A DNA stretch of 64,000 nucleotides, from NCBI RefSeq assembly GCF_009711135.1, contig NZ_WMIC01000001.1, positions 744,001-808,000 of the forward strand. Direction: 5' to 3'. A program made the position numbers and the translations under genes. Below, one piece after another: positions 1-64,000 of this stretch. The notes below the pieces were generated by a model that had not been told where the DNA came from, did not search any database, and worked only from the letters and a program-made list of their open reading frames with translations. The DNA is from Flavobacterium sp. LC2016-01 (GTDB taxonomy: Bacteria; Bacteroidota; Bacteroidia; Flavobacteriales; Flavobacteriaceae). Positions within the stretch are counted from its first letter, which is position 1. Each line of letters starts with the position of its first letter.

Positions 1-1050
1 GTTTTTTGTGGATGGAAATCTAAAAAAGCTGATTTATGGGGAGTTACAGATCACGAATTCGGGCATATCTGGTTTCCTATGATTGTAGGTTCGAACGAGA
101 GATTATTTGCATGGATGGATGAAGGGTTTAATACATTTATCAATTCATTAAGTACAGCGACATTTAATAATGGCGAATACAAAGAGCCAGCAACAGATTT
201 ACACGAAGAAGCTGAATCATTCACACGTCCTGATCTTGAAACTATTATGAGTTCTCCTGATAATATGAAGGAAGCAAATATTGGTATGCTGTGTTATTTT
301 AAACCAAGTGCAGGTCTGATTCTTTTAAGAGAGCAGGTTTTAGGAAAAGAACGTTTTGATACTGCTTTTAGAACTTATGTTGAGCGCTGGGCTTACAAAC
401 ATCCAACTCCAGATGACTTTTTCAGATCAATGGAAAATGTGGCTGGAGAAGATTTAAGCTGGTTCTGGAGAAGCTGGTATGTGAACAACTGGCGTTTTGA
501 CCAAGGTGTGAATTCAATTAAATACGTGAAAAATGACCCTGCAAAAGGTGTTGTAATCACAGTTGAAAATTTCGATAAAATGCCAATGCCAATTGTTTTA
601 GATGTTAAAACAAAAAGTGGTAAAGTGACTAGAGTTAATTTGCCTGTTGAAATTTGGCAGCGTAACAATGACTGGTCTTTCAAACACAATTCTACTGAAG
701 AAATCGAAAGTATTACTTTAGATCCTGATCATGCTTTCCCAGATAATAACGAGTCAAATAATGTTTGGACTGCTGGAAAAGGAAAAATTGAAAAAGATGT
801 AATTTTAGATGGTTATTTGGGAACATATGCTGCTACAAAAACATCTTTGACAGTTGAATTTACAGAAAAAAATGGTGTTCTAAATGCTGAATTAACAAAC
901 TATCCAAAATTCTCTGTTAAAGCTGTTGCTGGAGAAAATGATACATTTGAATCAAAAAGAGCAGGAGTTAAGTTCAAATTCAATGAAGCCAAGACTGCCG
1001 TAGATATGATTATATCTGATGGAAAAGTAATTCCGTTTGCTAAAAAGTAA
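1..1050 (+). CDS. M1 family metallopeptidase, C-terminal part (5' end outside window)
   Basis: The reading frame is open from base 1, so the gene begins before the window. The first visible codons include HEFGH (bases 52-66), the zinc-binding HExxH signature of M1 (gluzincin) aminopeptidases. The downstream glutamate ligand lies in the WMDEGFNTF segment, 19 residues after the second histidine. The protein would remove N-terminal residues from peptides, probably outside the cytoplasm as is usual for Bacteroidota M1 enzymes, although the signal peptide cannot be seen. The last 75 or so residues after the M1 fold (starting near DGYLGTYAA) look like a small beta-rich domain of the DUF3471 kind. 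A clear terminator follows the stop. Family assignment is firm; substrate is unknown. Confidence 0.93.
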
Positions 1051-1074
1051 AAGGTAAAGTTGTAAATAATTTAA

Positions 1075-1112
1075 AAACCCGATAGTCATGTTTGATTATC
1101 GGGTTTTCTTTT
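1075..1112 (+). terminator. Rho-independent terminator after the M1 peptidase
   Basis: CCCGATA and TATCGGG form a stem, with flanking A and T runs, starting 25 bases after the peptidase stop. The hairpin is followed by a T-rich tract. Confidence 0.8.
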
Positions 1113-1150
1113 TTGTTTCAGGTTTCAAGTTTACTTTACCGGATTTTAAA

Positions 1151-1186
1151 TCTTAGAATCTTAGCAACTTAGAATCTTACTATCTT
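1151..1186. repeat. Word repeat of the CTTAGAATCTTA family
   Basis: Near-tandem words CTTAGAATC, CTTAGCAAC, CTTAGAATC, CTTACTATC. The same vocabulary returns at 8972-9060, 47985-48022, 54303-54332 and 62540-62590. Confidence 0.6.
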
Positions 1187-1235
1187 CAAAAAATAACATT
1201 ACATTAAAAAAATGTTAGAATTTTAATTTTTTGTT

Positions 1236-1263
1236 TTGTAAATAAAAAAAAGATGTACTTTTG
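1236..1263 (+). promoter_or_regulatory. Promoter of the arginine/proline operon
   Basis: TTG at 1236-1238, 17 bases of spacer, then TACTTTTG at 1256-1263. This is an exact match to the Bacteroidota primary-sigma consensus TTG-N17-TAnnTTTG. The start of transcription is expected about five bases after the G, at roughly 1268, immediately at the leader structure described next. Confidence 0.8.
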
Positions 1264-1268
1264 CACCG

Positions 1269-1355
1269 ATGAATAAAATAAGTTTACATACAACTTCTTT
1301 GTCACGGACAAACTCACCTAGTACTTCTCCCGAAGTACGGATACTATCTATATAG
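1269..1355 (+). CDS. Candidate 28-residue leader peptide of the arg operon
   Basis: An ATG lies five bases beyond the -7 promoter element, so the message would be almost leaderless. The frame encodes 28 residues (MNKISLHTTSL through RILSI) and stops at TAG 1353-1355. It contains two arginine codons, both CGG (1305-1307 and 1338-1340). CGG looks rare in the neighbouring genes, which mostly use AGA and CGT. The codons fall in or next to the loops of the first two hairpins, so a ribosome waiting for charged arginine tRNA would alter the fold. This matches the logic of classical amino-acid attenuation. The peptide is also Ser/Thr rich, so the arginine interpretation is an inference. No homologue is known to me. 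Confidence 0.45.
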   Translation: MNKISLHTTSLSRTNSPSTSPEVRILSI

Positions 1356-1435
1356 TATTCACTGAGTTTTATAGCCGTATATTTATTCATATCCATTTTT
1401 CATTTTGAAATCACATAATTTGTCCATTGGACAAA
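1269..1435 (+). promoter_or_regulatory. Structured 5' leader RNA of the arg operon (candidate attenuator)
   Basis: The sequence shows a closing stem of ATGAATAAA (1269-1277) with TTTATTCAT (1382-1390). Inside it are three consecutive perfect hairpins: TTTGTC/GACAAA at 1298-1312, GTACTTC/GAAGTAC at 1321-1338 and ATACTA/TAGTAT at 1341-1358. A fourth hairpin, TTTGTCC/GGACAAA at 1419-1435, has the same arms as the first. GGACAAA at 1306-1312 can therefore pair with TTTGTCC at 1419-1425, giving a mutually exclusive fold. The closing stem also buries the AUG of the leader reading frame. I do not recognise a known riboswitch class. No clean U-run terminator follows, so if this is a switch it may act on translation or on Rho. 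Function is inferred from position, in front of an arginine operon. Confidence 0.55.
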
Positions 1436-1590
1436 CATATCCTAAAAGTATTTATTATTTTGTAGATTTTTTAAATCAATCTTTTGATTTTGAGAATGTT
1501 ACTTCTATTTTGCTTAATTTTATTGGATTCAATTCTGGATTTCAAACTAAACAATATGCTTTAATTTTTAACTCTAACTTCAATTATTGA
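1405..1590 (+). CDS. Short reading frame between arg leader and GNAT gene (doubtful)
   Basis: A 61-codon frame starts with TTG and ends one base before the ATG of the GNAT gene, an arrangement that would allow translational coupling. The predicted peptide is rich in Phe, Asn, Ser and Tyr, has no recognisable domain and no clear signal peptide. Its first part overlaps the fourth leader hairpin (1419-1435). Low-complexity AT-rich DNA can give such a frame by chance. I would treat it as a possible second leader frame, not as an established protein. Confidence 0.25.
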   Translation: MKSHNLSIGQTYPKSIYYFVDFLNQSFDFENVTSILLNFIGFNSGFQTKQYALIFNSNFNY

Positions 1591-1591
1591 A

Positions 1592-2239
1592 ATGAAGATC
1601 TCTATTGTTGTTACCCAGGAAGAACACTTCAAATTCGCACAAGAAATCTGCGATACGATAGAATCATCTGCCTTGTTGAGAGGTACGGGGATTGCTAAAA
1701 GAACTCCTGAGTACATTCAGAAAAAAATGTCGAATGGTGATGCAATGATTGCTCTGGCAGACGGTAAATTTGCAGGTTTTTGTTATATCGAAAGCTGGCA
1801 GCACGGAAAATTCGTGGCACATTCGGGGTTAATTGTACATCCTGACTACAGAAGTTTAGGCTTGGCAAAAAAGATAAAATCAAAAGTTTTTGATTACTCA
1901 TTACAGAGATATCCAGATGCAAAAATATTTGGAATTACAACTGGTTTGGCTGTAATGAAAATTAACTCTGATTTAGGTTATAAACCGGTTCCTTTCTCTG
2001 AACTTACAACCGACCCAAGTTTCTGGGCTGGCTGTAAAACTTGTACTAACTTCCCTATTTTACAAAGCAAAGAAAACAAAATGTGTCTTTGTACCGGAAT
2101 GTTATACGATCCAAAAGAAAAACAAAAAACACCGCCTAGACATCCTTTTAACGAGGCTGTTTTAAGCAGACTTAAAAAAATTAAACAGGCTTTATTTTTA
2201 AATAAATTATTGTCGTTTGTTTTTTTATTCAAAATTTAA
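1592..2239 (+). CDS. GNAT acyltransferase, candidate N-acylglutamate (N-succinylglutamate) synthase
   Basis: A GNAT-fold protein of 215 residues. The acyl-CoA binding region is visible at HSGLIVHPDYRSLGLAKK (about residues 76-93), with the R-x-x-G-x-A pyrophosphate loop. It is the first gene of the arginine operon, 55 bases before argG, and no classical argA or argJ is present in the operon. It is therefore the likely first enzyme, acylating glutamate. Bacteroides species use N-succinylated intermediates and have a GNAT protein in this role, so succinyl-CoA is a reasonable donor. A cysteine cluster (GCKTCTN about 30 residues before MCLC) could bind metal or be redox active. The last 18 residues are hydrophobic. 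The exact substrate is inferred. Confidence 0.7.
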   Translation: MKISIVVTQEEHFKFAQEICDTIESSALLRGTGIAKRTPEYIQKKMSNGDAMIALADGKFAGFCYIESWQHGKFVAHSGLIVHPDYRSLGLAKKIKSKVFDYSLQRYPDAKIFGITTGLAVMKINSDLGYKPVPFSELTTDPSFWAGCKTCTNFPILQSKENKMCLCTGMLYDPKEKQKTPPRHPFNEAVLSRLKKIKQALFLNKLLSFVFLFKI

Positions 2240-2294
2240 TTAAAAAGAAATCTCAAACTGCTACATACGAAAGTATTAGCCAAAATTATAAAAA

Positions 2295-3488
2295 ATGAAA
2301 AAAGTAGTATTAGCTTATAGCGGAGGATTAGATACCTCGTATTGTTTGAAATATTTAAAAAATGAAAAAGGATACGAAGTTCACACCGTACTAGTAGATA
2401 CAGGAGGATTCGACGCAGAAGAATTAGCAGCTATTGAAAAAAGAGCTTACGAGTTAGGAAGTGCACAACATGCTAACCTTACCATCGTAGATAAATATTA
2501 TGATAAAGCGATAAAATATTTGATTTTCGGTAATGTATTAAAAAACAATACTTATCCGTTATCAGTGAGTGCAGAACGTGTTTTTCAGGCTATTGAAGCT
2601 ATCAAATATGCTAAAAAAGTAGGAGCAAGCGCTATTGCACACGGAAGTACGGGTGCAGGAAATGACCAAATTCGTTTTGATTTGATTTTCCAAACCATCG
2701 CTCCGGAAATCGAAATTATTACACCAATTAGAGATTTAAAACTTTCAAGACAAGAAGAAGTGGATTACTTGGCTCAAAACGGAGTTCACTATTCTTGGGA
2801 AAAAGCACAATATTCTATCAATAAAGGACTTTGGGGAACCAGCGTTGGAGGAAAAGAAACTTTAACTTCAAGCCAGCCGTTGCCAAGTGAAGCATATCCT
2901 TCGCAATTGAAAAAAGAAGGTGAAGAAAAAGTGACTTTACATTTTGAACAAGGGGAATTAGTTGCATTAAATGGTAAAAAAGATGCTCCTGAAAAAAATA
3001 TTGTAAAACTTGAAAAACTAGCAAATGCTTACGCAATTGGTAGAGATATTCACGTTGGAGATACGATTATCGGAATTAAAGGAAGAGTTGGTTTTGAAGC
3101 GGCTGCTCCATTAATTATCATCAAAGCGCACCATTTATTAGAGAAACATACGCTTGGAAAATGGCAGCAATACTGGAAAGAGCAATTAGGGAACTGGTAC
3201 GGGATGCTATTCCACGAAGGTCAATTCTTAGATCCGGTTATGAGAAATATTGAAACTTTCCTGCAAGACACACAAAAAACAGTAAACGGAACTGTTACAG
3301 TTTCTTTAAAACCATATCATTTCTCACTTGACGGAATCGAATCTAAAAACGATTTGATGAACACTGGTTTTGGTCAATACGGAGAAATGAACAATGCCTG
3401 GACGTCTGACGATGCAAAAGGATTTATTAAGATTTTAGGAAATGCACAAAACATATTTTCATCTGTAAATCATTTAGATCATGATTAA
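2295..3488 (+). CDS. argG: Argininosuccinate synthase
   Basis: This enzyme condenses citrulline and aspartate with ATP to give argininosuccinate, the penultimate step of arginine synthesis. The ATP-binding P-loop AYSGGLDTSYC is at residues 7-17, as in the N-type ATP pyrophosphatase fold, and the length of 397 residues is usual. The gene overlaps argC by eight bases, so the two are translated together. The position near the front of the operon, before argC, is typical for Flavobacteria. Confidence 0.97.
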   Translation: MKKVVLAYSGGLDTSYCLKYLKNEKGYEVHTVLVDTGGFDAEELAAIEKRAYELGSAQHANLTIVDKYYDKAIKYLIFGNVLKNNTYPLSVSAERVFQAIEAIKYAKKVGASAIAHGSTGAGNDQIRFDLIFQTIAPEIEIITPIRDLKLSRQEEVDYLAQNGVHYSWEKAQYSINKGLWGTSVGGKETLTSSQPLPSEAYPSQLKKEGEEKVTLHFEQGELVALNGKKDAPEKNIVKLEKLANAYAIGRDIHVGDTIIGIKGRVGFEAAAPLIIIKAHHLLEKHTLGKWQQYWKEQLGNWYGMLFHEGQFLDPVMRNIETFLQDTQKTVNGTVTVSLKPYHFSLDGIESKNDLMNTGFGQYGEMNNAWTSDDAKGFIKILGNAQNIFSSVNHLDHD

Positions 3489-4458
3489 TGTCGGAATAAT
3501 TGGTGGTTCGGGCTACACGGCCGGAGAACTCATCAGAATTTTAATGTTTCACCCAAAAGTAAACATCGATTTTGTTTACAGTACAACAAACGCTGGGAAA
3601 CCACTTTCTGTGGCGCATCAAGATTTGATGGGTGATATCGAAATGAATTTTACTGATGAAATAAATCCTGACGTAAATGTTGTTTTCTTGTGTTTAGGCC
3701 ACGGAAAATCAATTTCATTTTTGAAAGAAAATCAATTTGCAAGTCATACTAAAATCATTGATTTAGGAAATGATTTCAGATTGAATAAAGACGCTCATTT
3801 TGAAGGAAAAGATTTTATTTACGGTTTGCCTGAATTGAATAAAGCGGACATTAAAAAAGCAAATTATATTGCAAATCCAGGTTGTTTTGCTACGGCTATT
3901 CAATTGGCTTTGTTGCCTTTAGCTAAAAATAATCTGTTGAATAATGATGTTCACATCAATGCTACAACAGGAAGTACAGGAGCAGGCGTAAGTCTTTCTG
4001 AAACTTCTCATTTTAGCTGGAGAAACAACAATATGTCGCATTATAAAGCTTTTGAACACCAGCATTTAGGTGAAATCTCAGAAAGTTTGGTGCAATTACA
4101 GGACGATTTTGAAAGTGAATTGCTTTTTATTCCGAATAGAGGTGATTTTCCAAGAGGAATTTTTGCGACTTTATACACACTTTCTGATGATAGTTTGGAG
4201 CAATTGGTTGCTAAATATGAAGATTTCTACAAAAACGAACCTTTCGTAACTGTAACCACAACAAACATCAACATGAAGCAAGTGGTGCAAACGAACAAAT
4301 GTATCATTAGTTTATTAAAAAAAGGAAACCGGGTTTTGATAACATCAATTATAGATAACTTAACCAAAGGTGCTTCGGGACAAGCGATTCAAAACATGAA
4401 TTTAATGTTCGGATTAGAAGAAACCACAGGTTTACATTTGAAACCAAGCGGATTTTAA
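3481..4458 (+). CDS. argC: N-acyl-gamma-glutamyl-phosphate reductase
   Basis: NADPH-dependent reduction of N-acyl-glutamyl phosphate to the semialdehyde. The Rossmann glycine motif GIIGGSGYTAGEL is near the N-terminus (residues 5-17). The catalytic cysteine is Cys135 in NPGCFATAIQ. Length of 325 residues is normal. The start codon lies inside the end of argG. Because the transcarbamylase of this operon looks succinyl-specific, the acyl group handled here may be succinyl instead of acetyl (inference). Confidence 0.96.
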   Translation: MINVGIIGGSGYTAGELIRILMFHPKVNIDFVYSTTNAGKPLSVAHQDLMGDIEMNFTDEINPDVNVVFLCLGHGKSISFLKENQFASHTKIIDLGNDFRLNKDAHFEGKDFIYGLPELNKADIKKANYIANPGCFATAIQLALLPLAKNNLLNNDVHINATTGSTGAGVSLSETSHFSWRNNNMSHYKAFEHQHLGEISESLVQLQDDFESELLFIPNRGDFPRGIFATLYTLSDDSLEQLVAKYEDFYKNEPFVTVTTTNINMKQVVQTNKCIISLLKKGNRVLITSIIDNLTKGASGQAIQNMNLMFGLEETTGLHLKPSGF

Positions 4459-4462
4459 TAAT

Positions 4463-4526
4463 GGTTTCAAGTTTCATGTTTCAAGTTCCACGTTCTGTAC
4501 GTAACTTGAAACTTGAAACCTGAAAC
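4463..4526. repeat. Intergenic palindrome, GTTTCAAGTTTC family
   Basis: The left arm is built from GTTTCAAG words (4463-4487) and the right arm from AACTTGAAAC words (4503-4526), forming an imperfect hairpin of about 23 base pairs between argC and argD. The same words appear at 57316-57360, 60980-60995 and 62660-62695. Confidence 0.75.
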
Positions 4527-4544
4527 AAAATAAACAAAAAACAC

Positions 4545-5684
4545 ATGAACTTATTCAACGTTTACCCATTATACGACATAACTCCAGTAAAAGCAATTGA
4601 CTGTACAATTACAGACGACAAAGGAGTAGAATATTTAGATTTATACAGCGGACATGGTGTGATTTCTATCGGACACACACAGCCGGATTATGTAGAAAAA
4701 TTAAAAAATCAATTAGATAATTTAGGATTTTATTCGAATGCAATTCAGAATCCTTTGCAGGTGGAATTGGCTCAGAAATTAGGAAAACTTTCTGGTTTAG
4801 AAGATTACGAATTGTTTTTGTGCAGTTCTGGTGCTGAAGCCAATGAAAATGCTTTAAAATTAGCGTCTTTCCATAACGGAAAATCTAGAGTTGTCGCTTT
4901 TGATAATTCTTTCCACGGAAGAACTTCTGCAGCTGTTGCCGTTACAGACAATAAGAAAATCGTTGCACCAATTAATGCACAGCAAGTCGTTACTTTTTTA
5001 CCCTTAAACCAAATCGAATTAGTTGAAGCTGAATTAGCTAAAGGCGATGTTACAGCAGTAATTATCGAAGGAATTCAAGGAGTTGGAGGTTTAGATCAAG
5101 GAACAACCGAATTTTTTCAGGCTTTAGAAAAAGCATGTAAAAAACACGATGTTGTTTTGATTTTAGATGAAGTGCAATCAGGATACGGAAGAAGCGGGAA
5201 ATTCTTTGCATTCCAACATCACGGAATTAATGCTGATATTATCTCCGTTGCAAAAGGAATGGGAAATGGATTTCCAGTTGGAGCTATTTTAATTTCTCCA
5301 AAATTTGAAGCAAGTTTCGGATTATTAGGAACAACTTTCGGTGGAAGCCATTTATCTTGTGCAGCAGGAATCGCAGTTTTAGATGTTATTGAAAAACTGG
5401 ATTTGCAGAAAAATGTAAATGAAGTTTATGCATATTTCTTAGAAAAAATCAAAGAAGTTGACGGAATTAAACAAGTAAAAGGAAAAGGATTAATGCTTGG
5501 AGTTGAGTTTGATTTTGATGTAGCAGCTTTAAGAAAGAAACTAATCATCGAAAAACACATTTTTACAGGAAGTGCAAACAATAAAAATCTGTTAAGAATT
5601 TTACCACCGCTAACAGTGAAAAAATCTGATATTGATACGTTTGTAAAAGCTTTGAAAGAAAGTTTAGAAGAGCTTAAAAACTAA
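4545..5684 (+). CDS. argD: N-acylornithine aminotransferase (class III PLP enzyme)
   Basis: Transfers an amino group from glutamate to N-acylglutamate semialdehyde to give N-acylornithine. The class-III fold is shown by the PLP phosphate loop SSGAEANENA (residues 94-103), LILDEVQSGYGRSG (205-218) and the Schiff-base lysine Lys237 in SVAKGMGNG. At 379 residues it is a typical acetyl- or succinylornithine aminotransferase. It is fourth in the operon. The family also includes ornithine aminotransferase, but the operon context fixes the role. Confidence 0.93.
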   Translation: MNLFNVYPLYDITPVKAIDCTITDDKGVEYLDLYSGHGVISIGHTQPDYVEKLKNQLDNLGFYSNAIQNPLQVELAQKLGKLSGLEDYELFLCSSGAEANENALKLASFHNGKSRVVAFDNSFHGRTSAAVAVTDNKKIVAPINAQQVVTFLPLNQIELVEAELAKGDVTAVIIEGIQGVGGLDQGTTEFFQALEKACKKHDVVLILDEVQSGYGRSGKFFAFQHHGINADIISVAKGMGNGFPVGAILISPKFEASFGLLGTTFGGSHLSCAAGIAVLDVIEKLDLQKNVNEVYAYFLEKIKEVDGIKQVKGKGLMLGVEFDFDVAALRKKLIIEKHIFTGSANNKNLLRILPPLTVKKSDIDTFVKALKESLEELKN

Positions 5685-5696
5685 GTTTACTATAAT

Positions 5697-5744
5697 GTTA
5701 ATTCGTTTAATCGTTTAACCAGTTAAACGATTAAACGAATTAAC
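5697..5744. repeat. Perfect 23-bp inverted repeat, TTAAACGATTAAC family
   Basis: Left arm 5697-5719 and right arm 5722-5744 are exact reverse complements separated by CA. A further degenerate copy of the same words continues to 5778. The element fills the gap between argD and proA. The loop of two bases means the hairpin must open slightly in RNA. Confidence 0.85.
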
Positions 5745-5784
5745 GATTAACCAGTTAAACGAATTAACCAATTAAACCAAAAAA

Positions 5785-6978
5785 ATGAATCCATTATCAA
5801 TTGAAAAACGCAATCTGGTTTTGCGGTCTATGGCAAAGCTGGTCGAGCAGGAGCGGAATCAGATTATCTTGACCAATCAGGAAGATCTTGCTGATTACGA
5901 TGGGTCAGATTTAGCGATGGAAGAACGCCTCAAAGTAGATGATAAAAAAGTTGACGAAATGATTTTATCATTAAACCAATTGGCGTCTCAGGAAGATCCG
6001 GTTGGTGTTGAGCGTTTTCATTTTACTCATGATAATGGAATAAAAGTTATAAATAAGACTGCTGCTTTCGGAACGATTTTAATTATTTACGAATCTCGAC
6101 CAGATGTTACAATTGAAGCTGGCGGCATCGCTTTTAAATCTGGAAATAAGATTTTATTAAAAGGCGGAAAAGAATCGTTAAAATCAAATTTGAAAATCGT
6201 AAGTCTTTGGCATAAAGCTTTAGAAGAAAATGGAGTTTCGAAAGACTGGGTGGAATATCTGAATTATAACAGAACAGAAACTCAGGCTTTTCTAGAAAAA
6301 CCAACTCAAAAAGTCGATTTAATAGTTCCAAGAGGTGGAGAAAAATTAATTGAGTTTGTAAAAGCGCATGCAACTTGTCCCGTAATCATAAGCGGACGCG
6401 GAAACAATTTCGTTTACGTTCACGAAAAAGCAGACACTGATTTGGCTTTAAAAGTAATTTTAAATGCTAAAACAGCTAAAATATCGGCTTGTAATGCTTT
6501 GGATAAAGTTTTAATAGATTCTAAACTGCCCAATTTTGAAGGCTTCACAGCAATGCTGATTGAAGCTTTAATAGAAGCAAAAGTAGAAGTTATTGTGGAT
6601 CAATCTTTAGCAAATTTCGAAAATACCAAAACACTTCAAAACGAAGATATTTGGTACGAAGAATTTCTGGATTATAAAATTGTTATTGGAACCATCGATT
6701 CTCAGGAAAATGCCATCGAAATGATCAATAAATATTGTGGAGGACATTCTGCAGCCATTATTACCAGAGATAGCGAAGTTGCACAGCAGTTTATGGAAGC
6801 GATAGATGCAGCTGCAGTGTACCAAAATGCTTCAACCCGCTTCACTGACGGCGGACAATTTGGTTTAGGCGGAGAATTAGCAATAAGCACCGATAAATTG
6901 CATCAAAGAGGTCCAATCGGCCTTCAGCATCTGGTGACGAACAAATGGTACGTTTACGGAGAAGGACAGATTAGATAG
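5785..6978 (+). CDS. proA: Glutamate-5-semialdehyde dehydrogenase (gamma-glutamyl phosphate reductase)
   Basis: Second step of proline synthesis: NADPH reduction of gamma-glutamyl phosphate. ALDH-superfamily features include the ESRPDVTIEAGG segment, the GGKESLKSN loop and the cysteine in KISACNALDKV, which is the nucleophile. The 397-residue length fits. Here proA precedes proB and both lie inside the arginine operon, so glutamate is drawn toward proline and arginine from one transcript. Confidence 0.95.
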   Translation: MNPLSIEKRNLVLRSMAKLVEQERNQIILTNQEDLADYDGSDLAMEERLKVDDKKVDEMILSLNQLASQEDPVGVERFHFTHDNGIKVINKTAAFGTILIIYESRPDVTIEAGGIAFKSGNKILLKGGKESLKSNLKIVSLWHKALEENGVSKDWVEYLNYNRTETQAFLEKPTQKVDLIVPRGGEKLIEFVKAHATCPVIISGRGNNFVYVHEKADTDLALKVILNAKTAKISACNALDKVLIDSKLPNFEGFTAMLIEALIEAKVEVIVDQSLANFENTKTLQNEDIWYEEFLDYKIVIGTIDSQENAIEMINKYCGGHSAAIITRDSEVAQQFMEAIDAAAVYQNASTRFTDGGQFGLGGELAISTDKLHQRGPIGLQHLVTNKWYVYGEGQIR

Positions 6979-6979
6979 T

Positions 6980-7160
6980 TAGACTTTCTTAGATTGTTAG
7001 ACTTCTTAGAATTTTAGATTGATGATTAACGATTTTTAATTTCAGATTATTGGAATTTGGATTTTGAAAATTGGAATTTATTTAAAGATATAGCTTTGCG
7101 AACTTAGCGTTTGTAAACACGAGCAATATAAAAAAACCTTGCGCCCTTTGCGGTTAAAAA
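6980..7160. repeat. Intergenic word-repeat region between proA and proB
   Basis: The first half consists of TTAGA-based words (GTTAGACTTTCTTAGA, GTTAGACTTCTTAGA). The second half carries TTGCGAACTTAGCG and CCTTGCGCCCTTTGCGGTT words, also seen at 60905-60957 and 62608-62630. No gene is visible in these 189 bases. Confidence 0.55.
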
Positions 7161-7167
7161 AGATAAC

Positions 7168-7929
7168 ATGTCAAAAAAAAGGATTTTATTAAAAATAGGA
7201 AGTAATACTTTAACCAAGGAAACCAATCATATTTCGCGGGGAAAGATTGAAGACCTGGGAATACAGATTGCGGCTTTAAACGACGAATATGAGTTTATCA
7301 TAGTGAGTTCAGGAGCAATTGCGGCAGCAAAACAATTTGTAAAACTGGATAATCAGGATAAAGATGTTTTCGTGAAACAGGCTTTGGCCTCTATCGGACA
7401 GCCCCATTTAATGCGGATTTACAATGAAAATTTTAAGGATTTAGGTTTAAATACTTCGCAGTGTTTACTTTCTTATTCTGATTTCGAAAAAGAGCAGACC
7501 AAAAAGAACATTGTCAATACCATTAATGTATTAGTTAAAAATAATTACATTCCGATTATCAATGAAAATGATACCGTTGCCACAGATGAGATTCGGTTTG
7601 GTGATAATGATAAATTAGCGGCTTTAACAGCGGTTCTATTAAATGTTGATATTCTGATCATTGCTACCAATACAAACGGAATCTATACGAAAGATTCGAT
7701 TCACGATGAAATTCCGGAAACAATTAAACTGGTAAACGATTTAAAAGTTTTAGAAAAAGAAATAGGTGAATCAAAATCATCACACGGAACAGGAGGAATG
7801 CAATCCAAAATTGAAGCAGCTGGAATAGCAAAAGCAGCCAATATCGAAACCTGGATTGTAAATGGATTAAATGATAATTTTATTTTAAAGGCATTAAAAA
7901 ACGAAATTCCGTTTACGAAAATAATCTAA
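7168..7929 (+). CDS. proB: Glutamate 5-kinase, short form without PUA domain
   Basis: ATP-dependent phosphorylation of glutamate, the first step of proline synthesis. Amino-acid kinase fold: LLKIGSNTLT at the N-terminus, IIVSSGAI near residue 45, the INENDTVATDEIRFGDNDKL active-site stretch and the late KSSHGTGGMQSKIEAA motif. At 253 residues it stops after the kinase domain and lacks the C-terminal PUA domain of the E. coli enzyme. This short form is known in several bacterial groups. Feedback control by proline may differ in short forms (inference). Confidence 0.93.
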   Translation: MSKKRILLKIGSNTLTKETNHISRGKIEDLGIQIAALNDEYEFIIVSSGAIAAAKQFVKLDNQDKDVFVKQALASIGQPHLMRIYNENFKDLGLNTSQCLLSYSDFEKEQTKKNIVNTINVLVKNNYIPIINENDTVATDEIRFGDNDKLAALTAVLLNVDILIIATNTNGIYTKDSIHDEIPETIKLVNDLKVLEKEIGESKSSHGTGGMQSKIEAAGIAKAANIETWIVNGLNDNFILKALKNEIPFTKII

Positions 7930-7936
7930 ATGAGTC

Positions 7937-8005
7937 AATTAGAAAATTAGTTAATTAGATAATGCACAATTATCCAATTTTCTAATTATCACATTATCTA
8001 AATTA
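7937..8005. repeat. Intergenic palindrome, AATTAGATAAT family
   Basis: ATTAGAAAATT and AATTTTCTAAT arms, with inner ATAAT/ATTAT words, fill most of the 88-base gap between proB and argF'. The pairing is imperfect. Confidence 0.6.
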
Positions 8006-8017
8006 ATTAAAAAAGAC

Positions 8018-8965
8018 ATGAATTATATTTCAATAAAAGATATCGACTCATTATCAAAATGGGTAAAAAGTGCGATTAAAATCAAAAAGAATCCGCTTAA
8101 AAATCAAAGTTTAGGAAAGAACAAAACCTTAGGAATGTTATTCTTCAATCCAAGTTTAAGAACGCGTTTGAGTACTCAAAAAGCGGCTTTAAATTTAGGA
8201 ATGAACGTTATGGTAATGAATTTTACCAACGAAGGATGGACTTTAGAATTTGAAGACGGAGCAGTAATGAATTCTGGTGCTTCAGAACATATTAAGGAAG
8301 CGGCAGAAGTCGTTTCACAATACTGTGATATTATCGCTATTCGTGCTTTCGCAGGTTTGGTTGACAAAGAAAAAGATTATGCGGAAACCGTTATTTCAGG
8401 ATTTTTGAAATATGCAACGGTGCCAATTGTAAACATGGAAAGTGCCGTTCGTCATCCGATGCAGTCGTTGGCAGACGCGATTACGATGGAAGAACACAAA
8501 ACAAAACACAAACCAAAAGTGGTACTTTCGTGGGCGCCGCATCCAAAAGCATTGCCTCAGGCTGTGGCCAATTCTTTCGTAGAAATGATGCAGATGCAAA
8601 AAGATATGGATTTTGTAATTACACATCCTGAAGGTTACGAATTAAGCCCAGAAATCACAAAAGACTGCAAAATCGAATACGATCAAAACAAAGCTTTCGA
8701 AAATGCCGATTTCGTTTACGTAAAAAACTGGAGCAACTTCAACGATTATGGAAAAGTAACCAACAGCGATCCAAATTGGACCGTTACAGCCGAAAAAATG
8801 GCGCTAACCAACAATGGAAAATTCATGCACTGTCTTCCAGTTCGTCGTAACGTAATTGTAAGCGATGAAGTTCTAGACGGAGAAAATTCAATCGTAATCG
8901 AACAGGCGAATAACAGAACGTATTCAGCACAATTAGTTTTACAGAAGATTTTGAAAAAAATATAA
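8018..8965 (+). CDS. argF': N-succinylornithine (N-acylornithine) transcarbamylase, argF' type
   Basis: Carbamoylates an N-acylornithine to the N-acylcitrulline. The carbamoyl-phosphate motif is FNPSLRTRLST (about residues 43-53), followed by MESAVRHPMQSLAD and HCLPVRRN, all typical of the AOTCase/SOTCase group and unlike ordinary OTCase (STRT). In Xanthomonas AOTCase the acyl-group discriminator is Glu92, in Bacteroides fragilis SOTCase Pro90. By my alignment by eye the equivalent position is Ser89 in GAVMNSGASEH. Published work on that single-residue switch reports that small or non-acidic residues favour succinylornithine. Use of succinylated substrate is therefore likely but not shown. 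Confidence 0.9.
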   Translation: MNYISIKDIDSLSKWVKSAIKIKKNPLKNQSLGKNKTLGMLFFNPSLRTRLSTQKAALNLGMNVMVMNFTNEGWTLEFEDGAVMNSGASEHIKEAAEVVSQYCDIIAIRAFAGLVDKEKDYAETVISGFLKYATVPIVNMESAVRHPMQSLADAITMEEHKTKHKPKVVLSWAPHPKALPQAVANSFVEMMQMQKDMDFVITHPEGYELSPEITKDCKIEYDQNKAFENADFVYVKNWSNFNDYGKVTNSDPNWTVTAEKMALTNNGKFMHCLPVRRNVIVSDEVLDGENSIVIEQANNRTYSAQLVLQKILKKI

Positions 8966-8971
8966 ATTTTT

Positions 8972-9059
8972 TAAAGTTGCTAAGATTCTAAGCTACTAAG
9001 ATGCTAAGAAACTTTGCGCAAAAACTTAGTATCTTAGAATCTCAGAACCTTAGAATCTT
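8972..9059. repeat. Intergenic palindrome, CTAAGATTCTAAG family
   Basis: The left half carries GCTAAGATTCTAAG-type words and the right half their complements CTTAGTATCTTAGAATC, around a short TTTGCGCAAA centre. It occupies the whole argF'-argB gap and ends directly at the argB ATG, so folding could affect argB translation. Confidence 0.7.
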
Positions 9060-9836
9060 ATGAAGAAAGTTACCGTAATAAAAATAGGTGGAAACATCAT
9101 CGATAATCCAGCAGAGTTAGAACAATTCTTAACCGATTTTTCTAAAATTGAAGGCTATAAAGTTTTAGTTCACGGCGGTGGAAAATCAGCTACAAAGATG
9201 GCGCAGAGTATTGGTTTAGTTCCGCAGATGATTGACGGACGCCGCATTACAGATGCTCCAATGCTTGACGTTGTGGTCATGATTTATGCAGGACAAATCA
9301 ACAAACATGTTGTAGCACAATTGCAGGCAAAAGACAACAATGCAATTGGTTTTTCTGGAGCTGACGGAAATTTGATTCAGTCAACAAAAAGAAATCACCC
9401 GACAATCGATTATGGTTTTGTAGGCGATGTAAAGCAAGTTAACACCAAATTACTGGCAACTTTATTAGAAGCTGGAGTTGTTCCTGTTTTCTGCGCGATT
9501 ACACACGATAAAAACGGACAATTGTTAAACACAAATGCAGATACAATTGCAAGCGAATTATCAATTGCATTATCTGAAGTTTTTGATGTGACGCTGACGT
9601 ATTGTTTTGAAAAACAAGGCGTTTTGCAAGATTCAGAAGACGATTCATCTGTAATAACAGCAATAAACGAAGCATTATACCATAAACTAAAAGAAGAAAA
9701 AGTAATCCATTCTGGAATGATTCCAAAACTGGATAACTGTTTCAATAGTTTATCAAGAGGCGTACAGAAAATCAAAATTGGACATCATAAAATGCTTCAA
9801 AATCCAGATGTTCTGCATACAACGATTACATTATAA
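9060..9836 (+). CDS. argB: N-acylglutamate kinase
   Basis: Phosphorylates N-acylglutamate. Amino-acid kinase fold: VIKIGGNIIDNP at residues 5-16, VHGGGKSATKMA near 38-49 and FSGADGNL near 99-106. The 258-residue length is normal. Placed after argF' in the operon. The glycine-rich loop IGGN replaces the more common YGG found in proteobacterial ArgB, as in other Bacteroidota. With an acyl-specific partner such as ArgF' it may act on N-succinylglutamate. Confidence 0.93.
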   Translation: MKKVTVIKIGGNIIDNPAELEQFLTDFSKIEGYKVLVHGGGKSATKMAQSIGLVPQMIDGRRITDAPMLDVVVMIYAGQINKHVVAQLQAKDNNAIGFSGADGNLIQSTKRNHPTIDYGFVGDVKQVNTKLLATLLEAGVVPVFCAITHDKNGQLLNTNADTIASELSIALSEVFDVTLTYCFEKQGVLQDSEDDSSVITAINEALYHKLKEEKVIHSGMIPKLDNCFNSLSRGVQKIKIGHHKMLQNPDVLHTTITL

Positions 9837-9839
9837 AAA

Positions 9840-10086
9840 ATGTTGCCACGAATTGACACTTATTTTCTCTGTTAAAAGAGAAAATAATTTTAGACGTACA
9901 TTAAAAAGTTTATTTTGATTTTAAATTTGAGATAAAAAAATAATTTGTGAAATACGTGCAATTAGTGGCAAAAAAAGAGAGCTGTGCAGTACTTTTAAAT
10001 TTTAATTTTAGAAATTTGCGCAAATAAAAAATGTCACATTTAATTAAAAAACTTTGTGACTTCGAGCCTTCGTGGCAAAGAAACCA
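9840..10086. repeat. Long intergenic word-repeat region between argB and argE
   Basis: The 255-base gap starts with a TGCCACGAATTG word, has a TCTCTGTTAAAAGAGA hairpin near 9869-9885, an AGTGGCAAAAAAAGAGAG segment, and ends with CTTTGTGACTTCGAGCC and CTTCGTGGCAAAG words just before the argE start. No gene is visible. The words match the families at 11175, 47907 and 54121. Confidence 0.55.
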
Positions 10087-10091
10087 TAACT

Positions 10092-11162
10092 ATGAAAAAT
10101 ATTGCAGCGCTTACCCAAGAAGCAATTAGTTTATTAAAAAGCCTAATCGAAACCCCTTCATTTTCAAGTGAAGAAGACCAAACGGCTCTGTTAATCGAAA
10201 ATTGGTTCAATCAAAACGAGATTCCTTTCAAAAGAGAAAACAACAATGTGTGGGCTTTCAACAAATATTTCGACGAAAATAAGCCAACACTTTTGCTAAA
10301 CTCACATCACGATACCGTAAGACCTAATCAGGCTTACACCAACGACCCGTTTAAAGCGATTGAAAAAGACGGTAAATTATTCGGATTAGGAAGTAATGAT
10401 GCTGGAGGATGTCTGGTTTCATTATTAGCAACGTTTGTTCATTTTTACGAAAATCAAAATTTGTCACATAATATTGTTATTGTGGCTTCCGCCGAAGAAG
10501 AAAGCAGTGGGAAAAATGGTTTAAACAGCGTTTTACAACATTTACCAGAACTAGATTGCGCTATTGTAGGCGAACCAACATTAATGCAATTAGCCGTTGC
10601 CGAAAAAGGTTTATTGGTTTTAGATGTAAAAGTAAAAGGAACCGCAAGCCACGCCGCGCACCAAAATGATGATAATGCCTTATACAAATCAATTCCGGTA
10701 ATGGAATGGTTTAAAAACTATAAATTCGACAAAATTTCAGACGTTTTAGGTCCTGTAAAAATGACCGTAACGCAGATTAATGCGGGAAAACAGCATAATG
10801 TCGTGCCGTCAGAATGTGATTTGGTAGTAGATATTCGTGTAACAGACCGTTATACAAATGCTGAAATTTTGGAAGTGGTTAAAGCCAATGTAAACGCAGA
10901 AGTAACGCCAAGATCTATGCATTTAAATGCATCGTCTATTCCCGTTGCGCACGGTTTGGTTCAGGCCGGAATTGCTTTAGGAAGAACAACATACGGATCG
11001 CCAACACTTTCAGATCAATCAGTTTTAAGCTGTCAGTCTTTGAAATTAGGGCCAGGAGAAACGTTACGTTCGCATTCAGCAGACGAATTTATTTTTGTAA
11101 ATGAAATTGAAGAAGGAGTCGATTTGTATATCAAAATACTAAGCGATTTCTTTAAATTATAA
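10092..11162 (+). CDS. argE: M20 family deacylase, N-acylcitrulline/N-acylornithine deacylase
   Basis: Removes the acyl group late in arginine synthesis. In operons with an argF'-type transcarbamylase the substrate is N-acylcitrulline instead of N-acylornithine. Zinc ligands of the M20 family are visible: NSHHDTV (about residue 72), GSNDAGG, the catalytic EE in ASAEEESSG, the acidic ligand in VGEPT and the late RSHSADEF histidine. I chose ATG 10092 because the frame upstream of it (from 10056) lies in intergenic repeat words. Length is 356 residues. Confidence 0.9.
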   Translation: MKNIAALTQEAISLLKSLIETPSFSSEEDQTALLIENWFNQNEIPFKRENNNVWAFNKYFDENKPTLLLNSHHDTVRPNQAYTNDPFKAIEKDGKLFGLGSNDAGGCLVSLLATFVHFYENQNLSHNIVIVASAEEESSGKNGLNSVLQHLPELDCAIVGEPTLMQLAVAEKGLLVLDVKVKGTASHAAHQNDDNALYKSIPVMEWFKNYKFDKISDVLGPVKMTVTQINAGKQHNVVPSECDLVVDIRVTDRYTNAEILEVVKANVNAEVTPRSMHLNASSIPVAHGLVQAGIALGRTTYGSPTLSDQSVLSCQSLKLGPGETLRSHSADEFIFVNEIEEGVDLYIKILSDFFKL

Positions 11163-11174
11163 AAAAGAAAAACC

Positions 11175-11284
11175 GCCACGAATTCACGAATTGTTTTTTT
11201 ATTATTTAAACGAAATATTAATTCGAATTAATTCAAAAAAAATAATCGCAAAGATTCGAAAAAAATAATTCGTGAATTCGTGGC
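11175..11284. repeat. Inverted repeat with 18-bp perfect arms, GCCACGAATTC family
   Basis: GCCACGAATTCACGAATT at 11175-11192 is the exact complement of 11267-11284. The spacer is AT rich and itself carries ATTCGAATTAATTC. The element fills the argE-argH gap, and a related one is at 47907-47977. Confidence 0.85.
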
Positions 11285-11301
11285 GAAAAAAAACATGACC
11301 T

Positions 11302-12582
11302 ATGAAACTTTGGGAAAAAGGAATACCAACAGATAAACAAATCGAGCAATTCACCGTTGGAAATGACCGTGAACTGGATTTAGTTTTAGCAAAATATGAT
11401 GCTTTAGGTTCAATCGCGCACGCCAAAATGTTAGGGCAAATTGGATTATTAACTTCAGAAGAAACTACTTCTTTGGTTGAAGCCCTAAACGAAATCATCG
11501 CTGATATCGTAGTTGGAAATTTCGAAATCGAAGACAGTTTCGAAGACGTACATTCTAAAATCGAATATCTTTTAACAGTAAAACTAGGCGATGCAGGAAA
11601 GAAAATCCACACCGCTCGTTCTCGTAACGATCAGGTTTTAGTGGATGTTCATTTGTATTTAAAAGACGAATTAAAAGCGATAAAAGAACAGGTAAAAACA
11701 TTGTTTGACTTGTTAATGGAATCGGCAGAAAAGCATCAAAATGTATTATTGCCAGGTTATACGCACTTGCAAATCGCCATGCCATCTTCATTCGGAATGT
11801 GGTTTTCTGCTTACGCTGAAAGTTTGATTGATGATATTACGATGTTAAATGCAGCTTCTAAAATTGTAGATCAGAATCCGTTAGGATCAGCTGCAGGTTA
11901 CGGAAGTTCATTCCCAATCAACAGAACATTTACAACACAGGAGTTAGGTTTCGAAACCTTAAAATACAATGCTGTTGCTGCACAAATGAGCCGTGGAAAA
12001 GCAGAAAAAACAGTAGCTTTTGCGATGACAAGTGTGGCTGGAACGTTATCAAAATTCGCCATGGACGTTTGTTTGTATATGAGCCAAAACTTTGATTTTA
12101 TTGGCTTGCCTGCACATCTTACAACAGGTTCAAGCATTATGCCTCATAAAAAGAACCCAGATGTTTTCGAATTAATCAGAGGAAAATGCAATAAGATTCA
12201 GGCGCTTCCATACGAAATCACTTTAATTACCAATAATCTTCCAAGCGGTTATCACAGAGATTTACAGCTTTTAAAAGAAGGATTGTTTCCGGCAATTCAA
12301 ACCTTAAAATCTTGTCTGGATATTGCGATTTTCTCTGTAAAAGATATTACCGTAAAAGATAATATTTTAAAAGATAAAAAATACGATTACTTGTTTACAG
12401 TTGATACTTTAAATGAAATGGTTGTTGAAGGAATGCCGTTTAGAGATGCATACAAGGCCGTTGCTGAACAATTGGAAGCAGGAACATATAAATCGCCAAA
12501 AGAAACAAAACACACACATGAAGGCAGTATTAATAATTTATGCCTTGATGCTATTAAAGACAAAATGAAAGCAGTTTTTTAA
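11302..12582 (+). CDS. argH: Argininosuccinate lyase
   Basis: Splits argininosuccinate into arginine and fumarate, the last step of the pathway. The fumarase/aspartase superfamily signature GSSIMPHKKNPDVFELIRG is present near residues 277-295, and TARSRNDQV near residue 100. Length 426 residues. It is the last gene of the operon and is followed after 22 bases by a strong terminator. Confidence 0.96.
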   Translation: MKLWEKGIPTDKQIEQFTVGNDRELDLVLAKYDALGSIAHAKMLGQIGLLTSEETTSLVEALNEIIADIVVGNFEIEDSFEDVHSKIEYLLTVKLGDAGKKIHTARSRNDQVLVDVHLYLKDELKAIKEQVKTLFDLLMESAEKHQNVLLPGYTHLQIAMPSSFGMWFSAYAESLIDDITMLNAASKIVDQNPLGSAAGYGSSFPINRTFTTQELGFETLKYNAVAAQMSRGKAEKTVAFAMTSVAGTLSKFAMDVCLYMSQNFDFIGLPAHLTTGSSIMPHKKNPDVFELIRGKCNKIQALPYEITLITNNLPSGYHRDLQLLKEGLFPAIQTLKSCLDIAIFSVKDITVKDNILKDKKYDYLFTVDTLNEMVVEGMPFRDAYKAVAEQLEAGTYKSPKETKHTHEGSINNLCLDAIKDKMKAVF

Positions 12583-12604
12583 AAAGAATTGCTAAAATTT
12601 AAAA

Positions 12605-12637
12605 ACCGATTTGTATCAAATACAAATCGGTTTTTTT
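12605..12637. terminator. Bidirectional terminator between argH and pectate lyase
   Basis: A 12-bp perfect stem ACCGATTTGTAT/ATACAAATCGGT with a three-base loop, an A run on the left and a T run on the right. It can serve argH on the plus strand and the convergent lyase on the minus strand. Confidence 0.9.
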
Positions 12638-12643
12638 ATGAAT

Positions 12644-13963
12644 TTAATTTTTGATGATCTTAAAAGTTTTTGTTCTGTTTTCAATTTGAATTTTACAGAC
12701 ATAAGTTCCTTTTGCAAGATTTCCCAGATTTAATTCCAGCTTTTCATCAGGAGTGATGCTTTTTGATTTTGTAAATACTTTTGCTCCATTCGAAGAAAAC
12801 ACATTTATAGAAGCCGTTCCATTTTCTGAACTTGAAAATTTGATATTTAAAATGCTGTCTATAACGGTCGGATAATAGTCAAGATTTACGTCTGGACTTT
12901 TTTTTTCACCCAGTCCTAAATTTGTACAACTTGAAGATATTTTTCCATCTGCACCAACCAAAAGCGTTGCACCGGCTCCACAAGAGGTATTAGTAATATA
13001 ACCAGCAACATCAGCAGCAGGAATTGTGGTGTAGCTATAAGAAGGTTTTGCAACAGCATCACCATAATCTGCTGAAGCTTTTAAAGAATTGACAAACGTG
13101 ATTCCAACAGTTCCACCATCGGTACTGATGTAGTTTTTAAAAGCGGTTCCAATTTTAGCGAAGTCAGTTCCTTCAACGTAACAAGTCGAATTTTTATCAC
13201 CTCCGCCTAAACCAATTGCTAAAGAACCTGAAACTGAAGTATTGTAATAACAATTTAAAATATGAAGTTCGGCATTTCTGCCTCTTGGCATTCTTTCCTT
13301 GCATCCTTCTGCCCAATAACAGTTTTTAAAAGTAATGCTGTAATGGCCGTCAGCAGGTGCATCGCTTTTATTTGAACCCACTAGATTGGTAAATCGGTGA
13401 TCATCGGCTCCGCCAGAACCGCCAGATTTTGGAGCTTTTAAATAAGTAAACTTCGTCCAAGAAATAGTCACATTGTCTGCTGCGCCTTTGTTGTCGAAGT
13501 TGCCGTCCATGCCGTCTTGAAATTCGCAGTGATCAACCCATAAATTTGTCGCTTCGGAAGTAAGGTTATCATGGCCGTCAACGTCGTAAGCACCAGGGCC
13601 TTCGAATATTAAATTTCGGATTATAATATTATTTGATCCCGGTTTTATACTTAAAATTCCAGAGCCTGCAGCGGTTTGATCCGTGCTCACTAATCTTGCT
13701 CCCGGGAGGCCAATAATGGTTTTGTCGTTAATCAATAAACTGGTGTACGTAAAATTTATGGTTCCCGAAACTAAAATAACCTGTGGAGTGGTTAATTTGA
13801 GTTTTGCAGTCAAATCGGCATAAGTTGAAACGGTTACAGGAGTAGCATTTCCACCGCCGGTTGCATTGGCGCCAAATCCTTCAGGTGATGTCATAAAATA
13901 GTTTTGTGCCGAAATAAGATTCACACTAGCTATTAGAAATAATACAATTAATTTTGATTTCAT
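12644..13963 (-). CDS. Secreted pectate lyase-like protein (PL1) with T9SS sorting domain
   Basis: A beta-helix polysaccharide lyase that would cleave pectin or polygalacturonate by beta-elimination outside the cell. A signal peptide (residues 1-19, ending SAQ) is followed by right-handed helix repeats. WVDHCEFQDGMDGNFD and GGADDHRFTN are typical PL1 calcium and active-site stretches. The final 70 or so residues (from YYPTVIDSILNIKF to KTFKIIKN) match a type A T9SS C-terminal domain, so the protein should leave through the Por system. No PUL or SusCD pair lies beside it. A LacI-type palindrome sits at its promoter, pointing to sugar control. Confidence 0.88.
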   Translation of the reverse strand: MKSKLIVLFLIASVNLISAQNYFMTSPEGFGANATGGGNATPVTVSTYADLTAKLKLTTPQVILVSGTINFTYTSLLINDKTIIGLPGARLVSTDQTAAGSGILSIKPGSNNIIIRNLIFEGPGAYDVDGHDNLTSEATNLWVDHCEFQDGMDGNFDNKGAADNVTISWTKFTYLKAPKSGGSGGADDHRFTNLVGSNKSDAPADGHYSITFKNCYWAEGCKERMPRGRNAELHILNCYYNTSVSGSLAIGLGGGDKNSTCYVEGTDFAKIGTAFKNYISTDGGTVGITFVNSLKASADYGDAVAKPSYSYTTIPAADVAGYITNTSCGAGATLLVGADGKISSSCTNLGLGEKKSPDVNLDYYPTVIDSILNIKFSSSENGTASINVFSSNGAKVFTKSKSITPDEKLELNLGNLAKGTYVCKIQIENRTKTFKIIKN

Positions 13964-13995
13964 TTTTTGTGGTTTGTTAAGGTGGTTTCGTATTG

Positions 13996-14003
13996 CAAAT
14001 ATA
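13996..14003 (-). promoter_or_regulatory. -7 element of the pectate lyase promoter
   Basis: Read on the minus strand this is TATATTTG, matching TAnnTTTG, 32 bases before the start codon. No good TTG is seen at the usual -33 distance; instead the palindrome at 14011-14026 lies there. Confidence 0.6.
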
Positions 14004-14010
14004 TAATAAA

Positions 14011-14026
14011 ATGTAATCGATTACAT
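14011..14026. promoter_or_regulatory. LacI-family type operator palindrome
   Basis: ATGTAATCGATTACAT is a perfect 16-base palindrome with the central CG typical of LacI/GalR operators. It overlaps the expected -33 region of the lyase promoter. A half site (ATGTAATT) follows at 14029-14036. No LacI-type gene is in the window, so the regulator would act from elsewhere. Confidence 0.6.
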
Positions 14027-14172
14027 AAATGTAATTAATTAAAATTTAAACTGTTTTTTTGTTTAGAGAATTCAAGTTCGTGGTAAATTAGGTGTCTTTT
14101 ATAATAAAGGGAAGATCTTGTTTTTAGCGAGATTATTTTTACAAGTATAATTTTATTGAATCAAAAAAACAC

Positions 14173-14180
14173 TATTTTTG
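14173..14180 (+). promoter_or_regulatory. -7 element before the DUF2157-type gene
   Basis: TATTTTTG matches TAnnTTTG, 24 bases before the ATG at 14205. No well-placed TTG is seen upstream. Confidence 0.5.
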
Positions 14181-14204
14181 AAATGTACTTTTATATAACT
14201 GCCC

Positions 14205-15203
14205 ATGAATAAGTTTGACAGCGAGAATACAAAACAGCTTCTGGATAAGAAGCTGATTACTGAAAATCAATATGAGGAAATAACTGCCTATCGTGGGCTG
14301 ACTATTTTTTCCTTAAATGCAGAGTTGAAGTTTTTCCTGTATTTATCTGTTTTGCTTTTCACCTCGGGAATTGGAGTATTGATCTATAAAAATATAGATA
14401 GTATTGGCCATATTGCAATTCTTTCCCTTCTTTTAATTGTAATTGCTGTCTGCTTTTATTACTGTTTTAAAAACGCTAAAGGTTTTCAAAAAACAGAAAC
14501 AACTTTTGATCATCCTGTTTTAGAATATTTAGTATTAGCAGCTAATATTCTTACCTGTATTTTTATCGGCTATCTTCAGTTTCAATACAAACCTTTTGGA
14601 GAGCATTATGGGTTAGCCACTTTGGTGCCGACAATAGTGAGTTTCTTCTGTGCTTATTATTTTGATAATAAAAGTGTCTTAACGATTGCTGTGACAGGAT
14701 TGGCGGCTTATGTCGGACTTTCTGTAACGCCTCAGGATTTATTAAAAAACAATGATTTTTATTCCAGTGAGAGTTTGAGTTATTGTGCAGTTATGCTTGG
14801 AGTTGTACTGATTCTATGGACAATTTACAGTAACCGAATTTCCCTTAAAACTCATTTTAGTTTAATCTTTTTGACCTTTGCTTTGCATATAATAAGTATT
14901 GCAGCAATAAGTAATTTATTGCATCATGATATTTTAATTTGGATGATTTTTGCGTGTGTTTTAGCGTGTTCAACTTTTTATTTTTATAAAATTAGTTACC
15001 AATTTAAGGCAATGTCTCTCTACGTTTTTATGATTGTTTACGGTTATATTGGCGCTAATATATTTTTGGCAAGGCTTTTTGAGAATGTTGATTTCTCTGA
15101 TATTTGGGAATTATTTGTCTTTTTATTACCAATTTATTTTATAGGGTCAATCGTAATGTTCATTAAATTAATTAAAAACTTTCATAAACAAATTGCAGAA
15201 TGA
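14205..15203 (+). CDS. DUF2157-type multi-span membrane protein
   Basis: The first 45 residues are soluble and helical (QLLDKKLITENQYEEITAY), followed by about nine hydrophobic spans. This short cytoplasmic N-terminus with a long membrane part is the DUF2157 pattern. Function is unknown. The stop overlaps the start of the next gene by four bases (ATGA at 15200), so the two membrane proteins are translated together and probably act together. Confidence 0.75.
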   Translation: MNKFDSENTKQLLDKKLITENQYEEITAYRGLTIFSLNAELKFFLYLSVLLFTSGIGVLIYKNIDSIGHIAILSLLLIVIAVCFYYCFKNAKGFQKTETTFDHPVLEYLVLAANILTCIFIGYLQFQYKPFGEHYGLATLVPTIVSFFCAYYFDNKSVLTIAVTGLAAYVGLSVTPQDLLKNNDFYSSESLSYCAVMLGVVLILWTIYSNRISLKTHFSLIFLTFALHIISIAAISNLLHHDILIWMIFACVLACSTFYFYKISYQFKAMSLYVFMIVYGYIGANIFLARLFENVDFSDIWELFVFLLPIYFIGSIVMFIKLIKNFHKQIAE

Positions 15204-16366
15204 TAGTGTACGATACAAAAATGTTAGATAATGAAATTTTGGTCGATGAAGCTGCTGCCTTATGCAAAGGCGGTTTTATAAGTAATGAACAAAAGAAATT
15301 TATAAAAAAGGAATTGCCTGTATTTAAAAGCCAGGATAATATTCTAGTTAGAATTGGATTCTTTTTGTTAGGCAGTTTTTTATATGGTTCGATTTGCGGT
15401 GCTATTTCTATTTTTGGAATGCATGCCGAGAATGCTTATTTTAATATATGCTGTTATATTTTTGCTGCTATTGGTTTTGCAGGTTCAGAATTGCTGGCAA
15501 AACAAAATTATCATAATCATGGATTAGATGATGCATTTATCTTAGGTGCCATTTTAAATATTGGATTTGCTATCGGAATTACTACCGACGGCTACGAGTC
15601 TGTTATAGCTTTTTTTATGGCAACAGCCTCAATCTATATGTTTTTAAGATACCTGCATTTGCTTTCAATGCTGGTTTTTTGTTTTTCAATTACCGCGTTT
15701 TTATTCTTTCAAATGTTTGAATTTGGTGAAATTGGAAAAGCTGTTTTACCATTCACAGCGATGATTTTTGCAGTGATTTGTTATTTTTTGACCAAGAAAT
15801 TGATAAATAAATTAACCAAAAGTTATTATTATAACGGGCTTTTATTAGCGAATAGTTTTTGTCTGATATTGTTTTATCTATCCTGTAATTATTTGGTGGT
15901 AAGAGAACTTTCGGCTTCACTTTTGGGAACTGAAGTAAAACCAGGAACAGATATTCCATTTGCGTTTTTCTTTTATGCCTTTACTTTTATTGTTCCAATT
16001 ATTTATTTAGTGCAAGCTTTAAGAGTTAAAGATAGAATTATGCTTTGGATCAGCTTTTTAGCAATTGGATTTTCTATTTATACAATTCGATTTTATTATG
16101 CGGTATTGCCAATTGAAGTAGCGTTGACTCTTGGCGGACTTGTACTATTCGCAATAGCGTATTTTTCAATTAAAAAATTAAAAGAAAAAGAAAGCGGTTT
16201 AACCTTTAAACCAGATAGAATAAATCATTCAGATGCACTTTTAAACGCAGAAGCTTTGGTTGTAGCTTCAACTTTTGGAATGAAGCCAGAAGTAAAACCA
16301 CAAGATTCGCCAATGGAATTTGGAGGCGGAGGTTTTAGCGGAGGCGGATCAGAAGGAAATTTTTAG
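15200..16366 (+). CDS. DUF4401/DUF2157-like membrane protein with glycine-rich tail
   Basis: 388 residues. A soluble N-terminal helical segment (residues 1-45) resembles that of the upstream gene, followed by about ten membrane spans. The C-terminus after the last span is soluble and ends in a run of Gly, Ser and Phe (FGGGGFSGGGSEGNF), a tail also found on TPM-domain and related membrane proteins. No catalytic motif is visible. Translational coupling to 14205-15203 suggests a two-protein membrane unit. The DUF assignment is by general appearance only. Confidence 0.7.
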   Translation: MIVYDTKMLDNEILVDEAAALCKGGFISNEQKKFIKKELPVFKSQDNILVRIGFFLLGSFLYGSICGAISIFGMHAENAYFNICCYIFAAIGFAGSELLAKQNYHNHGLDDAFILGAILNIGFAIGITTDGYESVIAFFMATASIYMFLRYLHLLSMLVFCFSITAFLFFQMFEFGEIGKAVLPFTAMIFAVICYFLTKKLINKLTKSYYYNGLLLANSFCLILFYLSCNYLVVRELSASLLGTEVKPGTDIPFAFFFYAFTFIVPIIYLVQALRVKDRIMLWISFLAIGFSIYTIRFYYAVLPIEVALTLGGLVLFAIAYFSIKKLKEKESGLTFKPDRINHSDALLNAEALVVASTFGMKPEVKPQDSPMEFGGGGFSGGGSEGNF

Positions 16367-16399
16367 TAATTATAAATTGTTAATTATGAATTATAAATG

Positions 16400-16445
16400 T
16401 AAAATGTGAGATGCATAGTTTTACACTCGCATCTCACATTTTACA
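16400..16445. terminator. Hairpin with 16-bp perfect stem between convergent genes
   Basis: GTAAAATGTGAGATGC (16400-16415) is the complement of 16430-16445. It lies between two convergent genes and could end both transcripts, but there is no long T run. It also resembles the word-repeat palindromes of this genome. Confidence 0.55.
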
Positions 16446-16470
16446 ATAAATCATTTTGGAACAAAATAAT

Positions 16471-16860
16471 TTACACTTTGCTTTTCAACGCTTCAGCATC
16501 AATATCGCTGTGTGAAACATCGTAAACAGCTTTTCCATCTTTAATTAAAATTAATTGTGGAGATTCGTGATAAACACCAAATCGATTCGCAATTTCGTTT
16601 GAAATATCACGATGCGCGATTAAATCTAAAAAATAAGCATCAACAACTTCTTCAAGATCAAATTCTCTTTCAAATTGTTTCAGCGCCATTCGGCTGATAC
16701 TGCATCTTGTGCTGTGCTTAAAAATCACAACTGGTTTTTCCTTAGAGATCGCTTCAATTTCCATTAATTGAAGAATATCTGTTAATTCTGTCCAGTTCAT
16801 TTTACTTTTTGGAGCTTCTGAGTTCTCTGAACTTCCGAAGATTGAATTAAAAAAACTCAT
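16471..16860 (-). CDS. ytxJ: YtxJ/BrxC-type bacillithiol system redox protein
   Basis: A small thioredoxin-fold protein of 129 residues. The active-site region is KHSTRCSISRMA (about residues 48-59), with a single cysteine in place of CxxC, as in monothiol bacilliredoxin-like YtxJ proteins. It is followed by a typical DLIAHRDISNEIANRFGVYHESPQ stretch carrying the cis-proline loop. It would remove bacillithiol from proteins or take part in that redox cycle in the cytoplasm. Bacillithiol is made by many Flavobacteria. Monocistronic, convergent with the membrane pair. Confidence 0.85.
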   Translation of the reverse strand: MSFFNSIFGSSENSEAPKSKMNWTELTDILQLMEIEAISKEKPVVIFKHSTRCSISRMALKQFEREFDLEEVVDAYFLDLIAHRDISNEIANRFGVYHESPQLILIKDGKAVYDVSHSDIDAEALKSKV

Positions 16861-17065
16861 ATTTGGCTTGTTTTATGACTTTTTGACAGCTAAATCTGAT
16901 AAAAATCATGATTTTCAGGTCATTTTGTCTTTGTTTTTACTGTGGAATATAATTTGTCTATTCGATTACAAAGTTAGATTATTTGAGTTAAAAATGTAGC
17001 TCTATAAATCGTAACTTTAATCTTATTGAATATCAAACAATTAAAATCAATCAAATCGAAAAAAT

Positions 17066-19675
17066 ATGAATATTAACAAATTTACTATTAAATCGCAGGA
17101 AGCCATTCAGTTGTCGCAACAATTAGCACAGCGAAATGGCCAGCAGCAAATTGAAAATGAACACATTTTCAAAGCAATTTTTGAAGTTGATGAAAACGTA
17201 GCGCCGTTTATTTTAAAAAAATTAAATGTAAATGTGCCATTGTTTTTGCAAATTTTAGACAGTACAATTCAGAGTTTTCCAAAAGTTTCAGGAGGTGATA
17301 TTTTGCTTTCCAGAGATGCAAATAAAGCTTTAAACGAAGCGGAGATTATCGCTCAGAAAATGAATGACGAATACGTTTCGATCGAGCATTTAATTCTAGC
17401 AATTTTTGACTCAAAAAGTAAAGTTTCTCAGATCTTAAAAGATCAGGGCGTTACCGGAAAAGGTCTGAAAGCAGCTATAGAAGAATTACGTAAAGGCGAA
17501 AGAGTAACATCAACTTCAGCTGAAGAAACATACAATTCTCTAAACAAATACGCTAAAAACCTGAATGAATTAGCACGTACAGGAAAATTGGACCCTGTTA
17601 TTGGCCGTGATGAAGAAATTCGACGTGTATTGCAGATTTTGACTCGTAGAACAAAAAATAATCCAATGTTAATTGGTGAACCTGGAGTTGGTAAAACAGC
17701 AATTGCAGAAGGTTTAGCGCACAGAATTGTGGATGGAGACGTTCCAGAAAACTTAAAAGATAAAATCGTTTTCTCATTAGATATGGGAGCTTTGATTGCT
17801 GGAGCGAAATTCAAAGGAGAATTTGAAGAGCGTTTAAAATCGGTTGTAAAAGAAGTAACATCTGCAGAAGGAGATATTGTACTTTTTATTGATGAGATTC
17901 ACACGCTTGTAGGTGCGGGTGGAGGTGAAGGCGCAATGGATGCTGCTAATATCCTGAAACCAGCTTTGGCTCGTGGTGAGTTAAGAGCAATTGGTGCTAC
18001 AACTTTAGATGAATATCAAAAATATTTTGAAAAAGATAAAGCGCTTGAAAGACGTTTTCAAAAGGTTCTAATCGACGAACCTGATACTGAAAGTGCGATT
18101 TCAATTTTGCGTGGAATCAAAGAAAAGTACGAAACGCATCATAAAGTTCAGATCAAAGACGAAGCGATTATTGCGGCTGTTGAACTTTCACAACGTTATA
18201 TTACAAACCGTTTTTTACCAGATAAAGCGATCGATTTAATGGACGAAGCGGCTTCAAAACTGCGTATGGAAATCAATTCAAAACCGGAGGAATTAGATGT
18301 TTTGGATCGTAAAATCATGCAGCTGGAAATCGAGATTGAAGCTATTAAACGTGAGAATGAAGAAAGCAAGCTGAAAATCCTTCGAATGGATTTGGCGAAC
18401 GTAAAAGAAGAACGCAACGAAATCTACGCAAGATGGAAATCTGAAAAAGATATCGTTGACGGAATTCAGGCTGTAAAACTAGAAATAGAAGACTTTAAAT
18501 ACGAAGCAGAACGTGCAGAGCGTGATGGTGATTATGGAAAAGTTGCCGAAATTCGTTACGGAAAAATAAAAGAAGCGCAGGAACGTCAAGACGCTTTGCA
18601 AAAACAACTGCAGGAATTCCAATCGGGTAATTCTTTAATTAAAGAAGAAGTAACTAGAGAAGATATTGCAGAAGTTGTAGCAAAATGGACAGGAATTCCG
18701 GTTATGAAAATGCTTCAGACAGAAAGAGAAAAACTATTGCATTTGGAAGATGAATTGCACAAACGTGTAGTTGGTCAGGAAGAAGCAATTGAAGCGGTGA
18801 GTGATGCTGTTCGCAGAAGCCGTGCTGGTTTACAGGATATGAAAAAACCAGTTGGAACATTCTTATTCTTAGGAACAACAGGAGTGGGTAAAACCGAATT
18901 AGCAAAAGCTTTGGCCGAATATCTTTTTGATGATGAAAATGCCATGACGCGTATCGATATGAGTGAATACCAAGAACGCCACAGTGTGAGCCGTTTAGTT
19001 GGTGCGCCTCCAGGATATGTAGGTTACGATGAAGGCGGTCAATTGACTGAAGCCGTTCGCAGAAAACCATATTCTGTTATTTTGTTAGACGAAATCGAAA
19101 AAGCGCATCCAGATACGTTCAATATTTTGTTGCAGGTTCTTGATGAAGGCCGATTGACAGACAACAAAGGTCGTCTTGCCGATTTCAAAAACACAATTAT
19201 CATCATGACTTCTAATATGGGAAGCCAGATTATTCAGGAAAAATTTGAAAATCTAAAAGGTGGAGTAGAAGCAGCAACAGAAGCGGCCAAAACAGAAGTT
19301 TTAGGATTATTAAAACAAACTGTCCGTCCGGAATTTATAAACCGTATTGACGAAATCGTGATGTTTACACCGCTTACTGTGGAAAATATTTCAAGAATTG
19401 TGAGCCTTCAATTGAAGAGCGTTACAAAAATGCTGGCGCTTCAAGGCATTACAATGGATGCAACTCCAGAAGCAATTGCTTATTTGTCAGACAAAGGATA
19501 TGATCCTCAATTTGGAGCAAGACCAGTAAAACGTGTGGTTCAGAGAGAAGTACTTAATCAGTTGTCAAAAGAAATTCTGGCTGGAAATATAACTACAGAC
19601 AGCATTATTTTAATTGATGCCTTTGATGGAAATCTGGTTTTCAGAAATCAGACACACAACCACACAGCAGAATAA
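17066..19675 (+). CDS. clpB: ATP-dependent disaggregase ClpB
   Basis: Hexameric AAA+ chaperone that pulls apart protein aggregates with DnaK. The Clp N-domain spans residues 1-145. Walker A motifs GEPGVGKT (near residue 208) and GTTGVGKT (near 610) mark the two AAA+ modules. The coiled-coil middle domain (about 410-530) distinguishes ClpB from ClpA and ClpC. Length 869 is normal. The second Walker A reads GTTGVGKT where GPTGVGKT is usual, a mild change that keeps the essential residues. No heat-shock operator was recognised upstream. Confidence 0.97.
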
Positions 19676-19699
19676 ATTTCTAAATATTTTAATGTTCAA

Positions 19700-19735
19700 A
19701 AAACACCAGTCAGAAATGATTTGGTGTTTTTTTGT
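19700..19735 (+). terminator. Terminator after clpB
   Basis: AAACACCA and TGGTGTTT arms with a run of seven T, starting 25 bases after the stop. Confidence 0.8.
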
Positions 19736-19830
19736 TTCCATCTATAAATATTGAAACTTTTTTTAAAAGTATTATAAATAAAATCTAAACTATAATTCTC
19801 AAATTTACAGTAACTTAAAATCAAAAAACG

Positions 19831-19950
19831 ATGAACAATATTTTTAGAGGATTAATCGCAGGATATGGCGCAAAAAAGTTAGGTGGAGGTTGTTTCAGTA
19901 CAATACTTATTTTTGTAATAATATGGGCGTTATTAGGACAATGCCATTAG
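19831..19950 (+). CDS. 39-residue conserved-looking small membrane protein
   Basis: ATG at 19831 opens a 39-codon frame ending at TAG 19948-19950. The first half is basic and glycine rich (GYGAKKLGGGCF) and the second half is one hydrophobic span (STILIFVIIWALLGQC). I remember similar short proteins with the GAKKLGGGCF pattern in other Flavobacteria, from memory and unchecked. Function unknown. It lies between clpB and the DUF808 gene, with its own 5' region, and may be cotranscribed with the latter (81-base gap). Confidence 0.65.
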   Translation: MNNIFRGLIAGYGAKKLGGGCFSTILIFVIIWALLGQCH

Positions 19951-20031
19951 AATTAAATCCAATTTTCAGCTAAGAAATTAGGATAAAAAGTGTTAGATTC
20001 GCACAACTAAAAATTAAAAGAATAAAACAGA

Positions 20032-20916
20032 ATGGCATCAGGGTTTTTTGTACTATTAGATGATATCGCAGCAATTATGGACGATGTTGCAGTAATGAGT
20101 AAAGTTGCAGCTAAAAAAACAGCTGGAATCTTAGGAGACGATTTGGCTGTAAATGCCGAAAAAGCCTCTGGATTTGCATCATCTAGAGAACTTCCTGTAT
20201 TGTGGGCAATCAGCAAAGGATCTTTATTGAATAAAATCATTATTTTGCCAATTGCATTTCTTTTAAGTGCTTTTTTTCCCATAGCAATTATGGTAATTCT
20301 GGTTCTTGGGGGATTATTTTTAGCTTATGAAGGAGCCGAAAAAATATATGAATTTATTTTTCCGCATTCACACGAAGAATCAGAAGGAATTACAAATGAA
20401 ACTTTTACCGAAGAAGAAATTTTAGAAGCCGAAAAAGGAAAAATTAAATCAGCAATTTTAACCGATTTTATTCTGTCTGTCGAAATCGTAATCATTGCGC
20501 TGGGAACTGTAATCGGAAAACCTATTTCACAGCAAATAATAGTAGTTTCAATCATCGCAGTAATTGCTACAATTGGCGTTTATGGCATCGTTGCACTTAT
20601 TGTCCGTATGGATGAAGCAGGTTTTAAACTAATACAGATCAGTAAAAAAGAAAACGGAATTCTAAAATTTGTTGGAAATATTTTAGTTCAGGCGCTTCCA
20701 AAAGTTATCAAAGCTTTAACCGTAATCGGGACAATTGCTTTGATTTTAGTGGCTGGAGGATTATTTGTACATAATATTGAATTTTTCCACCATTTACTGC
20801 CTAATTTTCCATCGATAATAAAAGAGTTCGCAATCGGACTTATTCTAGGTTTTGTTGTTTTAGGAATCGTAAATCTGTTCAAAAAAATATTTAAAAAGAA
20901 AGAACCAGCAGTTTAG
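20032..20916 (+). CDS. DUF808 family inner-membrane protein (YedI type)
   Basis: 294 residues. The N-terminal stretch ASGFFVLLDDIAAIMDDVAVMSKVAAKKTAGILGDDLAVNA is the hallmark of DUF808/YedI proteins, and the motif RELPVLWAISKGSLLNK follows. Six or so membrane spans cover the rest, with an acidic cytoplasmic loop (residues 115-140). The biochemical role is not known. A terminator follows the stop. Confidence 0.9.
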   Translation: MASGFFVLLDDIAAIMDDVAVMSKVAAKKTAGILGDDLAVNAEKASGFASSRELPVLWAISKGSLLNKIIILPIAFLLSAFFPIAIMVILVLGGLFLAYEGAEKIYEFIFPHSHEESEGITNETFTEEEILEAEKGKIKSAILTDFILSVEIVIIALGTVIGKPISQQIIVVSIIAVIATIGVYGIVALIVRMDEAGFKLIQISKKENGILKFVGNILVQALPKVIKALTVIGTIALILVAGGLFVHNIEFFHHLLPNFPSIIKEFAIGLILGFVVLGIVNLFKKIFKKKEPAV

Positions 20917-20938
20917 TTATTGCATTCAAAAATATAAA

Positions 20939-20970
20939 AACACCAGTCTCGAGGCTGGTGTTTTTTTTTT
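20939..20970 (+). terminator. Terminator after the DUF808 gene
   Basis: CACCAG and CTGGTG arms around TCTCGAGG, followed by ten T. Confidence 0.85.
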
Positions 20971-21002
20971 GCAGCAGAAATATCTTTTTTCAAAACAACT
21001 TA

Positions 21003-21070
21003 TGTCCCGCTATCCACTATATCTTTTATGGTGAACCCCACCATAAAAGGATGTCGTTGCTATCGGGGCT
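21003..21070. repeat. Imperfect palindromic element in the 331-base gap before a lipoprotein gene
   Basis: The core is an 11-bp perfect stem, CTTTTATGGTG (21023-21033) with CACCATAAAAG (21039-21049). It is flanked by GTCCCGCTATC on the left and GCTATCGGGGC on the right, which pair imperfectly. From memory, similar CCCGCTATCC...ATCGGGGCT elements are scattered in other Flavobacterium genomes. The rest of the gap holds no gene I can support. Confidence 0.55.
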
Positions 21071-21190
21071 AAGCGAGAAATTTATATTTTCATAAGAAAT
21101 ATAGGTCTTTTTTAAAAATATTTTCAAAGAATAAGCTTTTGATTTACAATTGTTTGAGTTTTTAATAAAACTATTTAACATTTCGCCCAA

Positions 21191-21219
21191 GCAACCTTTG
21201 CAACTATGCCGCATCTTCA
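21191..21219 (+). promoter_or_regulatory. Possible ECF-sigma-type promoter before lipoprotein
   Basis: GCAACC at 21191-21196 and CATCTTCAT at 21212-21220 are about 16 bases apart, like the AAC/-35 and TCT/-10 layout of ECF promoters. No TAnnTTTG element is found close to the gene. This is a weak visual match. Confidence 0.25.
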
Positions 21220-21248
21220 TAGTAATTAACAATTAATTATTATTTTAT

Positions 21249-21659
21249 ATGAAAAGGTTTAGATTAAAATCAGTTTTAGTAGTATTATTTTTATCAACTG
21301 TATTAATTTCTTGCAGCAACGACGATGACAACGCAGAATCGACAGTTAAAACAAAAACGGCATTTGTTACTAAAATTGAAGGTCCTGCAACAGGAAAAGT
21401 AAACGACGAATTGAGTTATGACGTTACGTATTTAGTAGATAATGCTTGTGGAGAATTCGATAAAATTGCTGAAACTACAATTGGCGAAACAAAAGGATTA
21501 CAAGTTGTAGCAAAATATCCATCTGAATTGTGCACACAACAAGTTCCAGATCCTAAAAAGACAGTTTACAAATTCAAAGCAACTGCAAAAGGAACTATCG
21601 AAATTAAATTCAGAAAATCAGAAACTGAATTCCTTACTCAAAAAGTAGTGATCGAATAA
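21249..21659 (+). CDS. Small lipoprotein of unknown function
   Basis: 136 residues. A lipoprotein signal peptide ends at STVLISC, with the modified cysteine at residue 22 followed by SNDDD. Acidic residues directly after the cysteine are the surface-export signal of Flavobacterium and Capnocytophaga lipoproteins, so surface exposure is likely. The mature part looks like a single beta-sandwich domain with two further cysteines (near residues 67 and 97) that could form a disulfide. No enzyme motif. Confidence 0.8.
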   Translation: MKRFRLKSVLVVLFLSTVLISCSNDDDNAESTVKTKTAFVTKIEGPATGKVNDELSYDVTYLVDNACGEFDKIAETTIGETKGLQVVAKYPSELCTQQVPDPKKTVYKFKATAKGTIEIKFRKSETEFLTQKVVIE

Positions 21660-21812
21660 CAACCTTCTTAGTTGATATTTTTTTAGGTTGAAAGCCATTT
21701 TGCAAAAGTTTAAATTTTAAATTGATGTGAAATGGTTTTTGTTTTGATTCATTGCATTGCTTCTTCTGTGTTATATAAAAGTTATAGACTTTGCCAATCC
21801 TTTAAAAAGTAT

Positions 21813-21820
21813 TATTTTTG
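21813..21820 (+). promoter_or_regulatory. -7 element of the aguB promoter
   Basis: TATTTTTG matches TAnnTTTG, with a TTG at 21791-21793 nineteen bases upstream. It decides the start codon: a longer frame opening at TTG 21818 would begin inside this element, so the ATG at 21839 is preferred. Confidence 0.65.
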
Positions 21821-21838
21821 CACTCTAAATTTTATGTC

Positions 21839-22729
21839 ATGCCGAAAAGAAAATATAAAATATCGGTTATTCAGTTAAATCTGAATGATGTTGCCGAAAA
21901 CAATTTAAAAAAATGTATCAGTTGGGTAAGAGATGCTGCAAGCCAAGGTGCTGAAGTTATTTTGCTTCCTGAATTATATAGCAGCCATTATTTCTGCCAA
22001 AGTGAAGATGTTGACAATTTTGCATTAGCAGAACCTTTGTACAGCACTTCGTTTATAGCTTTCAGCGAATTGGCAAAAGAACTAGGAGTAGTAATCATTG
22101 TTCCTTTCTTCGAAAAAAGAATGGCTGGAATTTACCATAACAGTGCTTATATCATCGATACAGATGGAACAGAAGCTGGTTTATACCGTAAAATGCATAT
22201 TCCAGACGATCCACATTTTTATGAAAAATTCTATTTTACGCCAGGTGATTTAGGTTTTCAGGCAATAGAAACTAAAAAAGGAACTGTTGGAACTTTAATT
22301 TGCTGGGATCAATGGTATCCAGAAGCGGCACGTATAACAGCTTTAAAAGGAGCAGAAGTTTTATTCTATCCAACAGCAATTGGATGGCATCCAAAAGAAA
22401 AAGAACAATACGGAGAAAACCAATATGGAGCTTGGATGAACGTAATGAAAGGTCATGCAGTAGCAAATGGCGTTTTCGTTGCAGCAGCAAACCGAATTGG
22501 TCTTGAAAAATATCTTGAAGGAACTGAGGGAATTCAATTTTGGGGAGCATCGTTTATTGCTGGACCACAAGGAGAAATTTTAGCTCAGGCTTCACACGAT
22601 AAAGAAGAAATCTTAATTGCTGAAGTTGATTTAGATTTACAGGAAAATGTTCGTCAAAATTGGCCATTCTTTAGAGATAGAAGAATTGATGCTTTTGGAG
22701 ATATTACAAAAAGAGCAATAGATAGATAA
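21839..22729 (+). CDS. aguB: N-carbamoylputrescine amidase
   Basis: Nitrilase-superfamily hydrolase that converts N-carbamoylputrescine to putrescine, CO2 and ammonia. The catalytic triad is visible: Glu in LLPELYSS, Lys in YRKMHIPDDP and Cys in TLICWDQWYPE. The MHIPDDPHFYEKFYFTPGD stretch is characteristic of AguB. 296 residues from the chosen start. The partner enzyme agmatine deiminase lies 5 kb downstream on the same strand (27977), so arginine-derived agmatine can be turned into putrescine. A strong terminator follows. Confidence 0.93.
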   Translation: MPKRKYKISVIQLNLNDVAENNLKKCISWVRDAASQGAEVILLPELYSSHYFCQSEDVDNFALAEPLYSTSFIAFSELAKELGVVIIVPFFEKRMAGIYHNSAYIIDTDGTEAGLYRKMHIPDDPHFYEKFYFTPGDLGFQAIETKKGTVGTLICWDQWYPEAARITALKGAEVLFYPTAIGWHPKEKEQYGENQYGAWMNVMKGHAVANGVFVAAANRIGLEKYLEGTEGIQFWGASFIAGPQGEILAQASHDKEEILIAEVDLDLQENVRQNWPFFRDRRIDAFGDITKRAIDR

Positions 22730-22752
22730 TTAAATTTTATCTTAAATAAATT

Positions 22753-22790
22753 AAAAAGGCGAGTTCAAATTGATGAACTCGCCTTTTTAA
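22753..22790 (+). terminator. Terminator after aguB
   Basis: AAAAAGGCGAGTTCA and TGAACTCGCCTTTTT form a perfect 15-bp stem. The following 180 bases (22789-22968) hold no gene I can support. Confidence 0.9.
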
Positions 22791-22968
22791 TTTTAAGATT
22801 ACTTAGCTTCGAATATATACTAGTTATAGTAAAATGCTCGTGTAAATGTTTTATTGGTAGGAAAATGATTTTTAAGTTGGTTTTTTCAGAGCCAATAAGA
22901 ATTTATGATTGTGCTTTAATTGCAAGAGCAAATGATAATCATTTTAGGTTTTACTATAAAAAAAAAAT

Positions 22969-23008
22969 AAAGGGCAGTTTCAGAATTTTTCCGAAACCGC
23001 CCTTTTTA
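22969..23008 (-). terminator. Terminator of the first OmpA gene
   Basis: AAGGGCAGTTTC and GAAACCGCCCTT arms. The A run at 22959-22968 becomes the U run for the minus-strand transcript ending at 23025. Confidence 0.8.
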
Positions 23009-23024
23009 ATTTGTGTTGTAAAGA

Positions 23025-24281
23025 TTATTTCACTCTGAAAGAAACTCTTCTCACGATTTGACGTGCTTCTTTAGAATCTTTGTTAACAGATGTATCTTCT
23101 CCGTTAGCAACTACATTAAGTCTTGAAGCATCAATTCCAGCGCTTACAATTATGCTTTTAACAGCCTCAGCTCTTTTTCTAGATAATTCAAGGTTATATT
23201 CAGTATTTCCAATTTCGTCAGCATATCCAATAATATCAGCTGATTTGCTTGGGTTGTTTTTCAAGTATTTTACTAAGAAATCTACACCAGATAATGAAGT
23301 ATATGTTGGTTTAGATGAATTAGAGTCGAAATATGTATTTACGTAACCTCCGTTAATTAAATCTTCAAGAGTGCTGTTTGGTACAGTTTTTCCGTTTTGT
23401 CCGTATGTTTTTTCTAGATAGCTTTCTAATTCGTCAGGAACACCATTTTTGTTGTTATCAATTGATTGTCCTTTTGTATTTACAGCAACACCTGTAATAG
23501 AGTTAGGCTCTAAATCGTAAAAATCAGCTACACCATCTTTATCGCTATCTAAAAGACCGCTTTCAATTGTAGCAACTCTTTGCTCTAGAGAATTGTATTT
23601 AGTATCTACTTCAGCAGCCCAGTCAGCATGCTTTTCGCTTTTACCTAAATAAACAGTTAAACCTAAAGATGCGTTAAATAAGATTCCGTCAATAGTAGCA
23701 ACTCTTGCATTACTCATTCCATCCCAGCTTTGGTTTTGTGAAGCGTGAATAATTCCTGAAAGATCTCCAGTTAAAGCTACACGATTGCTTAGTCTAACCT
23801 GTGCAGTTAAACCTGCAATTCCATTTACTAGATAGTCGTCTTGATCGTAACCGTCTTTCGAATTAAATTTAGAAATTCCAAAACCACCATGTGCTAATAA
23901 ACCAATACTATTTGTCCAAGTTTCAAAATTTAAAACTCTTCCTAAGTTTATAACTCCTTGTAGGTCAGTTCTTAAGTAAGTAGTTTCGAAATTAGGAGTA
24001 TTATTGCGTTCTTGAAATTTATCGTAACCAAAATCTAATTTCAAACCAAATTTTGTATTAAACATATATCTTGCACCTAAGTCAGCGTGAAAAAAGTTTA
24101 CTGTTTCAGTAGAGTAACCTTTAGTAAATGTTCTAATTGGCTTATTTGCTCCTCCATTAACTTCAATAGACCATTTATTATAAGTTTCTGTCGCAGGAGA
24201 CTTTTCTGAGGTACTAGCATTTTGCGCATTTGCTGCAAATGATAGACCTAAAAGTAAGATAGATGCTAATTTTTGTTTCAT
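23025..24281 (-). CDS. OmpA-family outer-membrane protein with TSP3-type calcium motif (copy 1)
   Basis: 418 residues. Signal peptide ends at ANAQ (about residue 20). An eight-stranded barrel-like domain follows (to about residue 205). Then comes a thrombospondin type 3-like linker, DSDKDGVADFYDLEPNS, able to bind calcium. The C-terminal OmpA peptidoglycan-binding domain includes DIIGYADEIGNTEYNLELSRKRAEAV. It would tie the outer membrane to the cell wall. It is a close paralogue of 24811-26070, clearly a tandem duplication. Each copy has its own terminator, so they are separate units. Confidence 0.93.
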   Translation of the reverse strand: MKQKLASILLLGLSFAANAQNASTSEKSPATETYNKWSIEVNGGANKPIRTFTKGYSTETVNFFHADLGARYMFNTKFGLKLDFGYDKFQERNNTPNFETTYLRTDLQGVINLGRVLNFETWTNSIGLLAHGGFGISKFNSKDGYDQDDYLVNGIAGLTAQVRLSNRVALTGDLSGIIHASQNQSWDGMSNARVATIDGILFNASLGLTVYLGKSEKHADWAAEVDTKYNSLEQRVATIESGLLDSDKDGVADFYDLEPNSITGVAVNTKGQSIDNNKNGVPDELESYLEKTYGQNGKTVPNSTLEDLINGGYVNTYFDSNSSKPTYTSLSGVDFLVKYLKNNPSKSADIIGYADEIGNTEYNLELSRKRAEAVKSIIVSAGIDASRLNVVANGEDTSVNKDSKEARQIVRRVSFRVK

Positions 24282-24434
24282 CGTATTAAATTTATAATTA
24301 TAATTATATTTAGTTTAAAGTCGGTGCAAAAATAAGAAGTTGAAGCAAATAATAGCTTTAAAAAAAAGTAATATATTTTCTTTTTTTTTGTAGTTTTTAA
24401 CGTAAATAAGTTAAAATTAGGTAGATAGCTTAAA

Positions 24435-24470
24435 AAAAAAAGAAAAAAATGTTAATTTTTTTCTTTTTTT
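24435..24470. repeat. A/T-only inverted repeat in the 528-base gap between OmpA genes
   Basis: Seven A, G, seven A, six bases, seven T, C, seven T form a perfect symmetric hairpin about 150 bases before the first OmpA start. The remaining gap 24300-24750 is very AT rich and holds no gene I can support. On the minus strand TATTTTTG (24327-24334) matches the -7 consensus for the OmpA gene. Confidence 0.5.
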
Positions 24471-24755
24471 ACGCTTTTATTGGTAAGAATAATATTTCTT
24501 TTTTTACATAAGTGTGCTAGCGATAGGTGTTTATTCGCTGCATATAATTAATAAAATTCGATTAAAAAGATCTTTTTTAAGAAGATAATGAACCAATTTT
24601 CCCAGAACTGTCACTTTTTTTTAAAGGTTTTAAAAATACAAAAAATCTCAATTTTAATCATTTTAGGTATAAACGAAACAAAGGTTTTTTTATTGTTTTC
24701 TGTGTGAAAAAATATCTGAAAAAGGCGATAGCAATTATTTTAAATTTAGGATCAA

Positions 24756-24794
24756 AAAAAAGCGATTTCAAGATTTTTGAAACCGCTTTTTTAA
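24756..24794 (-). terminator. Terminator of the second OmpA gene
   Basis: AAAGCGATTTCA and TGAAACCGCTTT arms with A and T runs, 17 bases beyond the minus-strand stop. Confidence 0.8.
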
Positions 24795-24810
24795 AATATT
24801 TTTATGAAGT

Positions 24811-26070
24811 TTATTTCACTTGGAAAGTAACTCTTCTCACGATTTGACGTGCTTCTTTAGAATTTTTGTTAACCGAAGTGTCTTCTCCGTTAGCAATTAC
24901 ATTCAGTCTAGAAGCATCGATTCCAGCATTTATAGCTACTTTTTTCACCGCTTCAGCTCTTTTTCTTGATAATTCAGTGTTGTAGTTTGAACTTCCAATT
25001 TCATCCGCATAACCAATAATATCTGCTGATTTTCCCGGATTGTTTTTCAAATATTTCACTAAGAAATCAACTCCAGACAATGAAGCATTCGTAGGTTTAG
25101 CCGAATTAAAATCGAAATAAACATTAACATAACCTCCGTTGATCAATTCTTCAACTGTATTGTTTGTAGCAGTTCCAGCACCTTTCTTTTCGTAAGTTTT
25201 GTCTAAGTAGCTTTCCAGCTCATCAGGTACACCATTTTGATTGGTATCAATAGATTGACCTTTTGTGTTAACAGCGACGCCTGCAATACTATTTGGCTCT
25301 AAATCATATAAATCAGCAACACCATCTTTGTCAGTGTCTAAAAGTCCAGTTTCAACTAAGTCCACTCTTTTTTCAAGCTCACTGATTCTGTCTTCTTCGC
25401 CAACCCAGTCAGCATGTTTTTCATTTTTACCTAAGTAGAAAGTCAGACCAACTGAAGCATTTAATAAAACTCCGTCTAATGAACCGGTAGTTGTATTTCC
25501 CATTCCATCAAAGTTCCAGTTTTGTCTTCCGTTTACAATTCCGGTAAGGTCACCAGTCAAAGCAACTCTATTGCTTAATTTGATTTGTCCCGTTAAACCA
25601 AGAATTCCATGTCCCATATAATCCTGACCTCCTGGGCCGGTTTCAGTGCTGATTTGAGAAACCCCAAAACCTCCGTGTGCTAAAACGCCAATGGTATTGG
25701 TCCAAGTTTCAAAATTCAAAGCGCGTCCAATATTTACAACACCTTGGATACTTGCTCTTACGTATCTGCTTTCAAAATCAGGTGTGTTGTCACGTTCTTT
25801 AAACTGATCGTAACCAACATCTAACTTAACACCAAACTTTGGACTAAACATATATCGAACACCCAAATCAGCATGAAACGGATTTAATGTTGAAGTAGAA
25901 TAACCTGACGTCATTGCTCGCATTGGTTTGTTAACTCCGCCATTTAATTCTAAAGACCATTTGTTGTATTGTGATTGATCAACAGTTGGGGCGGTAGTGG
26001 TCGTCATATTTTGGGCGCTTACAGAAAACGCTGCTATTAAAAAGGACAGGGAAAATAATTTCTTTTTCAT
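24811..26070 (-). CDS. OmpA-family outer-membrane protein with TSP3-type calcium motif (copy 2)
   Basis: 419 residues from MKKKLFSLSF; a longer frame starting at 26097 would place nine polar residues before the signal peptide and is rejected. The order is the same as in copy 1: signal peptide ending SVSAQ, N-terminal barrel-like domain, DTDKDGVADLYDLEPNS calcium motif and C-terminal OmpA domain with DIIGYADEIGSSNYNTELSRKRAEAV. The two copies agree closely in the linker and C-terminal domain and differ more in surface parts of the barrel (around residues 140-190). A -7 element TAATTTTG read on the minus strand lies at 26111-26118. Confidence 0.93.
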   Translation of the reverse strand: MKKKLFSLSFLIAAFSVSAQNMTTTTAPTVDQSQYNKWSLELNGGVNKPMRAMTSGYSTSTLNPFHADLGVRYMFSPKFGVKLDVGYDQFKERDNTPDFESRYVRASIQGVVNIGRALNFETWTNTIGVLAHGGFGVSQISTETGPGGQDYMGHGILGLTGQIKLSNRVALTGDLTGIVNGRQNWNFDGMGNTTTGSLDGVLLNASVGLTFYLGKNEKHADWVGEEDRISELEKRVDLVETGLLDTDKDGVADLYDLEPNSIAGVAVNTKGQSIDTNQNGVPDELESYLDKTYEKKGAGTATNNTVEELINGGYVNVYFDFNSAKPTNASLSGVDFLVKYLKNNPGKSADIIGYADEIGSSNYNTELSRKRAEAVKKVAINAGIDASRLNVIANGEDTSVNKNSKEARQIVRRVTFQVK

Positions 26071-26222
26071 GATATTCAAATTTAGTTTGGTTTTCATTTT
26101 AAACTCATGACAAAATTATGCGGTGGATTTTAGAATGTGTTCTATTTGCTGTTACATAATTTCCACCTTTTGGCTTTTTATTATGTAAAATCGTTAACGA
26201 AATCAAAATTATGAAGCAAAAA

Positions 26223-26256
26223 AAAGGACAAAATTTATATTTTGTCCTTTTCTTCT
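26223..26256 (-). terminator. Terminator of the choice-of-anchor I gene
   Basis: A 12-bp stem AAAGGACAAAAT/ATTTTGTCCTTT with an A run on the left, 16 bases beyond the minus-strand stop. Confidence 0.85.
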
Positions 26257-26271
26257 TTATTAAAGTAAAAT

Positions 26272-27789
26272 CTATTTTAAGTCTGGCTGATAGATTTTTA
26301 TGCTTCCGTCACCTTCGCTGCTTACTACTAATAAACTTCTTTTAGTAGGGCTTTTTGAAGCAGGAATAAACAAAACTCCTTCTGGGGCATCTCCTGTTTT
26401 TACAGTTTGTAAATATTGAGGTGAAGTAGGATTTGTTACGTCATAAGTCATAAAAGCATCAGATCTTTCAAGGCCTACAAATAAAATGTTTTGATTTCCC
26501 ATTTTAGCAACTACAACAGCTTCTGGTTCAGAACCTTTATCATCGCTTCGTTTGTCATCGTAAGTTCCTAATTCATTTGTTTTTTTATCAACATCATTTT
26601 TGCTGTCAAAAACAATTTTTCCTGTATTTCCATTCCAAATTGAGAAAGATCTTGCACCAAAACTTACCATTTCGTCTAAATCTCCGTCACCGTCAGTATC
26701 TCCCATATCGGCAACAAGATTTAATCGGCCTAAACTAGGATCTAGTTTTAAAGCAGCTGCATCTGGGAAAATTGTTGCATCAAGTTTAAAGCTTTTCATT
26801 CTCTTAATATCTGTGTTCGCTGTATATTCTCTTGCATCGCCTTCATTTGCAGTAACAAAATAAGGAATGTTATTAGAAGTAAAATGACTAATTGCATCTG
26901 GCATATACATTCCTTTTACTTTCCACGGATTGAAAGCAATTTTGTCATCAAGGTCACTCACATCAATAGCGTTTTCTGCAGTATTATAATCTTTTAGACC
27001 TAAAGGATAAATTGCTGTAATAGTTTTAGAAGTTAAATCAACTTTTGCAACGCCGTTATTTTCTTGTAAAGTTACCCAAGCAGTTTTTGAATCATCAGAA
27101 ATAGTAATGTATTCTGGTTCAATATCCTGAGCAAAGCTTTTAGCAACTTTAGAAATTCTGAAACCGTCTTTTGCTAAAGTTGCAGCCTGACCGCTGAAAG
27201 AACTGAAATCTAATGTTGTCACCGCATAAGTGCTTGTTTCGATAATCGAAATTGTTCCGTTTGGATCTTGAGAATAGTCGGTATTTGGTTCGCCTTCATT
27301 AGCAGTCATGATAAATTTTCCGTCAGCAGAAAAAGTGATCATATCTGGCAAAGCACCAACAGTAACTTGTTTTATTAAGCTATAATCTGATGTGTTGAAA
27401 ACTACTACTTTTCCGTTTCCTTGTTTGTTAACAGTTGATTCTAAGGCAACAGCCAATTTTCCGTCAAAAACCGAAACACTGTTTGCAGCGCCTTCGTAAG
27501 CAGTTAAATCAATTTTACCAATTTTAGTTGGTTTTGTTGGGTCAGCAATATCAATAATATCAATTTGATTTACACCACTGTTGTTTACTGTAAAAAGTCT
27601 TTTCGTTTTTTCGCAGTAAGCCGAAATCTCAGCCGCCGCTTCTCCGCCAATAGTGATCGAACCAATTTCTTTAAAAGTTCCCGGATTTTCATTTACAGTA
27701 ACTTCAGGTTCATTGTTTGAATTTTCATCGTTATTACAGCTCGTCATAATTAGTAAAGCTGTTAATAATGAGATAGTTAATTTTTTCAT
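26272..27789 (-). CDS. Choice-of-anchor I family lipoprotein (beta-propeller-like)
   Basis: 505 residues from MKKLTISLL; the longer frame from 27813 adds only eight non-signal residues. The lipoprotein signal ends LLIMTSC and is followed by NNDENSN, a likely surface-export signal. The mature part is a repetitive beta-propeller, with the TANEGEPNTDY and TANEGDAREY motifs, DTDGDGDLDEM calcium-type loop and GSEPEAVVVAKMGNQNILFVGLERSDAFMTYD typical of choice-of-anchor I proteins. Related proteins are often annotated as alkaline-phosphatase-like, but no catalytic residues can be named here. Role unknown, probably at the cell surface. Confidence 0.85.
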   Translation of the reverse strand: MKKLTISLLTALLIMTSCNNDENSNNEPEVTVNENPGTFKEIGSITIGGEAAAEISAYCEKTKRLFTVNNSGVNQIDIIDIADPTKPTKIGKIDLTAYEGAANSVSVFDGKLAVALESTVNKQGNGKVVVFNTSDYSLIKQVTVGALPDMITFSADGKFIMTANEGEPNTDYSQDPNGTISIIETSTYAVTTLDFSSFSGQAATLAKDGFRISKVAKSFAQDIEPEYITISDDSKTAWVTLQENNGVAKVDLTSKTITAIYPLGLKDYNTAENAIDVSDLDDKIAFNPWKVKGMYMPDAISHFTSNNIPYFVTANEGDAREYTANTDIKRMKSFKLDATIFPDAAALKLDPSLGRLNLVADMGDTDGDGDLDEMVSFGARSFSIWNGNTGKIVFDSKNDVDKKTNELGTYDDKRSDDKGSEPEAVVVAKMGNQNILFVGLERSDAFMTYDVTNPTSPQYLQTVKTGDAPEGVLFIPASKSPTKRSLLVVSSEGDGSIKIYQPDLK

Positions 27790-27942
27790 TTTAATAGTTT
27801 TTAGTTCTGCCAAAAGTAGATAGGAGAACTTTTTTATATATTAAGCCTTCATTATTTAATCTTTAACTTAATTTTTGCAAGATATTTTTTGTGAAATTAC
27901 ATAGGATTTTCAAGCAGATGTTTCAAAATCCTAATGAATGCT

Positions 27943-27950
27943 TATCTTTG
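27943..27950 (+). promoter_or_regulatory. -7 element of the aguA promoter
   Basis: TATCTTTG matches TAnnTTTG, 26 bases before the aguA ATG. Confidence 0.55.
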
Positions 27951-27976
27951 TACACTTTCAAAATTAGAACCTATTT

Positions 27977-29017
27977 ATGTCAACAAATAATAGAAGATTT
28001 CCAGCAGAATGGGAAAAACAGCAAGGAATTGTATTGTGTTTTCCGCATAATGGCAATGACTGGCCGGGAAAATATGAAGCTGTTCAATGGGCTTTTGTAG
28101 AATTTATTAAAAAAGTAGCCACTTTTGAAACTGTTTTTTTGGTCGTAGCCGATGAAAAACTAAAAGAAAAAGTTGCCGAAATGCTTGAAAGAGCTCGTGT
28201 AAATATCAAAAACGTTTCTTATATCATTCACAAAACCAACAGAAGCTGGATGCGTGATTCGGGTCCGATTATTGTAAAAAATGGTTCAAAAAGAGAAGCG
28301 CTGAATTTCAATTTTAATGGCTGGGCAAAATATAAAAATTATCAGTTAGATAAATTTGTTCCGGGAAAAGTGGCTGATTTTATTGATGTTCCGTTAACGC
28401 AGGTTATGTATAAAGGAAAGCCGGTAATCGTCGAAGGTGGTGCAATTGATGTAAACGGAAGAGGAACTTTGTTGACTTCTGAAGAATGTTTAATGCACCC
28501 GACAATTCAGGTTAGAAATCAAGGTTTTACTAAAGAAGATTACGAAGCGGTTTTTAAAGAATATCTTGGAGTGACCAATGTTATCTGGCTTGGAGATGGA
28601 ATCGAAGGAGATGATACACACGGACACATCGACGATTTATGCCGATTTGTAAATGAAGATACGATTGTAACTATTGTTGAAACAGATAAAAACGATTCAA
28701 ATTATAAACCTCTTCAGGATAACTTGAAACGCTTGCAAAACGCAAAATTAGAAGATGGAAAATCGCCAACAATTGTTGCATTACCAATGCCAAAACGTGT
28801 TGATTTTGAAGATTTAAGATTACCGGCAAGTTATGCTAATTTCTTAATTCTGAATAATTGCGTTTTAGTACCAACGTTCAACGACAGCAACGATCGTGTA
28901 GCTTTAAATATATTGTCAGAATGTTTCCCTGATCGAGAGGTAATAGGAATAAGCTGTATTGATTTCATCTGGGGATTCGGAACTTTACATTGCTTAAGCC
29001 AGCAGATTCCGGCTTAA
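27977..29017 (+). CDS. aguA: Agmatine deiminase
   Basis: Hydrolyses agmatine to N-carbamoylputrescine and ammonia, supplying AguB. Guanidino-group hydrolase fold: SWMRDSGPI near residue 91, GDDTHGHIDDLCRF near 214 and the catalytic cysteine close to the C-terminus in GTLHCLSQQ. The usual GGGNIHC around that cysteine is GFGTLHC here, keeping the cysteine and the adjacent His. 346 residues. It lies on the same strand as aguB but five kilobases away, with the OmpA block between. Confidence 0.93.
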   Translation: MSTNNRRFPAEWEKQQGIVLCFPHNGNDWPGKYEAVQWAFVEFIKKVATFETVFLVVADEKLKEKVAEMLERARVNIKNVSYIIHKTNRSWMRDSGPIIVKNGSKREALNFNFNGWAKYKNYQLDKFVPGKVADFIDVPLTQVMYKGKPVIVEGGAIDVNGRGTLLTSEECLMHPTIQVRNQGFTKEDYEAVFKEYLGVTNVIWLGDGIEGDDTHGHIDDLCRFVNEDTIVTIVETDKNDSNYKPLQDNLKRLQNAKLEDGKSPTIVALPMPKRVDFEDLRLPASYANFLILNNCVLVPTFNDSNDRVALNILSECFPDREVIGISCIDFIWGFGTLHCLSQQIPA

Positions 29018-29023
29018 AAAATA

Positions 29024-29088
29024 TTAGCCAAAGATTAAATGATTTTCACAGATTAGAGAATCATTTTAATCTTTTAATCTGTGGCAAA
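29024..29088. repeat. Intergenic word-repeat hairpin, TTAATCTGTGGC family
   Basis: AAAGATTAAATGATT and AATCATTTTAATCTTT arms around a CACAGATTAGAGA centre, then TTAATCTGTGGCAAA. The same words are at 45473-45606. Confidence 0.55.
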
Positions 29089-29100
29089 ATAAATCATAAA

Positions 29101-29130
29101 AAAAACCTTGGCGACAACCAAGGTTTTTTT
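29101..29130. terminator. Terminator between aguA and the convergent fumarylacetoacetase
   Basis: AAAACCTTGG and CCAAGGTTTT arms with a six-base loop and T run. It is symmetric enough to serve both strands. Confidence 0.85.
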
Positions 29131-29164
29131 ATTTCTATATCTCTTCAGATACTTTATTTGCTCT

Positions 29165-30448
29165 TCACGGTCTGATAAATGGAGGTAAAAGCTGACTTGC
29201 AACTTCTCCAAAACCAATTCTTACTTCCGCATTTTCGCAGAAACCTCTAATGATTACCGTATCGTTATCTTCAATAAATTTACGCTCGCTTCCATCTTTT
29301 AAGGTAAGCGGATTTTTTCCTCCCCAAGTCAATTCTAACATCGAACCAAAACTATCCGGAGTTGGTCCTGAAATAGTTCCTGAACCCATCATGTCACCAG
29401 AATTTACACGACATCCGTTTGAAGTATGATGTGCTAATTGCTGTGCCATTGACCAGTATAGATATTTAAAATTGGATTGCGAAACAATAGTTTCTTCAGC
29501 CTCTTCAGGTTTTATTGAAACTTCTAAATGAATATCAAAAGCTTTTTTTCCTTTAGTCTGCAAATAAGGAAGCGGCGACGGATCTTGTTTTGGTCCTTTT
29601 GTTCTAAAAGGTTCCAAAGCATCCATAGTCACAATCCACGGAGAAATTGATGTTGCAAAGTTTTTAGCTAAGAATGGTCCAAGTGGTACGTATTCCCATT
29701 TTTGGATATCGCGCGCACTCCAGTCATTCAATAAAACCATTCCGAAAATATAATCTTCTGCTTCATACGTTGGGATGTTTTCTCCCATAATATTTACATC
29801 AGTAGTAATAAAAGCAGTTTCAAGCTCAAAATCTACTAAACGAGAAGGTCCAAAAACAGGATAATCGCCACCAGCAGGCATTGTTTGTCCCATTGGTCTG
29901 TGAACCGGAATTCCAGACGGAACGATTGTAGAACTTCTTCCGTGGTATCCAACCGGAATATGAAGCCAGTTTGGCAATAAAGCATTTTCTGGATCACGGA
30001 ACATTTTACCTACGTTTGTAGCGTGTTCTTTACTTGAATAAAAATCGGTATAATCGCCAATTAAAACAGGCAATTGCATCTCGACATCGTCAATATTAAA
30101 AATAACAATATCGCGGTCTTTTGTTGAATCTCTAAGCTGTGGGTTGTTTTCGTCGAAAATATCAGCGATACGATTTCGGACTAATCGCCATGTTTTTTTT
30201 CCGTCAGAAATAAAATCATTCAGCGTGTCCTGCATAAACATATCATCGGTTAAATCTATTCCCTCAAAATAGTTTAACTGTTGTAAAGCCCCTAAATCTA
30301 TAGCAAAATCACCAATTCTAGTTCCTACTGTAACGACATTTTCTTTAGTAAGAAATACACCGAAAGGAATATTTTGAATAGGGAAGTCGCTATTTTGCGG
30401 TACTTCTAACCATGATTTTCTTTTGGTATCGTTGGCGGTTATCGGCAT
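29165..30448 (-). CDS. fahA: Fumarylacetoacetase
   Basis: Last enzyme of tyrosine and homogentisate breakdown, giving fumarate and acetoacetate. The SH3-like N-terminal domain (to about residue 120) precedes the mixed-beta catalytic domain. Metal and substrate motifs GDYTDFYSSKEHATNVG, YHGRSSTIV, DFELETAF and LLNDWSARDIQKWEYVPLG are all present. Length 427 residues. No other tyrosine-catabolism gene is adjacent in the window. It is divergent from glyA. Confidence 0.95.
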   Translation of the reverse strand: MPITANDTKRKSWLEVPQNSDFPIQNIPFGVFLTKENVVTVGTRIGDFAIDLGALQQLNYFEGIDLTDDMFMQDTLNDFISDGKKTWRLVRNRIADIFDENNPQLRDSTKDRDIVIFNIDDVEMQLPVLIGDYTDFYSSKEHATNVGKMFRDPENALLPNWLHIPVGYHGRSSTIVPSGIPVHRPMGQTMPAGGDYPVFGPSRLVDFELETAFITTDVNIMGENIPTYEAEDYIFGMVLLNDWSARDIQKWEYVPLGPFLAKNFATSISPWIVTMDALEPFRTKGPKQDPSPLPYLQTKGKKAFDIHLEVSIKPEEAEETIVSQSNFKYLYWSMAQQLAHHTSNGCRVNSGDMMGSGTISGPTPDSFGSMLELTWGGKNPLTLKDGSERKFIEDNDTVIIRGFCENAEVRIGFGEVASQLLPPFIRP

Positions 30449-30524
30449 GTTAGATGTTAATTATTTGTTGAAAAATTACATGTCAAATATATCATAATCT
30501 AACTGTATGACAAACGTTTTTTTG

Positions 30525-30532
30525 TATTTTTG
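30525..30532 (+). promoter_or_regulatory. -7 element of the glyA promoter
   Basis: TATTTTTG matches TAnnTTTG, with a CTG in place of TTG at 30503-30505 nineteen bases upstream. A longer frame starting at ATG 30507 would include this element, so the glyA start is taken at 30558. Confidence 0.6.
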
Positions 30533-30557
30533 CATCAAATTAACGAAAAACGAAAAA

Positions 30558-31832
30558 ATGCAACGCGACGAACAAATTTTTGATCTTATCCAAGAGGAAA
30601 AAGAAAGACAAATTCACGGACTAGAACTTATTGCTTCTGAGAATTTTGTAAGTGACGAAGTAATGGAGGCAGCTGGTTCTGTTTTAACTAATAAATATGC
30701 TGAAGGTTATCCTGGCAAAAGATATTACGGAGGCTGCGAAGTAGTTGACGTTATTGAGCAGATTGCAATTGACAGAGCTAAAGAATTATTTGGTGCTGAA
30801 TACGCAAACGTACAGCCACACTCAGGTTCTCAGGCAAATACTGCTGTTTATCATGCTTGTTTGAATCCTGGTGATACTATTTTAGGTTTCGATTTATCTC
30901 ACGGTGGTCACTTGACTCACGGTTCACCTGTAAACTTTTCAGGTCGTTTATACCGTCCAGTTTTTTACGGTGTAGATGCTGAAACTGGCCGTTTAGATTA
31001 TGATAAAATCCAAGAAATTGCAACTAAAGAACAACCAAAATTAATCATCGCTGGAGCTTCGGCTTATTCTCGTGATATGGATTTTGAGCGTTTCAGACAA
31101 ATTGCTGATAGTGTAGGAGCAATCTTATTTGCTGATATTTCTCACCCTGCAGGTCTTATTGCAAAAGGATTATTAAACGATCCAATTCCACATTGTCATA
31201 TTGTTTCTACAACAACTCACAAAACATTAAGAGGACCGCGTGGAGGTTTGATCTTAATGGGGAAAGATTTTGAAAACCCACAAGGTTTAAAAACTCCAAA
31301 AGGAGAAATCAGAATGATGTCTTCATTATTAGATTTAGCGGTTTTCCCTGGAAATCAAGGCGGACCTTTAATGCACATTATTGCTGCTAAAGCAGTTGCT
31401 TTTGGTGAAGCACTAAAAGATGAGTTCTTTACTTACGCAATGCAATTGCAAAAAAATGCAAATGCAATGGCTGATGCTTTCGTAAAAAGAGGTTACAACA
31501 TTATCTCTGGCGGAACTGATAACCACATGATGCTTATTGACTTAAGAAATAAAAACATTTCTGGTAAAGAAGCTGAAAATGCATTAGTAAAAGCTGAAAT
31601 CACAGTAAACAAAAACATGGTTCCTTTTGATGACAAATCACCATTTGTTACTTCTGGAATTCGTGTTGGAACAGCTGCAATCACAACTCGTGGTTTAGTT
31701 GAAAAAGATATGGAAACTATCGTAGCTTTAATTGATAAAGTTCTTGCTGATCATACAAACGAAGACGTTATTGAAGAAGTTGCTGAAGAAGTAAACGAAT
31801 TAATGAGCGAAAGACCGATTTTTGCTTACTAA
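30558..31832 (+). CDS. glyA: Serine hydroxymethyltransferase
   Basis: PLP enzyme interconverting serine and glycine while loading one-carbon units on tetrahydrofolate. Signatures: [12 protein letters not shown] near the N-terminus, [14 protein letters not shown], the HLTHG loop and the PLP lysine in [15 protein letters not shown]. 424 residues from MQRDEQIF, the normal length. It is likely cotranscribed with miaE, 125 bases downstream, though a word-repeat hairpin lies between them. Confidence 0.97.
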
Positions 31833-31842
31833 AAATTAGTCC

Positions 31843-31945
31843 TAAAGTTTTTAAAGTCGAAAGTCAAAAGTCTATTTTTGGCTTTCGATTTTTGCTTTTA
31901 AGACTTTTTATTTTCGACTTTAGACTTTGGACTTTCAAACTTTAA
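31843..31945. repeat. Intergenic palindrome, AAAGTCGAAAGTC family
   Basis: The left side carries TAAAGTCGAAAGTCAAAAGTC and the right side GACTTTTTATTTTCGACTTTAGACTTTGGACTTT, pairing imperfectly around a TTTTTGGCTTTCGATTTTTG centre. Confidence 0.6.
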
Positions 31946-31957
31946 GACTTAAAAAAA

Positions 31958-32551
31958 ATGGGCGTACTTAGATTACAATTGCCAACCGACCCAAGATGGG
32001 TAAATATTGTTGAGAAAAACATTGAAGAAATCTTGACAGATCACGCTTGGTGCGAGCAAAAAGCAGCAACAAACGCGATTACAATTATTACTAATAATTC
32101 AGAACATCAGGATTTAGTTCAGGATTTATTGGCTTTAGCTAAAGAAGAAATTGATCATTTTGAGCAGGTTCACAACATTATCATCAAGCGCGGATTAAAA
32201 TTAGGCCGAGAACGTAAAGATGATTATGTAAATGAGTTGTATTTATATATGAAGAAGAGCGGTGATGGAAGCCGTGTTTCTGGTCTTGTAGAAAGATTGT
32301 TGTTTTCTGCTATGATTGAAGCCAGAAGCTGTGAGCGTTTCAAAGTGCTTTCTGAAAATATTCAAGACGAAGAACTAGCTGTTTTTTACAGAGAATTAAT
32401 GGAAAGCGAAGCGGGACATTACACGACATTTATTACTTACGCCAGAAAATACGGTAAAGGAATCGATGTTGAAAAACGTTGGAGAGAATGGCTGGCATTT
32501 GAAGAATCAATTATTAGCAACTACGGAAAAGGAGAAACGATTCACGGGTAG
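31958..32551 (+). CDS. miaE: tRNA-(ms2io6A)-hydroxylase-type di-iron protein
   Basis: Hydroxylates the isopentenyl side chain of ms2i6A37 in tRNA. Four-helix ferritin-like fold with di-iron ligands expected in EEIDHFEQVH (about residues 65-74), EARSCERF (about 122-129) and ESEAGHYTTF (about 148-157). Length 197 residues is usual for MiaE. Whether this Bacteroidota version hydroxylates tRNA has not been shown as far as I know. Confidence 0.88.
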   Translation: MGVLRLQLPTDPRWVNIVEKNIEEILTDHAWCEQKAATNAITIITNNSEHQDLVQDLLALAKEEIDHFEQVHNIIIKRGLKLGRERKDDYVNELYLYMKKSGDGSRVSGLVERLLFSAMIEARSCERFKVLSENIQDEELAVFYRELMESEAGHYTTFITYARKYGKGIDVEKRWREWLAFEESIISNYGKGETIHG

Positions 32552-32800
32552 TTTTTTTAGTGTTCAGTGTTCAGGTTTTTTTTTTAGTGTTCAGTCTCAG
32601 TGGCAGTTTTCAGTTTTACGTTTGTCAAGCTGAACGAAGTCGAAGCCCACGCAGTATATTTCAGTTTCAGAAAAATCCGTTTCAATCCGCGTTTTTGCGA
32701 TAGCGAATCAGTTTTATCAGCGTCATAATTTATACGTTTAGATTTAATCTAAAATCCGCAATCTAAGATCTAAAATTCTTATATTTGAGAGTAACCAAAA
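32552..32800. repeat. 258-base gap rich in dispersed repeat words
   Basis: The gap holds AGTGTTCAGTGTTCAGG and AGTGTTCAGTCTCAG words, then GTCAAGCTGAACGAAGTCG (32620-32638), a motif I remember as widely dispersed in Flavobacteria. Next are TTTCAGTTTCAG words and near 32748-32775 AATCTAAAATCCG/AATCTAAGATC words. No gene is visible. Confidence 0.5.
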
Positions 32801-32809
32801 TCTCGAATT

Positions 32810-33850
32810 ATGAGAATAGAAATGGACCTAAAATTAGGGTTTAAAGATGTAATGTTTAGACCAAAACGATCAACGCTCAAAAGCAGATCAGAAGTTTCTC
32901 TAGAACAAAACTTTAAATTTTTGCACAGCACAGCATCTTGGACCGGAATTCCGATTATGGGTGCCAATATGGATACGGTTGGGACTTTTGAAATGGCTCA
33001 GGTTTTGGCAAAGGAAAAGCTTTTTACAGCCATTCATAAACATTATTCTGTAGAAGAATGGAATAATTTTCTGCAAAATGTAACTCCTGATTTTTACGAT
33101 TATATTGCTGTCAGTACAGGAACAGGAAAAGAAGATTTTGATAAAATTGGAAAAATAATTGAAGCAAATCCGCTTTTGAAATTTATCTGTATTGATGTTG
33201 CAAATGGTTATTCAGAGCATTTTGTTCAGTTTTTAAAGAAAACGCGAAAACAATATCCTGATAAAATTATTATTGCGGGAAATGTAGTCACAGGAGAAAT
33301 GACTGAAGAACTTTTATTGGCTGGTGCTGATATAGTGAAAGTCGGAATTGGGCCGGGTTCTGTATGTACAACACGTGTCAAAACGGGTGTTGGTTATCCG
33401 CAACTTTCTGCCATTATCGAATGTGCTGATGCTGCTCATGGTTTAGGCGGTCATATTATCAGTGATGGTGGCTGTGCAACTCCGGGTGATGTTGCGAAAG
33501 CTTTTGGAGCTGGAGCCGATTTTGTAATGTTGGGTGGAATGCTTGCCGGACATACCGAAAGCGGAGGCGAGCTAATCGAAGTAAAAGGCGAAAAATTCAA
33601 ACAATTTTACGGAATGAGTTCGAAAACCGCTATGGATAAGCACGCTGGAGGCGTTGCAGAATATCGAGCAAGCGAAGGAAAAACAGTTCAAGTACCATTT
33701 AAAGGTGAAGTGATTTATACTGTTTTAGATATATTAGGAGGAATCAGAAGTACGTGTACTTACGTAGGAGCTTCAAGATTAAAAGAATTGACTAAACGAA
33801 CGACTTTCATCCGCGTAAGCGAGCAGGAAAATCAAGTTTTTAAAAAATAA
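32810..33850 (+). CDS. guaC: GMP reductase
   Basis: NADPH-dependent deamination of GMP to IMP, a purine salvage step. TIM barrel of the IMPDH/GMPR family. The catalytic cysteine is in [22 protein letters not shown], followed by [31 protein letters not shown]. It has no CBS domains, and ends in [18 protein letters not shown] as in GuaC. 346 residues. A second in-frame ATG at 32822 would shorten it by four residues and cannot be excluded. Confidence 0.95.
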
Positions 33851-33852
33851 AT

Positions 33853-34350
33853 ATGATTAAGATTACCGAAGCATTTATTGAAGATATTGCTAAAATTCAA
33901 GAAATTGCAAACATAACTTGGCCTATTACATATGGCGAAATTTTAACTACAGAACAATTAGATTATATGTTGAATCTAATTTATTCTGATGAAGCGCTCT
34001 CAAAACAAATTCAGAATAAAGAACAATTGTTTTATCTTATTTCAGATTCAGAATCCATAATTGGTTTTATCGGAATTGAGCACAATTATAAAAATACAGC
34101 TGTAACTAAAATCCACAAAATCTATCTTTTGCCAGAAACTCAAGGAAAAGGTTATGGTAAAATTGTTTTTGAAACAATTGAAAAATTAGCTTCAGAAAAT
34201 AATTCAAAGGAACTTTTATTAAATGTCAACCGATTTAATGCGGCTTTAAATTTCTATAAAAAACTTGGTTTTGAGATAAAGGAAACTGTTGATATAGAAA
34301 TTGGAAATGGGTATTTGATGGAGGATTATGTGATGGGGAAAAATATTTAA
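33853..34350 (+). CDS. GNAT family N-acetyltransferase
   Basis: 165 residues, starting two bases after the guaC stop, so translated with it. The acetyl-CoA loop LLPETQGKGYGKIVFETIEK (about residues 97-116) carries Q-G-K-G-Y-G, and the late VNRFNAALNFYKKLGFEI stretch is typical of small-molecule or peptide acetyltransferases. Substrate unknown; no toxin-antitoxin partner is adjacent. Confidence 0.85.
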   Translation: MIKITEAFIEDIAKIQEIANITWPITYGEILTTEQLDYMLNLIYSDEALSKQIQNKEQLFYLISDSESIIGFIGIEHNYKNTAVTKIHKIYLLPETQGKGYGKIVFETIEKLASENNSKELLLNVNRFNAALNFYKKLGFEIKETVDIEIGNGYLMEDYVMGKNI

Positions 34351-34409
34351 AAAGTAGTTTTTATCTTGTTAAAAATGTTCTAATTTTACGTTTTTAATTT
34401 AGGTAAAGA

Positions 34410-34931
34410 ATGGCAGAGGTATTTTTAGGTATAATAATTAGTATTATTACAGGTGTGATTTCATCATATCTATTTTTAATGTATTTCCTAAACAGGAAAA
34501 GAGTTAAAATAGAAATTTCTGCACATATAAGTAAAGTTACTTTCGAAGGGCAGACGAATTATTTTTTTAAATTCGTTAATAAAACAAATTCTGAAATATT
34601 TGACATTCGAATCGAACCTACTTTTTATAAACAAGTTGGAGGTGCTGGAGGAATGAACATTCAGGGGAAAGATATTGTTTTAAAAGATAATTTTATTTCC
34701 TACATACCATGTAAGCGAAAGAGTGATAATAATAGTTTGCATGCAATGAGGGTTAGAACAGTGGAAGATATTGAAATGAATTGGAGCGATGCTTCATCTT
34801 ATATAAGACTTACAGTAATAGCAAAGCATTCACTGTCTGGTTTTACAGATATTTTCGTAAAAGATTTTTATTCTAAAGATGCCATTACAACCAAGAAATT
34901 CAAATCGGGAGATGATTTGGGAGTTGTATAA
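34410..34931 (+). CDS. Membrane-anchored protein of unknown function
   Basis: 173 residues with one N-terminal transmembrane helix (about residues 4-26) followed by basic NRKRVK. The rest is a soluble domain of mostly beta character on the inner face if the positive-inside rule holds. No family recognised. It lies 59 bases after the GNAT gene and before a terminator, possibly the last gene of the guaC unit. Confidence 0.6.
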   Translation: MAEVFLGIIISIITGVISSYLFLMYFLNRKRVKIEISAHISKVTFEGQTNYFFKFVNKTNSEIFDIRIEPTFYKQVGGAGGMNIQGKDIVLKDNFISYIPCKRKSDNNSLHAMRVRTVEDIEMNWSDASSYIRLTVIAKHSLSGFTDIFVKDFYSKDAITTKKFKSGDDLGVV

Positions 34932-35059
34932 TATTTAACTATAATAAGTTGCAAGCTGTATTAATATTCTGTAATATTGTTATGTAATTAATTTAAAAAT
35001 TATTTATTATGAAAAGTGATGTAATAGTTGGATAGTCTCCAAAGCAAGAATATAATAAG

Positions 35060-35085
35060 AGCCAGTTTTTGACTGGCTTTTTTAT
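35060..35085 (+). terminator. Terminator between convergent genes
   Basis: AGCCAGT and ACTGGCT arms around TTTTG with six or more T after. The stretch 34932-35059 before it holds no credible gene. Confidence 0.8.
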
Positions 35086-35090
35086 TTCAT

Positions 35091-35744
35091 TTAACTCACA
35101 ATTACATCATGCTTAAACAATAGCCCTTTCACTTCCTTTAAAGAAAAAACAGCTTTTTTTAGTTTCGTTTTAGAAGGATCAATAGTATAATTATAACTTG
35201 CTTTAAAATCGGTTCTGTTGGCGATGGCTTTGTCGAATTCAGATCGGTATAAATCGCAGTTGTCAAAAATAACATTCGTTAAATCAGCCGACATAAAATC
35301 TACAGCGATTAAACTGCAATTGGTAAATGGCGTTCCTTTTATTTTTAAAGTATAAAATTTGGAAAAATCTAAAATACAGTCATTAAAACGAACTTCAAAA
35401 ATTAGTTTGTCACACATGGCGAAATTCACTTCTTTAATTTCGCAATTATTAAAGGTTACGGTTCTAAAAGCAACATAATTAATCTTGGCTTCGCTGAAAA
35501 TACAGTCGTTAAAAATGCAGTCGATAAAAGTAACAGCTAAAAAAGTACAGGCCGAAAAATTACAATTATTAAAGACACAGCATTCGAAATCCTTAAAATT
35601 AATATCGTCTTTGGCGTAAATAATGGTATTGTATTCTTTATCAAGAAAATATTCGCTTTCCTTTTTCAACTTAATTTTGATAATTGTTTGAGGCTGAAAA
35701 GGTAATAATTTGCAGTAAAATATTCGGCGAAAATCATAAAACAT
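35091..35744 (-). CDS. Pentapeptide-repeat protein
   Basis: 217 residues. From about residue 48 the sequence repeats every five residues with a central Phe or Leu and A/C/N/D before it (for example NNCNF, SACTF, IDCIF, NDCIF), the pentapeptide-repeat signature of a right-handed quadrilateral beta-helix. The C-terminus YTIDPSKTKLKKAVFSLKEV is typical of a Bacteroidota subgroup. The N-terminal 30 residues look unlike the family, so the true start may be internal. Function is unknown; some relatives protect gyrase (not implied here). Confidence 0.75.
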   Translation of the reverse strand: MFYDFRRIFYCKLLPFQPQTIIKIKLKKESEYFLDKEYNTIIYAKDDINFKDFECCVFNNCNFSACTFLAVTFIDCIFNDCIFSEAKINYVAFRTVTFNNCEIKEVNFAMCDKLIFEVRFNDCILDFSKFYTLKIKGTPFTNCSLIAVDFMSADLTNVIFDNCDLYRSEFDKAIANRTDFKASYNYTIDPSKTKLKKAVFSLKEVKGLLFKHDVIVS

Positions 35745-35826
35745 TTTAAAAATCTATCCGCTTTCGCATAAAAATAATGTAGCTTTACTGTTATTTTTTT
35801 AGCTAAAAACATATCAATTTTATTAT

Positions 35827-37236
35827 ATGGAATCAACAAGAAAAGAGCATGATTTTTTAGGAGAATTAGAAATTCCGAATCATTTATACTACGGAATTCA
35901 GACTTTTAGAGCGGTAGAAAACTTCAATATTACCGGAATTCCAATTTCAAAAGAACCTTTGTTCATAAAAGCTTTAGGTTATGTGAAAAAAGCGGCAGCT
36001 TTAGCCAATAAAGATTGTAATGCAATCGATTCAAAAATTGCAGAAGCAATATGTTATGGAAGCGATCAAGTGATTTCGGGCAAATTTGATAAGGAATTTG
36101 TCAGCGATTTGATTCAGGGCGGTGCAGGAACTTCTGTAAACATGAATGCCAATGAAGTAATTGCAAACATCGGATTGGAATATCTTGGTCATAAAAAAGG
36201 CGAATACAATTTTCTTCATCCAAACAATCATGTAAACTGTTCGCAGTCAACAAACGATGCTTATCCATCAGCATTCAGAATTGCTTTGTATTTAAAAATG
36301 GAAAGCTTTATTAAAACTTTAGCAGGTTTAGAAGTCGCTTTCGCCAAAAAAGGCGAGGAGTTTAAAGAAGTTCTAAAAATGGGAAGAACGCAGCTTCAAG
36401 ATGCTGTTCCAATGACTTTAGGACAAGAATTTAAAGCTTATGCCACAACAATTGGTGAAGATATTCAGCGCTTAAAAAATGCTCAGGAATTACTGTTGGA
36501 AATTAATATGGGTGCAACAGCCATTGGAACAAAAGTAAATGCTCCTGAAGGTTATCCTGAAATTTGTGTGGCGTATTTGGCGAAAGAAGTTGGGATTCCT
36601 TTAACCCTTTCACCAGATTTAATTGAAGCAACAGTTGATACGGGCGCTTATGTGCAGATAATGGGGACTTTAAAGCGTTCGGCAGTTAAGATTTCGAAGA
36701 TTTGCAATGACTTGCGTTTATTGAGTTCTGGGCCAAGAACAGGTTTAAACGAAATTAATCTTCCGGCGCGCCAGCCAGGTTCATCAATTATGCCGGGGAA
36801 AGTAAATCCTGTAATTCCAGAAGTTGTAAATCAGACTTGCTTTTATGTAATTGGTCAGGATTTGACTGTTACTATGGCGGCAGAAGCGGGACAATTACAG
36901 CTGAATGTAATGGAACCAGTTATTGCTTTTGCCATGTTTACTTCGTTGGATTATCTTTCAAATGCCATTCAAACTTTAATTGATAAATGTATTAACGGAA
37001 TCACAGCGAATGTGGATCATTGTTATAATATGGTGATGAACAGCATCGGAATTGTAACGCAGTTAAACCCAATTATTGGTTACGAAGAAAGTGCAAGTAT
37101 TGCAGGAGAAGCTTTAAAAACAAATAAAAGCGTGCATCAAATTGCTGTTTTAGAAAGAAAGCTGATTACTCAAGAAAAATGGGATGAAATCTATTCATTA
37201 GAAAATTTGATCCATCCAAAATTTATCACAAAATAG
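35827..37236 (+). CDS. aspA: Aspartate ammonia-lyase
   Basis: Reversible deamination of aspartate to fumarate and ammonia. Fumarase/aspartase superfamily: GSSIMPGKVNPVIPEVVNQ near residue 317 is the signature loop. The N-terminal EHDFLGELEIPNHLYYGIQT and the NVNEVIAN-like stretch (NMNANEVIANIGLE) favour aspartase over fumarase. 469 residues. Terminator follows. Confidence 0.92.
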   Translation: MESTRKEHDFLGELEIPNHLYYGIQTFRAVENFNITGIPISKEPLFIKALGYVKKAAALANKDCNAIDSKIAEAICYGSDQVISGKFDKEFVSDLIQGGAGTSVNMNANEVIANIGLEYLGHKKGEYNFLHPNNHVNCSQSTNDAYPSAFRIALYLKMESFIKTLAGLEVAFAKKGEEFKEVLKMGRTQLQDAVPMTLGQEFKAYATTIGEDIQRLKNAQELLLEINMGATAIGTKVNAPEGYPEICVAYLAKEVGIPLTLSPDLIEATVDTGAYVQIMGTLKRSAVKISKICNDLRLLSSGPRTGLNEINLPARQPGSSIMPGKVNPVIPEVVNQTCFYVIGQDLTVTMAAEAGQLQLNVMEPVIAFAMFTSLDYLSNAIQTLIDKCINGITANVDHCYNMVMNSIGIVTQLNPIIGYEESASIAGEALKTNKSVHQIAVLERKLITQEKWDEIYSLENLIHPKFITK

Positions 37237-37261
37237 ATTTCATATAAAAAATATAATAGCA

Positions 37262-37292
37262 AGCCGTCATTTATTTGACGGTTTTTTTTATT
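37262..37292 (+). terminator. Terminator after aspA
   Basis: CCGTCA and TGACGG arms around TTTATT, followed by eight T. Confidence 0.85.
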
Positions 37293-37385
37293 TCAATTTT
37301 ATTGAAGTTTAAGTCTAAAATGTTGAAAATAAGCTATATATTTACATATGAATTGATTATTGTTTCAAAAAATTAAAACTTTCAC

Positions 37386-38657
37386 ATGGTAAAATTTTTA
37401 AAAAATAATTATTTTCAGAATAAATTTAAAATCTTATGGTTGCTCTTTTTTATTCAATATAATTTGAATGCTCAAACCGAGATTGACAGTTCTAAAATTT
37501 GCCCGCCCAGAACAATATTAGAAATCTTCAAAAAAAAGGATTCGATTTATGTCGTAAAACCCATAAAAAACAGTTTTTTCTTAATTATTCCGGCAATAGG
37601 TTCTCAGCCGGCTACAGGTTTTTTTTATGGCGCCGTTGCACAGTATACTTTTAAAGGAAAAGAAAAAGCAGATAAATATTCAATAGCCAATGTTGGAATA
37701 ACATACACTACAAAAAAACAGTGGCTTGTCAATATAAAGAACAACATTCTGCTAAAAAATAACAAGATATTCTTAAGCGGTGATTATCGTTTGTATATAT
37801 TTTCGCAGCCCAATTATGGTTTAGGAACAAATATTATTCCGCCTCGGCGCGATCAGGAGCCAGGTTTCAGCATTGATTCTATCGCTGAACCGATGGATTA
37901 CAATTACTTTAAATTTCATCAGTCGGTTTCCTTTCAAATTCGTCCAAATTTTTATGTTGGCGGCGGTATTAATATCGATTGGTATTCGAGTATTATTGAT
38001 AAAGAACTTGATGTTGCAAATGGAAAACTTACGTATCACTATAATTATAATCAGAAATATGGATTCGATGAGTCCGAATATTTTTTAAACGGCATGAGTC
38101 TTAATCTGGTTTACGATTCGAGAGATAATCAAGTAAATGCAACACATGGATGGTTTGCAAATATCAATTATCGTTTTAATCCGGAAATATTTGACAATCA
38201 AGAAGTAAGTAATGTTTTGTATGCGGAATACCGAAATTTTATTCCCGTTTCACAAAAAGATAAAAGATACATTCTGGCGCTTTGGACTTACGGTCAATTT
38301 GTTACCAAAGGAAAAGTTCCGTATTTAAATTTACCGGCAATTGGCTGGGATCAGCGCAGCCGAAGCGGAGAAGGATATACACAAGGATTATTTAGAGGAA
38401 CAAATTTGGTTTATTTTGCAACAGAATTCAGATTTCCGATTTCCTGTGATCAAATGTTCAGCGGAACCGTTTTTACAAACTTCGTAACAACAAGTAATCC
38501 AGATACCAATACAAAACTTTTTCAATATGTTCAGCCCGCTTTTGGTTTCGGACTTCGAATTTTAATCGACAAAGCAACAAGAACCAATCTTATTGCAGAT
38601 TTAGCTTGGGGAAATAATTCAAAAGGCTTTTACTTAAATGCAGGCGAAACTTTCTAA
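37386..38657 (+). CDS. BamA/TamA-like outer-membrane barrel protein (D15 domain)
   Basis: 423 residues. A signal peptide ends at YNLNAQ (about residue 29). There are no clear POTRA domains; most of the protein is amphipathic beta strands, with the late GYTQGLFRGTNLVYFATEFRFPI stretch resembling the RGF region of Omp85 barrels. It is a surface-antigen D15-type barrel that may transport or insert something at the outer membrane. Unlike BamA it is short and has no operon partner, so a specialised function is likely. Confidence 0.8.
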   Translation: MVKFLKNNYFQNKFKILWLLFFIQYNLNAQTEIDSSKICPPRTILEIFKKKDSIYVVKPIKNSFFLIIPAIGSQPATGFFYGAVAQYTFKGKEKADKYSIANVGITYTTKKQWLVNIKNNILLKNNKIFLSGDYRLYIFSQPNYGLGTNIIPPRRDQEPGFSIDSIAEPMDYNYFKFHQSVSFQIRPNFYVGGGINIDWYSSIIDKELDVANGKLTYHYNYNQKYGFDESEYFLNGMSLNLVYDSRDNQVNATHGWFANINYRFNPEIFDNQEVSNVLYAEYRNFIPVSQKDKRYILALWTYGQFVTKGKVPYLNLPAIGWDQRSRSGEGYTQGLFRGTNLVYFATEFRFPISCDQMFSGTVFTNFVTTSNPDTNTKLFQYVQPAFGFGLRILIDKATRTNLIADLAWGNNSKGFYLNAGETF

Positions 38658-38727
38658 CAATTTCAAGCTGTTATTTTTAAATGCAAAAAGTTATTGTTTA
38701 CAAACGGTTGGGTGTAATTTTTTTTCA

Positions 38728-38860
38728 ACACATAGAAACATAGATTTTAATTCTAAAAAAAGAGTTTGGAGAAAATCTAGATTTTCACACATAGCGCTCT
38801 ATGTTTGTTAATGTAAGTCAAACGCCTTTATGCCGTTTTAAAATCTATGTTTCTATGTGT
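38728..38860. repeat. Intergenic inverted repeat, CACATAGAAACATAG family
   Basis: ACACATAGAAACATAGATTT (about 38728-38747) is the complement of the segment ending at 38860. Inside lies a second small palindrome ACATAGCGCTCTATGT (38784-38799). The 312-base gap 38658-38969 contains no gene I can support. Confidence 0.75.
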
Positions 38861-38943
38861 TTAAATTATTTGCACCTAACGGGATGTTCATAATTAAATC
38901 ATAATTTTTAACTATTCTGATTTACATTTTTAATGTCAATCCC

Positions 38944-38951
38944 TATTTTTG
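38944..38951 (+). promoter_or_regulatory. -7 element of the two-component operon
   Basis: TATTTTTG matches TAnnTTTG, 18 bases before the response-regulator ATG. Confidence 0.55.
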
Positions 38952-38969
38952 TTGTATATCCCTATTTAG

Positions 38970-39644
38970 ATGAAGTTACTAATAGTCGAAGACGAACCAA
39001 ATCTTTTGTCCATTTTACGCAAAGGATTTGCCGAAAACAACAACGAAGTAAGCGTGGCACTCGATGGCAAAACAGCTATGGAAATGATCCACAATTACCA
39101 TTTCGATGTTGTCGTTTTAGATGTAATGCTTCCGGATATTAACGGAATCGAAATTTGCCGAAGACTTCGCGCAAGCAAAAACTTCGTACCAATTTTACTT
39201 TTAACGGCCCTAGGAACTTCAGAAAATATTGTAACAGGATTAAATGCCGGAGCAGATGATTATTTGGTTAAACCTTTTAAATTTGGTGAACTTGATGCGA
39301 GAGTAAATGCTTTAAATCGCAGAGCAAATCAGGATAACGAAAAAATCGATAAAATTATAATTGGCGATTTAGAAATAGACGGTAAAGCCAAAGCTGTAAA
39401 GAGGGCGGGAGAAGCAATTGTTTTGACGGCCAAAGAATTTAAGCTGCTTTATTATTTAGCCAGAAATGCAGGCCGAATTGTTTCCCGTGATCAAATTCTG
39501 GATAATGTCTGGGATATTAATTTTGATATGAACACGAATGTTGTCGATGTTTATATCAATTATTTGAGAAAGAAAATTGATAAACCTTATAAAACCAAAC
39601 TCATTCATACCATGAAAGGGTTAGGTTATGTTATACAGCTATAA
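38970..39644 (+). CDS. OmpR-family response regulator
   Basis: 224 residues. Receiver domain (1-115) with the acidic pair ED at 7-8, the phosphoacceptor Asp51 in VVLDVMLPD, and KPF near 101. A winged-helix DNA-binding domain follows (about 125-222), with the RDQILDNVWDINFDMNTNVVDVYINYLRKK recognition region. The gene is one base ahead of the kinase start, so the two form an operon. It resembles CusR/ArlR-type regulators, but the signal is unknown. Confidence 0.93.
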   Translation: MKLLIVEDEPNLLSILRKGFAENNNEVSVALDGKTAMEMIHNYHFDVVVLDVMLPDINGIEICRRLRASKNFVPILLLTALGTSENIVTGLNAGADDYLVKPFKFGELDARVNALNRRANQDNEKIDKIIIGDLEIDGKAKAVKRAGEAIVLTAKEFKLLYYLARNAGRIVSRDQILDNVWDINFDMNTNVVDVYINYLRKKIDKPYKTKLIHTMKGLGYVIQL

Positions 39645-39645
39645 A

Positions 39646-41049
39646 ATGGATATAAGAAAAAGAATTACGTTCACTTATGTAGCTTTATCGACCTTTAGTA
39701 CGTTGTTGTTATGTATTATTGTTTTTGTTTTATTTAGAGAAAATAACCGTTATCATTTCTTAAAAAGGTTAGAAGATCGTGCGAAAATTGTAGCTTCAAT
39801 TCATTTTCAAAAAGACCCTGAAAAAATAAAATACTACAGCAACCTTAAAAAAAATGGGCTGGAAGAACTTATTGAAGAAGAAGAATATGTTCTTAAAATA
39901 AACAGCGCCAATAGTTTTGATTATAATACAAAACTGAATTTGCCAAATGAATTTTATTCTAATATTTTAAGTACCGGAAAAGATTATTTTGAGGTCAACA
40001 GTAAATATTACTTAGGGCAGGTTTTTACTGAGGACAATCAAAAATATATTGTTATAGTTGGTGCGAGAGATCGAAGAGGAAAAACGACAAGCATTTATAT
40101 TATAAAGATATTGCTTTTTGGCGGCATCGGATTCGTGCTTTTAGCTTTCCTTTTAGGCCGGTTTTTAGCAAAACGAGTTATCGATCCTGTTGCGAGAATT
40201 ACTAAAGAAGTAAACAGAATAAGTGCGTCAAATCTTCATAACAGATTGCCCGATGTTAAAAACTCAGACGAAATCTCAGATCTTACAGCTACATTTAACG
40301 ATATGCTAGACCGACTGGAAACCTCTTTTGAGATTCAGGCCAATTTCATAAATAATGCTTCACACGAATTAAAAACACCGATTACGACTATAATTGCCGA
40401 ATCTGAAATTATGCTTCTAAAGGAACGCCAGGTTTCTGAGTATATTGAATCTTTGCAGAATATTTATGGTCAGGCGTCAAGATTAGGAAATCTAACCGAA
40501 AGTCTGCTGAAATTGACGCAAACGGGTTATGACGGAAAAAAACAGGTTTTGGATATTGCCAGAATTGATGAATTATTGCTGGACGTAAAATCTGATTTAG
40601 ATAAAATTTATCCGGATAATCGCGTGAGCATCAAACTTAATTTTGCACCAAAAGATTCTAATTTGCTTTTAATTCCGTGCAATAAACCGCTTTTAGAATT
40701 GGCAATAAACAATATTATTACCAACGGAGTAAAATATTCAGATAATAATGAGGTATTTGTAACGCTTTCTGCTAATAAAGAATCGATTAAAATCGCCATT
40801 AACGATATTGGAATCGGAATTCCACCTGAAGATATTCCGCATTTATATGAACCTTTCTTTAGAGGAAAAATTGCAACCAAATATATTGGTTATGGTTTAG
40901 GACTTCCTTTGGCTTCAAAAATCATCCGCATGCACGGCGGCGAAATTCAAGTGCAGTCGGAACAAAATAAAGGAACTATTGTTACCCTTATTTTTAATAA
41001 ATCAAATACAAAAATTAGCAACATTAAAAATTCTAATGTTGAATCTTAG
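39646..41049 (+). CDS. Sensor histidine kinase
   Basis: 467 residues from MDIRKRITF; an earlier in-frame ATG at 39628 overlaps the regulator and is less likely. Two membrane helices (about residues 9-31 and 150-175) flank a 115-residue extracytoplasmic sensor. A HAMP domain, the H-box with His240 in NNASHELKTPITT, an N-box (NNIITNGVKYSDN) and G-boxes (GIGIPPEDIPHLYEPFFRG) follow. It would phosphorylate Asp51 of the neighbouring regulator. Confidence 0.93.
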   Translation: MDIRKRITFTYVALSTFSTLLLCIIVFVLFRENNRYHFLKRLEDRAKIVASIHFQKDPEKIKYYSNLKKNGLEELIEEEEYVLKINSANSFDYNTKLNLPNEFYSNILSTGKDYFEVNSKYYLGQVFTEDNQKYIVIVGARDRRGKTTSIYIIKILLFGGIGFVLLAFLLGRFLAKRVIDPVARITKEVNRISASNLHNRLPDVKNSDEISDLTATFNDMLDRLETSFEIQANFINNASHELKTPITTIIAESEIMLLKERQVSEYIESLQNIYGQASRLGNLTESLLKLTQTGYDGKKQVLDIARIDELLLDVKSDLDKIYPDNRVSIKLNFAPKDSNLLLIPCNKPLLELAINNIITNGVKYSDNNEVFVTLSANKESIKIAINDIGIGIPPEDIPHLYEPFFRGKIATKYIGYGLGLPLASKIIRMHGGEIQVQSEQNKGTIVTLIFNKSNTKISNIKNSNVES

Positions 41050-41126
41050 AAAATTCTAATTTTAGATTAAGACCCTTCTAATTTACAGGGAGTTATTTTG
41101 CATGTATAAACTAAACGATTATACAT

Positions 41127-41849
41127 ATGAAAAATATCCTTATACCCACTACTTTAAAAGATGACACAATTTGCGCGGTAAAATCTGCAGTAAATCAAGC
41201 AAAAGATTCGGGCTGTGAAATCATTTTGTTTATGGCCGCCGAAACTCCAGATTCGTTTTCTTCTTCGTTTTATTTGCGCGAAATGAAAACAGGGCTTACA
41301 ATTAGTCAAGAAGAAGTTTTGGAAACTTGCCGATACATTGTAGAACATACGCCAAACTGCAAAATAAAAGTACACAACCAATACGGACTTTCATCTCCAA
41401 TTTTCAAACGCGTTATTGAGCATTTCTCTGTAAAATTAGTTATTCTGACTAATTCATATAAACAGGAAACAAAACGTATTCATCAATATTTAATTCAATT
41501 GGCTGGAAATCAAAAATGTCCGATTCTGCATTTAGGAAATGAAAATTTAAAAGAAGATTTCACAAAAGCACTTTATATCGAAAATGGCAGAGCCAATATG
41601 CATGTTAAAGATGTACAGCAATTTTTGAATGAAAATTTCTCCTATGAAATTGTAAGTCTGACTTCTAAAATTGATGATGATTACGACAATCTAGCTCCTT
41701 ACTTATCTGAAGCGATTTCTAAATATGACATTGATTTGGTAGTAGAAACGCGAAAAGGCGAGAAAATCAAATTTAAAAAAAATAAAAAAGAAAGTATCAA
41801 TGAAAAACTAGGACTTCCTGTTCTTTCATTGTATGAAGAGTTGGCTTAA
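41127..41849 (+). CDS. Universal-stress-protein-like protein
   Basis: 240 residues. The first half has the Rossmann-like USP layout MKNILIPTTLKDDTICAVKSA. The nucleotide loop G-2x-G-9x-G(S/T) is not obvious, so ATP binding is uncertain. The second half looks like a degenerate second USP module. It lies 77 bases after the kinase, with a bestrophin 45 bases later, and these four genes probably form one stress-responsive transcript. Confidence 0.65.
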   Translation: MKNILIPTTLKDDTICAVKSAVNQAKDSGCEIILFMAAETPDSFSSSFYLREMKTGLTISQEEVLETCRYIVEHTPNCKIKVHNQYGLSSPIFKRVIEHFSVKLVILTNSYKQETKRIHQYLIQLAGNQKCPILHLGNENLKEDFTKALYIENGRANMHVKDVQQFLNENFSYEIVSLTSKIDDDYDNLAPYLSEAISKYDIDLVVETRKGEKIKFKKNKKESINEKLGLPVLSLYEELA

Positions 41850-41894
41850 AAGAGCCGCTCAAAACTAAAAAATAATTTAATTAAAACCGAAGAT

Positions 41895-42842
41895 ATGTTA
41901 TTAAAGAAAAGAATACCAATGAAGTACGTTCTCGGGAAAATTAAAGTAGAAATTGTACTTGTATTAGCGTACACGATTTTATTTGAGATTTTTCATTACT
42001 ATTTTATCAATTTGCCTGTAGATATTCCAATTGCAATTCCAACAATGATTGGAACAATTATATCATTATTGCTTGCTTTTAAGTCAAATCAGGCGTACGA
42101 CAGATGGTGGGAAGCTCGAATTGTTTGGGGCGCTATTGTGAACGATTCCAGAACATTAATTCGTCAAGTTTTGACATTTTATAAAGATCCTGATTTTTCT
42201 GTTGAAGCAAGCGAATTCAAAGAAAATTTCGCAAAAAGACAAATTGCGTGGTGTTATAGTTTAGGGCAGGCGCTTAGAAATAAAGATGCTATAAAACCGC
42301 TCGAAGGTTTGATGAGTGATGAAGAAATTAAATACATTAAAAATCATCAAAACATTCCAAATGCGATTTTGATGCTGCACGGACGAGATTTAAGAAACGC
42401 TAAAAATGACAAGCGATTCAACAAGTATCAGCAGGTAGAAATAGACAATACATTGTCAAGATTATGTGACGGAATGGGTAAATGCGAAAGAATTAAAAAT
42501 ACCATTTTCCCAACGACTTACAGCATGTATATCAGATTGACGCTGTGTTTGTTTATTCTTTTATTGCCGTTTGGACTGACAAGTGTGTTAAGCTGGTTTG
42601 CAATTCCATTGATTACAGCAATCGGTGCCGCTTTCTTTTTGATTGAAAGAATGGCAATTCATTTGCAGGATCCGTTTGAAAACAGACCTACAGATACGCC
42701 AGTTACTGCAATTGCAAATACGATTGAAAAAAATATTAAGCAAATGCTGAACGAGTACCAAAGCGAATTTGATATTCTGAAAGAATTTGATTTAAACGAA
42801 GTACCAAAAAAGGCAGACAAAGATGCCTATTATGTTTTATAA
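41895..42842 (+). CDS. Bestrophin-family anion channel
   Basis: 315 residues. SNQAYDRWWEARIVWGAIVNDSRTLIRQ (about residues 62-89) is the signature of bacterial bestrophins (the former UPF0187/RFP-TM family), followed by further hydrophobic spans and the late LQDPFENRPTDTPV segment, also typical. Pentameric chloride or cation channel in the inner membrane. ATG at 41931 is an alternative start. A terminator hairpin follows at 42872-42905. Confidence 0.9.
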   Translation: MLLKKRIPMKYVLGKIKVEIVLVLAYTILFEIFHYYFINLPVDIPIAIPTMIGTIISLLLAFKSNQAYDRWWEARIVWGAIVNDSRTLIRQVLTFYKDPDFSVEASEFKENFAKRQIAWCYSLGQALRNKDAIKPLEGLMSDEEIKYIKNHQNIPNAILMLHGRDLRNAKNDKRFNKYQQVEIDNTLSRLCDGMGKCERIKNTIFPTTYSMYIRLTLCLFILLLPFGLTSVLSWFAIPLITAIGAAFFLIERMAIHLQDPFENRPTDTPVTAIANTIEKNIKQMLNEYQSEFDILKEFDLNEVPKKADKDAYYVL

Positions 42843-42871
42843 AAGTAATTGACTTGGTTTCTCAATTTGTT

Positions 42872-42912
42872 CCAGGCAGCGTTTTAATTAGTGGCGCTGT
42901 CTGGTTTTTTAT
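42872..42912 (+). terminator. Terminator after bestrophin
   Basis: CCAGGCAGCG and CGCTGTCTGG arms with T run. It also lies between convergent genes. Confidence 0.8.
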
Positions 42913-42913
42913 T

Positions 42914-44341
42914 TTAAAGTGAATATTTTTTGAGCAAATTTCCTAGCGTTTGTATTGATTGGCGCAATTCATTTGTCCAAGGAAGACCAAAACTCAAACG
43001 CATACAATTTGAAAATTGATCCTGAAAAGAGAAAATTCTTCCCGGCGCAATGCTGATATTGTGTTTCATAGCCAAATGATAAAAAGCCGCAGTATCAATT
43101 TTTTTATCCAATTCAACCCAAAGAAAAAAACCGCCTTGAGGCTGACTCACCTTTGTTCCAGCCGGAAAAGATTCCAAAACAGTATTGATATAATTATTAC
43201 AATTCTGATTTAAGATCTGACGAATTTTTCGGAGATGATTTTCATATCGGCCATTTTTCAAGAAATCACCAACCACTTCATGCGTAATTGTCGTTGCCGA
43301 AATGGTGTGATACAATTTAGTACGTAGAATTTCTTTTTTAAATTTTCCGGGAGAAACCCAACCCACGCGATAACCAGGCGCCAATGATTTCGAAACCGAA
43401 CTGCAGCAAAGTACAATACCGCTTTCGTCATAGGTTTTGCAGTTAGTTGGCCGGCTTGTGCCAAAATACAAATCGCCATGAATATCATCTTCAATTAATG
43501 GAACATTATAAAAATCCATTAAGCGTACAATTTCTTTTTTATGTTCGGCCGGCATCATACTTCCAGATGGATTGCTGAAATTGCTCATTAAAACACAAGC
43601 TTTTACTTTATTGGTTTTAAGTGTTTTTTTAACCGCTTCTAATTCGATTCCCGTAGTCATATTTGTGGGAAGTTCCATAACATACAAACCTAAAGATCTT
43701 GCCAGCTGTAGAATACCAAAATAAATGGGACTTTCGGTAATAATGGTATCTCCCGGTTTTGTCAAAGTCAGCAAACAATCAGAAATCGCAGAAATACAGC
43801 CGGGCGTCGTGATAATATCTTCTTCTGTTAATGAACCGCCCCACGTAAAAGACCAGCGCGCAATTTCTTTACGCAGGTTGCTGTTACCCTGAATTTCCTC
43901 ATAACTTGTACCGCTATTGGGCAATTGACGCATCGCCTGCACCATTCCTTTATTCAATTTGGCAATAGGAAGAAGTTCATTCGAAGGAAAACCAAGTGAA
44001 AGCATTGTAACATCTTTTACTCTCATATCGCCATAAACCAAATCAACTAAATCTTCACGGTCAATATTTTCAACTTTTAAAATAGGAGTACTTGCCGAAG
44101 GTTCTGCAATCACTCTTGCCGAAATATTACTCACATAATAACCCGACTGCGGACGTGATTCGATAAGTGATCTGCTCTCCACTTCATAATATGCTTTGCT
44201 CACGGTACTCATGCTGTAGCCCGTTTCGGCACAGACTTCTCTTATGGATGGCAATTTATCACCAACATTTAAAAGACCAGATTTTATCTGCTTTTCAATA
44301 ACATCTGCAAACTGTAAATACAAGTAATTGGAACTTTTCAT
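42914..44341 (-). CDS. MocR/PdxR-type transcriptional regulator (GntR HTH plus aminotransferase domain)
   Basis: 475 residues. An N-terminal GntR winged helix (residues 1-75, SIREVCAETGYSMSTVSKAYYEVESRSLIESRPQSGYYV) is joined to a class I/II aminotransferase fold. The PLP lysine is in CCSSVSKSLAPGYRVGWV. MocR proteins use PLP-bound amino compounds as signals. It is divergent from an EamA transporter with a 96-base gap containing ACTGTATCTGTA. MocR proteins commonly control the divergent gene, so it may regulate the transporter. Confidence 0.93.
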   Translation of the reverse strand: MKSSNYLYLQFADVIEKQIKSGLLNVGDKLPSIREVCAETGYSMSTVSKAYYEVESRSLIESRPQSGYYVSNISARVIAEPSASTPILKVENIDREDLVDLVYGDMRVKDVTMLSLGFPSNELLPIAKLNKGMVQAMRQLPNSGTSYEEIQGNSNLRKEIARWSFTWGGSLTEEDIITTPGCISAISDCLLTLTKPGDTIITESPIYFGILQLARSLGLYVMELPTNMTTGIELEAVKKTLKTNKVKACVLMSNFSNPSGSMMPAEHKKEIVRLMDFYNVPLIEDDIHGDLYFGTSRPTNCKTYDESGIVLCCSSVSKSLAPGYRVGWVSPGKFKKEILRTKLYHTISATTITHEVVGDFLKNGRYENHLRKIRQILNQNCNNYINTVLESFPAGTKVSQPQGGFFLWVELDKKIDTAAFYHLAMKHNISIAPGRIFSFQDQFSNCMRLSFGLPWTNELRQSIQTLGNLLKKYSL

Positions 44342-44372
44342 AAAATAAACTGTTATGCTGCAATTTACAAAA

Positions 44373-44384
44373 ACTGTATCTGTA
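44373..44384. promoter_or_regulatory. Direct-repeat candidate MocR box
   Basis: ACTGTATCTGTA contains two CTGTA repeats in the shared promoter region of the MocR and EamA genes, with further CTGTT and GCTGTT copies nearby (44350, 44387). MocR proteins are known to bind direct repeats. Confidence 0.4.
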
Positions 44385-44437
44385 TTGCTGTTTTATTTTT
44401 AAGAAATTTGTCTCAGTTAAAAGAAGAGATCAAAATC

Positions 44438-45355
44438 ATGAAGACTACAAAATATTACACCGCCGCCATCGCCGCTTATACTGTATGGGGATTTTTCAGT
44501 TTGGTTTTAAGGCCAATTCATGATTATCAATCTATCGATATATTATTTTTTAGAGTTTTCAGCTGCAGCATTTTGATGCTTCTGATTGCTTTTCTTTTTA
44601 GAAGAAGTAAAATCAAAGAAACTGTGGGGGTTTTCAAAACATTGTCTTCTTCTGAAAAGAAAAAAGCAATTCTGCTGAACATTGGCGGAAGCTTCTTTTT
44701 AATGGCAAACTGGTTTACTTTTATTTATGTAATGAATCACGTGAGTGTTAAAGCAACTTCTCTCGCATACTTGGTTTGCCCAATTTTAACCACTTTACTT
44801 GCCTATTTTTTATTGAAAGAAAAACTGGCTAGAACACAATGGCTTGCAGTTGGTTTAAGTATTCTGGGATGTCTGCTGTTGTCTTATGCCGATATTATGG
44901 ATATGTTTTTCAGCATCATCATCGGACTTACATATGCTTCTTATTTGGTGAGCCAGCGAATCAATAAAGGGTTTGATAAATTTATCGTGCTTACGTTTCA
45001 TATTACTTTGGCAGCATTGGTTTTATTGCCTTTTTATCCTGCTTACAGCGGACCGGTGCCAACAGAATTTAAATTTTATTTCTTCATTGAAACCATTGCA
45101 ATTGCATTTACTATAATTCCATTGTTTCTGAATTTATATGCGCTTTCAGGGCTTCCTTCATCAACTGTTGGAATGCTTTTAAATATAAATCCTATGATTG
45201 CTTTTATGCTCGCTGCTTTTGTTTTTAACGAACAAATAAGCACTTTGCAGATTGCAGCTTACAGCATCATTTTTATAGCGGTGTTAGTTTTTAATTCACA
45301 TCATATTTTTGCAATAAAACAAAAATATATCCTGTCATCTAAAGATTCTCAATAA
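44438..45355 (+). CDS. EamA/RarD-family transporter
   Basis: 305 residues with ten predicted membrane helices arranged as two EamA repeats. The start MKTTKYYTAAIAAYTVWGFFSLVLRPIHDY fits a RarD-like protein. An in-frame ATG at 44408 would add ten polar residues and lies closer to the regulator region; I prefer 44438. Drug/metabolite transporter superfamily; an amino compound exporter is suggested by the MocR neighbour, but not shown. Confidence 0.88.
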   Translation: MKTTKYYTAAIAAYTVWGFFSLVLRPIHDYQSIDILFFRVFSCSILMLLIAFLFRRSKIKETVGVFKTLSSSEKKKAILLNIGGSFFLMANWFTFIYVMNHVSVKATSLAYLVCPILTTLLAYFLLKEKLARTQWLAVGLSILGCLLLSYADIMDMFFSIIIGLTYASYLVSQRINKGFDKFIVLTFHITLAALVLLPFYPAYSGPVPTEFKFYFFIETIAIAFTIIPLFLNLYALSGLPSSTVGMLLNINPMIAFMLAAFVFNEQISTLQIAAYSIIFIAVLVFNSHHIFAIKQKYILSSKDSQ

Positions 45356-45416
45356 GTTGATTTTACATTTTTTATTGGTTTAGAAAGTAAAATTACGAGA
45401 ATCTTAACAGGGTTTT

Positions 45417-45450
45417 AAAACAGGAATGATTATTTTTCGTTCCTGTTTTT
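45417..45450 (+). terminator. Terminator after the EamA gene
   Basis: AAACAGGAA and TTCCTGTTT arms with seven T. Confidence 0.8.
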
Positions 45451-45472
45451 TTATGCAGTAAATTGAATATAG

Positions 45473-45606
45473 GCCACAGATTACACAGATTAAAAGGATT
45501 AATTGTTTTATGCAAAAAAAGAACAGCTACGAATTCACGAATTATTTTGATTTGCTTTTTAAATAATTCATGAAAAAAAATCTTTTTAATCTGTGTAATC
45601 TGTGGC
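45473..45606. repeat. Inverted repeat, CCACAGATTACACAGATT family
   Basis: GCCACAGATTACACAGATTA at 45473-45492 is the complement of the segment ending at 45606. The middle carries CTACGAATTCACGAATT (45530-45546). Same vocabulary as 29024 and 11175. Confidence 0.8.
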
Positions 45607-45633
45607 AAAAAAATAAAACCGAATCTCTATTAT

Positions 45634-47895
45634 ATGAAACCAGCAAAACTTCAAGCCTTTATTCCGTTATTTTATTTAGTGTGGTCTGATGATTTATTGA
45701 CACAAAAAGAGTTTATTACTTTAAAAGAGTTTATCAATTCGCTGTCAGCATTAACTTCAGATGAAAAAGAATTTCTTCTCTCAAAAGTGGATATTTCAAA
45801 TCCGCCTTCGCGAAATGAACTCACACAATGGAAATTGGATATTGAAAAAAGTATTCAGGATAAATCGTCTATAAAATCCATTTTTGATATTGCAGTGGCA
45901 CTTTCTGGAAAAGATCTTGATGTTTCGGTTTTAGCATCTGATTTCAAAAAACTGGAAAATGATCTTGGAATTTTAGGCGAAGAAGCACTTCAAAACTTCA
46001 AAACAAAAGCCGATTCGTTTACTGCAAATTCACAAACGACAAGCAATTTTGATATTCAGAAAATAACGGAACTTCTAGACGGAAAAGAAGCTCCAATCAT
46101 CAAAAGAGTAAAATCAATTATTTCCCGACCTGAATTTGCTTACGAAACTTCAACAGATATTAATGTTTTTCGTCAAACAGTTTACAATTGGTGTAAAATT
46201 CTGGCTGAAGAAAACTTAGGGAATATGGCTTATCCGAAGGAATATGGAGGAGGAGGCAACGTAGAAGATTATTTTGCGATCATGGAAACGTTGAGTTACC
46301 ATGACTTGAGTTTGGTAATCAAATTTGGCGTTCAATTTGGACTTTGGGGAATGAGCGTTCAGTCTCTGGGAACCGAAAAACATTATGCGAAATATTTGAA
46401 AGATATTGGTTCCTTGAAACTTCCGGGCTGTTTTGCCATGACCGAAACGCATCACGGATCAAATGTAAAAGGTTTAGAAACAACGGCGACTTATAATCAC
46501 AGCAATCAAACTTTTACAATTCATACACCAAACAAAAACGCTCAGAAAGAATATATTGGCAACGCAGCAGTTCACGGCCAAATGGCAACTGTTTTTGCTA
46601 AATTAATTATTGATGATCACGATTATGGTGTAAATGCTTTTGTTGTGCCGTTGCGCGATACGAATGGAATTATTGTAAATGGTGTTACTATTGGCGATTG
46701 CGGTCATAAAATGGGTTTAAACGGCGTTGATAATGGAACAATCAGCTTTGATAATGTGGTGATTCCAAAAGAAAACATGCTCGATCGATTTGCTTCTGTA
46801 AACGATAAAGGCGAATTTGAAAGTCCAATTCCGAGTGATAATAGACGATTTTTTACAATGTTAGGGACTTTGGTCGGAGGAAGAATCGGGATTCCGAGAT
46901 CAGCCTTGGCAGCAGCCAAATCGGGATTGACAATTGCGATTCGTTACAGCGATCAAAGAAGACAATTTGGACCAGAAGGCGGATCAGAAGTTCCGATTTT
47001 AAATTACAGAATGCACCAGCGAAGATTATTGCCAAATTTAGCTAAAACATACGCCGTTCATTTTGCGCTTCAATATCTTACTAATAGATTTTTGAATCGA
47101 ACGGAAGCCGAAATGCAGGAAATTGAAGCTTTAGCGGCCGGCTTAAAATCGTATTCAACTTGGAGCACAAGAGATATTCTACAGGAATGCCGTGAAGCAT
47201 GCGGCGGAAAAGGGTATTTATCTGAAAACCGAATTGATGCTTTAAAAAATGATACTGAAATTTACACCACTTTTGAAGGCGATAATACTGTTTTAATGCA
47301 GTTAGTTGCCAAAAATCGCTTGTCAGAATTCAGAAAATCGTTTGGCGAAATGGGTTCACTCGGAATCATAAATTATGTTTATGAAAATGCAAAAACAGCC
47401 ATTACAGAAAAAAATCCAATTGCAACCAGAAGAACTGATGACGAACATTTAATTGATGCCGAATTTCATCTGCAGGCTTTTGTACACAGAGAAAAAACAA
47501 TTTTGGCTTCGGCAGCGAGACGTATCAAGAAATTAGTCGACGGAGGATTAGAAGCTTATGATGCGTTTAATGTCGTGCAGCATCAAATGATAGATGTAGC
47601 GCAGGCGTATTTGGAGCGTATTGTTTTAGAGCAGTTTCAGGAAGCTTTAAAAGCAATTTCAGACGAAAATTCAAAACAAATATTGACCAAATTATATCAG
47701 TTATTTGCGCTTTCGCAGATAGAAAAAAACAGAGCATGGTATCTTGAAGACGGTTATATGGAAGCGGTTAAAACAAAAGCCATCCGTAAAATTGTGAATC
47801 AATTATGCTGGGATATTCGTCCAGATGCGGTTGCATTGGTTAATGCTTTTGATATTCCAGAAAGTTGTTTGGCAGCGCCAATTGCAACATTGTAA
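45634..47895 (+). CDS. Acyl-CoA dehydrogenase/oxidase-family flavoprotein with helical N-terminal extension
   Basis: 753 residues, longer than ordinary acyl-CoA dehydrogenases (380-400). The catalytic core covers about residues 170-700, with FAMTETHHGSN, NGVDNGTISFDNVVIP, RRQFGPE and TTFEGDNTVLMQLVAKN, whose Glu is the expected base as in peroxisomal acyl-CoA oxidases. The first 130 residues are helical and begin IPLFYLVWSDDLLTQKEF, a segment reminiscent of TerB-like domains (impression only). Fatty-acid oxidation or desaturation step; the oxidase-like motif favours ACOX type, but the electron acceptor is unknown. Confidence 0.85.
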   Translation: MKPAKLQAFIPLFYLVWSDDLLTQKEFITLKEFINSLSALTSDEKEFLLSKVDISNPPSRNELTQWKLDIEKSIQDKSSIKSIFDIAVALSGKDLDVSVLASDFKKLENDLGILGEEALQNFKTKADSFTANSQTTSNFDIQKITELLDGKEAPIIKRVKSIISRPEFAYETSTDINVFRQTVYNWCKILAEENLGNMAYPKEYGGGGNVEDYFAIMETLSYHDLSLVIKFGVQFGLWGMSVQSLGTEKHYAKYLKDIGSLKLPGCFAMTETHHGSNVKGLETTATYNHSNQTFTIHTPNKNAQKEYIGNAAVHGQMATVFAKLIIDDHDYGVNAFVVPLRDTNGIIVNGVTIGDCGHKMGLNGVDNGTISFDNVVIPKENMLDRFASVNDKGEFESPIPSDNRRFFTMLGTLVGGRIGIPRSALAAAKSGLTIAIRYSDQRRQFGPEGGSEVPILNYRMHQRRLLPNLAKTYAVHFALQYLTNRFLNRTEAEMQEIEALAAGLKSYSTWSTRDILQECREACGGKGYLSENRIDALKNDTEIYTTFEGDNTVLMQLVAKNRLSEFRKSFGEMGSLGIINYVYENAKTAITEKNPIATRRTDDEHLIDAEFHLQAFVHREKTILASAARRIKKLVDGGLEAYDAFNVVQHQMIDVAQAYLERIVLEQFQEALKAISDENSKQILTKLYQLFALSQIEKNRAWYLEDGYMEAVKTKAIRKIVNQLCWDIRPDAVALVNAFDIPESCLAAPIATL

Positions 47896-47906
47896 AATTT
47901 TTTTTT

Positions 47907-47977
47907 GCCACGAATTACACGAATTTCCACGAATTATAATTATTTAAGATAGCGTAGAAATTAGTGTAATTCGTGGC
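47907..47977. repeat. Inverted repeat, GCCACGAATTACAC family, followed by CTTAGAATCTTAG words
   Basis: GCCACGAATTACAC at 47907-47920 pairs with GTGTAATTCGTGGC at 47964-47977. Words of the CTTAGAAC/CTTAGAATC kind continue from 47989 to 48024. The element resembles 11175-11284. Confidence 0.8.
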
Positions 47978-48061
47978 GAATAAAAAAAACTTAGAACCTT
48001 ACCAACTTAGAATCTTAGTATCTCCTTATATTTGCTTTTCTAAAAACTATCGACCACCAAA

Positions 48062-49702
48062 TTGAAAAACCTTTTACTGTTTTGTGCTTTTTTAATTAGC
48101 TTTCCAACATTTGCTTTGGATAGCGAAGATATTATTTTGGCTAAATTAAATGATGCCTTAAAAAATAAACAGCATTATGTAAAGCTTAAAGAAGAGCGAA
48201 TTTTAAACTTCAAAAAAATAAAATCGGAAAGCTTAACGCCGGAACAGGAATACAATTACAATAAAACTTTATATTTAGAATATCAGAAATTCAATTCGGA
48301 TTCGGCTATTCGTTATGTAAAAAAGAATATTAAAATTGGTGAACAGCTTCAGGATAAAAATCTTCTCAATTTAGCACAATTAGAGTTAGTTACGCTGTAT
48401 TCATCTTCTGGAAAATACCGCGAATCTGAAGCTATTTTAAAAAGCATCAACAAAAATAAATTGGCTTTAAACTTATTGCCAAATTATTACATTGCACATC
48501 GCGAATTTTTCGAACATTATGCGGCTAACAGTTACAATGATGAGTATCGTCAGCAAATTGGAAAATATCGTGATTCGCTTTTACTGATCTTAAAACCAAA
48601 TACTTTAGATTATCAAATCACGAGGCTTACACAGGATATTTTTCATAAGAAATATGACAATACACAGAAAAAGCTTGAAAACTTACTCAAAACTACGACC
48701 GAAGATAATCCGCAATATGCCATTATTACTTATCTATTAGGGAAAATTTACGAAGCAACTCATAATCTGGAACTTCGAAAAAAATACTACGCCCTTTCGG
48801 CTACATCAGATCTTAAAAATGCCAATAAAGACAATGCTTCACTTCAGGAGTTAGCTTCAGTTTTTTATGAAATTGGAGATGTCGATATGGCTTATAAACT
48901 CACACAATCAGCAATTGAAGACGCACTTTATTGTAATGTTCAGTTTCGAACGCTTTTAATGTCAGAAGTTTATTCGATTATCAATACGGTTTATTTGGAA
49001 AAAGAGGCAAAACGAAAAACGGAATTACAGATTTATTTGCTGTGCATCAGTTTATTGTCGGTATTTTTAATTGTGGCGATAATTTACGTTTACAAACAAA
49101 TGAAAAAGGTCTCGAGAATTCGTGGAGAACTCTATGAAACTAGCCAGAAGTTAGCCGAATTAAATAAAGACATTACCGAAACCAATGAACAGCTGCAGGA
49201 AAGAAACTCACAATTATCTGAATCAAATCATGTTAAGGAAGAATATATTGCTCATTTTTTCAGTCTTTGTTCGACTTACATCAATAAATTAGAGAACTAT
49301 CGCATTATTTTAAATAAGAAAGCTGCTGCCAAACAGTTTGATGAAATTTATAAAATGCTGAAATCTACAACTCTAGTGGATAATGAATTGGAAGAATTAT
49401 ATAAAAACTTCGATATTATCTTTTTGAATTTATATCCAACCTTCGTAAAGGATTTTAATGCATTGCTGATTCCAGAGGAACAAATTGTTTTGAAGCAGAG
49501 CGAATTACTTAATACCGAATTAAGAATTTTTGCTTTGATCCGACTTGGAATTACAGACAGTGTCAAGATTGCGGCTTTTCTTCGCTACTCGTTAAGCACA
49601 ATTTACAATTACAGAACCAGAGCTCGAAATAAAGCGGCAGTTTCTAGAAATGATTTCGAAGAAATGGTAATGAAAATTGGTTCAATGGCCTTGAAATCAT
49701 AA
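48062..49702 (+). CDS. DUF6377-type membrane-linked HTH regulator
   Basis: 546 residues from a TTG start; the first 19 residues form a signal peptide (to TFA), which supports that start. A periplasmic tetratricopeptide-like domain (30-315), one membrane helix (about 322-345), a coiled coil (348-395) and a cytoplasmic part follow. It ends in a LuxR-like helix-turn-helix (LIRLGITDSVKIAAFLRYSLSTIYNYRTRARNK). This is the DUF6377/SusR-like layout used by Bacteroidota to sense sugars across the membrane. It is next to a GH3 glucosidase that carries direct repeats in its promoter. Confidence 0.88.
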   Translation: MKNLLLFCAFLISFPTFALDSEDIILAKLNDALKNKQHYVKLKEERILNFKKIKSESLTPEQEYNYNKTLYLEYQKFNSDSAIRYVKKNIKIGEQLQDKNLLNLAQLELVTLYSSSGKYRESEAILKSINKNKLALNLLPNYYIAHREFFEHYAANSYNDEYRQQIGKYRDSLLLILKPNTLDYQITRLTQDIFHKKYDNTQKKLENLLKTTTEDNPQYAIITYLLGKIYEATHNLELRKKYYALSATSDLKNANKDNASLQELASVFYEIGDVDMAYKLTQSAIEDALYCNVQFRTLLMSEVYSIINTVYLEKEAKRKTELQIYLLCISLLSVFLIVAIIYVYKQMKKVSRIRGELYETSQKLAELNKDITETNEQLQERNSQLSESNHVKEEYIAHFFSLCSTYINKLENYRIILNKKAAAKQFDEIYKMLKSTTLVDNELEELYKNFDIIFLNLYPTFVKDFNALLIPEEQIVLKQSELLNTELRIFALIRLGITDSVKIAAFLRYSLSTIYNYRTRARNKAAVSRNDFEEMVMKIGSMALKS

Positions 49703-49717
49703 AGAAATATTTTAAAA

Positions 49718-49803
49718 TCACTACTTTTTTTACTGTTTATTTTTTGTTATATAATTGTAAATCAATTGTTTGATTTTTTAATTCACTACTTTTTTTCGTT
49801 TAA
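49718..49803 (+). promoter_or_regulatory. Direct repeats before the GH3 gene (candidate regulator sites)
   Basis: TCACTACTTTTTTT occurs twice, at 49718-49731 and 49783-49796, 65 bases apart, in the 207-base gap between the DUF6377 gene and the GH3 gene. Each copy is followed by a GTTTA (49735 and 49798). No other copies were noticed in the window. They may bind the adjacent regulator. Confidence 0.5.
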
Positions 49804-49909
49804 AATTATAACATGTACTATAACGTTTTAGTTTTACAATATTATTAAAAGGTACAAATGACTACTAGAAGTATCTTTACTGAAATTGAATGCTAAATAA
49901 TTAATAGTT

Positions 49910-52126
49910 ATGTTTAAAAACGTTAAAACAATCGTTGTTTTAGTTTTATTGAGTTCATTCGGATTGAATGCACAAAATAAAGTTCCGGTTTATCTTGATG
50001 ATAAAAAGCCAATTAATGAGCGTGTAGAAGATGCGCTTAAAAGAATGACAACCGACGAGAAAATTGCCATGATTCATGCGCAGTCTAAATTTAGTTCTCC
50101 AGGTGTAAAACGTCTTGGAATTCCAGAAAACTGGATGACCGATGGACCGCACGGAATTCGTACCGAAGTTAAATGGGACGAATGGGATCAAGCCGGATGG
50201 ACAAATGATTCTTGTATTGCTTTCCCGGCACTTACAGCACTTTCTGCAACTTGGAACAAAGAATTGGCTTCTTTATATGGTAAATCTATTGGAGAAGAAG
50301 CACGTTTTCGTAATAAAAATGTACTATTAGGACCTGGTGTAAATATTTACAGAAGCCCACTAAACGGAAGAAACTTCGAATATATGGGAGAAGATCCGTT
50401 TTTAACTTCAAAAATGGTGGTTCCTTACATTAGAGGAGTTCAGTCAAATGGCGTTGCAGCTTGTGTTAAGCACTTCGCTTTAAACAATCAGGAAACAAAC
50501 CGTAATACTGTAAACGTTGTGGTTGACGACCGTGCTTTGTATGAAATCTATCTTCCAGCTTTTAAAGCGGCGGTGCAAGATGGTGACGCATGGGCAATTA
50601 TGGGATCTTACAATAAATACAAAGGGCAGCAGTGTTGTCATAATGAATATTTATTAAACGATATTCTTCGCAAAGAATGGGGCTTCAAAGGCGTTGTAGT
50701 TTCAGACTGGGGCGGTGTTCATGATACTAAACAAGCTATTCATAATGGTTTAGATATGGAATTTGGTTCTTGGACAAACGGACTTTCTTGGGGAACGAGC
50801 AATGCTTATGATAATTATTATTTAGCAAAACCTTATTCTGAAATGATTAGAAAAGGTGAAATTGGAACTAAAGAATTAGATGAAAAAGTACGCCGTATTC
50901 TTCGTTTGGCTTTCTTGACAACTATGGATAGAAATCGTCCTTTTGGATCATTTGGAACTCAAGAACACGCTGATGCAGGTCGTAAAATTGCCGAAGAAGG
51001 AATTGTATTATTACAAAACAACAATAACATTCTGCCAATCAATCTTTCTAAAACTAAGAAAATTGCGGTTATTGGAGAAAATGCAATTAAAATGATGACA
51101 GTAGGAGGAGGAAGTTCTTCTCTAAAAGCAAGATACGAAATTACACCTCTTGAAGGTTTAAAAAAGAGAATTGGCAATCAGGCTGAAATTGTGTACGCCC
51201 GCGGTTATGTTGGAGATCCAACAAGCAACTATAACGGAGTTGTAGCTAAAGTAAGTTTAGAAGAAAAACGTTCGCCTGCTGAATTGACTGCTGAGGCTTT
51301 AAAAGTTGCGAAAGACGCTGATATTGTTCTTTTCATTGGCGGTTTAAATAAAAGTCCAAATCAAGATGATGAAGGACACGATCGTAAAGGATTGGAACTT
51401 TCTTATGGACAAAATGAATTAATCAGCCAATTAGCGAAAGTAAATAAAAACATTGTTTTTATTAATATTTCAGGAAATGCTGTGGCAATGCCGTGGGTAA
51501 AAGAAGTACCGGGAATTGTTCAAGGATGGTTTTTAGGAACTGAGGCAGGAGCTGCTTTGGCAAATGTTTTGGTTGGAGATGTGAATCCGTCAGGAAAATT
51601 GACTTTCACTTTCCCAGTAAAATTAACGGACAACGGAGCGCACGCATTAGGTCAGTTTCCAGGTGGAGACGAAGTGGTTTACAACGAAGGAATTTTTGTT
51701 GGATACCGTTGGGCAGACAAACAAAAAATCAAACCATTATTCCCTTTTGGTCACGGATTGAGCTATACGACTTTTGCTTACGGAAAAGTTACTGCTGACA
51801 AAAAACAAATGGGAGCTGGAGATCAAATTACATTCTCAGTTACTGTAAAAAACACTGGAAGCCGTGAAGGATCAGAAACGGTGCAGCTTTATATCAGCGA
51901 TTTAAAATCTTCTTTGCCTCGTCCTATAAAAGAATTAAAAGGTTTTGAGAAAGTTTCGCTGAAAGCAGGAGAAGAAAAAACAGTAACTTTTACAGTTGAT
52001 AAAACAGCTTTAAGTTTCTTTGATGATAAAAAACACGACTGGGTTGCTGAGCCAGGAGCTTTTGAAGCTTTAATTGGAGCATCTTCAGCAGATATTAAAT
52101 CTAAAGTGGGCTTCTCACTTCAATAA
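49910..52126 (+). CDS. Glycoside hydrolase family 3 beta-glucosidase-like protein
   Basis: 738 residues. Signal peptide ends at GLNAQ. N-terminal TIM barrel with the nucleophile Asp266 in VVSDWGGVHD, then an alpha/beta sandwich domain (about 360-590) and a C-terminal fibronectin type III-like domain (from about 640). It would release glucose or xylose from beta-linked saccharides in the periplasm. Regulated probably by the upstream DUF6377 protein. Exact sugar not determinable. Confidence 0.93.
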   Translation: MFKNVKTIVVLVLLSSFGLNAQNKVPVYLDDKKPINERVEDALKRMTTDEKIAMIHAQSKFSSPGVKRLGIPENWMTDGPHGIRTEVKWDEWDQAGWTNDSCIAFPALTALSATWNKELASLYGKSIGEEARFRNKNVLLGPGVNIYRSPLNGRNFEYMGEDPFLTSKMVVPYIRGVQSNGVAACVKHFALNNQETNRNTVNVVVDDRALYEIYLPAFKAAVQDGDAWAIMGSYNKYKGQQCCHNEYLLNDILRKEWGFKGVVVSDWGGVHDTKQAIHNGLDMEFGSWTNGLSWGTSNAYDNYYLAKPYSEMIRKGEIGTKELDEKVRRILRLAFLTTMDRNRPFGSFGTQEHADAGRKIAEEGIVLLQNNNNILPINLSKTKKIAVIGENAIKMMTVGGGSSSLKARYEITPLEGLKKRIGNQAEIVYARGYVGDPTSNYNGVVAKVSLEEKRSPAELTAEALKVAKDADIVLFIGGLNKSPNQDDEGHDRKGLELSYGQNELISQLAKVNKNIVFINISGNAVAMPWVKEVPGIVQGWFLGTEAGAALANVLVGDVNPSGKLTFTFPVKLTDNGAHALGQFPGGDEVVYNEGIFVGYRWADKQKIKPLFPFGHGLSYTTFAYGKVTADKKQMGAGDQITFSVTVKNTGSREGSETVQLYISDLKSSLPRPIKELKGFEKVSLKAGEEKTVTFTVDKTALSFFDDKKHDWVAEPGAFEALIGASSADIKSKVGFSLQ

Positions 52127-52155
52127 TTTCATTATTTCTAAATTGGTTGGTTTGT

Positions 52156-52185
52156 AAAGCTGCAAGTGTAAAAATTTGCAGCTTT
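52156..52185 (+). terminator. Hairpin after the GH3 gene
   Basis: AAAGCTGCAA and TTGCAGCTTT arms around ten bases, 30 bases after the stop. The T run is short, so partial read-through into the DUF1349 gene is possible. Confidence 0.6.
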
Positions 52186-52248
52186 GCTTTATAAAAAAGT
52201 TAGAAGTAAAATGTTGTTTGTCAGAAGTTTGTTTTTAATAAAAATAGT

Positions 52249-52896
52249 ATGAAAAAATTATTGCTCTTTACTGTTGCCTTTTTTTTGTTTCAAAATCTAT
52301 CGGCTCAGAGTTTAAATAAAATGCAGTGGTTTAATGAACCTGAAAAATGGGAAATTAAAAACAATGCATTAATTATGAATGTAACTGCCAATAGTGACTA
52401 CTGGCGAATTTCACATTACGGTTTTACGGTTGACGATGCGCCTTTTTACTATGCAACTTATGGCGGTGAATTTGAGGCTAAAGTAAAAATTACAGGAAAT
52501 TATATCGCCCGTTTTGATCAAATGGGATTGATGATTAGAATTGATGAGAAGAATTACATTAAAACTGGAGTAGAATTTGTTGACGGAAAATTCAATATCA
52601 GTACGGTTGTAACACATGAAAAAAGTGATTGGAGCGTAACTACACTTGAAAAATCACCTCCTTTTATTTGGATAAAAGCAGTGAGAAGATTAGATGCTGT
52701 TGAAGTATTTTATTCTTTTGATGATAAAAACTACATCATGACGAGAAATGCGCCATTGCAGGACAATACACCAGTAATGGTAGGATTAATGGCTGCTTCA
52801 CCTGATGGAAATGGGTTTGAAGCTAAATTTGAAAACTTCACCGTAAAACATCTTCCAGATCAAAGAAGATTAGAATGGCTGAAAAACCACCAATAA
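52249..52896 (+). CDS. DUF1349 concanavalin-like protein
   Basis: 215 residues with a signal peptide ending NLSAQS. The rest is a jelly-roll fold of the DUF1349 family (FDQMGLMIRIDEKNYIKTGVEF, DDKNYIMTRNAPL and VGLMAASPDGNGFEAKFENF). Relatives bind or act on carbohydrates near glycosidases. It lies 122 bases after the GH3 gene and probably shares its sugar-related role. Confidence 0.85.
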   Translation: MKKLLLFTVAFFLFQNLSAQSLNKMQWFNEPEKWEIKNNALIMNVTANSDYWRISHYGFTVDDAPFYYATYGGEFEAKVKITGNYIARFDQMGLMIRIDEKNYIKTGVEFVDGKFNISTVVTHEKSDWSVTTLEKSPPFIWIKAVRRLDAVEVFYSFDDKNYIMTRNAPLQDNTPVMVGLMAASPDGNGFEAKFENFTVKHLPDQRRLEWLKNHQ

Positions 52897-52898
52897 TA

Positions 52899-52975
52899 AT
52901 TGTGAATTATAAATTAATCAATTATTAATTAAATTCACAATTAACCATTCACAATTTATAATTATCAATTAACCA
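52899..52975. repeat. Intergenic palindrome, AATTGTGAATTATAA family
   Basis: AATTGTGAATTATAAATT and AATTTATAATTATC/CACAATTT words on the two sides, filling the gap before the acyltransferase. The same words appear at 16366-16400. Confidence 0.6.
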
Positions 52976-52979
52976 TTAT

Positions 52980-54107
52980 ATGACCGATATTAAACCAAAA
53001 AAACATTACGAAATCTTGGACGGCTTGCGTGGCGTTGCCGCTATTTTAGTCGTTACGTTTCACATTTTTGAAACTTTTGCTGGCGGTAACCGTTTTAAAC
53101 AAATTATCAATCATGGCTATTTGGCCGTAGATTTCTTTTTTCTTTTATCTGGTTTTGTTGTTGCCTACGCGTATGACGATCGTTGGGGAAAAATGACACA
53201 ATGGGAATTTTACAAACGCCGATTAATTCGTTTACAGCCCATGGTAATTATGGGAATGATCATTGGCGCTATATTTTACTACTTTCAAGCTTCAGATATA
53301 TTATTTCCTCAGATTGCAGGAATGGAGGTTTGGAAAGTGATTGTAACAATGGTAATTGGTTTTACCTTATTGCCAATTCCGCCTTCATTAGAAATTAGAG
53401 GCTGGGGCGAAATGCATCCTTTAGATGGTCCGGCATGGTCACTTTTTTTCGAATATATTGCGAATATCTTGTACGCCTTGTTTTTTCGCAAATTTTCGAA
53501 CAAAGTATTGTCAGTTTTCGTACTGGTATTTGCCGGACTGTTAATTAATTATACTGTTTTTGGTCCAAAAGGCGATGTAATAGGAGGCTGGTCATTGAAT
53601 TTGGAGCAAATGAATATTGGATTTACTCGATTATTGTATCCGTTTTTTGCTGGAGTTTTACTTTGCCGTTTAGGGAAATTAATTCATCTGAAAGGCGCTT
53701 TCTGGATTTGCAGTATTTTGATCATAATTGTTTTGGGTTTGCCAAGATTTGGAGACGAAAACTCATTATGGATGAACGGTTTGTATGAATCTTTCTGTAT
53801 TATTTTAGTTTTCCCGCTGATTGTTGCTATCGGAGCTGGCGGACAGATTAAAAGTGCTTTTTCGGCTAAAATTTGCAAGCTTTTAGGCGATATTTCATAT
53901 CCAATTTACATCACGCATTACCCGCTGATTTACTGGTATACAGCGTGGGTTGTAAACAATAAAGTTTCGTTGGCAGACGGATTACTTCCTGGAATTGCAC
54001 TTTTAGTAGCAAGTATTGTTTTGGCTTTCGTATGTTTAAAATTATACGATGAACCGGTTAGAAACTGGCTTCAGAATAAGTTTCAAAAGAAAAAAGTTTT
54101 GAGTTAA
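52980..54107 (+). CDS. OafA/YrhL-type acyltransferase 3 membrane protein
   Basis: 375 residues with about ten membrane spans. The N-terminal LDGLRGVAAILVVTFHIFETF and the GYLAVDFFFLLSGFV motif are typical of acyltransferase family 3 proteins, which transfer acyl groups to cell-surface sugars or other acceptors. The conserved His (VTFHIF) is near the cytoplasmic side. Acceptor unknown. Confidence 0.9.
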   Translation: MTDIKPKKHYEILDGLRGVAAILVVTFHIFETFAGGNRFKQIINHGYLAVDFFFLLSGFVVAYAYDDRWGKMTQWEFYKRRLIRLQPMVIMGMIIGAIFYYFQASDILFPQIAGMEVWKVIVTMVIGFTLLPIPPSLEIRGWGEMHPLDGPAWSLFFEYIANILYALFFRKFSNKVLSVFVLVFAGLLINYTVFGPKGDVIGGWSLNLEQMNIGFTRLLYPFFAGVLLCRLGKLIHLKGAFWICSILIIIVLGLPRFGDENSLWMNGLYESFCIILVFPLIVAIGAGGQIKSAFSAKICKLLGDISYPIYITHYPLIYWYTAWVVNNKVSLADGLLPGIALLVASIVLAFVCLKLYDEPVRNWLQNKFQKKKVLS

Positions 54108-54120
54108 GTGACAAAGAAAC

Positions 54121-54158
54121 AAAGTGACAAAGGTTTAGAGAAAAACCTTTGTCACTTT
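54121..54158. repeat. Palindrome of the AAAGTGACAAAG family
   Basis: AAAGTGACAAAGGTTT (54121-54136) is an exact complement of 54143-54158. Related AACAAAGTGAC words occur at 63765-63930. Confidence 0.85.
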
Positions 54159-54227
54159 GTAACTCTGCAACTTTGACACTTAAATAAAAATATTGAATTT
54201 CTAATTTGTTAGTTTTAGATATTCGAA

Positions 54228-54262
54228 AAAAGGGATGAAACCGTAAAGTTTCATCCCTTTTG
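54228..54262 (+). terminator. Terminator between the acyltransferase and convergent OYE gene
   Basis: AAAAGGGATGAAA and TTTCATCCCTTTT form a 13-bp stem around CCGTAAAG. It can act on both strands. Confidence 0.85.
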
Positions 54263-54335
54263 TATTTAAAGATATTCTAAGATAAAAGTAAAGAATAGAA
54301 AAACTTAGCATCTCAGCATCTCAGAATCTTAAAGA

Positions 54336-55442
54336 TTATTCCAAAACCAAAGCTCCTAAAGCCTCTTTGCTGAAACCTTTCAATTGATCTGTTTGTCCAG
54401 CTTTAATTTTAGTAACCCAATTTGGATCTGATAAAAGAGGTCTTCCAACGGCAACCAAATCAAAATCACCTCTATCGAAACGTCTGTTTAATTCTTCTAA
54501 AGAAGTAGGCTCAGAACTTTCTCCGGAAAAAGCACCAAAGAAATCGCTAGAAAGCCCAACAGAACCAACAGTTATAGTTGGTGCTCCAGTTACTTTTTTA
54601 GCCCATCCAGCAAAGTTCAAATCAGAATCTTCAAATTCTGGTTCCCAAAATCTGCGTTGTGAAGCGTGTATAATATCAACTCCGGCATCAACAAGTGGAG
54701 TAAGCCAAGCTTCTAATTCCTGTGGATTTTTAGCTAGTTTATAATTGTAATCAGAAGGTTTGAATTGAGAAAAACGCATGATAACTGCGAAATCATTTCC
54801 AACTTGTTTTCTAACTTCTTTTACCACTTCAATAGCAAAACGGTTACGTTCTGGCAACGTTTTTCCTCCGTAAATATCTTCTCGTAAGTTTGTTTCGGCT
54901 CTAAAAAATTGGTCAATCAAATAACCGTGCGCGCCATGAATTTCGATAGTGTCAAAACCTAATCTTTTAGCATCAGCAGCAGCTTTACCAAAAGCAAGAA
55001 TGGTATCTTCAATATCTTTTTCGGTCATGGTAACACCATTTCTAAAATCTGGACGATTTAATCCAGATGGACCTTCAAACGGAACAGGAGGAACCCATCC
55101 AGAATGATGATTATCCATAATTCCCATATGCCAGATCTGCGGGCCCATTTTTCCGCCAGCAGTATGAACTTCATCAATTACTTTTTTCCATCCGTTTAGA
55201 GAAGCGTCGCCGTAAAAATGCGGTACATTAGCATCATTTGATGATGAAGGTCTGTCAATCACAGTACCTTCAGATAATATTAGGCCAACTTCGCCTTCAG
55301 CTCTTTTTTGGTAATAAGAAGCGACATTATCAGTTGGAACTCCATTTGGAGAAAAAGAGCGCGTCATAGGCGCCATTACGATTCGGTTTTTCAGGTTTAA
55401 CGATTTTAAGTTAAATTCCGAAAAAAGGTTGTTTGTACTCAT
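54336..55442 (-). CDS. Old yellow enzyme-family alkene reductase
   Basis: FMN-dependent reductase of activated alkenes such as quinones or nitro compounds. TIM barrel with the KNRIVMAPMTRSF entry, the active-site His/Tyr region HGAHGYLIDQFFR and the FMN-binding DLVAVGRPLLSDP near the C-terminus. 368 residues, close to NemA. It starts six bases after an ArsR regulator and the two form an operon, as in electrophile-response systems. Confidence 0.92.
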   Translation of the reverse strand: MSTNNLFSEFNLKSLNLKNRIVMAPMTRSFSPNGVPTDNVASYYQKRAEGEVGLILSEGTVIDRPSSSNDANVPHFYGDASLNGWKKVIDEVHTAGGKMGPQIWHMGIMDNHHSGWVPPVPFEGPSGLNRPDFRNGVTMTEKDIEDTILAFGKAAADAKRLGFDTIEIHGAHGYLIDQFFRAETNLREDIYGGKTLPERNRFAIEVVKEVRKQVGNDFAVIMRFSQFKPSDYNYKLAKNPQELEAWLTPLVDAGVDIIHASQRRFWEPEFEDSDLNFAGWAKKVTGAPTITVGSVGLSSDFFGAFSGESSEPTSLEELNRRFDRGDFDLVAVGRPLLSDPNWVTKIKAGQTDQLKGFSKEALGALVLE

Positions 55443-55448
55443 AGTAAT

Positions 55449-55751
55449 TTACAAATTAGATTGAATTAATTTACTGAGTGCTTCAAAGGCACCTTCGTTG
55501 CGTTTATAATAAGTCCACTGTCCAACACGTTTGGCCTCGATAAAACCAGCGCGCTGCAAAATAGACAAGTATTCAGATACTGTAGATTGTGTAAGTCCGG
55601 CTTTGGCTTGAATTTGCCCCACGCATACACCGTGTTCAAATCCGCCATGTTCGAGCTGACTTGGAAAGTTGATTTCGGGTTCTTTCAGCCATTCCAGCAT
55701 TTGCAGCCTGGATTTGTTAGAAAGTGCTTTAAAAAGTTCTATATTTTCCAT
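55449..55751 (-). CDS. ArsR-family winged-helix repressor
   Basis: 100 residues. DNA-binding helix near AGLTQSTVSEYLSILQRAGFIEAKRVGQWTYYK (about residues 50-82). A single cysteine (Cys43, in HGVCVGQI) lies just before the HTH and could sense electrophiles. Its ATG is only five bases from a -7 element, so the message is nearly leaderless. It likely represses its own operon with the old yellow enzyme gene. Confidence 0.9.
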   Translation of the reverse strand: MENIELFKALSNKSRLQMLEWLKEPEINFPSQLEHGGFEHGVCVGQIQAKAGLTQSTVSEYLSILQRAGFIEAKRVGQWTYYKRNEGAFEALSKLIQSNL

Positions 55752-55755
55752 GGTG

Positions 55756-55763
55756 CAAATATA
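55756..55763 (-). promoter_or_regulatory. -7 element of the arsR-OYE promoter
   Basis: Read on the minus strand this is TATATTTG, matching TAnnTTTG. The spacing to the start codon is only four bases, so transcription would begin about at the ATG. Confidence 0.65.
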
Positions 55764-55781
55764 TCGACTTTTCCCGATATA
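55760..55781. promoter_or_regulatory. Candidate ArsR operator
   Basis: TATATCG and CGATATA are separated by eight bases, a perfect 7-bp inverted repeat. It overlaps the -7 element, which is where an ArsR-type repressor would block RNA polymerase. Confidence 0.6.
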
Positions 55782-55856
55782 CCAATTTAAAGAAAAATAT
55801 TTAGGATAATTTTGTGATTGAAGGTGGAGAAATTGGAGATTTCACTAAAGAAAATT

Positions 55857-55864
55857 TATATTTG
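55857..55864 (+). promoter_or_regulatory. -7 element of the TlpA-like gene promoter
   Basis: TATATTTG matches TAnnTTTG, 43 bases before the ATG. A second candidate, TAATTTTG, is at 55807-55814. Confidence 0.5.
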
Positions 55865-55907
55865 CTTACAAAGAAAAAGACCCCATTTTATCTAAATAAA
55901 CTTAATT

Positions 55908-56399
55908 ATGAAAAAAACATTACTTATTTTAGGCTTCTTATGTTGTGTAATCACCAGTTCAAAAGCGCAAGTGGTAGGTGTTGATGTTGGCGATATTGCT
56001 CCAGAAATTGAACTTCCAGATACAAAAGGAAATGTCGTTTCCCTTTCTTCATTTAGAGGCGCTTTAGTGTTAGTTGACTTTTGGGCTTCTTGGTGCGGAC
56101 CTTGCATCAAAGAACAACCAGCCTTATTAAAATTGCATAATGCTTATCCAGAGAAATTATTTATTTATGGTGTTTCGATGGATACAAAAAAGCCTTTATG
56201 GACCGCTGCAATCGCAAAAGGAAAATTGCCTTGGACAAACGTAAGCGATTTAAAATACTGGAGTTCGCCAGTTGTAAGCGCCTACATGCTGCAATCTGTT
56301 CCGTTGAATTTTTTAATTGACAAAAACGGAATCATTTTAGCTAAAAATATTCACGGAAAAGCTTTAGAAGATATGGTTAACAGCTTGTTGACTAAGTAA
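55908..56399 (+). CDS. TlpA/ResA-like thioredoxin-fold protein
   Basis: 163 residues. Signal peptide to SSKAQ, then a thioredoxin domain with the active site FWASWCGPCIKEQ (about residues 63-75) and cis-proline region QSVPLNFLID. It would act as a periplasmic disulfide reductase, for example in cytochrome maturation. Partner unknown. Confidence 0.9.
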   Translation: MKKTLLILGFLCCVITSSKAQVVGVDVGDIAPEIELPDTKGNVVSLSSFRGALVLVDFWASWCGPCIKEQPALLKLHNAYPEKLFIYGVSMDTKKPLWTAAIAKGKLPWTNVSDLKYWSSPVVSAYMLQSVPLNFLIDKNGIILAKNIHGKALEDMVNSLLTK

Positions 56400-56409
56400 A
56401 GATCATTAA

Positions 56410-56760
56410 ATGAAATTTCATAATTTATGCATAGATACGAAAGGCTCTTTTGAAGTTTATCAAAAGATAACTAATTTCTTAGATGTAAATCCTAAAAAAG
56501 AAGAAGATTTTCAAATATGGACTTATCAAGTTGTAACTTATGAAGAAGAGGAGTATTTTGATTATATAAATGCGTTTTTAGATTTGCTGGAACCAAACTT
56601 CGAAAAACTTAAGGATTTAAATATTTATCAAGAAGATATAACTATTTGGCTTTTTTATGAATATGAAAAACAATGCTCAATGTCATTTAATCCACAAGAA
56701 ACGAAAAGGTTGGGAGAAAGTGGAATTTCATTAAATATTGATTGTATAAAAAGAAATTGA
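56410..56760 (+). CDS. DUF4279-like small protein
   Basis: 116 residues, soluble. The layout with a conserved YQVVTYEEE stretch and the ending FNPQETKRLGESGISLNIDCIKRN resembles DUF4279 proteins, some of which appear among immunity proteins of polymorphic toxins. No toxin gene lies beside it. The resemblance is by eye. It starts ten bases after the TlpA-like gene. Confidence 0.55.
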   Translation: MKFHNLCIDTKGSFEVYQKITNFLDVNPKKEEDFQIWTYQVVTYEEEEYFDYINAFLDLLEPNFEKLKDLNIYQEDITIWLFYEYEKQCSMSFNPQETKRLGESGISLNIDCIKRN

Positions 56761-56823
56761 TAAATAAAAAAACAACATTGACTTTAAAATAAAGCAATTT
56801 TAACAACAACATTTTAAAGTAAA

Positions 56824-57297
56824 ATGAAATCAAAACTAAGTTTATCTGAATTCAGAATAAGATTAAAGACCAATACAGAAATTGGTTCTCTAAAAGTAAA
56901 ATTAAGCACGTTTAGATTATTTCCTAAATTTGGAGGAACAAAACCTTTTTACGGTCTTTTTGATGATAATAGTTTTCGTTTAACGTTGAATTCAGAATTA
57001 TCATCAACAATTTTCGTTTTAAAAGGAAAATATAAAGTTGTTGGTAATGTACTTAAATTGGATTATGTTGTTGAACCAAATAGTAAACTCCAGTCGATTT
57101 GGATGGAATATTTTCCGATAGTTTTGATTGTAGCAATTAATTTGTTTTTTCTTTTTTTTGGAAAAGGGTTAAGAAGAGCTTCTACAATTGTCAATTTGTT
57201 TTTACTTTTTATAACTTTCTATTCCAGATGGAAGGAGAATAGAAAAAAGAAAAAATTAGAGAAAAAATTTATAAGGATTTTTGAGATTACAGAATAA
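56824..57297 (+). CDS. Small membrane protein of unknown function
   Basis: 157 residues: a soluble N-terminal beta-rich part (residues 1-95), two closely spaced membrane helices (about 100-135) and a basic C-terminal tail (RKKKKLEKKFIRIFEI). No family recognised. It lies 63 bases after the DUF4279-like gene. Confidence 0.6.
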   Translation: MKSKLSLSEFRIRLKTNTEIGSLKVKLSTFRLFPKFGGTKPFYGLFDDNSFRLTLNSELSSTIFVLKGKYKVVGNVLKLDYVVEPNSKLQSIWMEYFPIVLIVAINLFFLFFGKGLRRASTIVNLFLLFITFYSRWKENRKKKKLEKKFIRIFEITE

Positions 57298-57315
57298 GAA
57301 AATCAATGTGGAATT

Positions 57316-57360
57316 TCTAACCTGAAACCTGAAACCTGAAACAAAGAAAACCTGAAACAA
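57316..57360. repeat. Tandem CCTGAAA words
   Basis: ACCTGAAACCTGAAACCTGAAAC and a further ACCTGAAAC at 57350. The same words end the palindromes at 4463, 60980 and 62660. Confidence 0.65.
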
Positions 57361-57361
57361 A

Positions 57362-57392
57362 AAAAAGTCCATTTCTAATGGACTTTTTTTAA
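57362..57392. terminator. Terminator between convergent small genes
   Basis: AAAGTCCATT and AATGGACTTT arms with A and T runs. Confidence 0.85.
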
Positions 57393-57776
57393 TTATTCGT
57401 TTTCTGTATTCGCCTTTTTAACGCCTCCAAAACTCGTTTTCATCATTTCTCTAATTTGGAATTGTGTTTTATTTCTCGTAACATTTTTCCATTCTTCAAA
57501 ATCATAAATATGAATCTTGTCTGCGTACGGATTGGTTACAAAAAAAAGTCTTGATATAGAGAATTTATAGTATTTCAGTTCATGCGAAATATGCCGGTCG
57601 GGTACGACAATAAGAATCGTTTCCCAGTCCAGAAAATTCTGAGGAACATCTTCTCTTTCAGTTAATCCAAGAGATTCAAAAAAGGCAAGAATCTTTTGGT
57701 CATTATTCTTATCGATCTTCTCATCGATACGTTTAATGGCGCTTAGAAGCTTTTTTTCATCTTTAATAACACTCAT
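57393..57776 (-). CDS. Protein of unknown function
   Basis: 127 residues, soluble, mixed helix and strand, no signal peptide. Nothing recognised. The N-terminal half (residues 1-45) may be a coiled helix; the second half has KYYKFSISRLFFVTNPYADKIHIYDFEEW. Codon use and start context look ordinary, and it has its own terminator, so I accept it as a gene. Confidence 0.55.
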   Translation of the reverse strand: MSVIKDEKKLLSAIKRIDEKIDKNNDQKILAFFESLGLTEREDVPQNFLDWETILIVVPDRHISHELKYYKFSISRLFFVTNPYADKIHIYDFEEWKNVTRNKTQFQIREMMKTSFGGVKKANTENE

Positions 57777-57987
57777 AATAGTCTTTGTTTTTTTTTATTT
57801 TAGTATAAAATTACACCAAAAGAAAATCATTTTAAAAACTATAGCCAATAGAATGATTCTAAATTTTGATAGTCATTTTTTACGGGGTGTACAAGGATAA
57901 TAGTTTATGTTTTTGATAAAATACTATTAAAATTAATGCCTTCAAAAGCCTAATTTTATATTTTATAACTATCTCCAAACCATTTTC

Positions 57988-60807
57988 ATGAGAAATTCTT
58001 TTCTAAAAAAAATCTTTTCGGTTTTTATTTTTGCCATTTCAAGTCTGGCTTTCGCCCAAAGCAAATCAGACCGGGAATTGATTTTGATTGATAAAGACTG
58101 GCATTTTTCATTCGGTCATTTATATGATACCGAAAAAGATTTTGGACATGCAACAGGATATTTTTCTTATTTAACTAAAACTGGTTTTGGAGATGGTCCT
58201 GCCTCCAAAGATTTTGATGATCGTGCCTGGCGAAAAATCGATTTGCCGCACGATTGGGCAGTTGAACAGGATTTTAGCGAAAATGGCAGTTTCAGTCACG
58301 GATTTAAAACCGCAGGAAAAGGTTTTCCGGATAAAAGTATTGGCTGGTACCGAAAAAAAATCAATATTCCGGAAACAGATAAAGACAAAATCATCAGCTT
58401 AAAATTTGACGGCGTTTTTAGAAATTCGAAAGTGTTTTTTAACGGCTATTATCTGGGAACAGAAGAAAGCGGTTACAACGGTTTTGAGTACGATGTTACG
58501 GCTTATGTAAATTATGGCGGAGAAAATACAATCGTAGTTCGTGCCGATGCTTCAATGGAAGAAGGATGGTTTTATGAAGGCGCAGGAATTTACAGGCATG
58601 TTTATCTGCAGAAAACAAATCCAATTCATGTCGCAACAAACGGAACTTATGTTATCTCGGAAATAAAAAATAATGATGCAGCAATTACTGCCGAAGTTTC
58701 AATTGAAAACAAAGGAAATTATAAAGGTGCGATTGAAATTATTCAGACAATTTTTGATGCTTCGGGAAAACAAATCGCAAGTGTTTCGGAAAATGGAAAT
58801 GCTCCTGAATTTTATAAAACGACTTTTTTTACCTCAAAATTAAATGTCAAAAATCCGCTTTTGTGGGACATTGATTCGCCAAATTTATATCGTTTAGAAA
58901 CTCAGATCAAGCAAAACGGAAAAGTGATTGACAGTTTTGAAACGCCTTTCGGAATCAGAACAATAAGATTTGATGCTGAAAAAGGCTTTTTTCTGAATGG
59001 AAAACCTTTAAAGTTAAAAGGAACCAATAACCATCAGGATCATGCCGGAATTGGGACAGCATTGCCAGATGAAATTCAGTATTACCGAATTAAAAAATTG
59101 AAAGAAATGGGTTCGAATGCCTACCGCTGTTCGCATCATCCGCCAACTCCAGAATTATTGAAAGCGTGTGACGAACTTGGAATGCTGGTAATTGACGAAA
59201 CCCGATTAATGGGAATTAATGATTATCATCTAAATGATTTAAAGCGAATGATCGAACGTGACCGTAACCATCCGAGTGTTTTTTGCTGGTCGGTTGGAAA
59301 TGAAGAATGGAATATTGAAGGAAATATTGTAGGCGAACACATAACAAATGTGATGCAGGATTTTGCAAAAAGTATCGATTCAACAAGACCAGTTACAGTT
59401 GGAATCAGCAGCGGATTTAAAAGCGGTATTTCGTCGGTTGTTGAAATTATGGGTTACAATTATCTTGGAAACGGAGACATCGATGCACATAGAAACGAAT
59501 TCAAAAAGCAGCCCGGAATGGGAACGGAGGAAGGTTCAACTTTTGCAACGCGAGGTATTTATTTTACGGATGATGCCAAACATTATCAAAGCGCTTATGA
59601 TAAGAAACCGCGTCCAACTTTTTACAGTATTGAAGAAGGCTGGAAATTCTATGCTGAAAGATCTTATTTGGCCGGAATGTTTATTTGGACCGGTTTTGAT
59701 TATCGCGGTGAACCAACGCCTTATGGCTGGCCGTCGGTAACTTCGTATTTTGGAATGATGGATGTCTGCGGTTTTCCGAAAGACAATGTTTTCTATTTGA
59801 AATCATGGTGGGGAAATAAACCTGTTTTGCACATTATGCCACACTGGAACTGGAGCAGAATGGAAGGCAAAGAAATTGATGTCTGGGCGTATTCAAATTG
59901 TGATGAAGTGGAACTTTTCCTAAATAAAAAGAGTTTAGGCAAAAAGAAAATGCAACAAAACAGCCATTTAGAATGGAAAGTAAATTATGCACCCGGAACA
60001 CTGGAAGCGATTGGTTATAAAAACGGAAAAAAGATATTGACCGAAACCCGGAAAACCACAGGAAAAGCGGAGAATATTAAACTTTCTGGAGACAAAGAAA
60101 ACGTTCCAAATTCTAAAGTAACTGTTGTTTCAGTTGAATTAACAGATAAAAAAGGTTTACATGTTCCGACTTCAAATGACGAGATTTCTTTTTCAATAGA
60201 AGGAGGAAAAATTTTGGGCGTAGGAAACGGCGACCCAACTTCATTGGAAAAAGACCAGTTTATTGATGATTTGCAATTAGTTGCAATAACCCATTTTAAG
60301 GAACAAAAAAGAACGACAGCTAATGTGTCTCAAGAATTACAAAACTATCCAGAAAACGATTGGAAAACAGCCTTTAAAGACCGTGATTATAAAAATCAGG
60401 CATCATCTTATATTTATAAAGGAGAATTTGATTTGAATACTATTTCGAAATCAAATGTTGTAAGTTTCTTTTACAAGAAAATTGGAGTTGAAACGGCAGT
60501 TTTCATTAACGGAAATAAAGTACAGCCAAGCTCTGAAGATTCTCAAAAATACGTTTTGGATAGTGCCATTTTAAAAGAAGGAAAAAACATAATTCATATT
60601 ATCGCAACGCCATTGCAAAAAATAAAAGATTGGGACATTATGAATACAGATCCCGGAATTATTCAAGTCATAACGCCTGCAGGGCCTTGGAAAAGAAAAC
60701 TTTTTAATGGCTATGCCCAAATCATCATTCAAAAAGACGAAAATGCCAAAGAAGTTATTTTATCCGCTTCTGCGAAAGGACTTCGATCTGCAAGTTTAAA
60801 GAATTAG
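57988..60807 (+). CDS. Glycoside hydrolase family 2 (beta-galactosidase-like)
   Basis: 939 residues. A signal peptide ends at LAFAQ. The GH2 order is: N-terminal sugar-binding jelly roll, immunoglobulin-like domain, then TIM barrel with the acid/base Glu439 in WSVGNEEWN. The nucleophile is probably Glu514 or Glu515 in GMGTEEGST. DUF4982-type and further Ig-like domains follow. It would cleave beta-galactosides or related sugars outside the cytoplasm. A 210-base gap upstream (57777-57987) shows no gene and no clear operator. Confidence 0.92.
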   Translation: MRNSFLKKIFSVFIFAISSLAFAQSKSDRELILIDKDWHFSFGHLYDTEKDFGHATGYFSYLTKTGFGDGPASKDFDDRAWRKIDLPHDWAVEQDFSENGSFSHGFKTAGKGFPDKSIGWYRKKINIPETDKDKIISLKFDGVFRNSKVFFNGYYLGTEESGYNGFEYDVTAYVNYGGENTIVVRADASMEEGWFYEGAGIYRHVYLQKTNPIHVATNGTYVISEIKNNDAAITAEVSIENKGNYKGAIEIIQTIFDASGKQIASVSENGNAPEFYKTTFFTSKLNVKNPLLWDIDSPNLYRLETQIKQNGKVIDSFETPFGIRTIRFDAEKGFFLNGKPLKLKGTNNHQDHAGIGTALPDEIQYYRIKKLKEMGSNAYRCSHHPPTPELLKACDELGMLVIDETRLMGINDYHLNDLKRMIERDRNHPSVFCWSVGNEEWNIEGNIVGEHITNVMQDFAKSIDSTRPVTVGISSGFKSGISSVVEIMGYNYLGNGDIDAHRNEFKKQPGMGTEEGSTFATRGIYFTDDAKHYQSAYDKKPRPTFYSIEEGWKFYAERSYLAGMFIWTGFDYRGEPTPYGWPSVTSYFGMMDVCGFPKDNVFYLKSWWGNKPVLHIMPHWNWSRMEGKEIDVWAYSNCDEVELFLNKKSLGKKKMQQNSHLEWKVNYAPGTLEAIGYKNGKKILTETRKTTGKAENIKLSGDKENVPNSKVTVVSVELTDKKGLHVPTSNDEISFSIEGGKILGVGNGDPTSLEKDQFIDDLQLVAITHFKEQKRTTANVSQELQNYPENDWKTAFKDRDYKNQASSYIYKGEFDLNTISKSNVVSFFYKKIGVETAVFINGNKVQPSSEDSQKYVLDSAILKEGKNIIHIIATPLQKIKDWDIMNTDPGIIQVITPAGPWKRKLFNGYAQIIIQKDENAKEVILSASAKGLRSASLKN

Positions 60808-60810
60808 AGG

Positions 60811-60957
60811 TTTAACCGCAAAGCACGCAAAGATTTACGCAAGGATCGCAAGTTTTTTTTTTTTAGCTGGACGAAATAATCGCGCAAAGTCGCGAAGACG
60901 CAAAGTTTCTTTTCCCTTGCGCCCTTTGCGTAAATCTTTGCGTGCTTTGCGGTTAAA
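60811..60957. repeat. Inverted repeat with 32-bp perfect arms, CGCAAAGCACGCAAAG family
   Basis: Left arm 60811-60842 and right arm 60926-60957 are exact complements. The centre contains a run of about twelve T (60853-60864) and CGCGCAAAGTCGCG. It fills the 230-base gap after the GH2 gene and may also end its transcript. Further TTGATCCCGAAGCCTCGGG words follow at 60960-60980. Confidence 0.9.
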
Positions 60958-60963
60958 ACTTGA

Positions 60964-61000
60964 TCCCGAAGCCTCGGGAGAAACCTGAAACAAAAAAATA
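60964..61000. repeat. Composite CCGAAGC..TCGGGAGAAAC module, copy 1
   Basis: CCCGAAGCCTCGGGAGAAAC followed by CTGAAACAAAA. Copy 2 is at 62638-62690 with CACGAAGCTTCGGGAGAAAC. Both stand just before a gene start. Confidence 0.65.
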
Positions 61001-61025
61001 ACAAAATAATATTGTTTGATTTTCA

Positions 61026-61033
61026 TAACTTTG
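61026..61033 (+). promoter_or_regulatory. -7 element of the AraC-type gene promoter
   Basis: TAACTTTG matches TAnnTTTG and ends four bases before the ATG at 61038, so the message is predicted to be leaderless. Confidence 0.6.
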
Positions 61034-61037
61034 CAAA

Positions 61038-61907
61038 ATGAATAATCAGACAGATACTCAGAATTGCGATTTTACTTCAGATTTAAAGCTGAAAGGTTTT
61101 AAAGTATACCAAATAAACGGAGATATAAGTAAAATTCCGGTTTACAGCCGTAGGGATTTTTATAAAATCTGCATCAATACCAGTAAAAGTATTATACAAT
61201 ACGCTGACCGCGGTATAGAAACCGATGGAACAATTCTGTTTTTCGGTAATCCGATTATTCCCTATTCATGGGAAACTGTTTCTGGTGAATACGAAGGTTA
61301 TGCTTGTGTCTTTACCGAAGAATTTCTGAAAGCAAAAGACCGATCAGAAACACTTCATGAATCACCTTTATTTAAAATAGGAGGAACGCCAATTTTTTCT
61401 TTAAACGCTGAACAAAAGGTTTTTATAGATTCCTTGTTTCAAAAAATGATCAAAGAATACGAAACCGATTATGTTTTTAAAGACGATTTGATGCGCAGTT
61501 ATGTCAACTTGATTATTCATGAATCGATGAAGATGCAGCCTTCAGAGAATTTCTTCAAACACAAAAATGCCTCTTCCAGAATTACTTCTTTATTCTTAGA
61601 ATTATTGGAAAGACAATTTCCAATAGAAACTAAAAATGAGCCTTTAACTTTAAAAACACCTCAGGATTATGCGCAAAGCCTTGCTGTACATGTGAATCAT
61701 TTGAATCGTTCTGTAAAAGAAGTGACAGGAAAACCAACAACAGCACATATTACCGAAAGAATAATTAATGAAGCAAAAGCTTTGCTGCATCATACAGATT
61801 GGAGTATTTCAGACATTGGTTATTCGCTCGGATTTGAATATCCGAGTTATTTCAATAATTATTTTAAAAGACTTACAGGAACGGTTCCAAAATCGTTAAG
61901 AATGTAA
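61038..61907 (+). CDS. AraC-family transcriptional regulator
   Basis: 289 residues. N-terminal cupin-like sensing domain (to about 170) and C-terminal AraC HTH domain (about 180-289) with LAVHVNHLNRSVKEVTGKPTTAHITERIINEAKALL and GFEYPSYFNNYFKRLTGTVPK. It likely controls the cupin-dehydrogenase-reductase genes downstream. The arrangement is like E. coli yqhC beside yqhD and dkgA (by analogy of layout only). Confidence 0.92.
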   Translation: MNNQTDTQNCDFTSDLKLKGFKVYQINGDISKIPVYSRRDFYKICINTSKSIIQYADRGIETDGTILFFGNPIIPYSWETVSGEYEGYACVFTEEFLKAKDRSETLHESPLFKIGGTPIFSLNAEQKVFIDSLFQKMIKEYETDYVFKDDLMRSYVNLIIHESMKMQPSENFFKHKNASSRITSLFLELLERQFPIETKNEPLTLKTPQDYAQSLAVHVNHLNRSVKEVTGKPTTAHITERIINEAKALLHHTDWSISDIGYSLGFEYPSYFNNYFKRLTGTVPKSLRM

Positions 61908-62136
61908 ATTGTTTCAATTTCTTAATTTTTTGTTTGAATATTGTTATTTCCAGAAAGCAAAGTTGATCTAATTTTGCCCTGAAATCACAATGCTGAAATA
62001 ACTTATCAGTTTTGGACAAACTAAATTACTACTTCATAAAGCGGATTCTAGCTTTCTAAAATTTAGTTTATAATTCTGATAATGAATTAGATAAGTGATT
62101 TTTAATAAAGTCAATCTCAAAAAAATAAGTAAATTT

Positions 62137-62541
62137 ATGTCAACAAATTATTCAGCAGTTATTGAAGAAGGAAAAGTCCCGAATACATTTATGACAGGCG
62201 ACGTTTCTTATAAAAAACAAACGAGCGATATTCATCCTGAAAACACTGTAATAAAAGAAGTTACGTTTGAAGCTTGCGCAAGAAGCAACTGGCACATCAA
62301 CGCAGGTCTGCATATGCTTATTGCAAAAGAAGGAGCAGGATATTATCAGGAACGAGGAAGTGCAGTGAGAATGCTTCAAAAAAACGAAGTGGTTACGATT
62401 TTACCAGGAGTAGAACATTGGTACGGAGCAACTCCATTTGAAAAATTTTCTTACGTTGCCATTATCACAGAAGCTGATAAAGGTCATGGAATCTGGCTAG
62501 ACAAAGTAACCGATGGAGAGTATTTTTTATTGAGTTACTAA
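62137..62541 (+). CDS. Small cupin-domain protein
   Basis: 134 residues from MSTNYSAV; the longer frame from 62095 has a poor start and begins in the gap. A single cupin barrel with His pairs in NWHINAGLHML and GVEHWYGATPF. Relatives are metal-dependent or carrier-like and often sit next to carboxymuconolactone decarboxylases or stress reductases. Substrate unknown. The 229-base gap upstream (61908-62136) contains no gene I can support. Confidence 0.85.
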   Translation: MSTNYSAVIEEGKVPNTFMTGDVSYKKQTSDIHPENTVIKEVTFEACARSNWHINAGLHMLIAKEGAGYYQERGSAVRMLQKNEVVTILPGVEHWYGATPFEKFSYVAIITEADKGHGIWLDKVTDGEYFLLSY

Positions 62542-62698
62542 GATACTAAGGTTCTGAGATACTAAGGCTGTGAGATGCTAAGTTTTTTAGAGCGAAGGAA
62601 GAATCTCCTTTGCGTAAACCTTTGCGGTTAAACCTAATCACGAAGCTTCGGGAGAAACTTGAAACCTGAAACAAAAAAACAAACCTGAAACAAATATA
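62540..62698. repeat. Word-repeat gap between cupin and alcohol dehydrogenase
   Basis: TACTAAGATACTAAGG and TGAGATACTAAGG words, then TCCTTTGCGTAAACC and TTTGCGGTTAAACC (as at 60921 and 7140), then CACGAAGCTTCGGGAG and tandem CTGAAAC words. Four word families occur in one 160-base gap. No gene visible. Confidence 0.7.
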
Positions 62699-62702
62699 AA
62701 AG

Positions 62703-63755
62703 ATGGAAACAAAAAACATAAAAGCCTTTGGTACAGAAGCTGCCGAAGCACCATTACAAACCTTAGATATTAAAAGAAGAGCAGTTCAGGCACATGACGT
62801 AGAAATCGAGATTTTGTACTGCGGAATTTGTCACTCTGATTTACATTCGGCTAGAAATGAATGGCATGGCACAATGTATCCAATTGTTCCAGGACACGAA
62901 ATCGTGGGAAGAGTTGTAAAAGTGGGCGATCACGTAAAAAACTTTAAAGTGGGTGAATTGGCTGGTGTTGGCTGTATGGTCGATTCTTGCAGAGAATGCG
63001 AGCACTGCAAAAATGATTTAGAGCAATACTGTGAGGAAGGAAATATTTTGACATTCAATTCTCCAGACAAACATTTAGGCGGACATACTTTTGGAGGTTA
63101 TTCGGAAAGTATTGTTGTTGACGAAAATTATGTATTACATATTTCTGATAAACTTGATCTAGCCGGAGTTGCACCTCTGCTTTGTGCAGGAATTACAACT
63201 TATTCTCCTTTGAAACATTGGAAAGTTGGTCCTGGACAAAAAGTTGGAATCGTTGGAATTGGCGGTTTAGGACATATGGGAATCAAATTAGCAAAAGCTA
63301 TGGGCGCTCATGTAGTAGTTTTTACAACGTCTCTATCTAAATTCGACGCAGCGAAAGACCTTGGAGCAGACGAAGTTGTTTTGTCCACAGATCCAGAACA
63401 AATGGCAAAACATGCAAAAAGTCTGAACTTTATTTTAGACTGCGTTTCGGCTGAACACAACATCGATTCGTACCTAAATTTATTAAAAGTTGATGGAACT
63501 TTGACACTTGTTGGTGCGCCAATGGAACCGCTTCCTGTAACTTCTTTCAGTCTTTTATTAGGAAGAAGAAGCTTCGCCGGTTCTGCCATTGGAGGAATTG
63601 CAGAAACTCAGGAAATGCTTGATTTCTGTGCCGAACATAATATCACTGCAGATATCGAATTAATTGGCGTAAACGAAGTAAACGATGCCTACGAAAGATT
63701 ATTAAAAGGAGATATTAAATATCGTTTTGTAATTGATATGGCTTCTTTGAAATAA
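62703..63755 (+). CDS. Zinc-dependent NAD(P) alcohol dehydrogenase (YahK/Ahr type)
   Basis: 350 residues. Catalytic zinc ligands in CGICHSDLH and GHEIVGRV, structural zinc in CRECEHCKNDLEQYC, and the dinucleotide motif GIGGLGHMGIKLAKAMG. It would reduce aldehydes, including cinnamaldehyde-like or glycolaldehyde-like substrates, with NADPH. Operon with the cupin before it and an aldo/keto reductase after it. Confidence 0.95.
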   Translation: METKNIKAFGTEAAEAPLQTLDIKRRAVQAHDVEIEILYCGICHSDLHSARNEWHGTMYPIVPGHEIVGRVVKVGDHVKNFKVGELAGVGCMVDSCRECEHCKNDLEQYCEEGNILTFNSPDKHLGGHTFGGYSESIVVDENYVLHISDKLDLAGVAPLLCAGITTYSPLKHWKVGPGQKVGIVGIGGLGHMGIKLAKAMGAHVVVFTTSLSKFDAAKDLGADEVVLSTDPEQMAKHAKSLNFILDCVSAEHNIDSYLNLLKVDGTLTLVGAPMEPLPVTSFSLLLGRRSFAGSAIGGIAETQEMLDFCAEHNITADIELIGVNEVNDAYERLLKGDIKYRFVIDMASLK

Positions 63756-63764
63756 GTAATAAAG

Positions 63765-63930
63765 TAACAAAGTGGCAAAGTAACAAAGTGACATAGGTTA
63801 AAAACTTTGTGTCTTTGTCACTCTGAAACTTTGTAACTAAAAAAGAAATAAACAAAGTTCACAGAGGCAAAGTTAAAAAGTGTCAAAGGAAAACCTTTGC
63901 TTCTCTGTCACTCTGAAACTTTGTAACTAA
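63765..63930. repeat. Two palindromes of the AAAGTGACAAAG family in tandem
   Basis: GTAACAAAGTGGCAAAG and GTAACAAAGTGACAT words with complements CTTTGTCACTCTGAAACTTTG (63816 onward), repeated once more from 63850 with AAAGTGTCAAAGGAAAACC and TTTGCTTCTCTGTCACTCTG. The segment CTGTCACTCTGAAACTTTG occurs in nearly identical form at both ends. It fills the 186-base gap before the aldo/keto reductase. Confidence 0.75.
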
Positions 63931-63941
63931 TAAAGAAAAAT

Positions 63942-64000
63942 ATGCTTACACGTAAACTAGGAAATAGCGGTCTTGAAGTCTCAGCATTGGGACTTGGCTG
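63942..64000 (+). CDS. Aldo/keto reductase, N-terminal fragment (continues past window)
   Basis: Nineteen visible residues beginning MLTRKLGNSGLEVSALGLG, the typical N-terminus of AKR barrel proteins (K-L-G-x-S-G-L-x-V-S-x-L-G-L-G). The rest lies beyond base 64000. It follows the alcohol dehydrogenase in the same orientation, so it is probably cotranscribed. Confidence 0.85.
   Translation, partial: MLTRKLGNSGLEVSALGLG

Follow-up and report, generated by a model that had tools for sequence, protein, structure and literature searches.

The window analyzed here, a stretch of 64,000 nucleotides from Flavobacterium sp. LC2016-01, carries an arginine gene cluster running from 1592 to 12582 on the plus strand, in the order GNAT-argG-argC-argD-proA-proB-argF′-argB-argE-argH. 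The cluster opens with a GNAT acyltransferase gene (1592..2239), whose product scores above the PF00583 cut-off and has no NCBIfam family match, followed by argG (argininosuccinate synthase, 2295..3488; best NCBIfam matches below their cut-offs), argC (N-acylglutamyl-phosphate reductase, 3481..4458; TIGR01850 above cut-off), and argD (N-acylornithine aminotransferase, 4545..5684; 340.3 bits against TIGR00707, under the cut-off of 410.05). Two proline genes, proA (glutamate-5-semialdehyde dehydrogenase, 5785..6978) and proB (glutamate 5-kinase, 7168..7929), both assigned by NCBIfam, occupy 5785..7929 between argD and argF′; no further copy of either scores above cut-off in this genome, where the remaining matches are weak. 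The argF′ transcarbamylase ORF itself (8018..8965) encodes 315 residues. Downstream lie argB (N-acylglutamate kinase, 9060..9836; TIGR00761 above cut-off), an argE-like gene for an M20 deacylase that is a candidate N-succinylcitrulline desuccinylase (10056..11162; Pfam Peptidase_M20 and M20_dimer above cut-off), and argH (argininosuccinate lyase, 11302..12582; TIGR00838 above cut-off); all are on the plus strand. The M20 deacylase scores under the cut-off of every NCBIfam family among the matches listed (25 of the 50 matched). Its ORF as listed starts with GTG, and translation may instead begin at an ATG in the same frame, 36 bases further on (10092).

The argF′ product has the Pfam domains OTCace_N and OTCace, and its translation contains the transcarbamylase motifs SLRT (46-49), HPMQ (146-149), and HCLP (271-274); S46, R48, and T49 are kept in 207 of 208 relatives (the remaining one has a gap), and H146 is kept in all 208. 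The top NCBIfam model is NF003384 (N-acetylornithine carbamoyltransferase), which the product passes with 307.1 bits (cut-off 288). Against TIGR00658, the OTCase model, it scores 138.7 bits, under the curated cut-off of 280.85, which places the product outside that family. No model for N-succinylornithine transcarbamylase (SOTCase) was present among the 16 NCBIfam families matched by the product; it is therefore probable that NF003384 spans both SOTCase and N-acetylornithine transcarbamylase (AOTCase) without separating them. Since the product scores above the NF003384 cut-off, automatic naming as an AOTCase would probably be incorrect.

The first-pass annotation had placed Ser, neither Glu nor Pro, at residue 89 of the product and had matched this residue to the acyl-specificity position, which is Glu92 in the Xanthomonas AOTCase and Pro90 in the Bacteroides fragilis SOTCase. 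Both statements hold, numbering included: the codon is TCA (8282..8284, plus strand), and in a phmmer search against PDB sequences Ser89 pairs, in ungapped blocks, with E92 of X. campestris AOTCase and with P90 of B. fragilis SOTCase (E about 1e-107 for 1js1 and 2fg6); the columns are identical in a MAFFT alignment. In the phmmer output, two further PDB entries diverge at the Ser89 column: 2g7m reads E (MDGDKEEH) in place of the P of 2fg6, and 3l05 reads S (MDGDTSEH) in place of the E of 3m4n. We take these two entries to be published specificity-site mutants, and because they differ from their parents exactly at this column, they support the register of the site, which was set by sequence alignment to the sequences of solved structures. 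An AlphaFold2 model of the product, made from an input alignment of the product with 24 of the 80 nearest loci described below, all near-identical Flavobacterium relatives, was discarded (mean pLDDT of 36.5 and pTM of 0.33).

According to a 2015 review (PMC4581275), AOTCase Glu92, Asn185, and Lys302 are discriminators, the SOTCase equivalents being A/S/P/V/Q, P, and V/I/E, respectively. The 2020 GapMind study (PMC7311316) states that specificity is switched by a single residue of BT3717, at position 90, and, citing a mutant study, that S, P, A, or V at that site gives succinyl preference; 61 of 69 Bacteroidetes carried one of these four residues there, and the other 8 carried another residue. 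The oddity that the first-pass annotation had implied for Ser thus disappears, as Ser is one of the usual published SOTCase options and not a third, unexplained state. From what these two sources give, Ser89 as a mark of SOTCase is already known in kind, and the observation is correct but ordinary.

The remaining two discriminators agree with the first. Pro180 (codon 8555..8557, plus strand) matches AOTCase Asn185, and Ile280 (codon 8855..8857, plus strand) matches AOTCase Lys302, so that all three positions (S89, P180, and I280, against E92, N185, and K302) are in the SOTCase state by the MAFFT alignment and the rule of PMC4581275; the Xanthomonas reference row is a K302A entry whose column reads A, and the wild-type Lys is taken from that review. 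Over aligned columns, the product is 52.4% identical to B. fragilis SOTCase (PDB 1js1, 2fg6, and 2fg7), with which it shares the transcarbamylase motifs, the conserved substrate-binding residues, the P of the second discriminator, and the I of the third, and from which it differs in having Ser89 for Pro90 and Lys177 for Arg178. Identity to X. campestris AOTCase (PDB 3kzc and others) is 39.2% over aligned columns; the motifs, Trp74, Glu141, Lys236, Arg276, and Lys177 (numbering of the argF′ product) are alike, whereas the product has Ser, Pro, and Ile for Glu92, Asn185, and Lys302. At the positions of B. fragilis E142, H176, K236, R278, and F112, the product and 208 of 208 relatives have the identical residue, and the equivalent of W75 is present in the product and kept in 206 of these 208, the set over which substrate residues were counted before 50 later rows were added; most of these six residues are common to AOTCase too and are hence non-discriminating. 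H175 and R276 of the product are identical to their B. fragilis counterparts, and the succinyl anchor R178 of B. fragilis SOTCase is replaced by K177 (codon 8546..8548, plus strand). Lys is common at this position (153 of 208 relatives) and is also the AOTCase residue; it is the one feature that makes it less safe to extrapolate directly from the B. fragilis structure, although Lys could fill the same role. The surrounding stretch APHPKALP (173-180), which we take to be a proline-rich loop, aligns in MAFFT with its counterpart in B. fragilis SOTCase.

The genome was also searched for alternative routes. A PF02729 profile search returned two genes, argF′ and one on contig C3; the latter, which adjoins a PyrR gene, is assigned by NF002032 (404.1 bits; cut-off 263) as aspartate carbamoyltransferase, and a second ornithine-type transcarbamylase in this genome was therefore rejected. 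An acetyl route in the same genome was likewise rejected, as ArgJ had no match in it (the control was positive in 10 of 14 genomes).

At the head of the cluster, the GNAT acyltransferase is a probable N-succinylglutamate synthase of the ArgA2/BT3761 type, judging by its place in the cluster, its co-occurrence with argF′, and analogy to the function given in PMC7311316 and PMC9026213; the latter study, on the ground that the GNAT protein co-occurs with ArgF3 in 190 genomes, proposes that it is the N-succinylglutamate synthase ArgA2. In our class sample of 395 genomes, counting GNAT matches stronger than 1e-40, 130 genomes (the window's own included) have a strong argF′, and 127 of these also have GNAT; 3 genomes have argF′ alone, 6 have GNAT alone, and 259 have neither. 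The window's genome holds a second GNAT gene on contig C6 (minus strand, L213:5989-6657), 57% identical to the first over residues 8-178, with no recognised arg gene among the surrounding ORFs and no NCBIfam match.

Gene order was compared over stretches that for most loci reached about 8 kb to either side and that could be cut short where a contig ended, so genes missing from them are not proof of absence. Within these stretches, the full order of the window, proA and proB included, is found in 75 of the 80 nearest loci; among the other five, one is without GNAT, three begin at argF′, and one is without proA and proB. The order GNAT-argG-argC-argD-argF-argB-argE-argH is found in at least 54 of 129 class loci, and proB lies near argF′ in 14 of the 129. 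Predicted counterparts of the succinylated pathway of Bacteroides thetaiotaomicron (BT3717, BT3758, BT3760, BT3761, and BT3549) are present here as ArgF′, GNAT, ArgB, ArgC, ArgD, ArgG, ArgH, and the M20 deacylase; unlike in B. thetaiotaomicron, the genes here all lie in a single cluster that also encloses proA and proB. PMC7311316 proposes that most members of the phylum use a succinylated arginine pathway and gives genetic data from B. thetaiotaomicron, Echinicola, and Pedobacter. Our literature search for such an enzyme in Flavobacterium found no paper, and hence we know of no kinetics from the genus.

To place Ser89 among its relatives, we tallied the site in 258 loci from the phylum. A class sample of 395 genomes contributed all 129 loci, besides the window's own, with an argF′ relative stronger than 1e-80; a phylum sample of 395 genomes, overlapping the class sample, contributed a further 129 (20 close, 50 from other classes, 9 + 36 from a more distant group in other classes, at about 33-40% identity by BLAST, and 14 remaining close). 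Left out of the 258 were class genomes with no match or a weak one (265 of 395) and phylum matches weaker than about 1e-47, among which there may be a divergent AOTCase. The residue at the specificity site is A in 104 relatives, V in 75, S in 36, T in 17, Q in 14, P in 9, I in 2, and G in 1; D or E occurs in none of the 258. Thr, Ile, and Gly fall outside the residue lists of PMC4581275 and PMC7311316. At the second discriminator the relatives have P (248), A (9), or L (1), and at the third V (108), E (87), I (59), or K (4). In all four relatives tallied from family f68 (L101, L113, L115, and L128), the third discriminator is Lys, as in AOTCase, together with Ala and Pro of the SOTCase type at the other two.

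A tree was built by a quick search with the three discriminator columns left out, and the change counts on it are minimum values. The specificity site changed at least 33 times over 261 rows; one of these changes is the Xanthomonas Glu, leaving at least 32 within the phylum, and Ser versus not-Ser changed at least 8 times. Within the window's own genus, Ser is present in 17 of 21 rows, with V (2), I (1), and A (1) in the others, and two more genomes of the genus have a weak argF′ match or none. Three loci of the genus (L103, L111, and L331) have a quite different argF′, at 60-63% identity and with the triple I/V-P-E, which may indicate that the arginine cluster was replaced in some members of the genus. 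The 80 nearest loci, named Flavobacterium or Flavobacteriaceae plus one [Flexibacter], were tallied apart from the 258; all 80 have Ser, but they are the best 80 of 576 matches and 94-99% identical to the window and therefore say little outside the window's own lineage.

The first-pass annotation had suggested that the operon runs on succinylated intermediates, and this reading gains support: Ser89 is in the published lists, and Pro180, Ile280, the cluster, the genome content, and the co-occurrence of GNAT agree with it. Going by these lines of evidence, argF′ very probably encodes the N-succinyl-L-ornithine transcarbamylase of the succinylated Bacteroidetes arginine pathway. The preference for this substrate would follow from published mutants and structures, as conveyed by secondary sources. 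In AOTCase, the Glu at the site goes with acetylornithine and would repel the succinyl carboxylate; Ser89, being small and uncharged, would with Pro180 and Ile280 leave room and charge for this carboxylate, which would be held by the conserved His175 and Arg276 and probably by Lys177, as suggested by the B. fragilis and Xanthomonas structures described in PMC4581275. The enzyme would then move the carbamoyl group onto N-succinylornithine, giving N-succinylcitrulline, and in the predicted later steps the M20 deacylase would remove the succinyl group from this product, and ArgG and ArgH would carry out the final conversions.

It is very unlikely that the argF′ product is instead promiscuous, accepting both acyl groups at physiological rates and leaving the choice of acyl group to GNAT and the other enzymes. 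Three observations would be compatible with promiscuity: the small size and neutrality of Ser, the Lys in place of Arg178, and the mixed A-P-K triple of the four family f68 relatives, which indicates that the discriminators can uncouple. However, one residue at the site is reported to switch specificity (PMC7311316), and the lack of any acidic residue among the 258 relatives suggests selection for succinyl use. That the product is an AOTCase, the name automatic annotation would give it, can be given next to no weight: although NF003384 is its top family and Lys177 is as in Xanthomonas, that model probably covers both enzymes, given that no SOTCase model was among the 16 families matched, none of the three AOTCase discriminators is present, and the product is nearer to the B. 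fragilis SOTCase.

The phylum-wide tally allows a more tentative proposal, which we consider plausible but somewhat short of probable: the site in Bacteroidota would drift freely among non-acidic residues, Thr, Ile, and Gly included, and never become acidic; the succinylated pathway would be ancestral to the whole phylum; the determinant would be "not Glu" and no particular residue; and lineages such as the Ala-Pro-Lys family f68 may have an altered or dual acyl specificity. For annotation, the value of the finding lies in a correct name for a protein that is claimed by the NCBIfam AOTCase model despite its three SOTCase-type residues. Because the residue at this site varies among neutral states and is never acidic in the phylum-wide count, the absence of Glu makes a workable annotation test.
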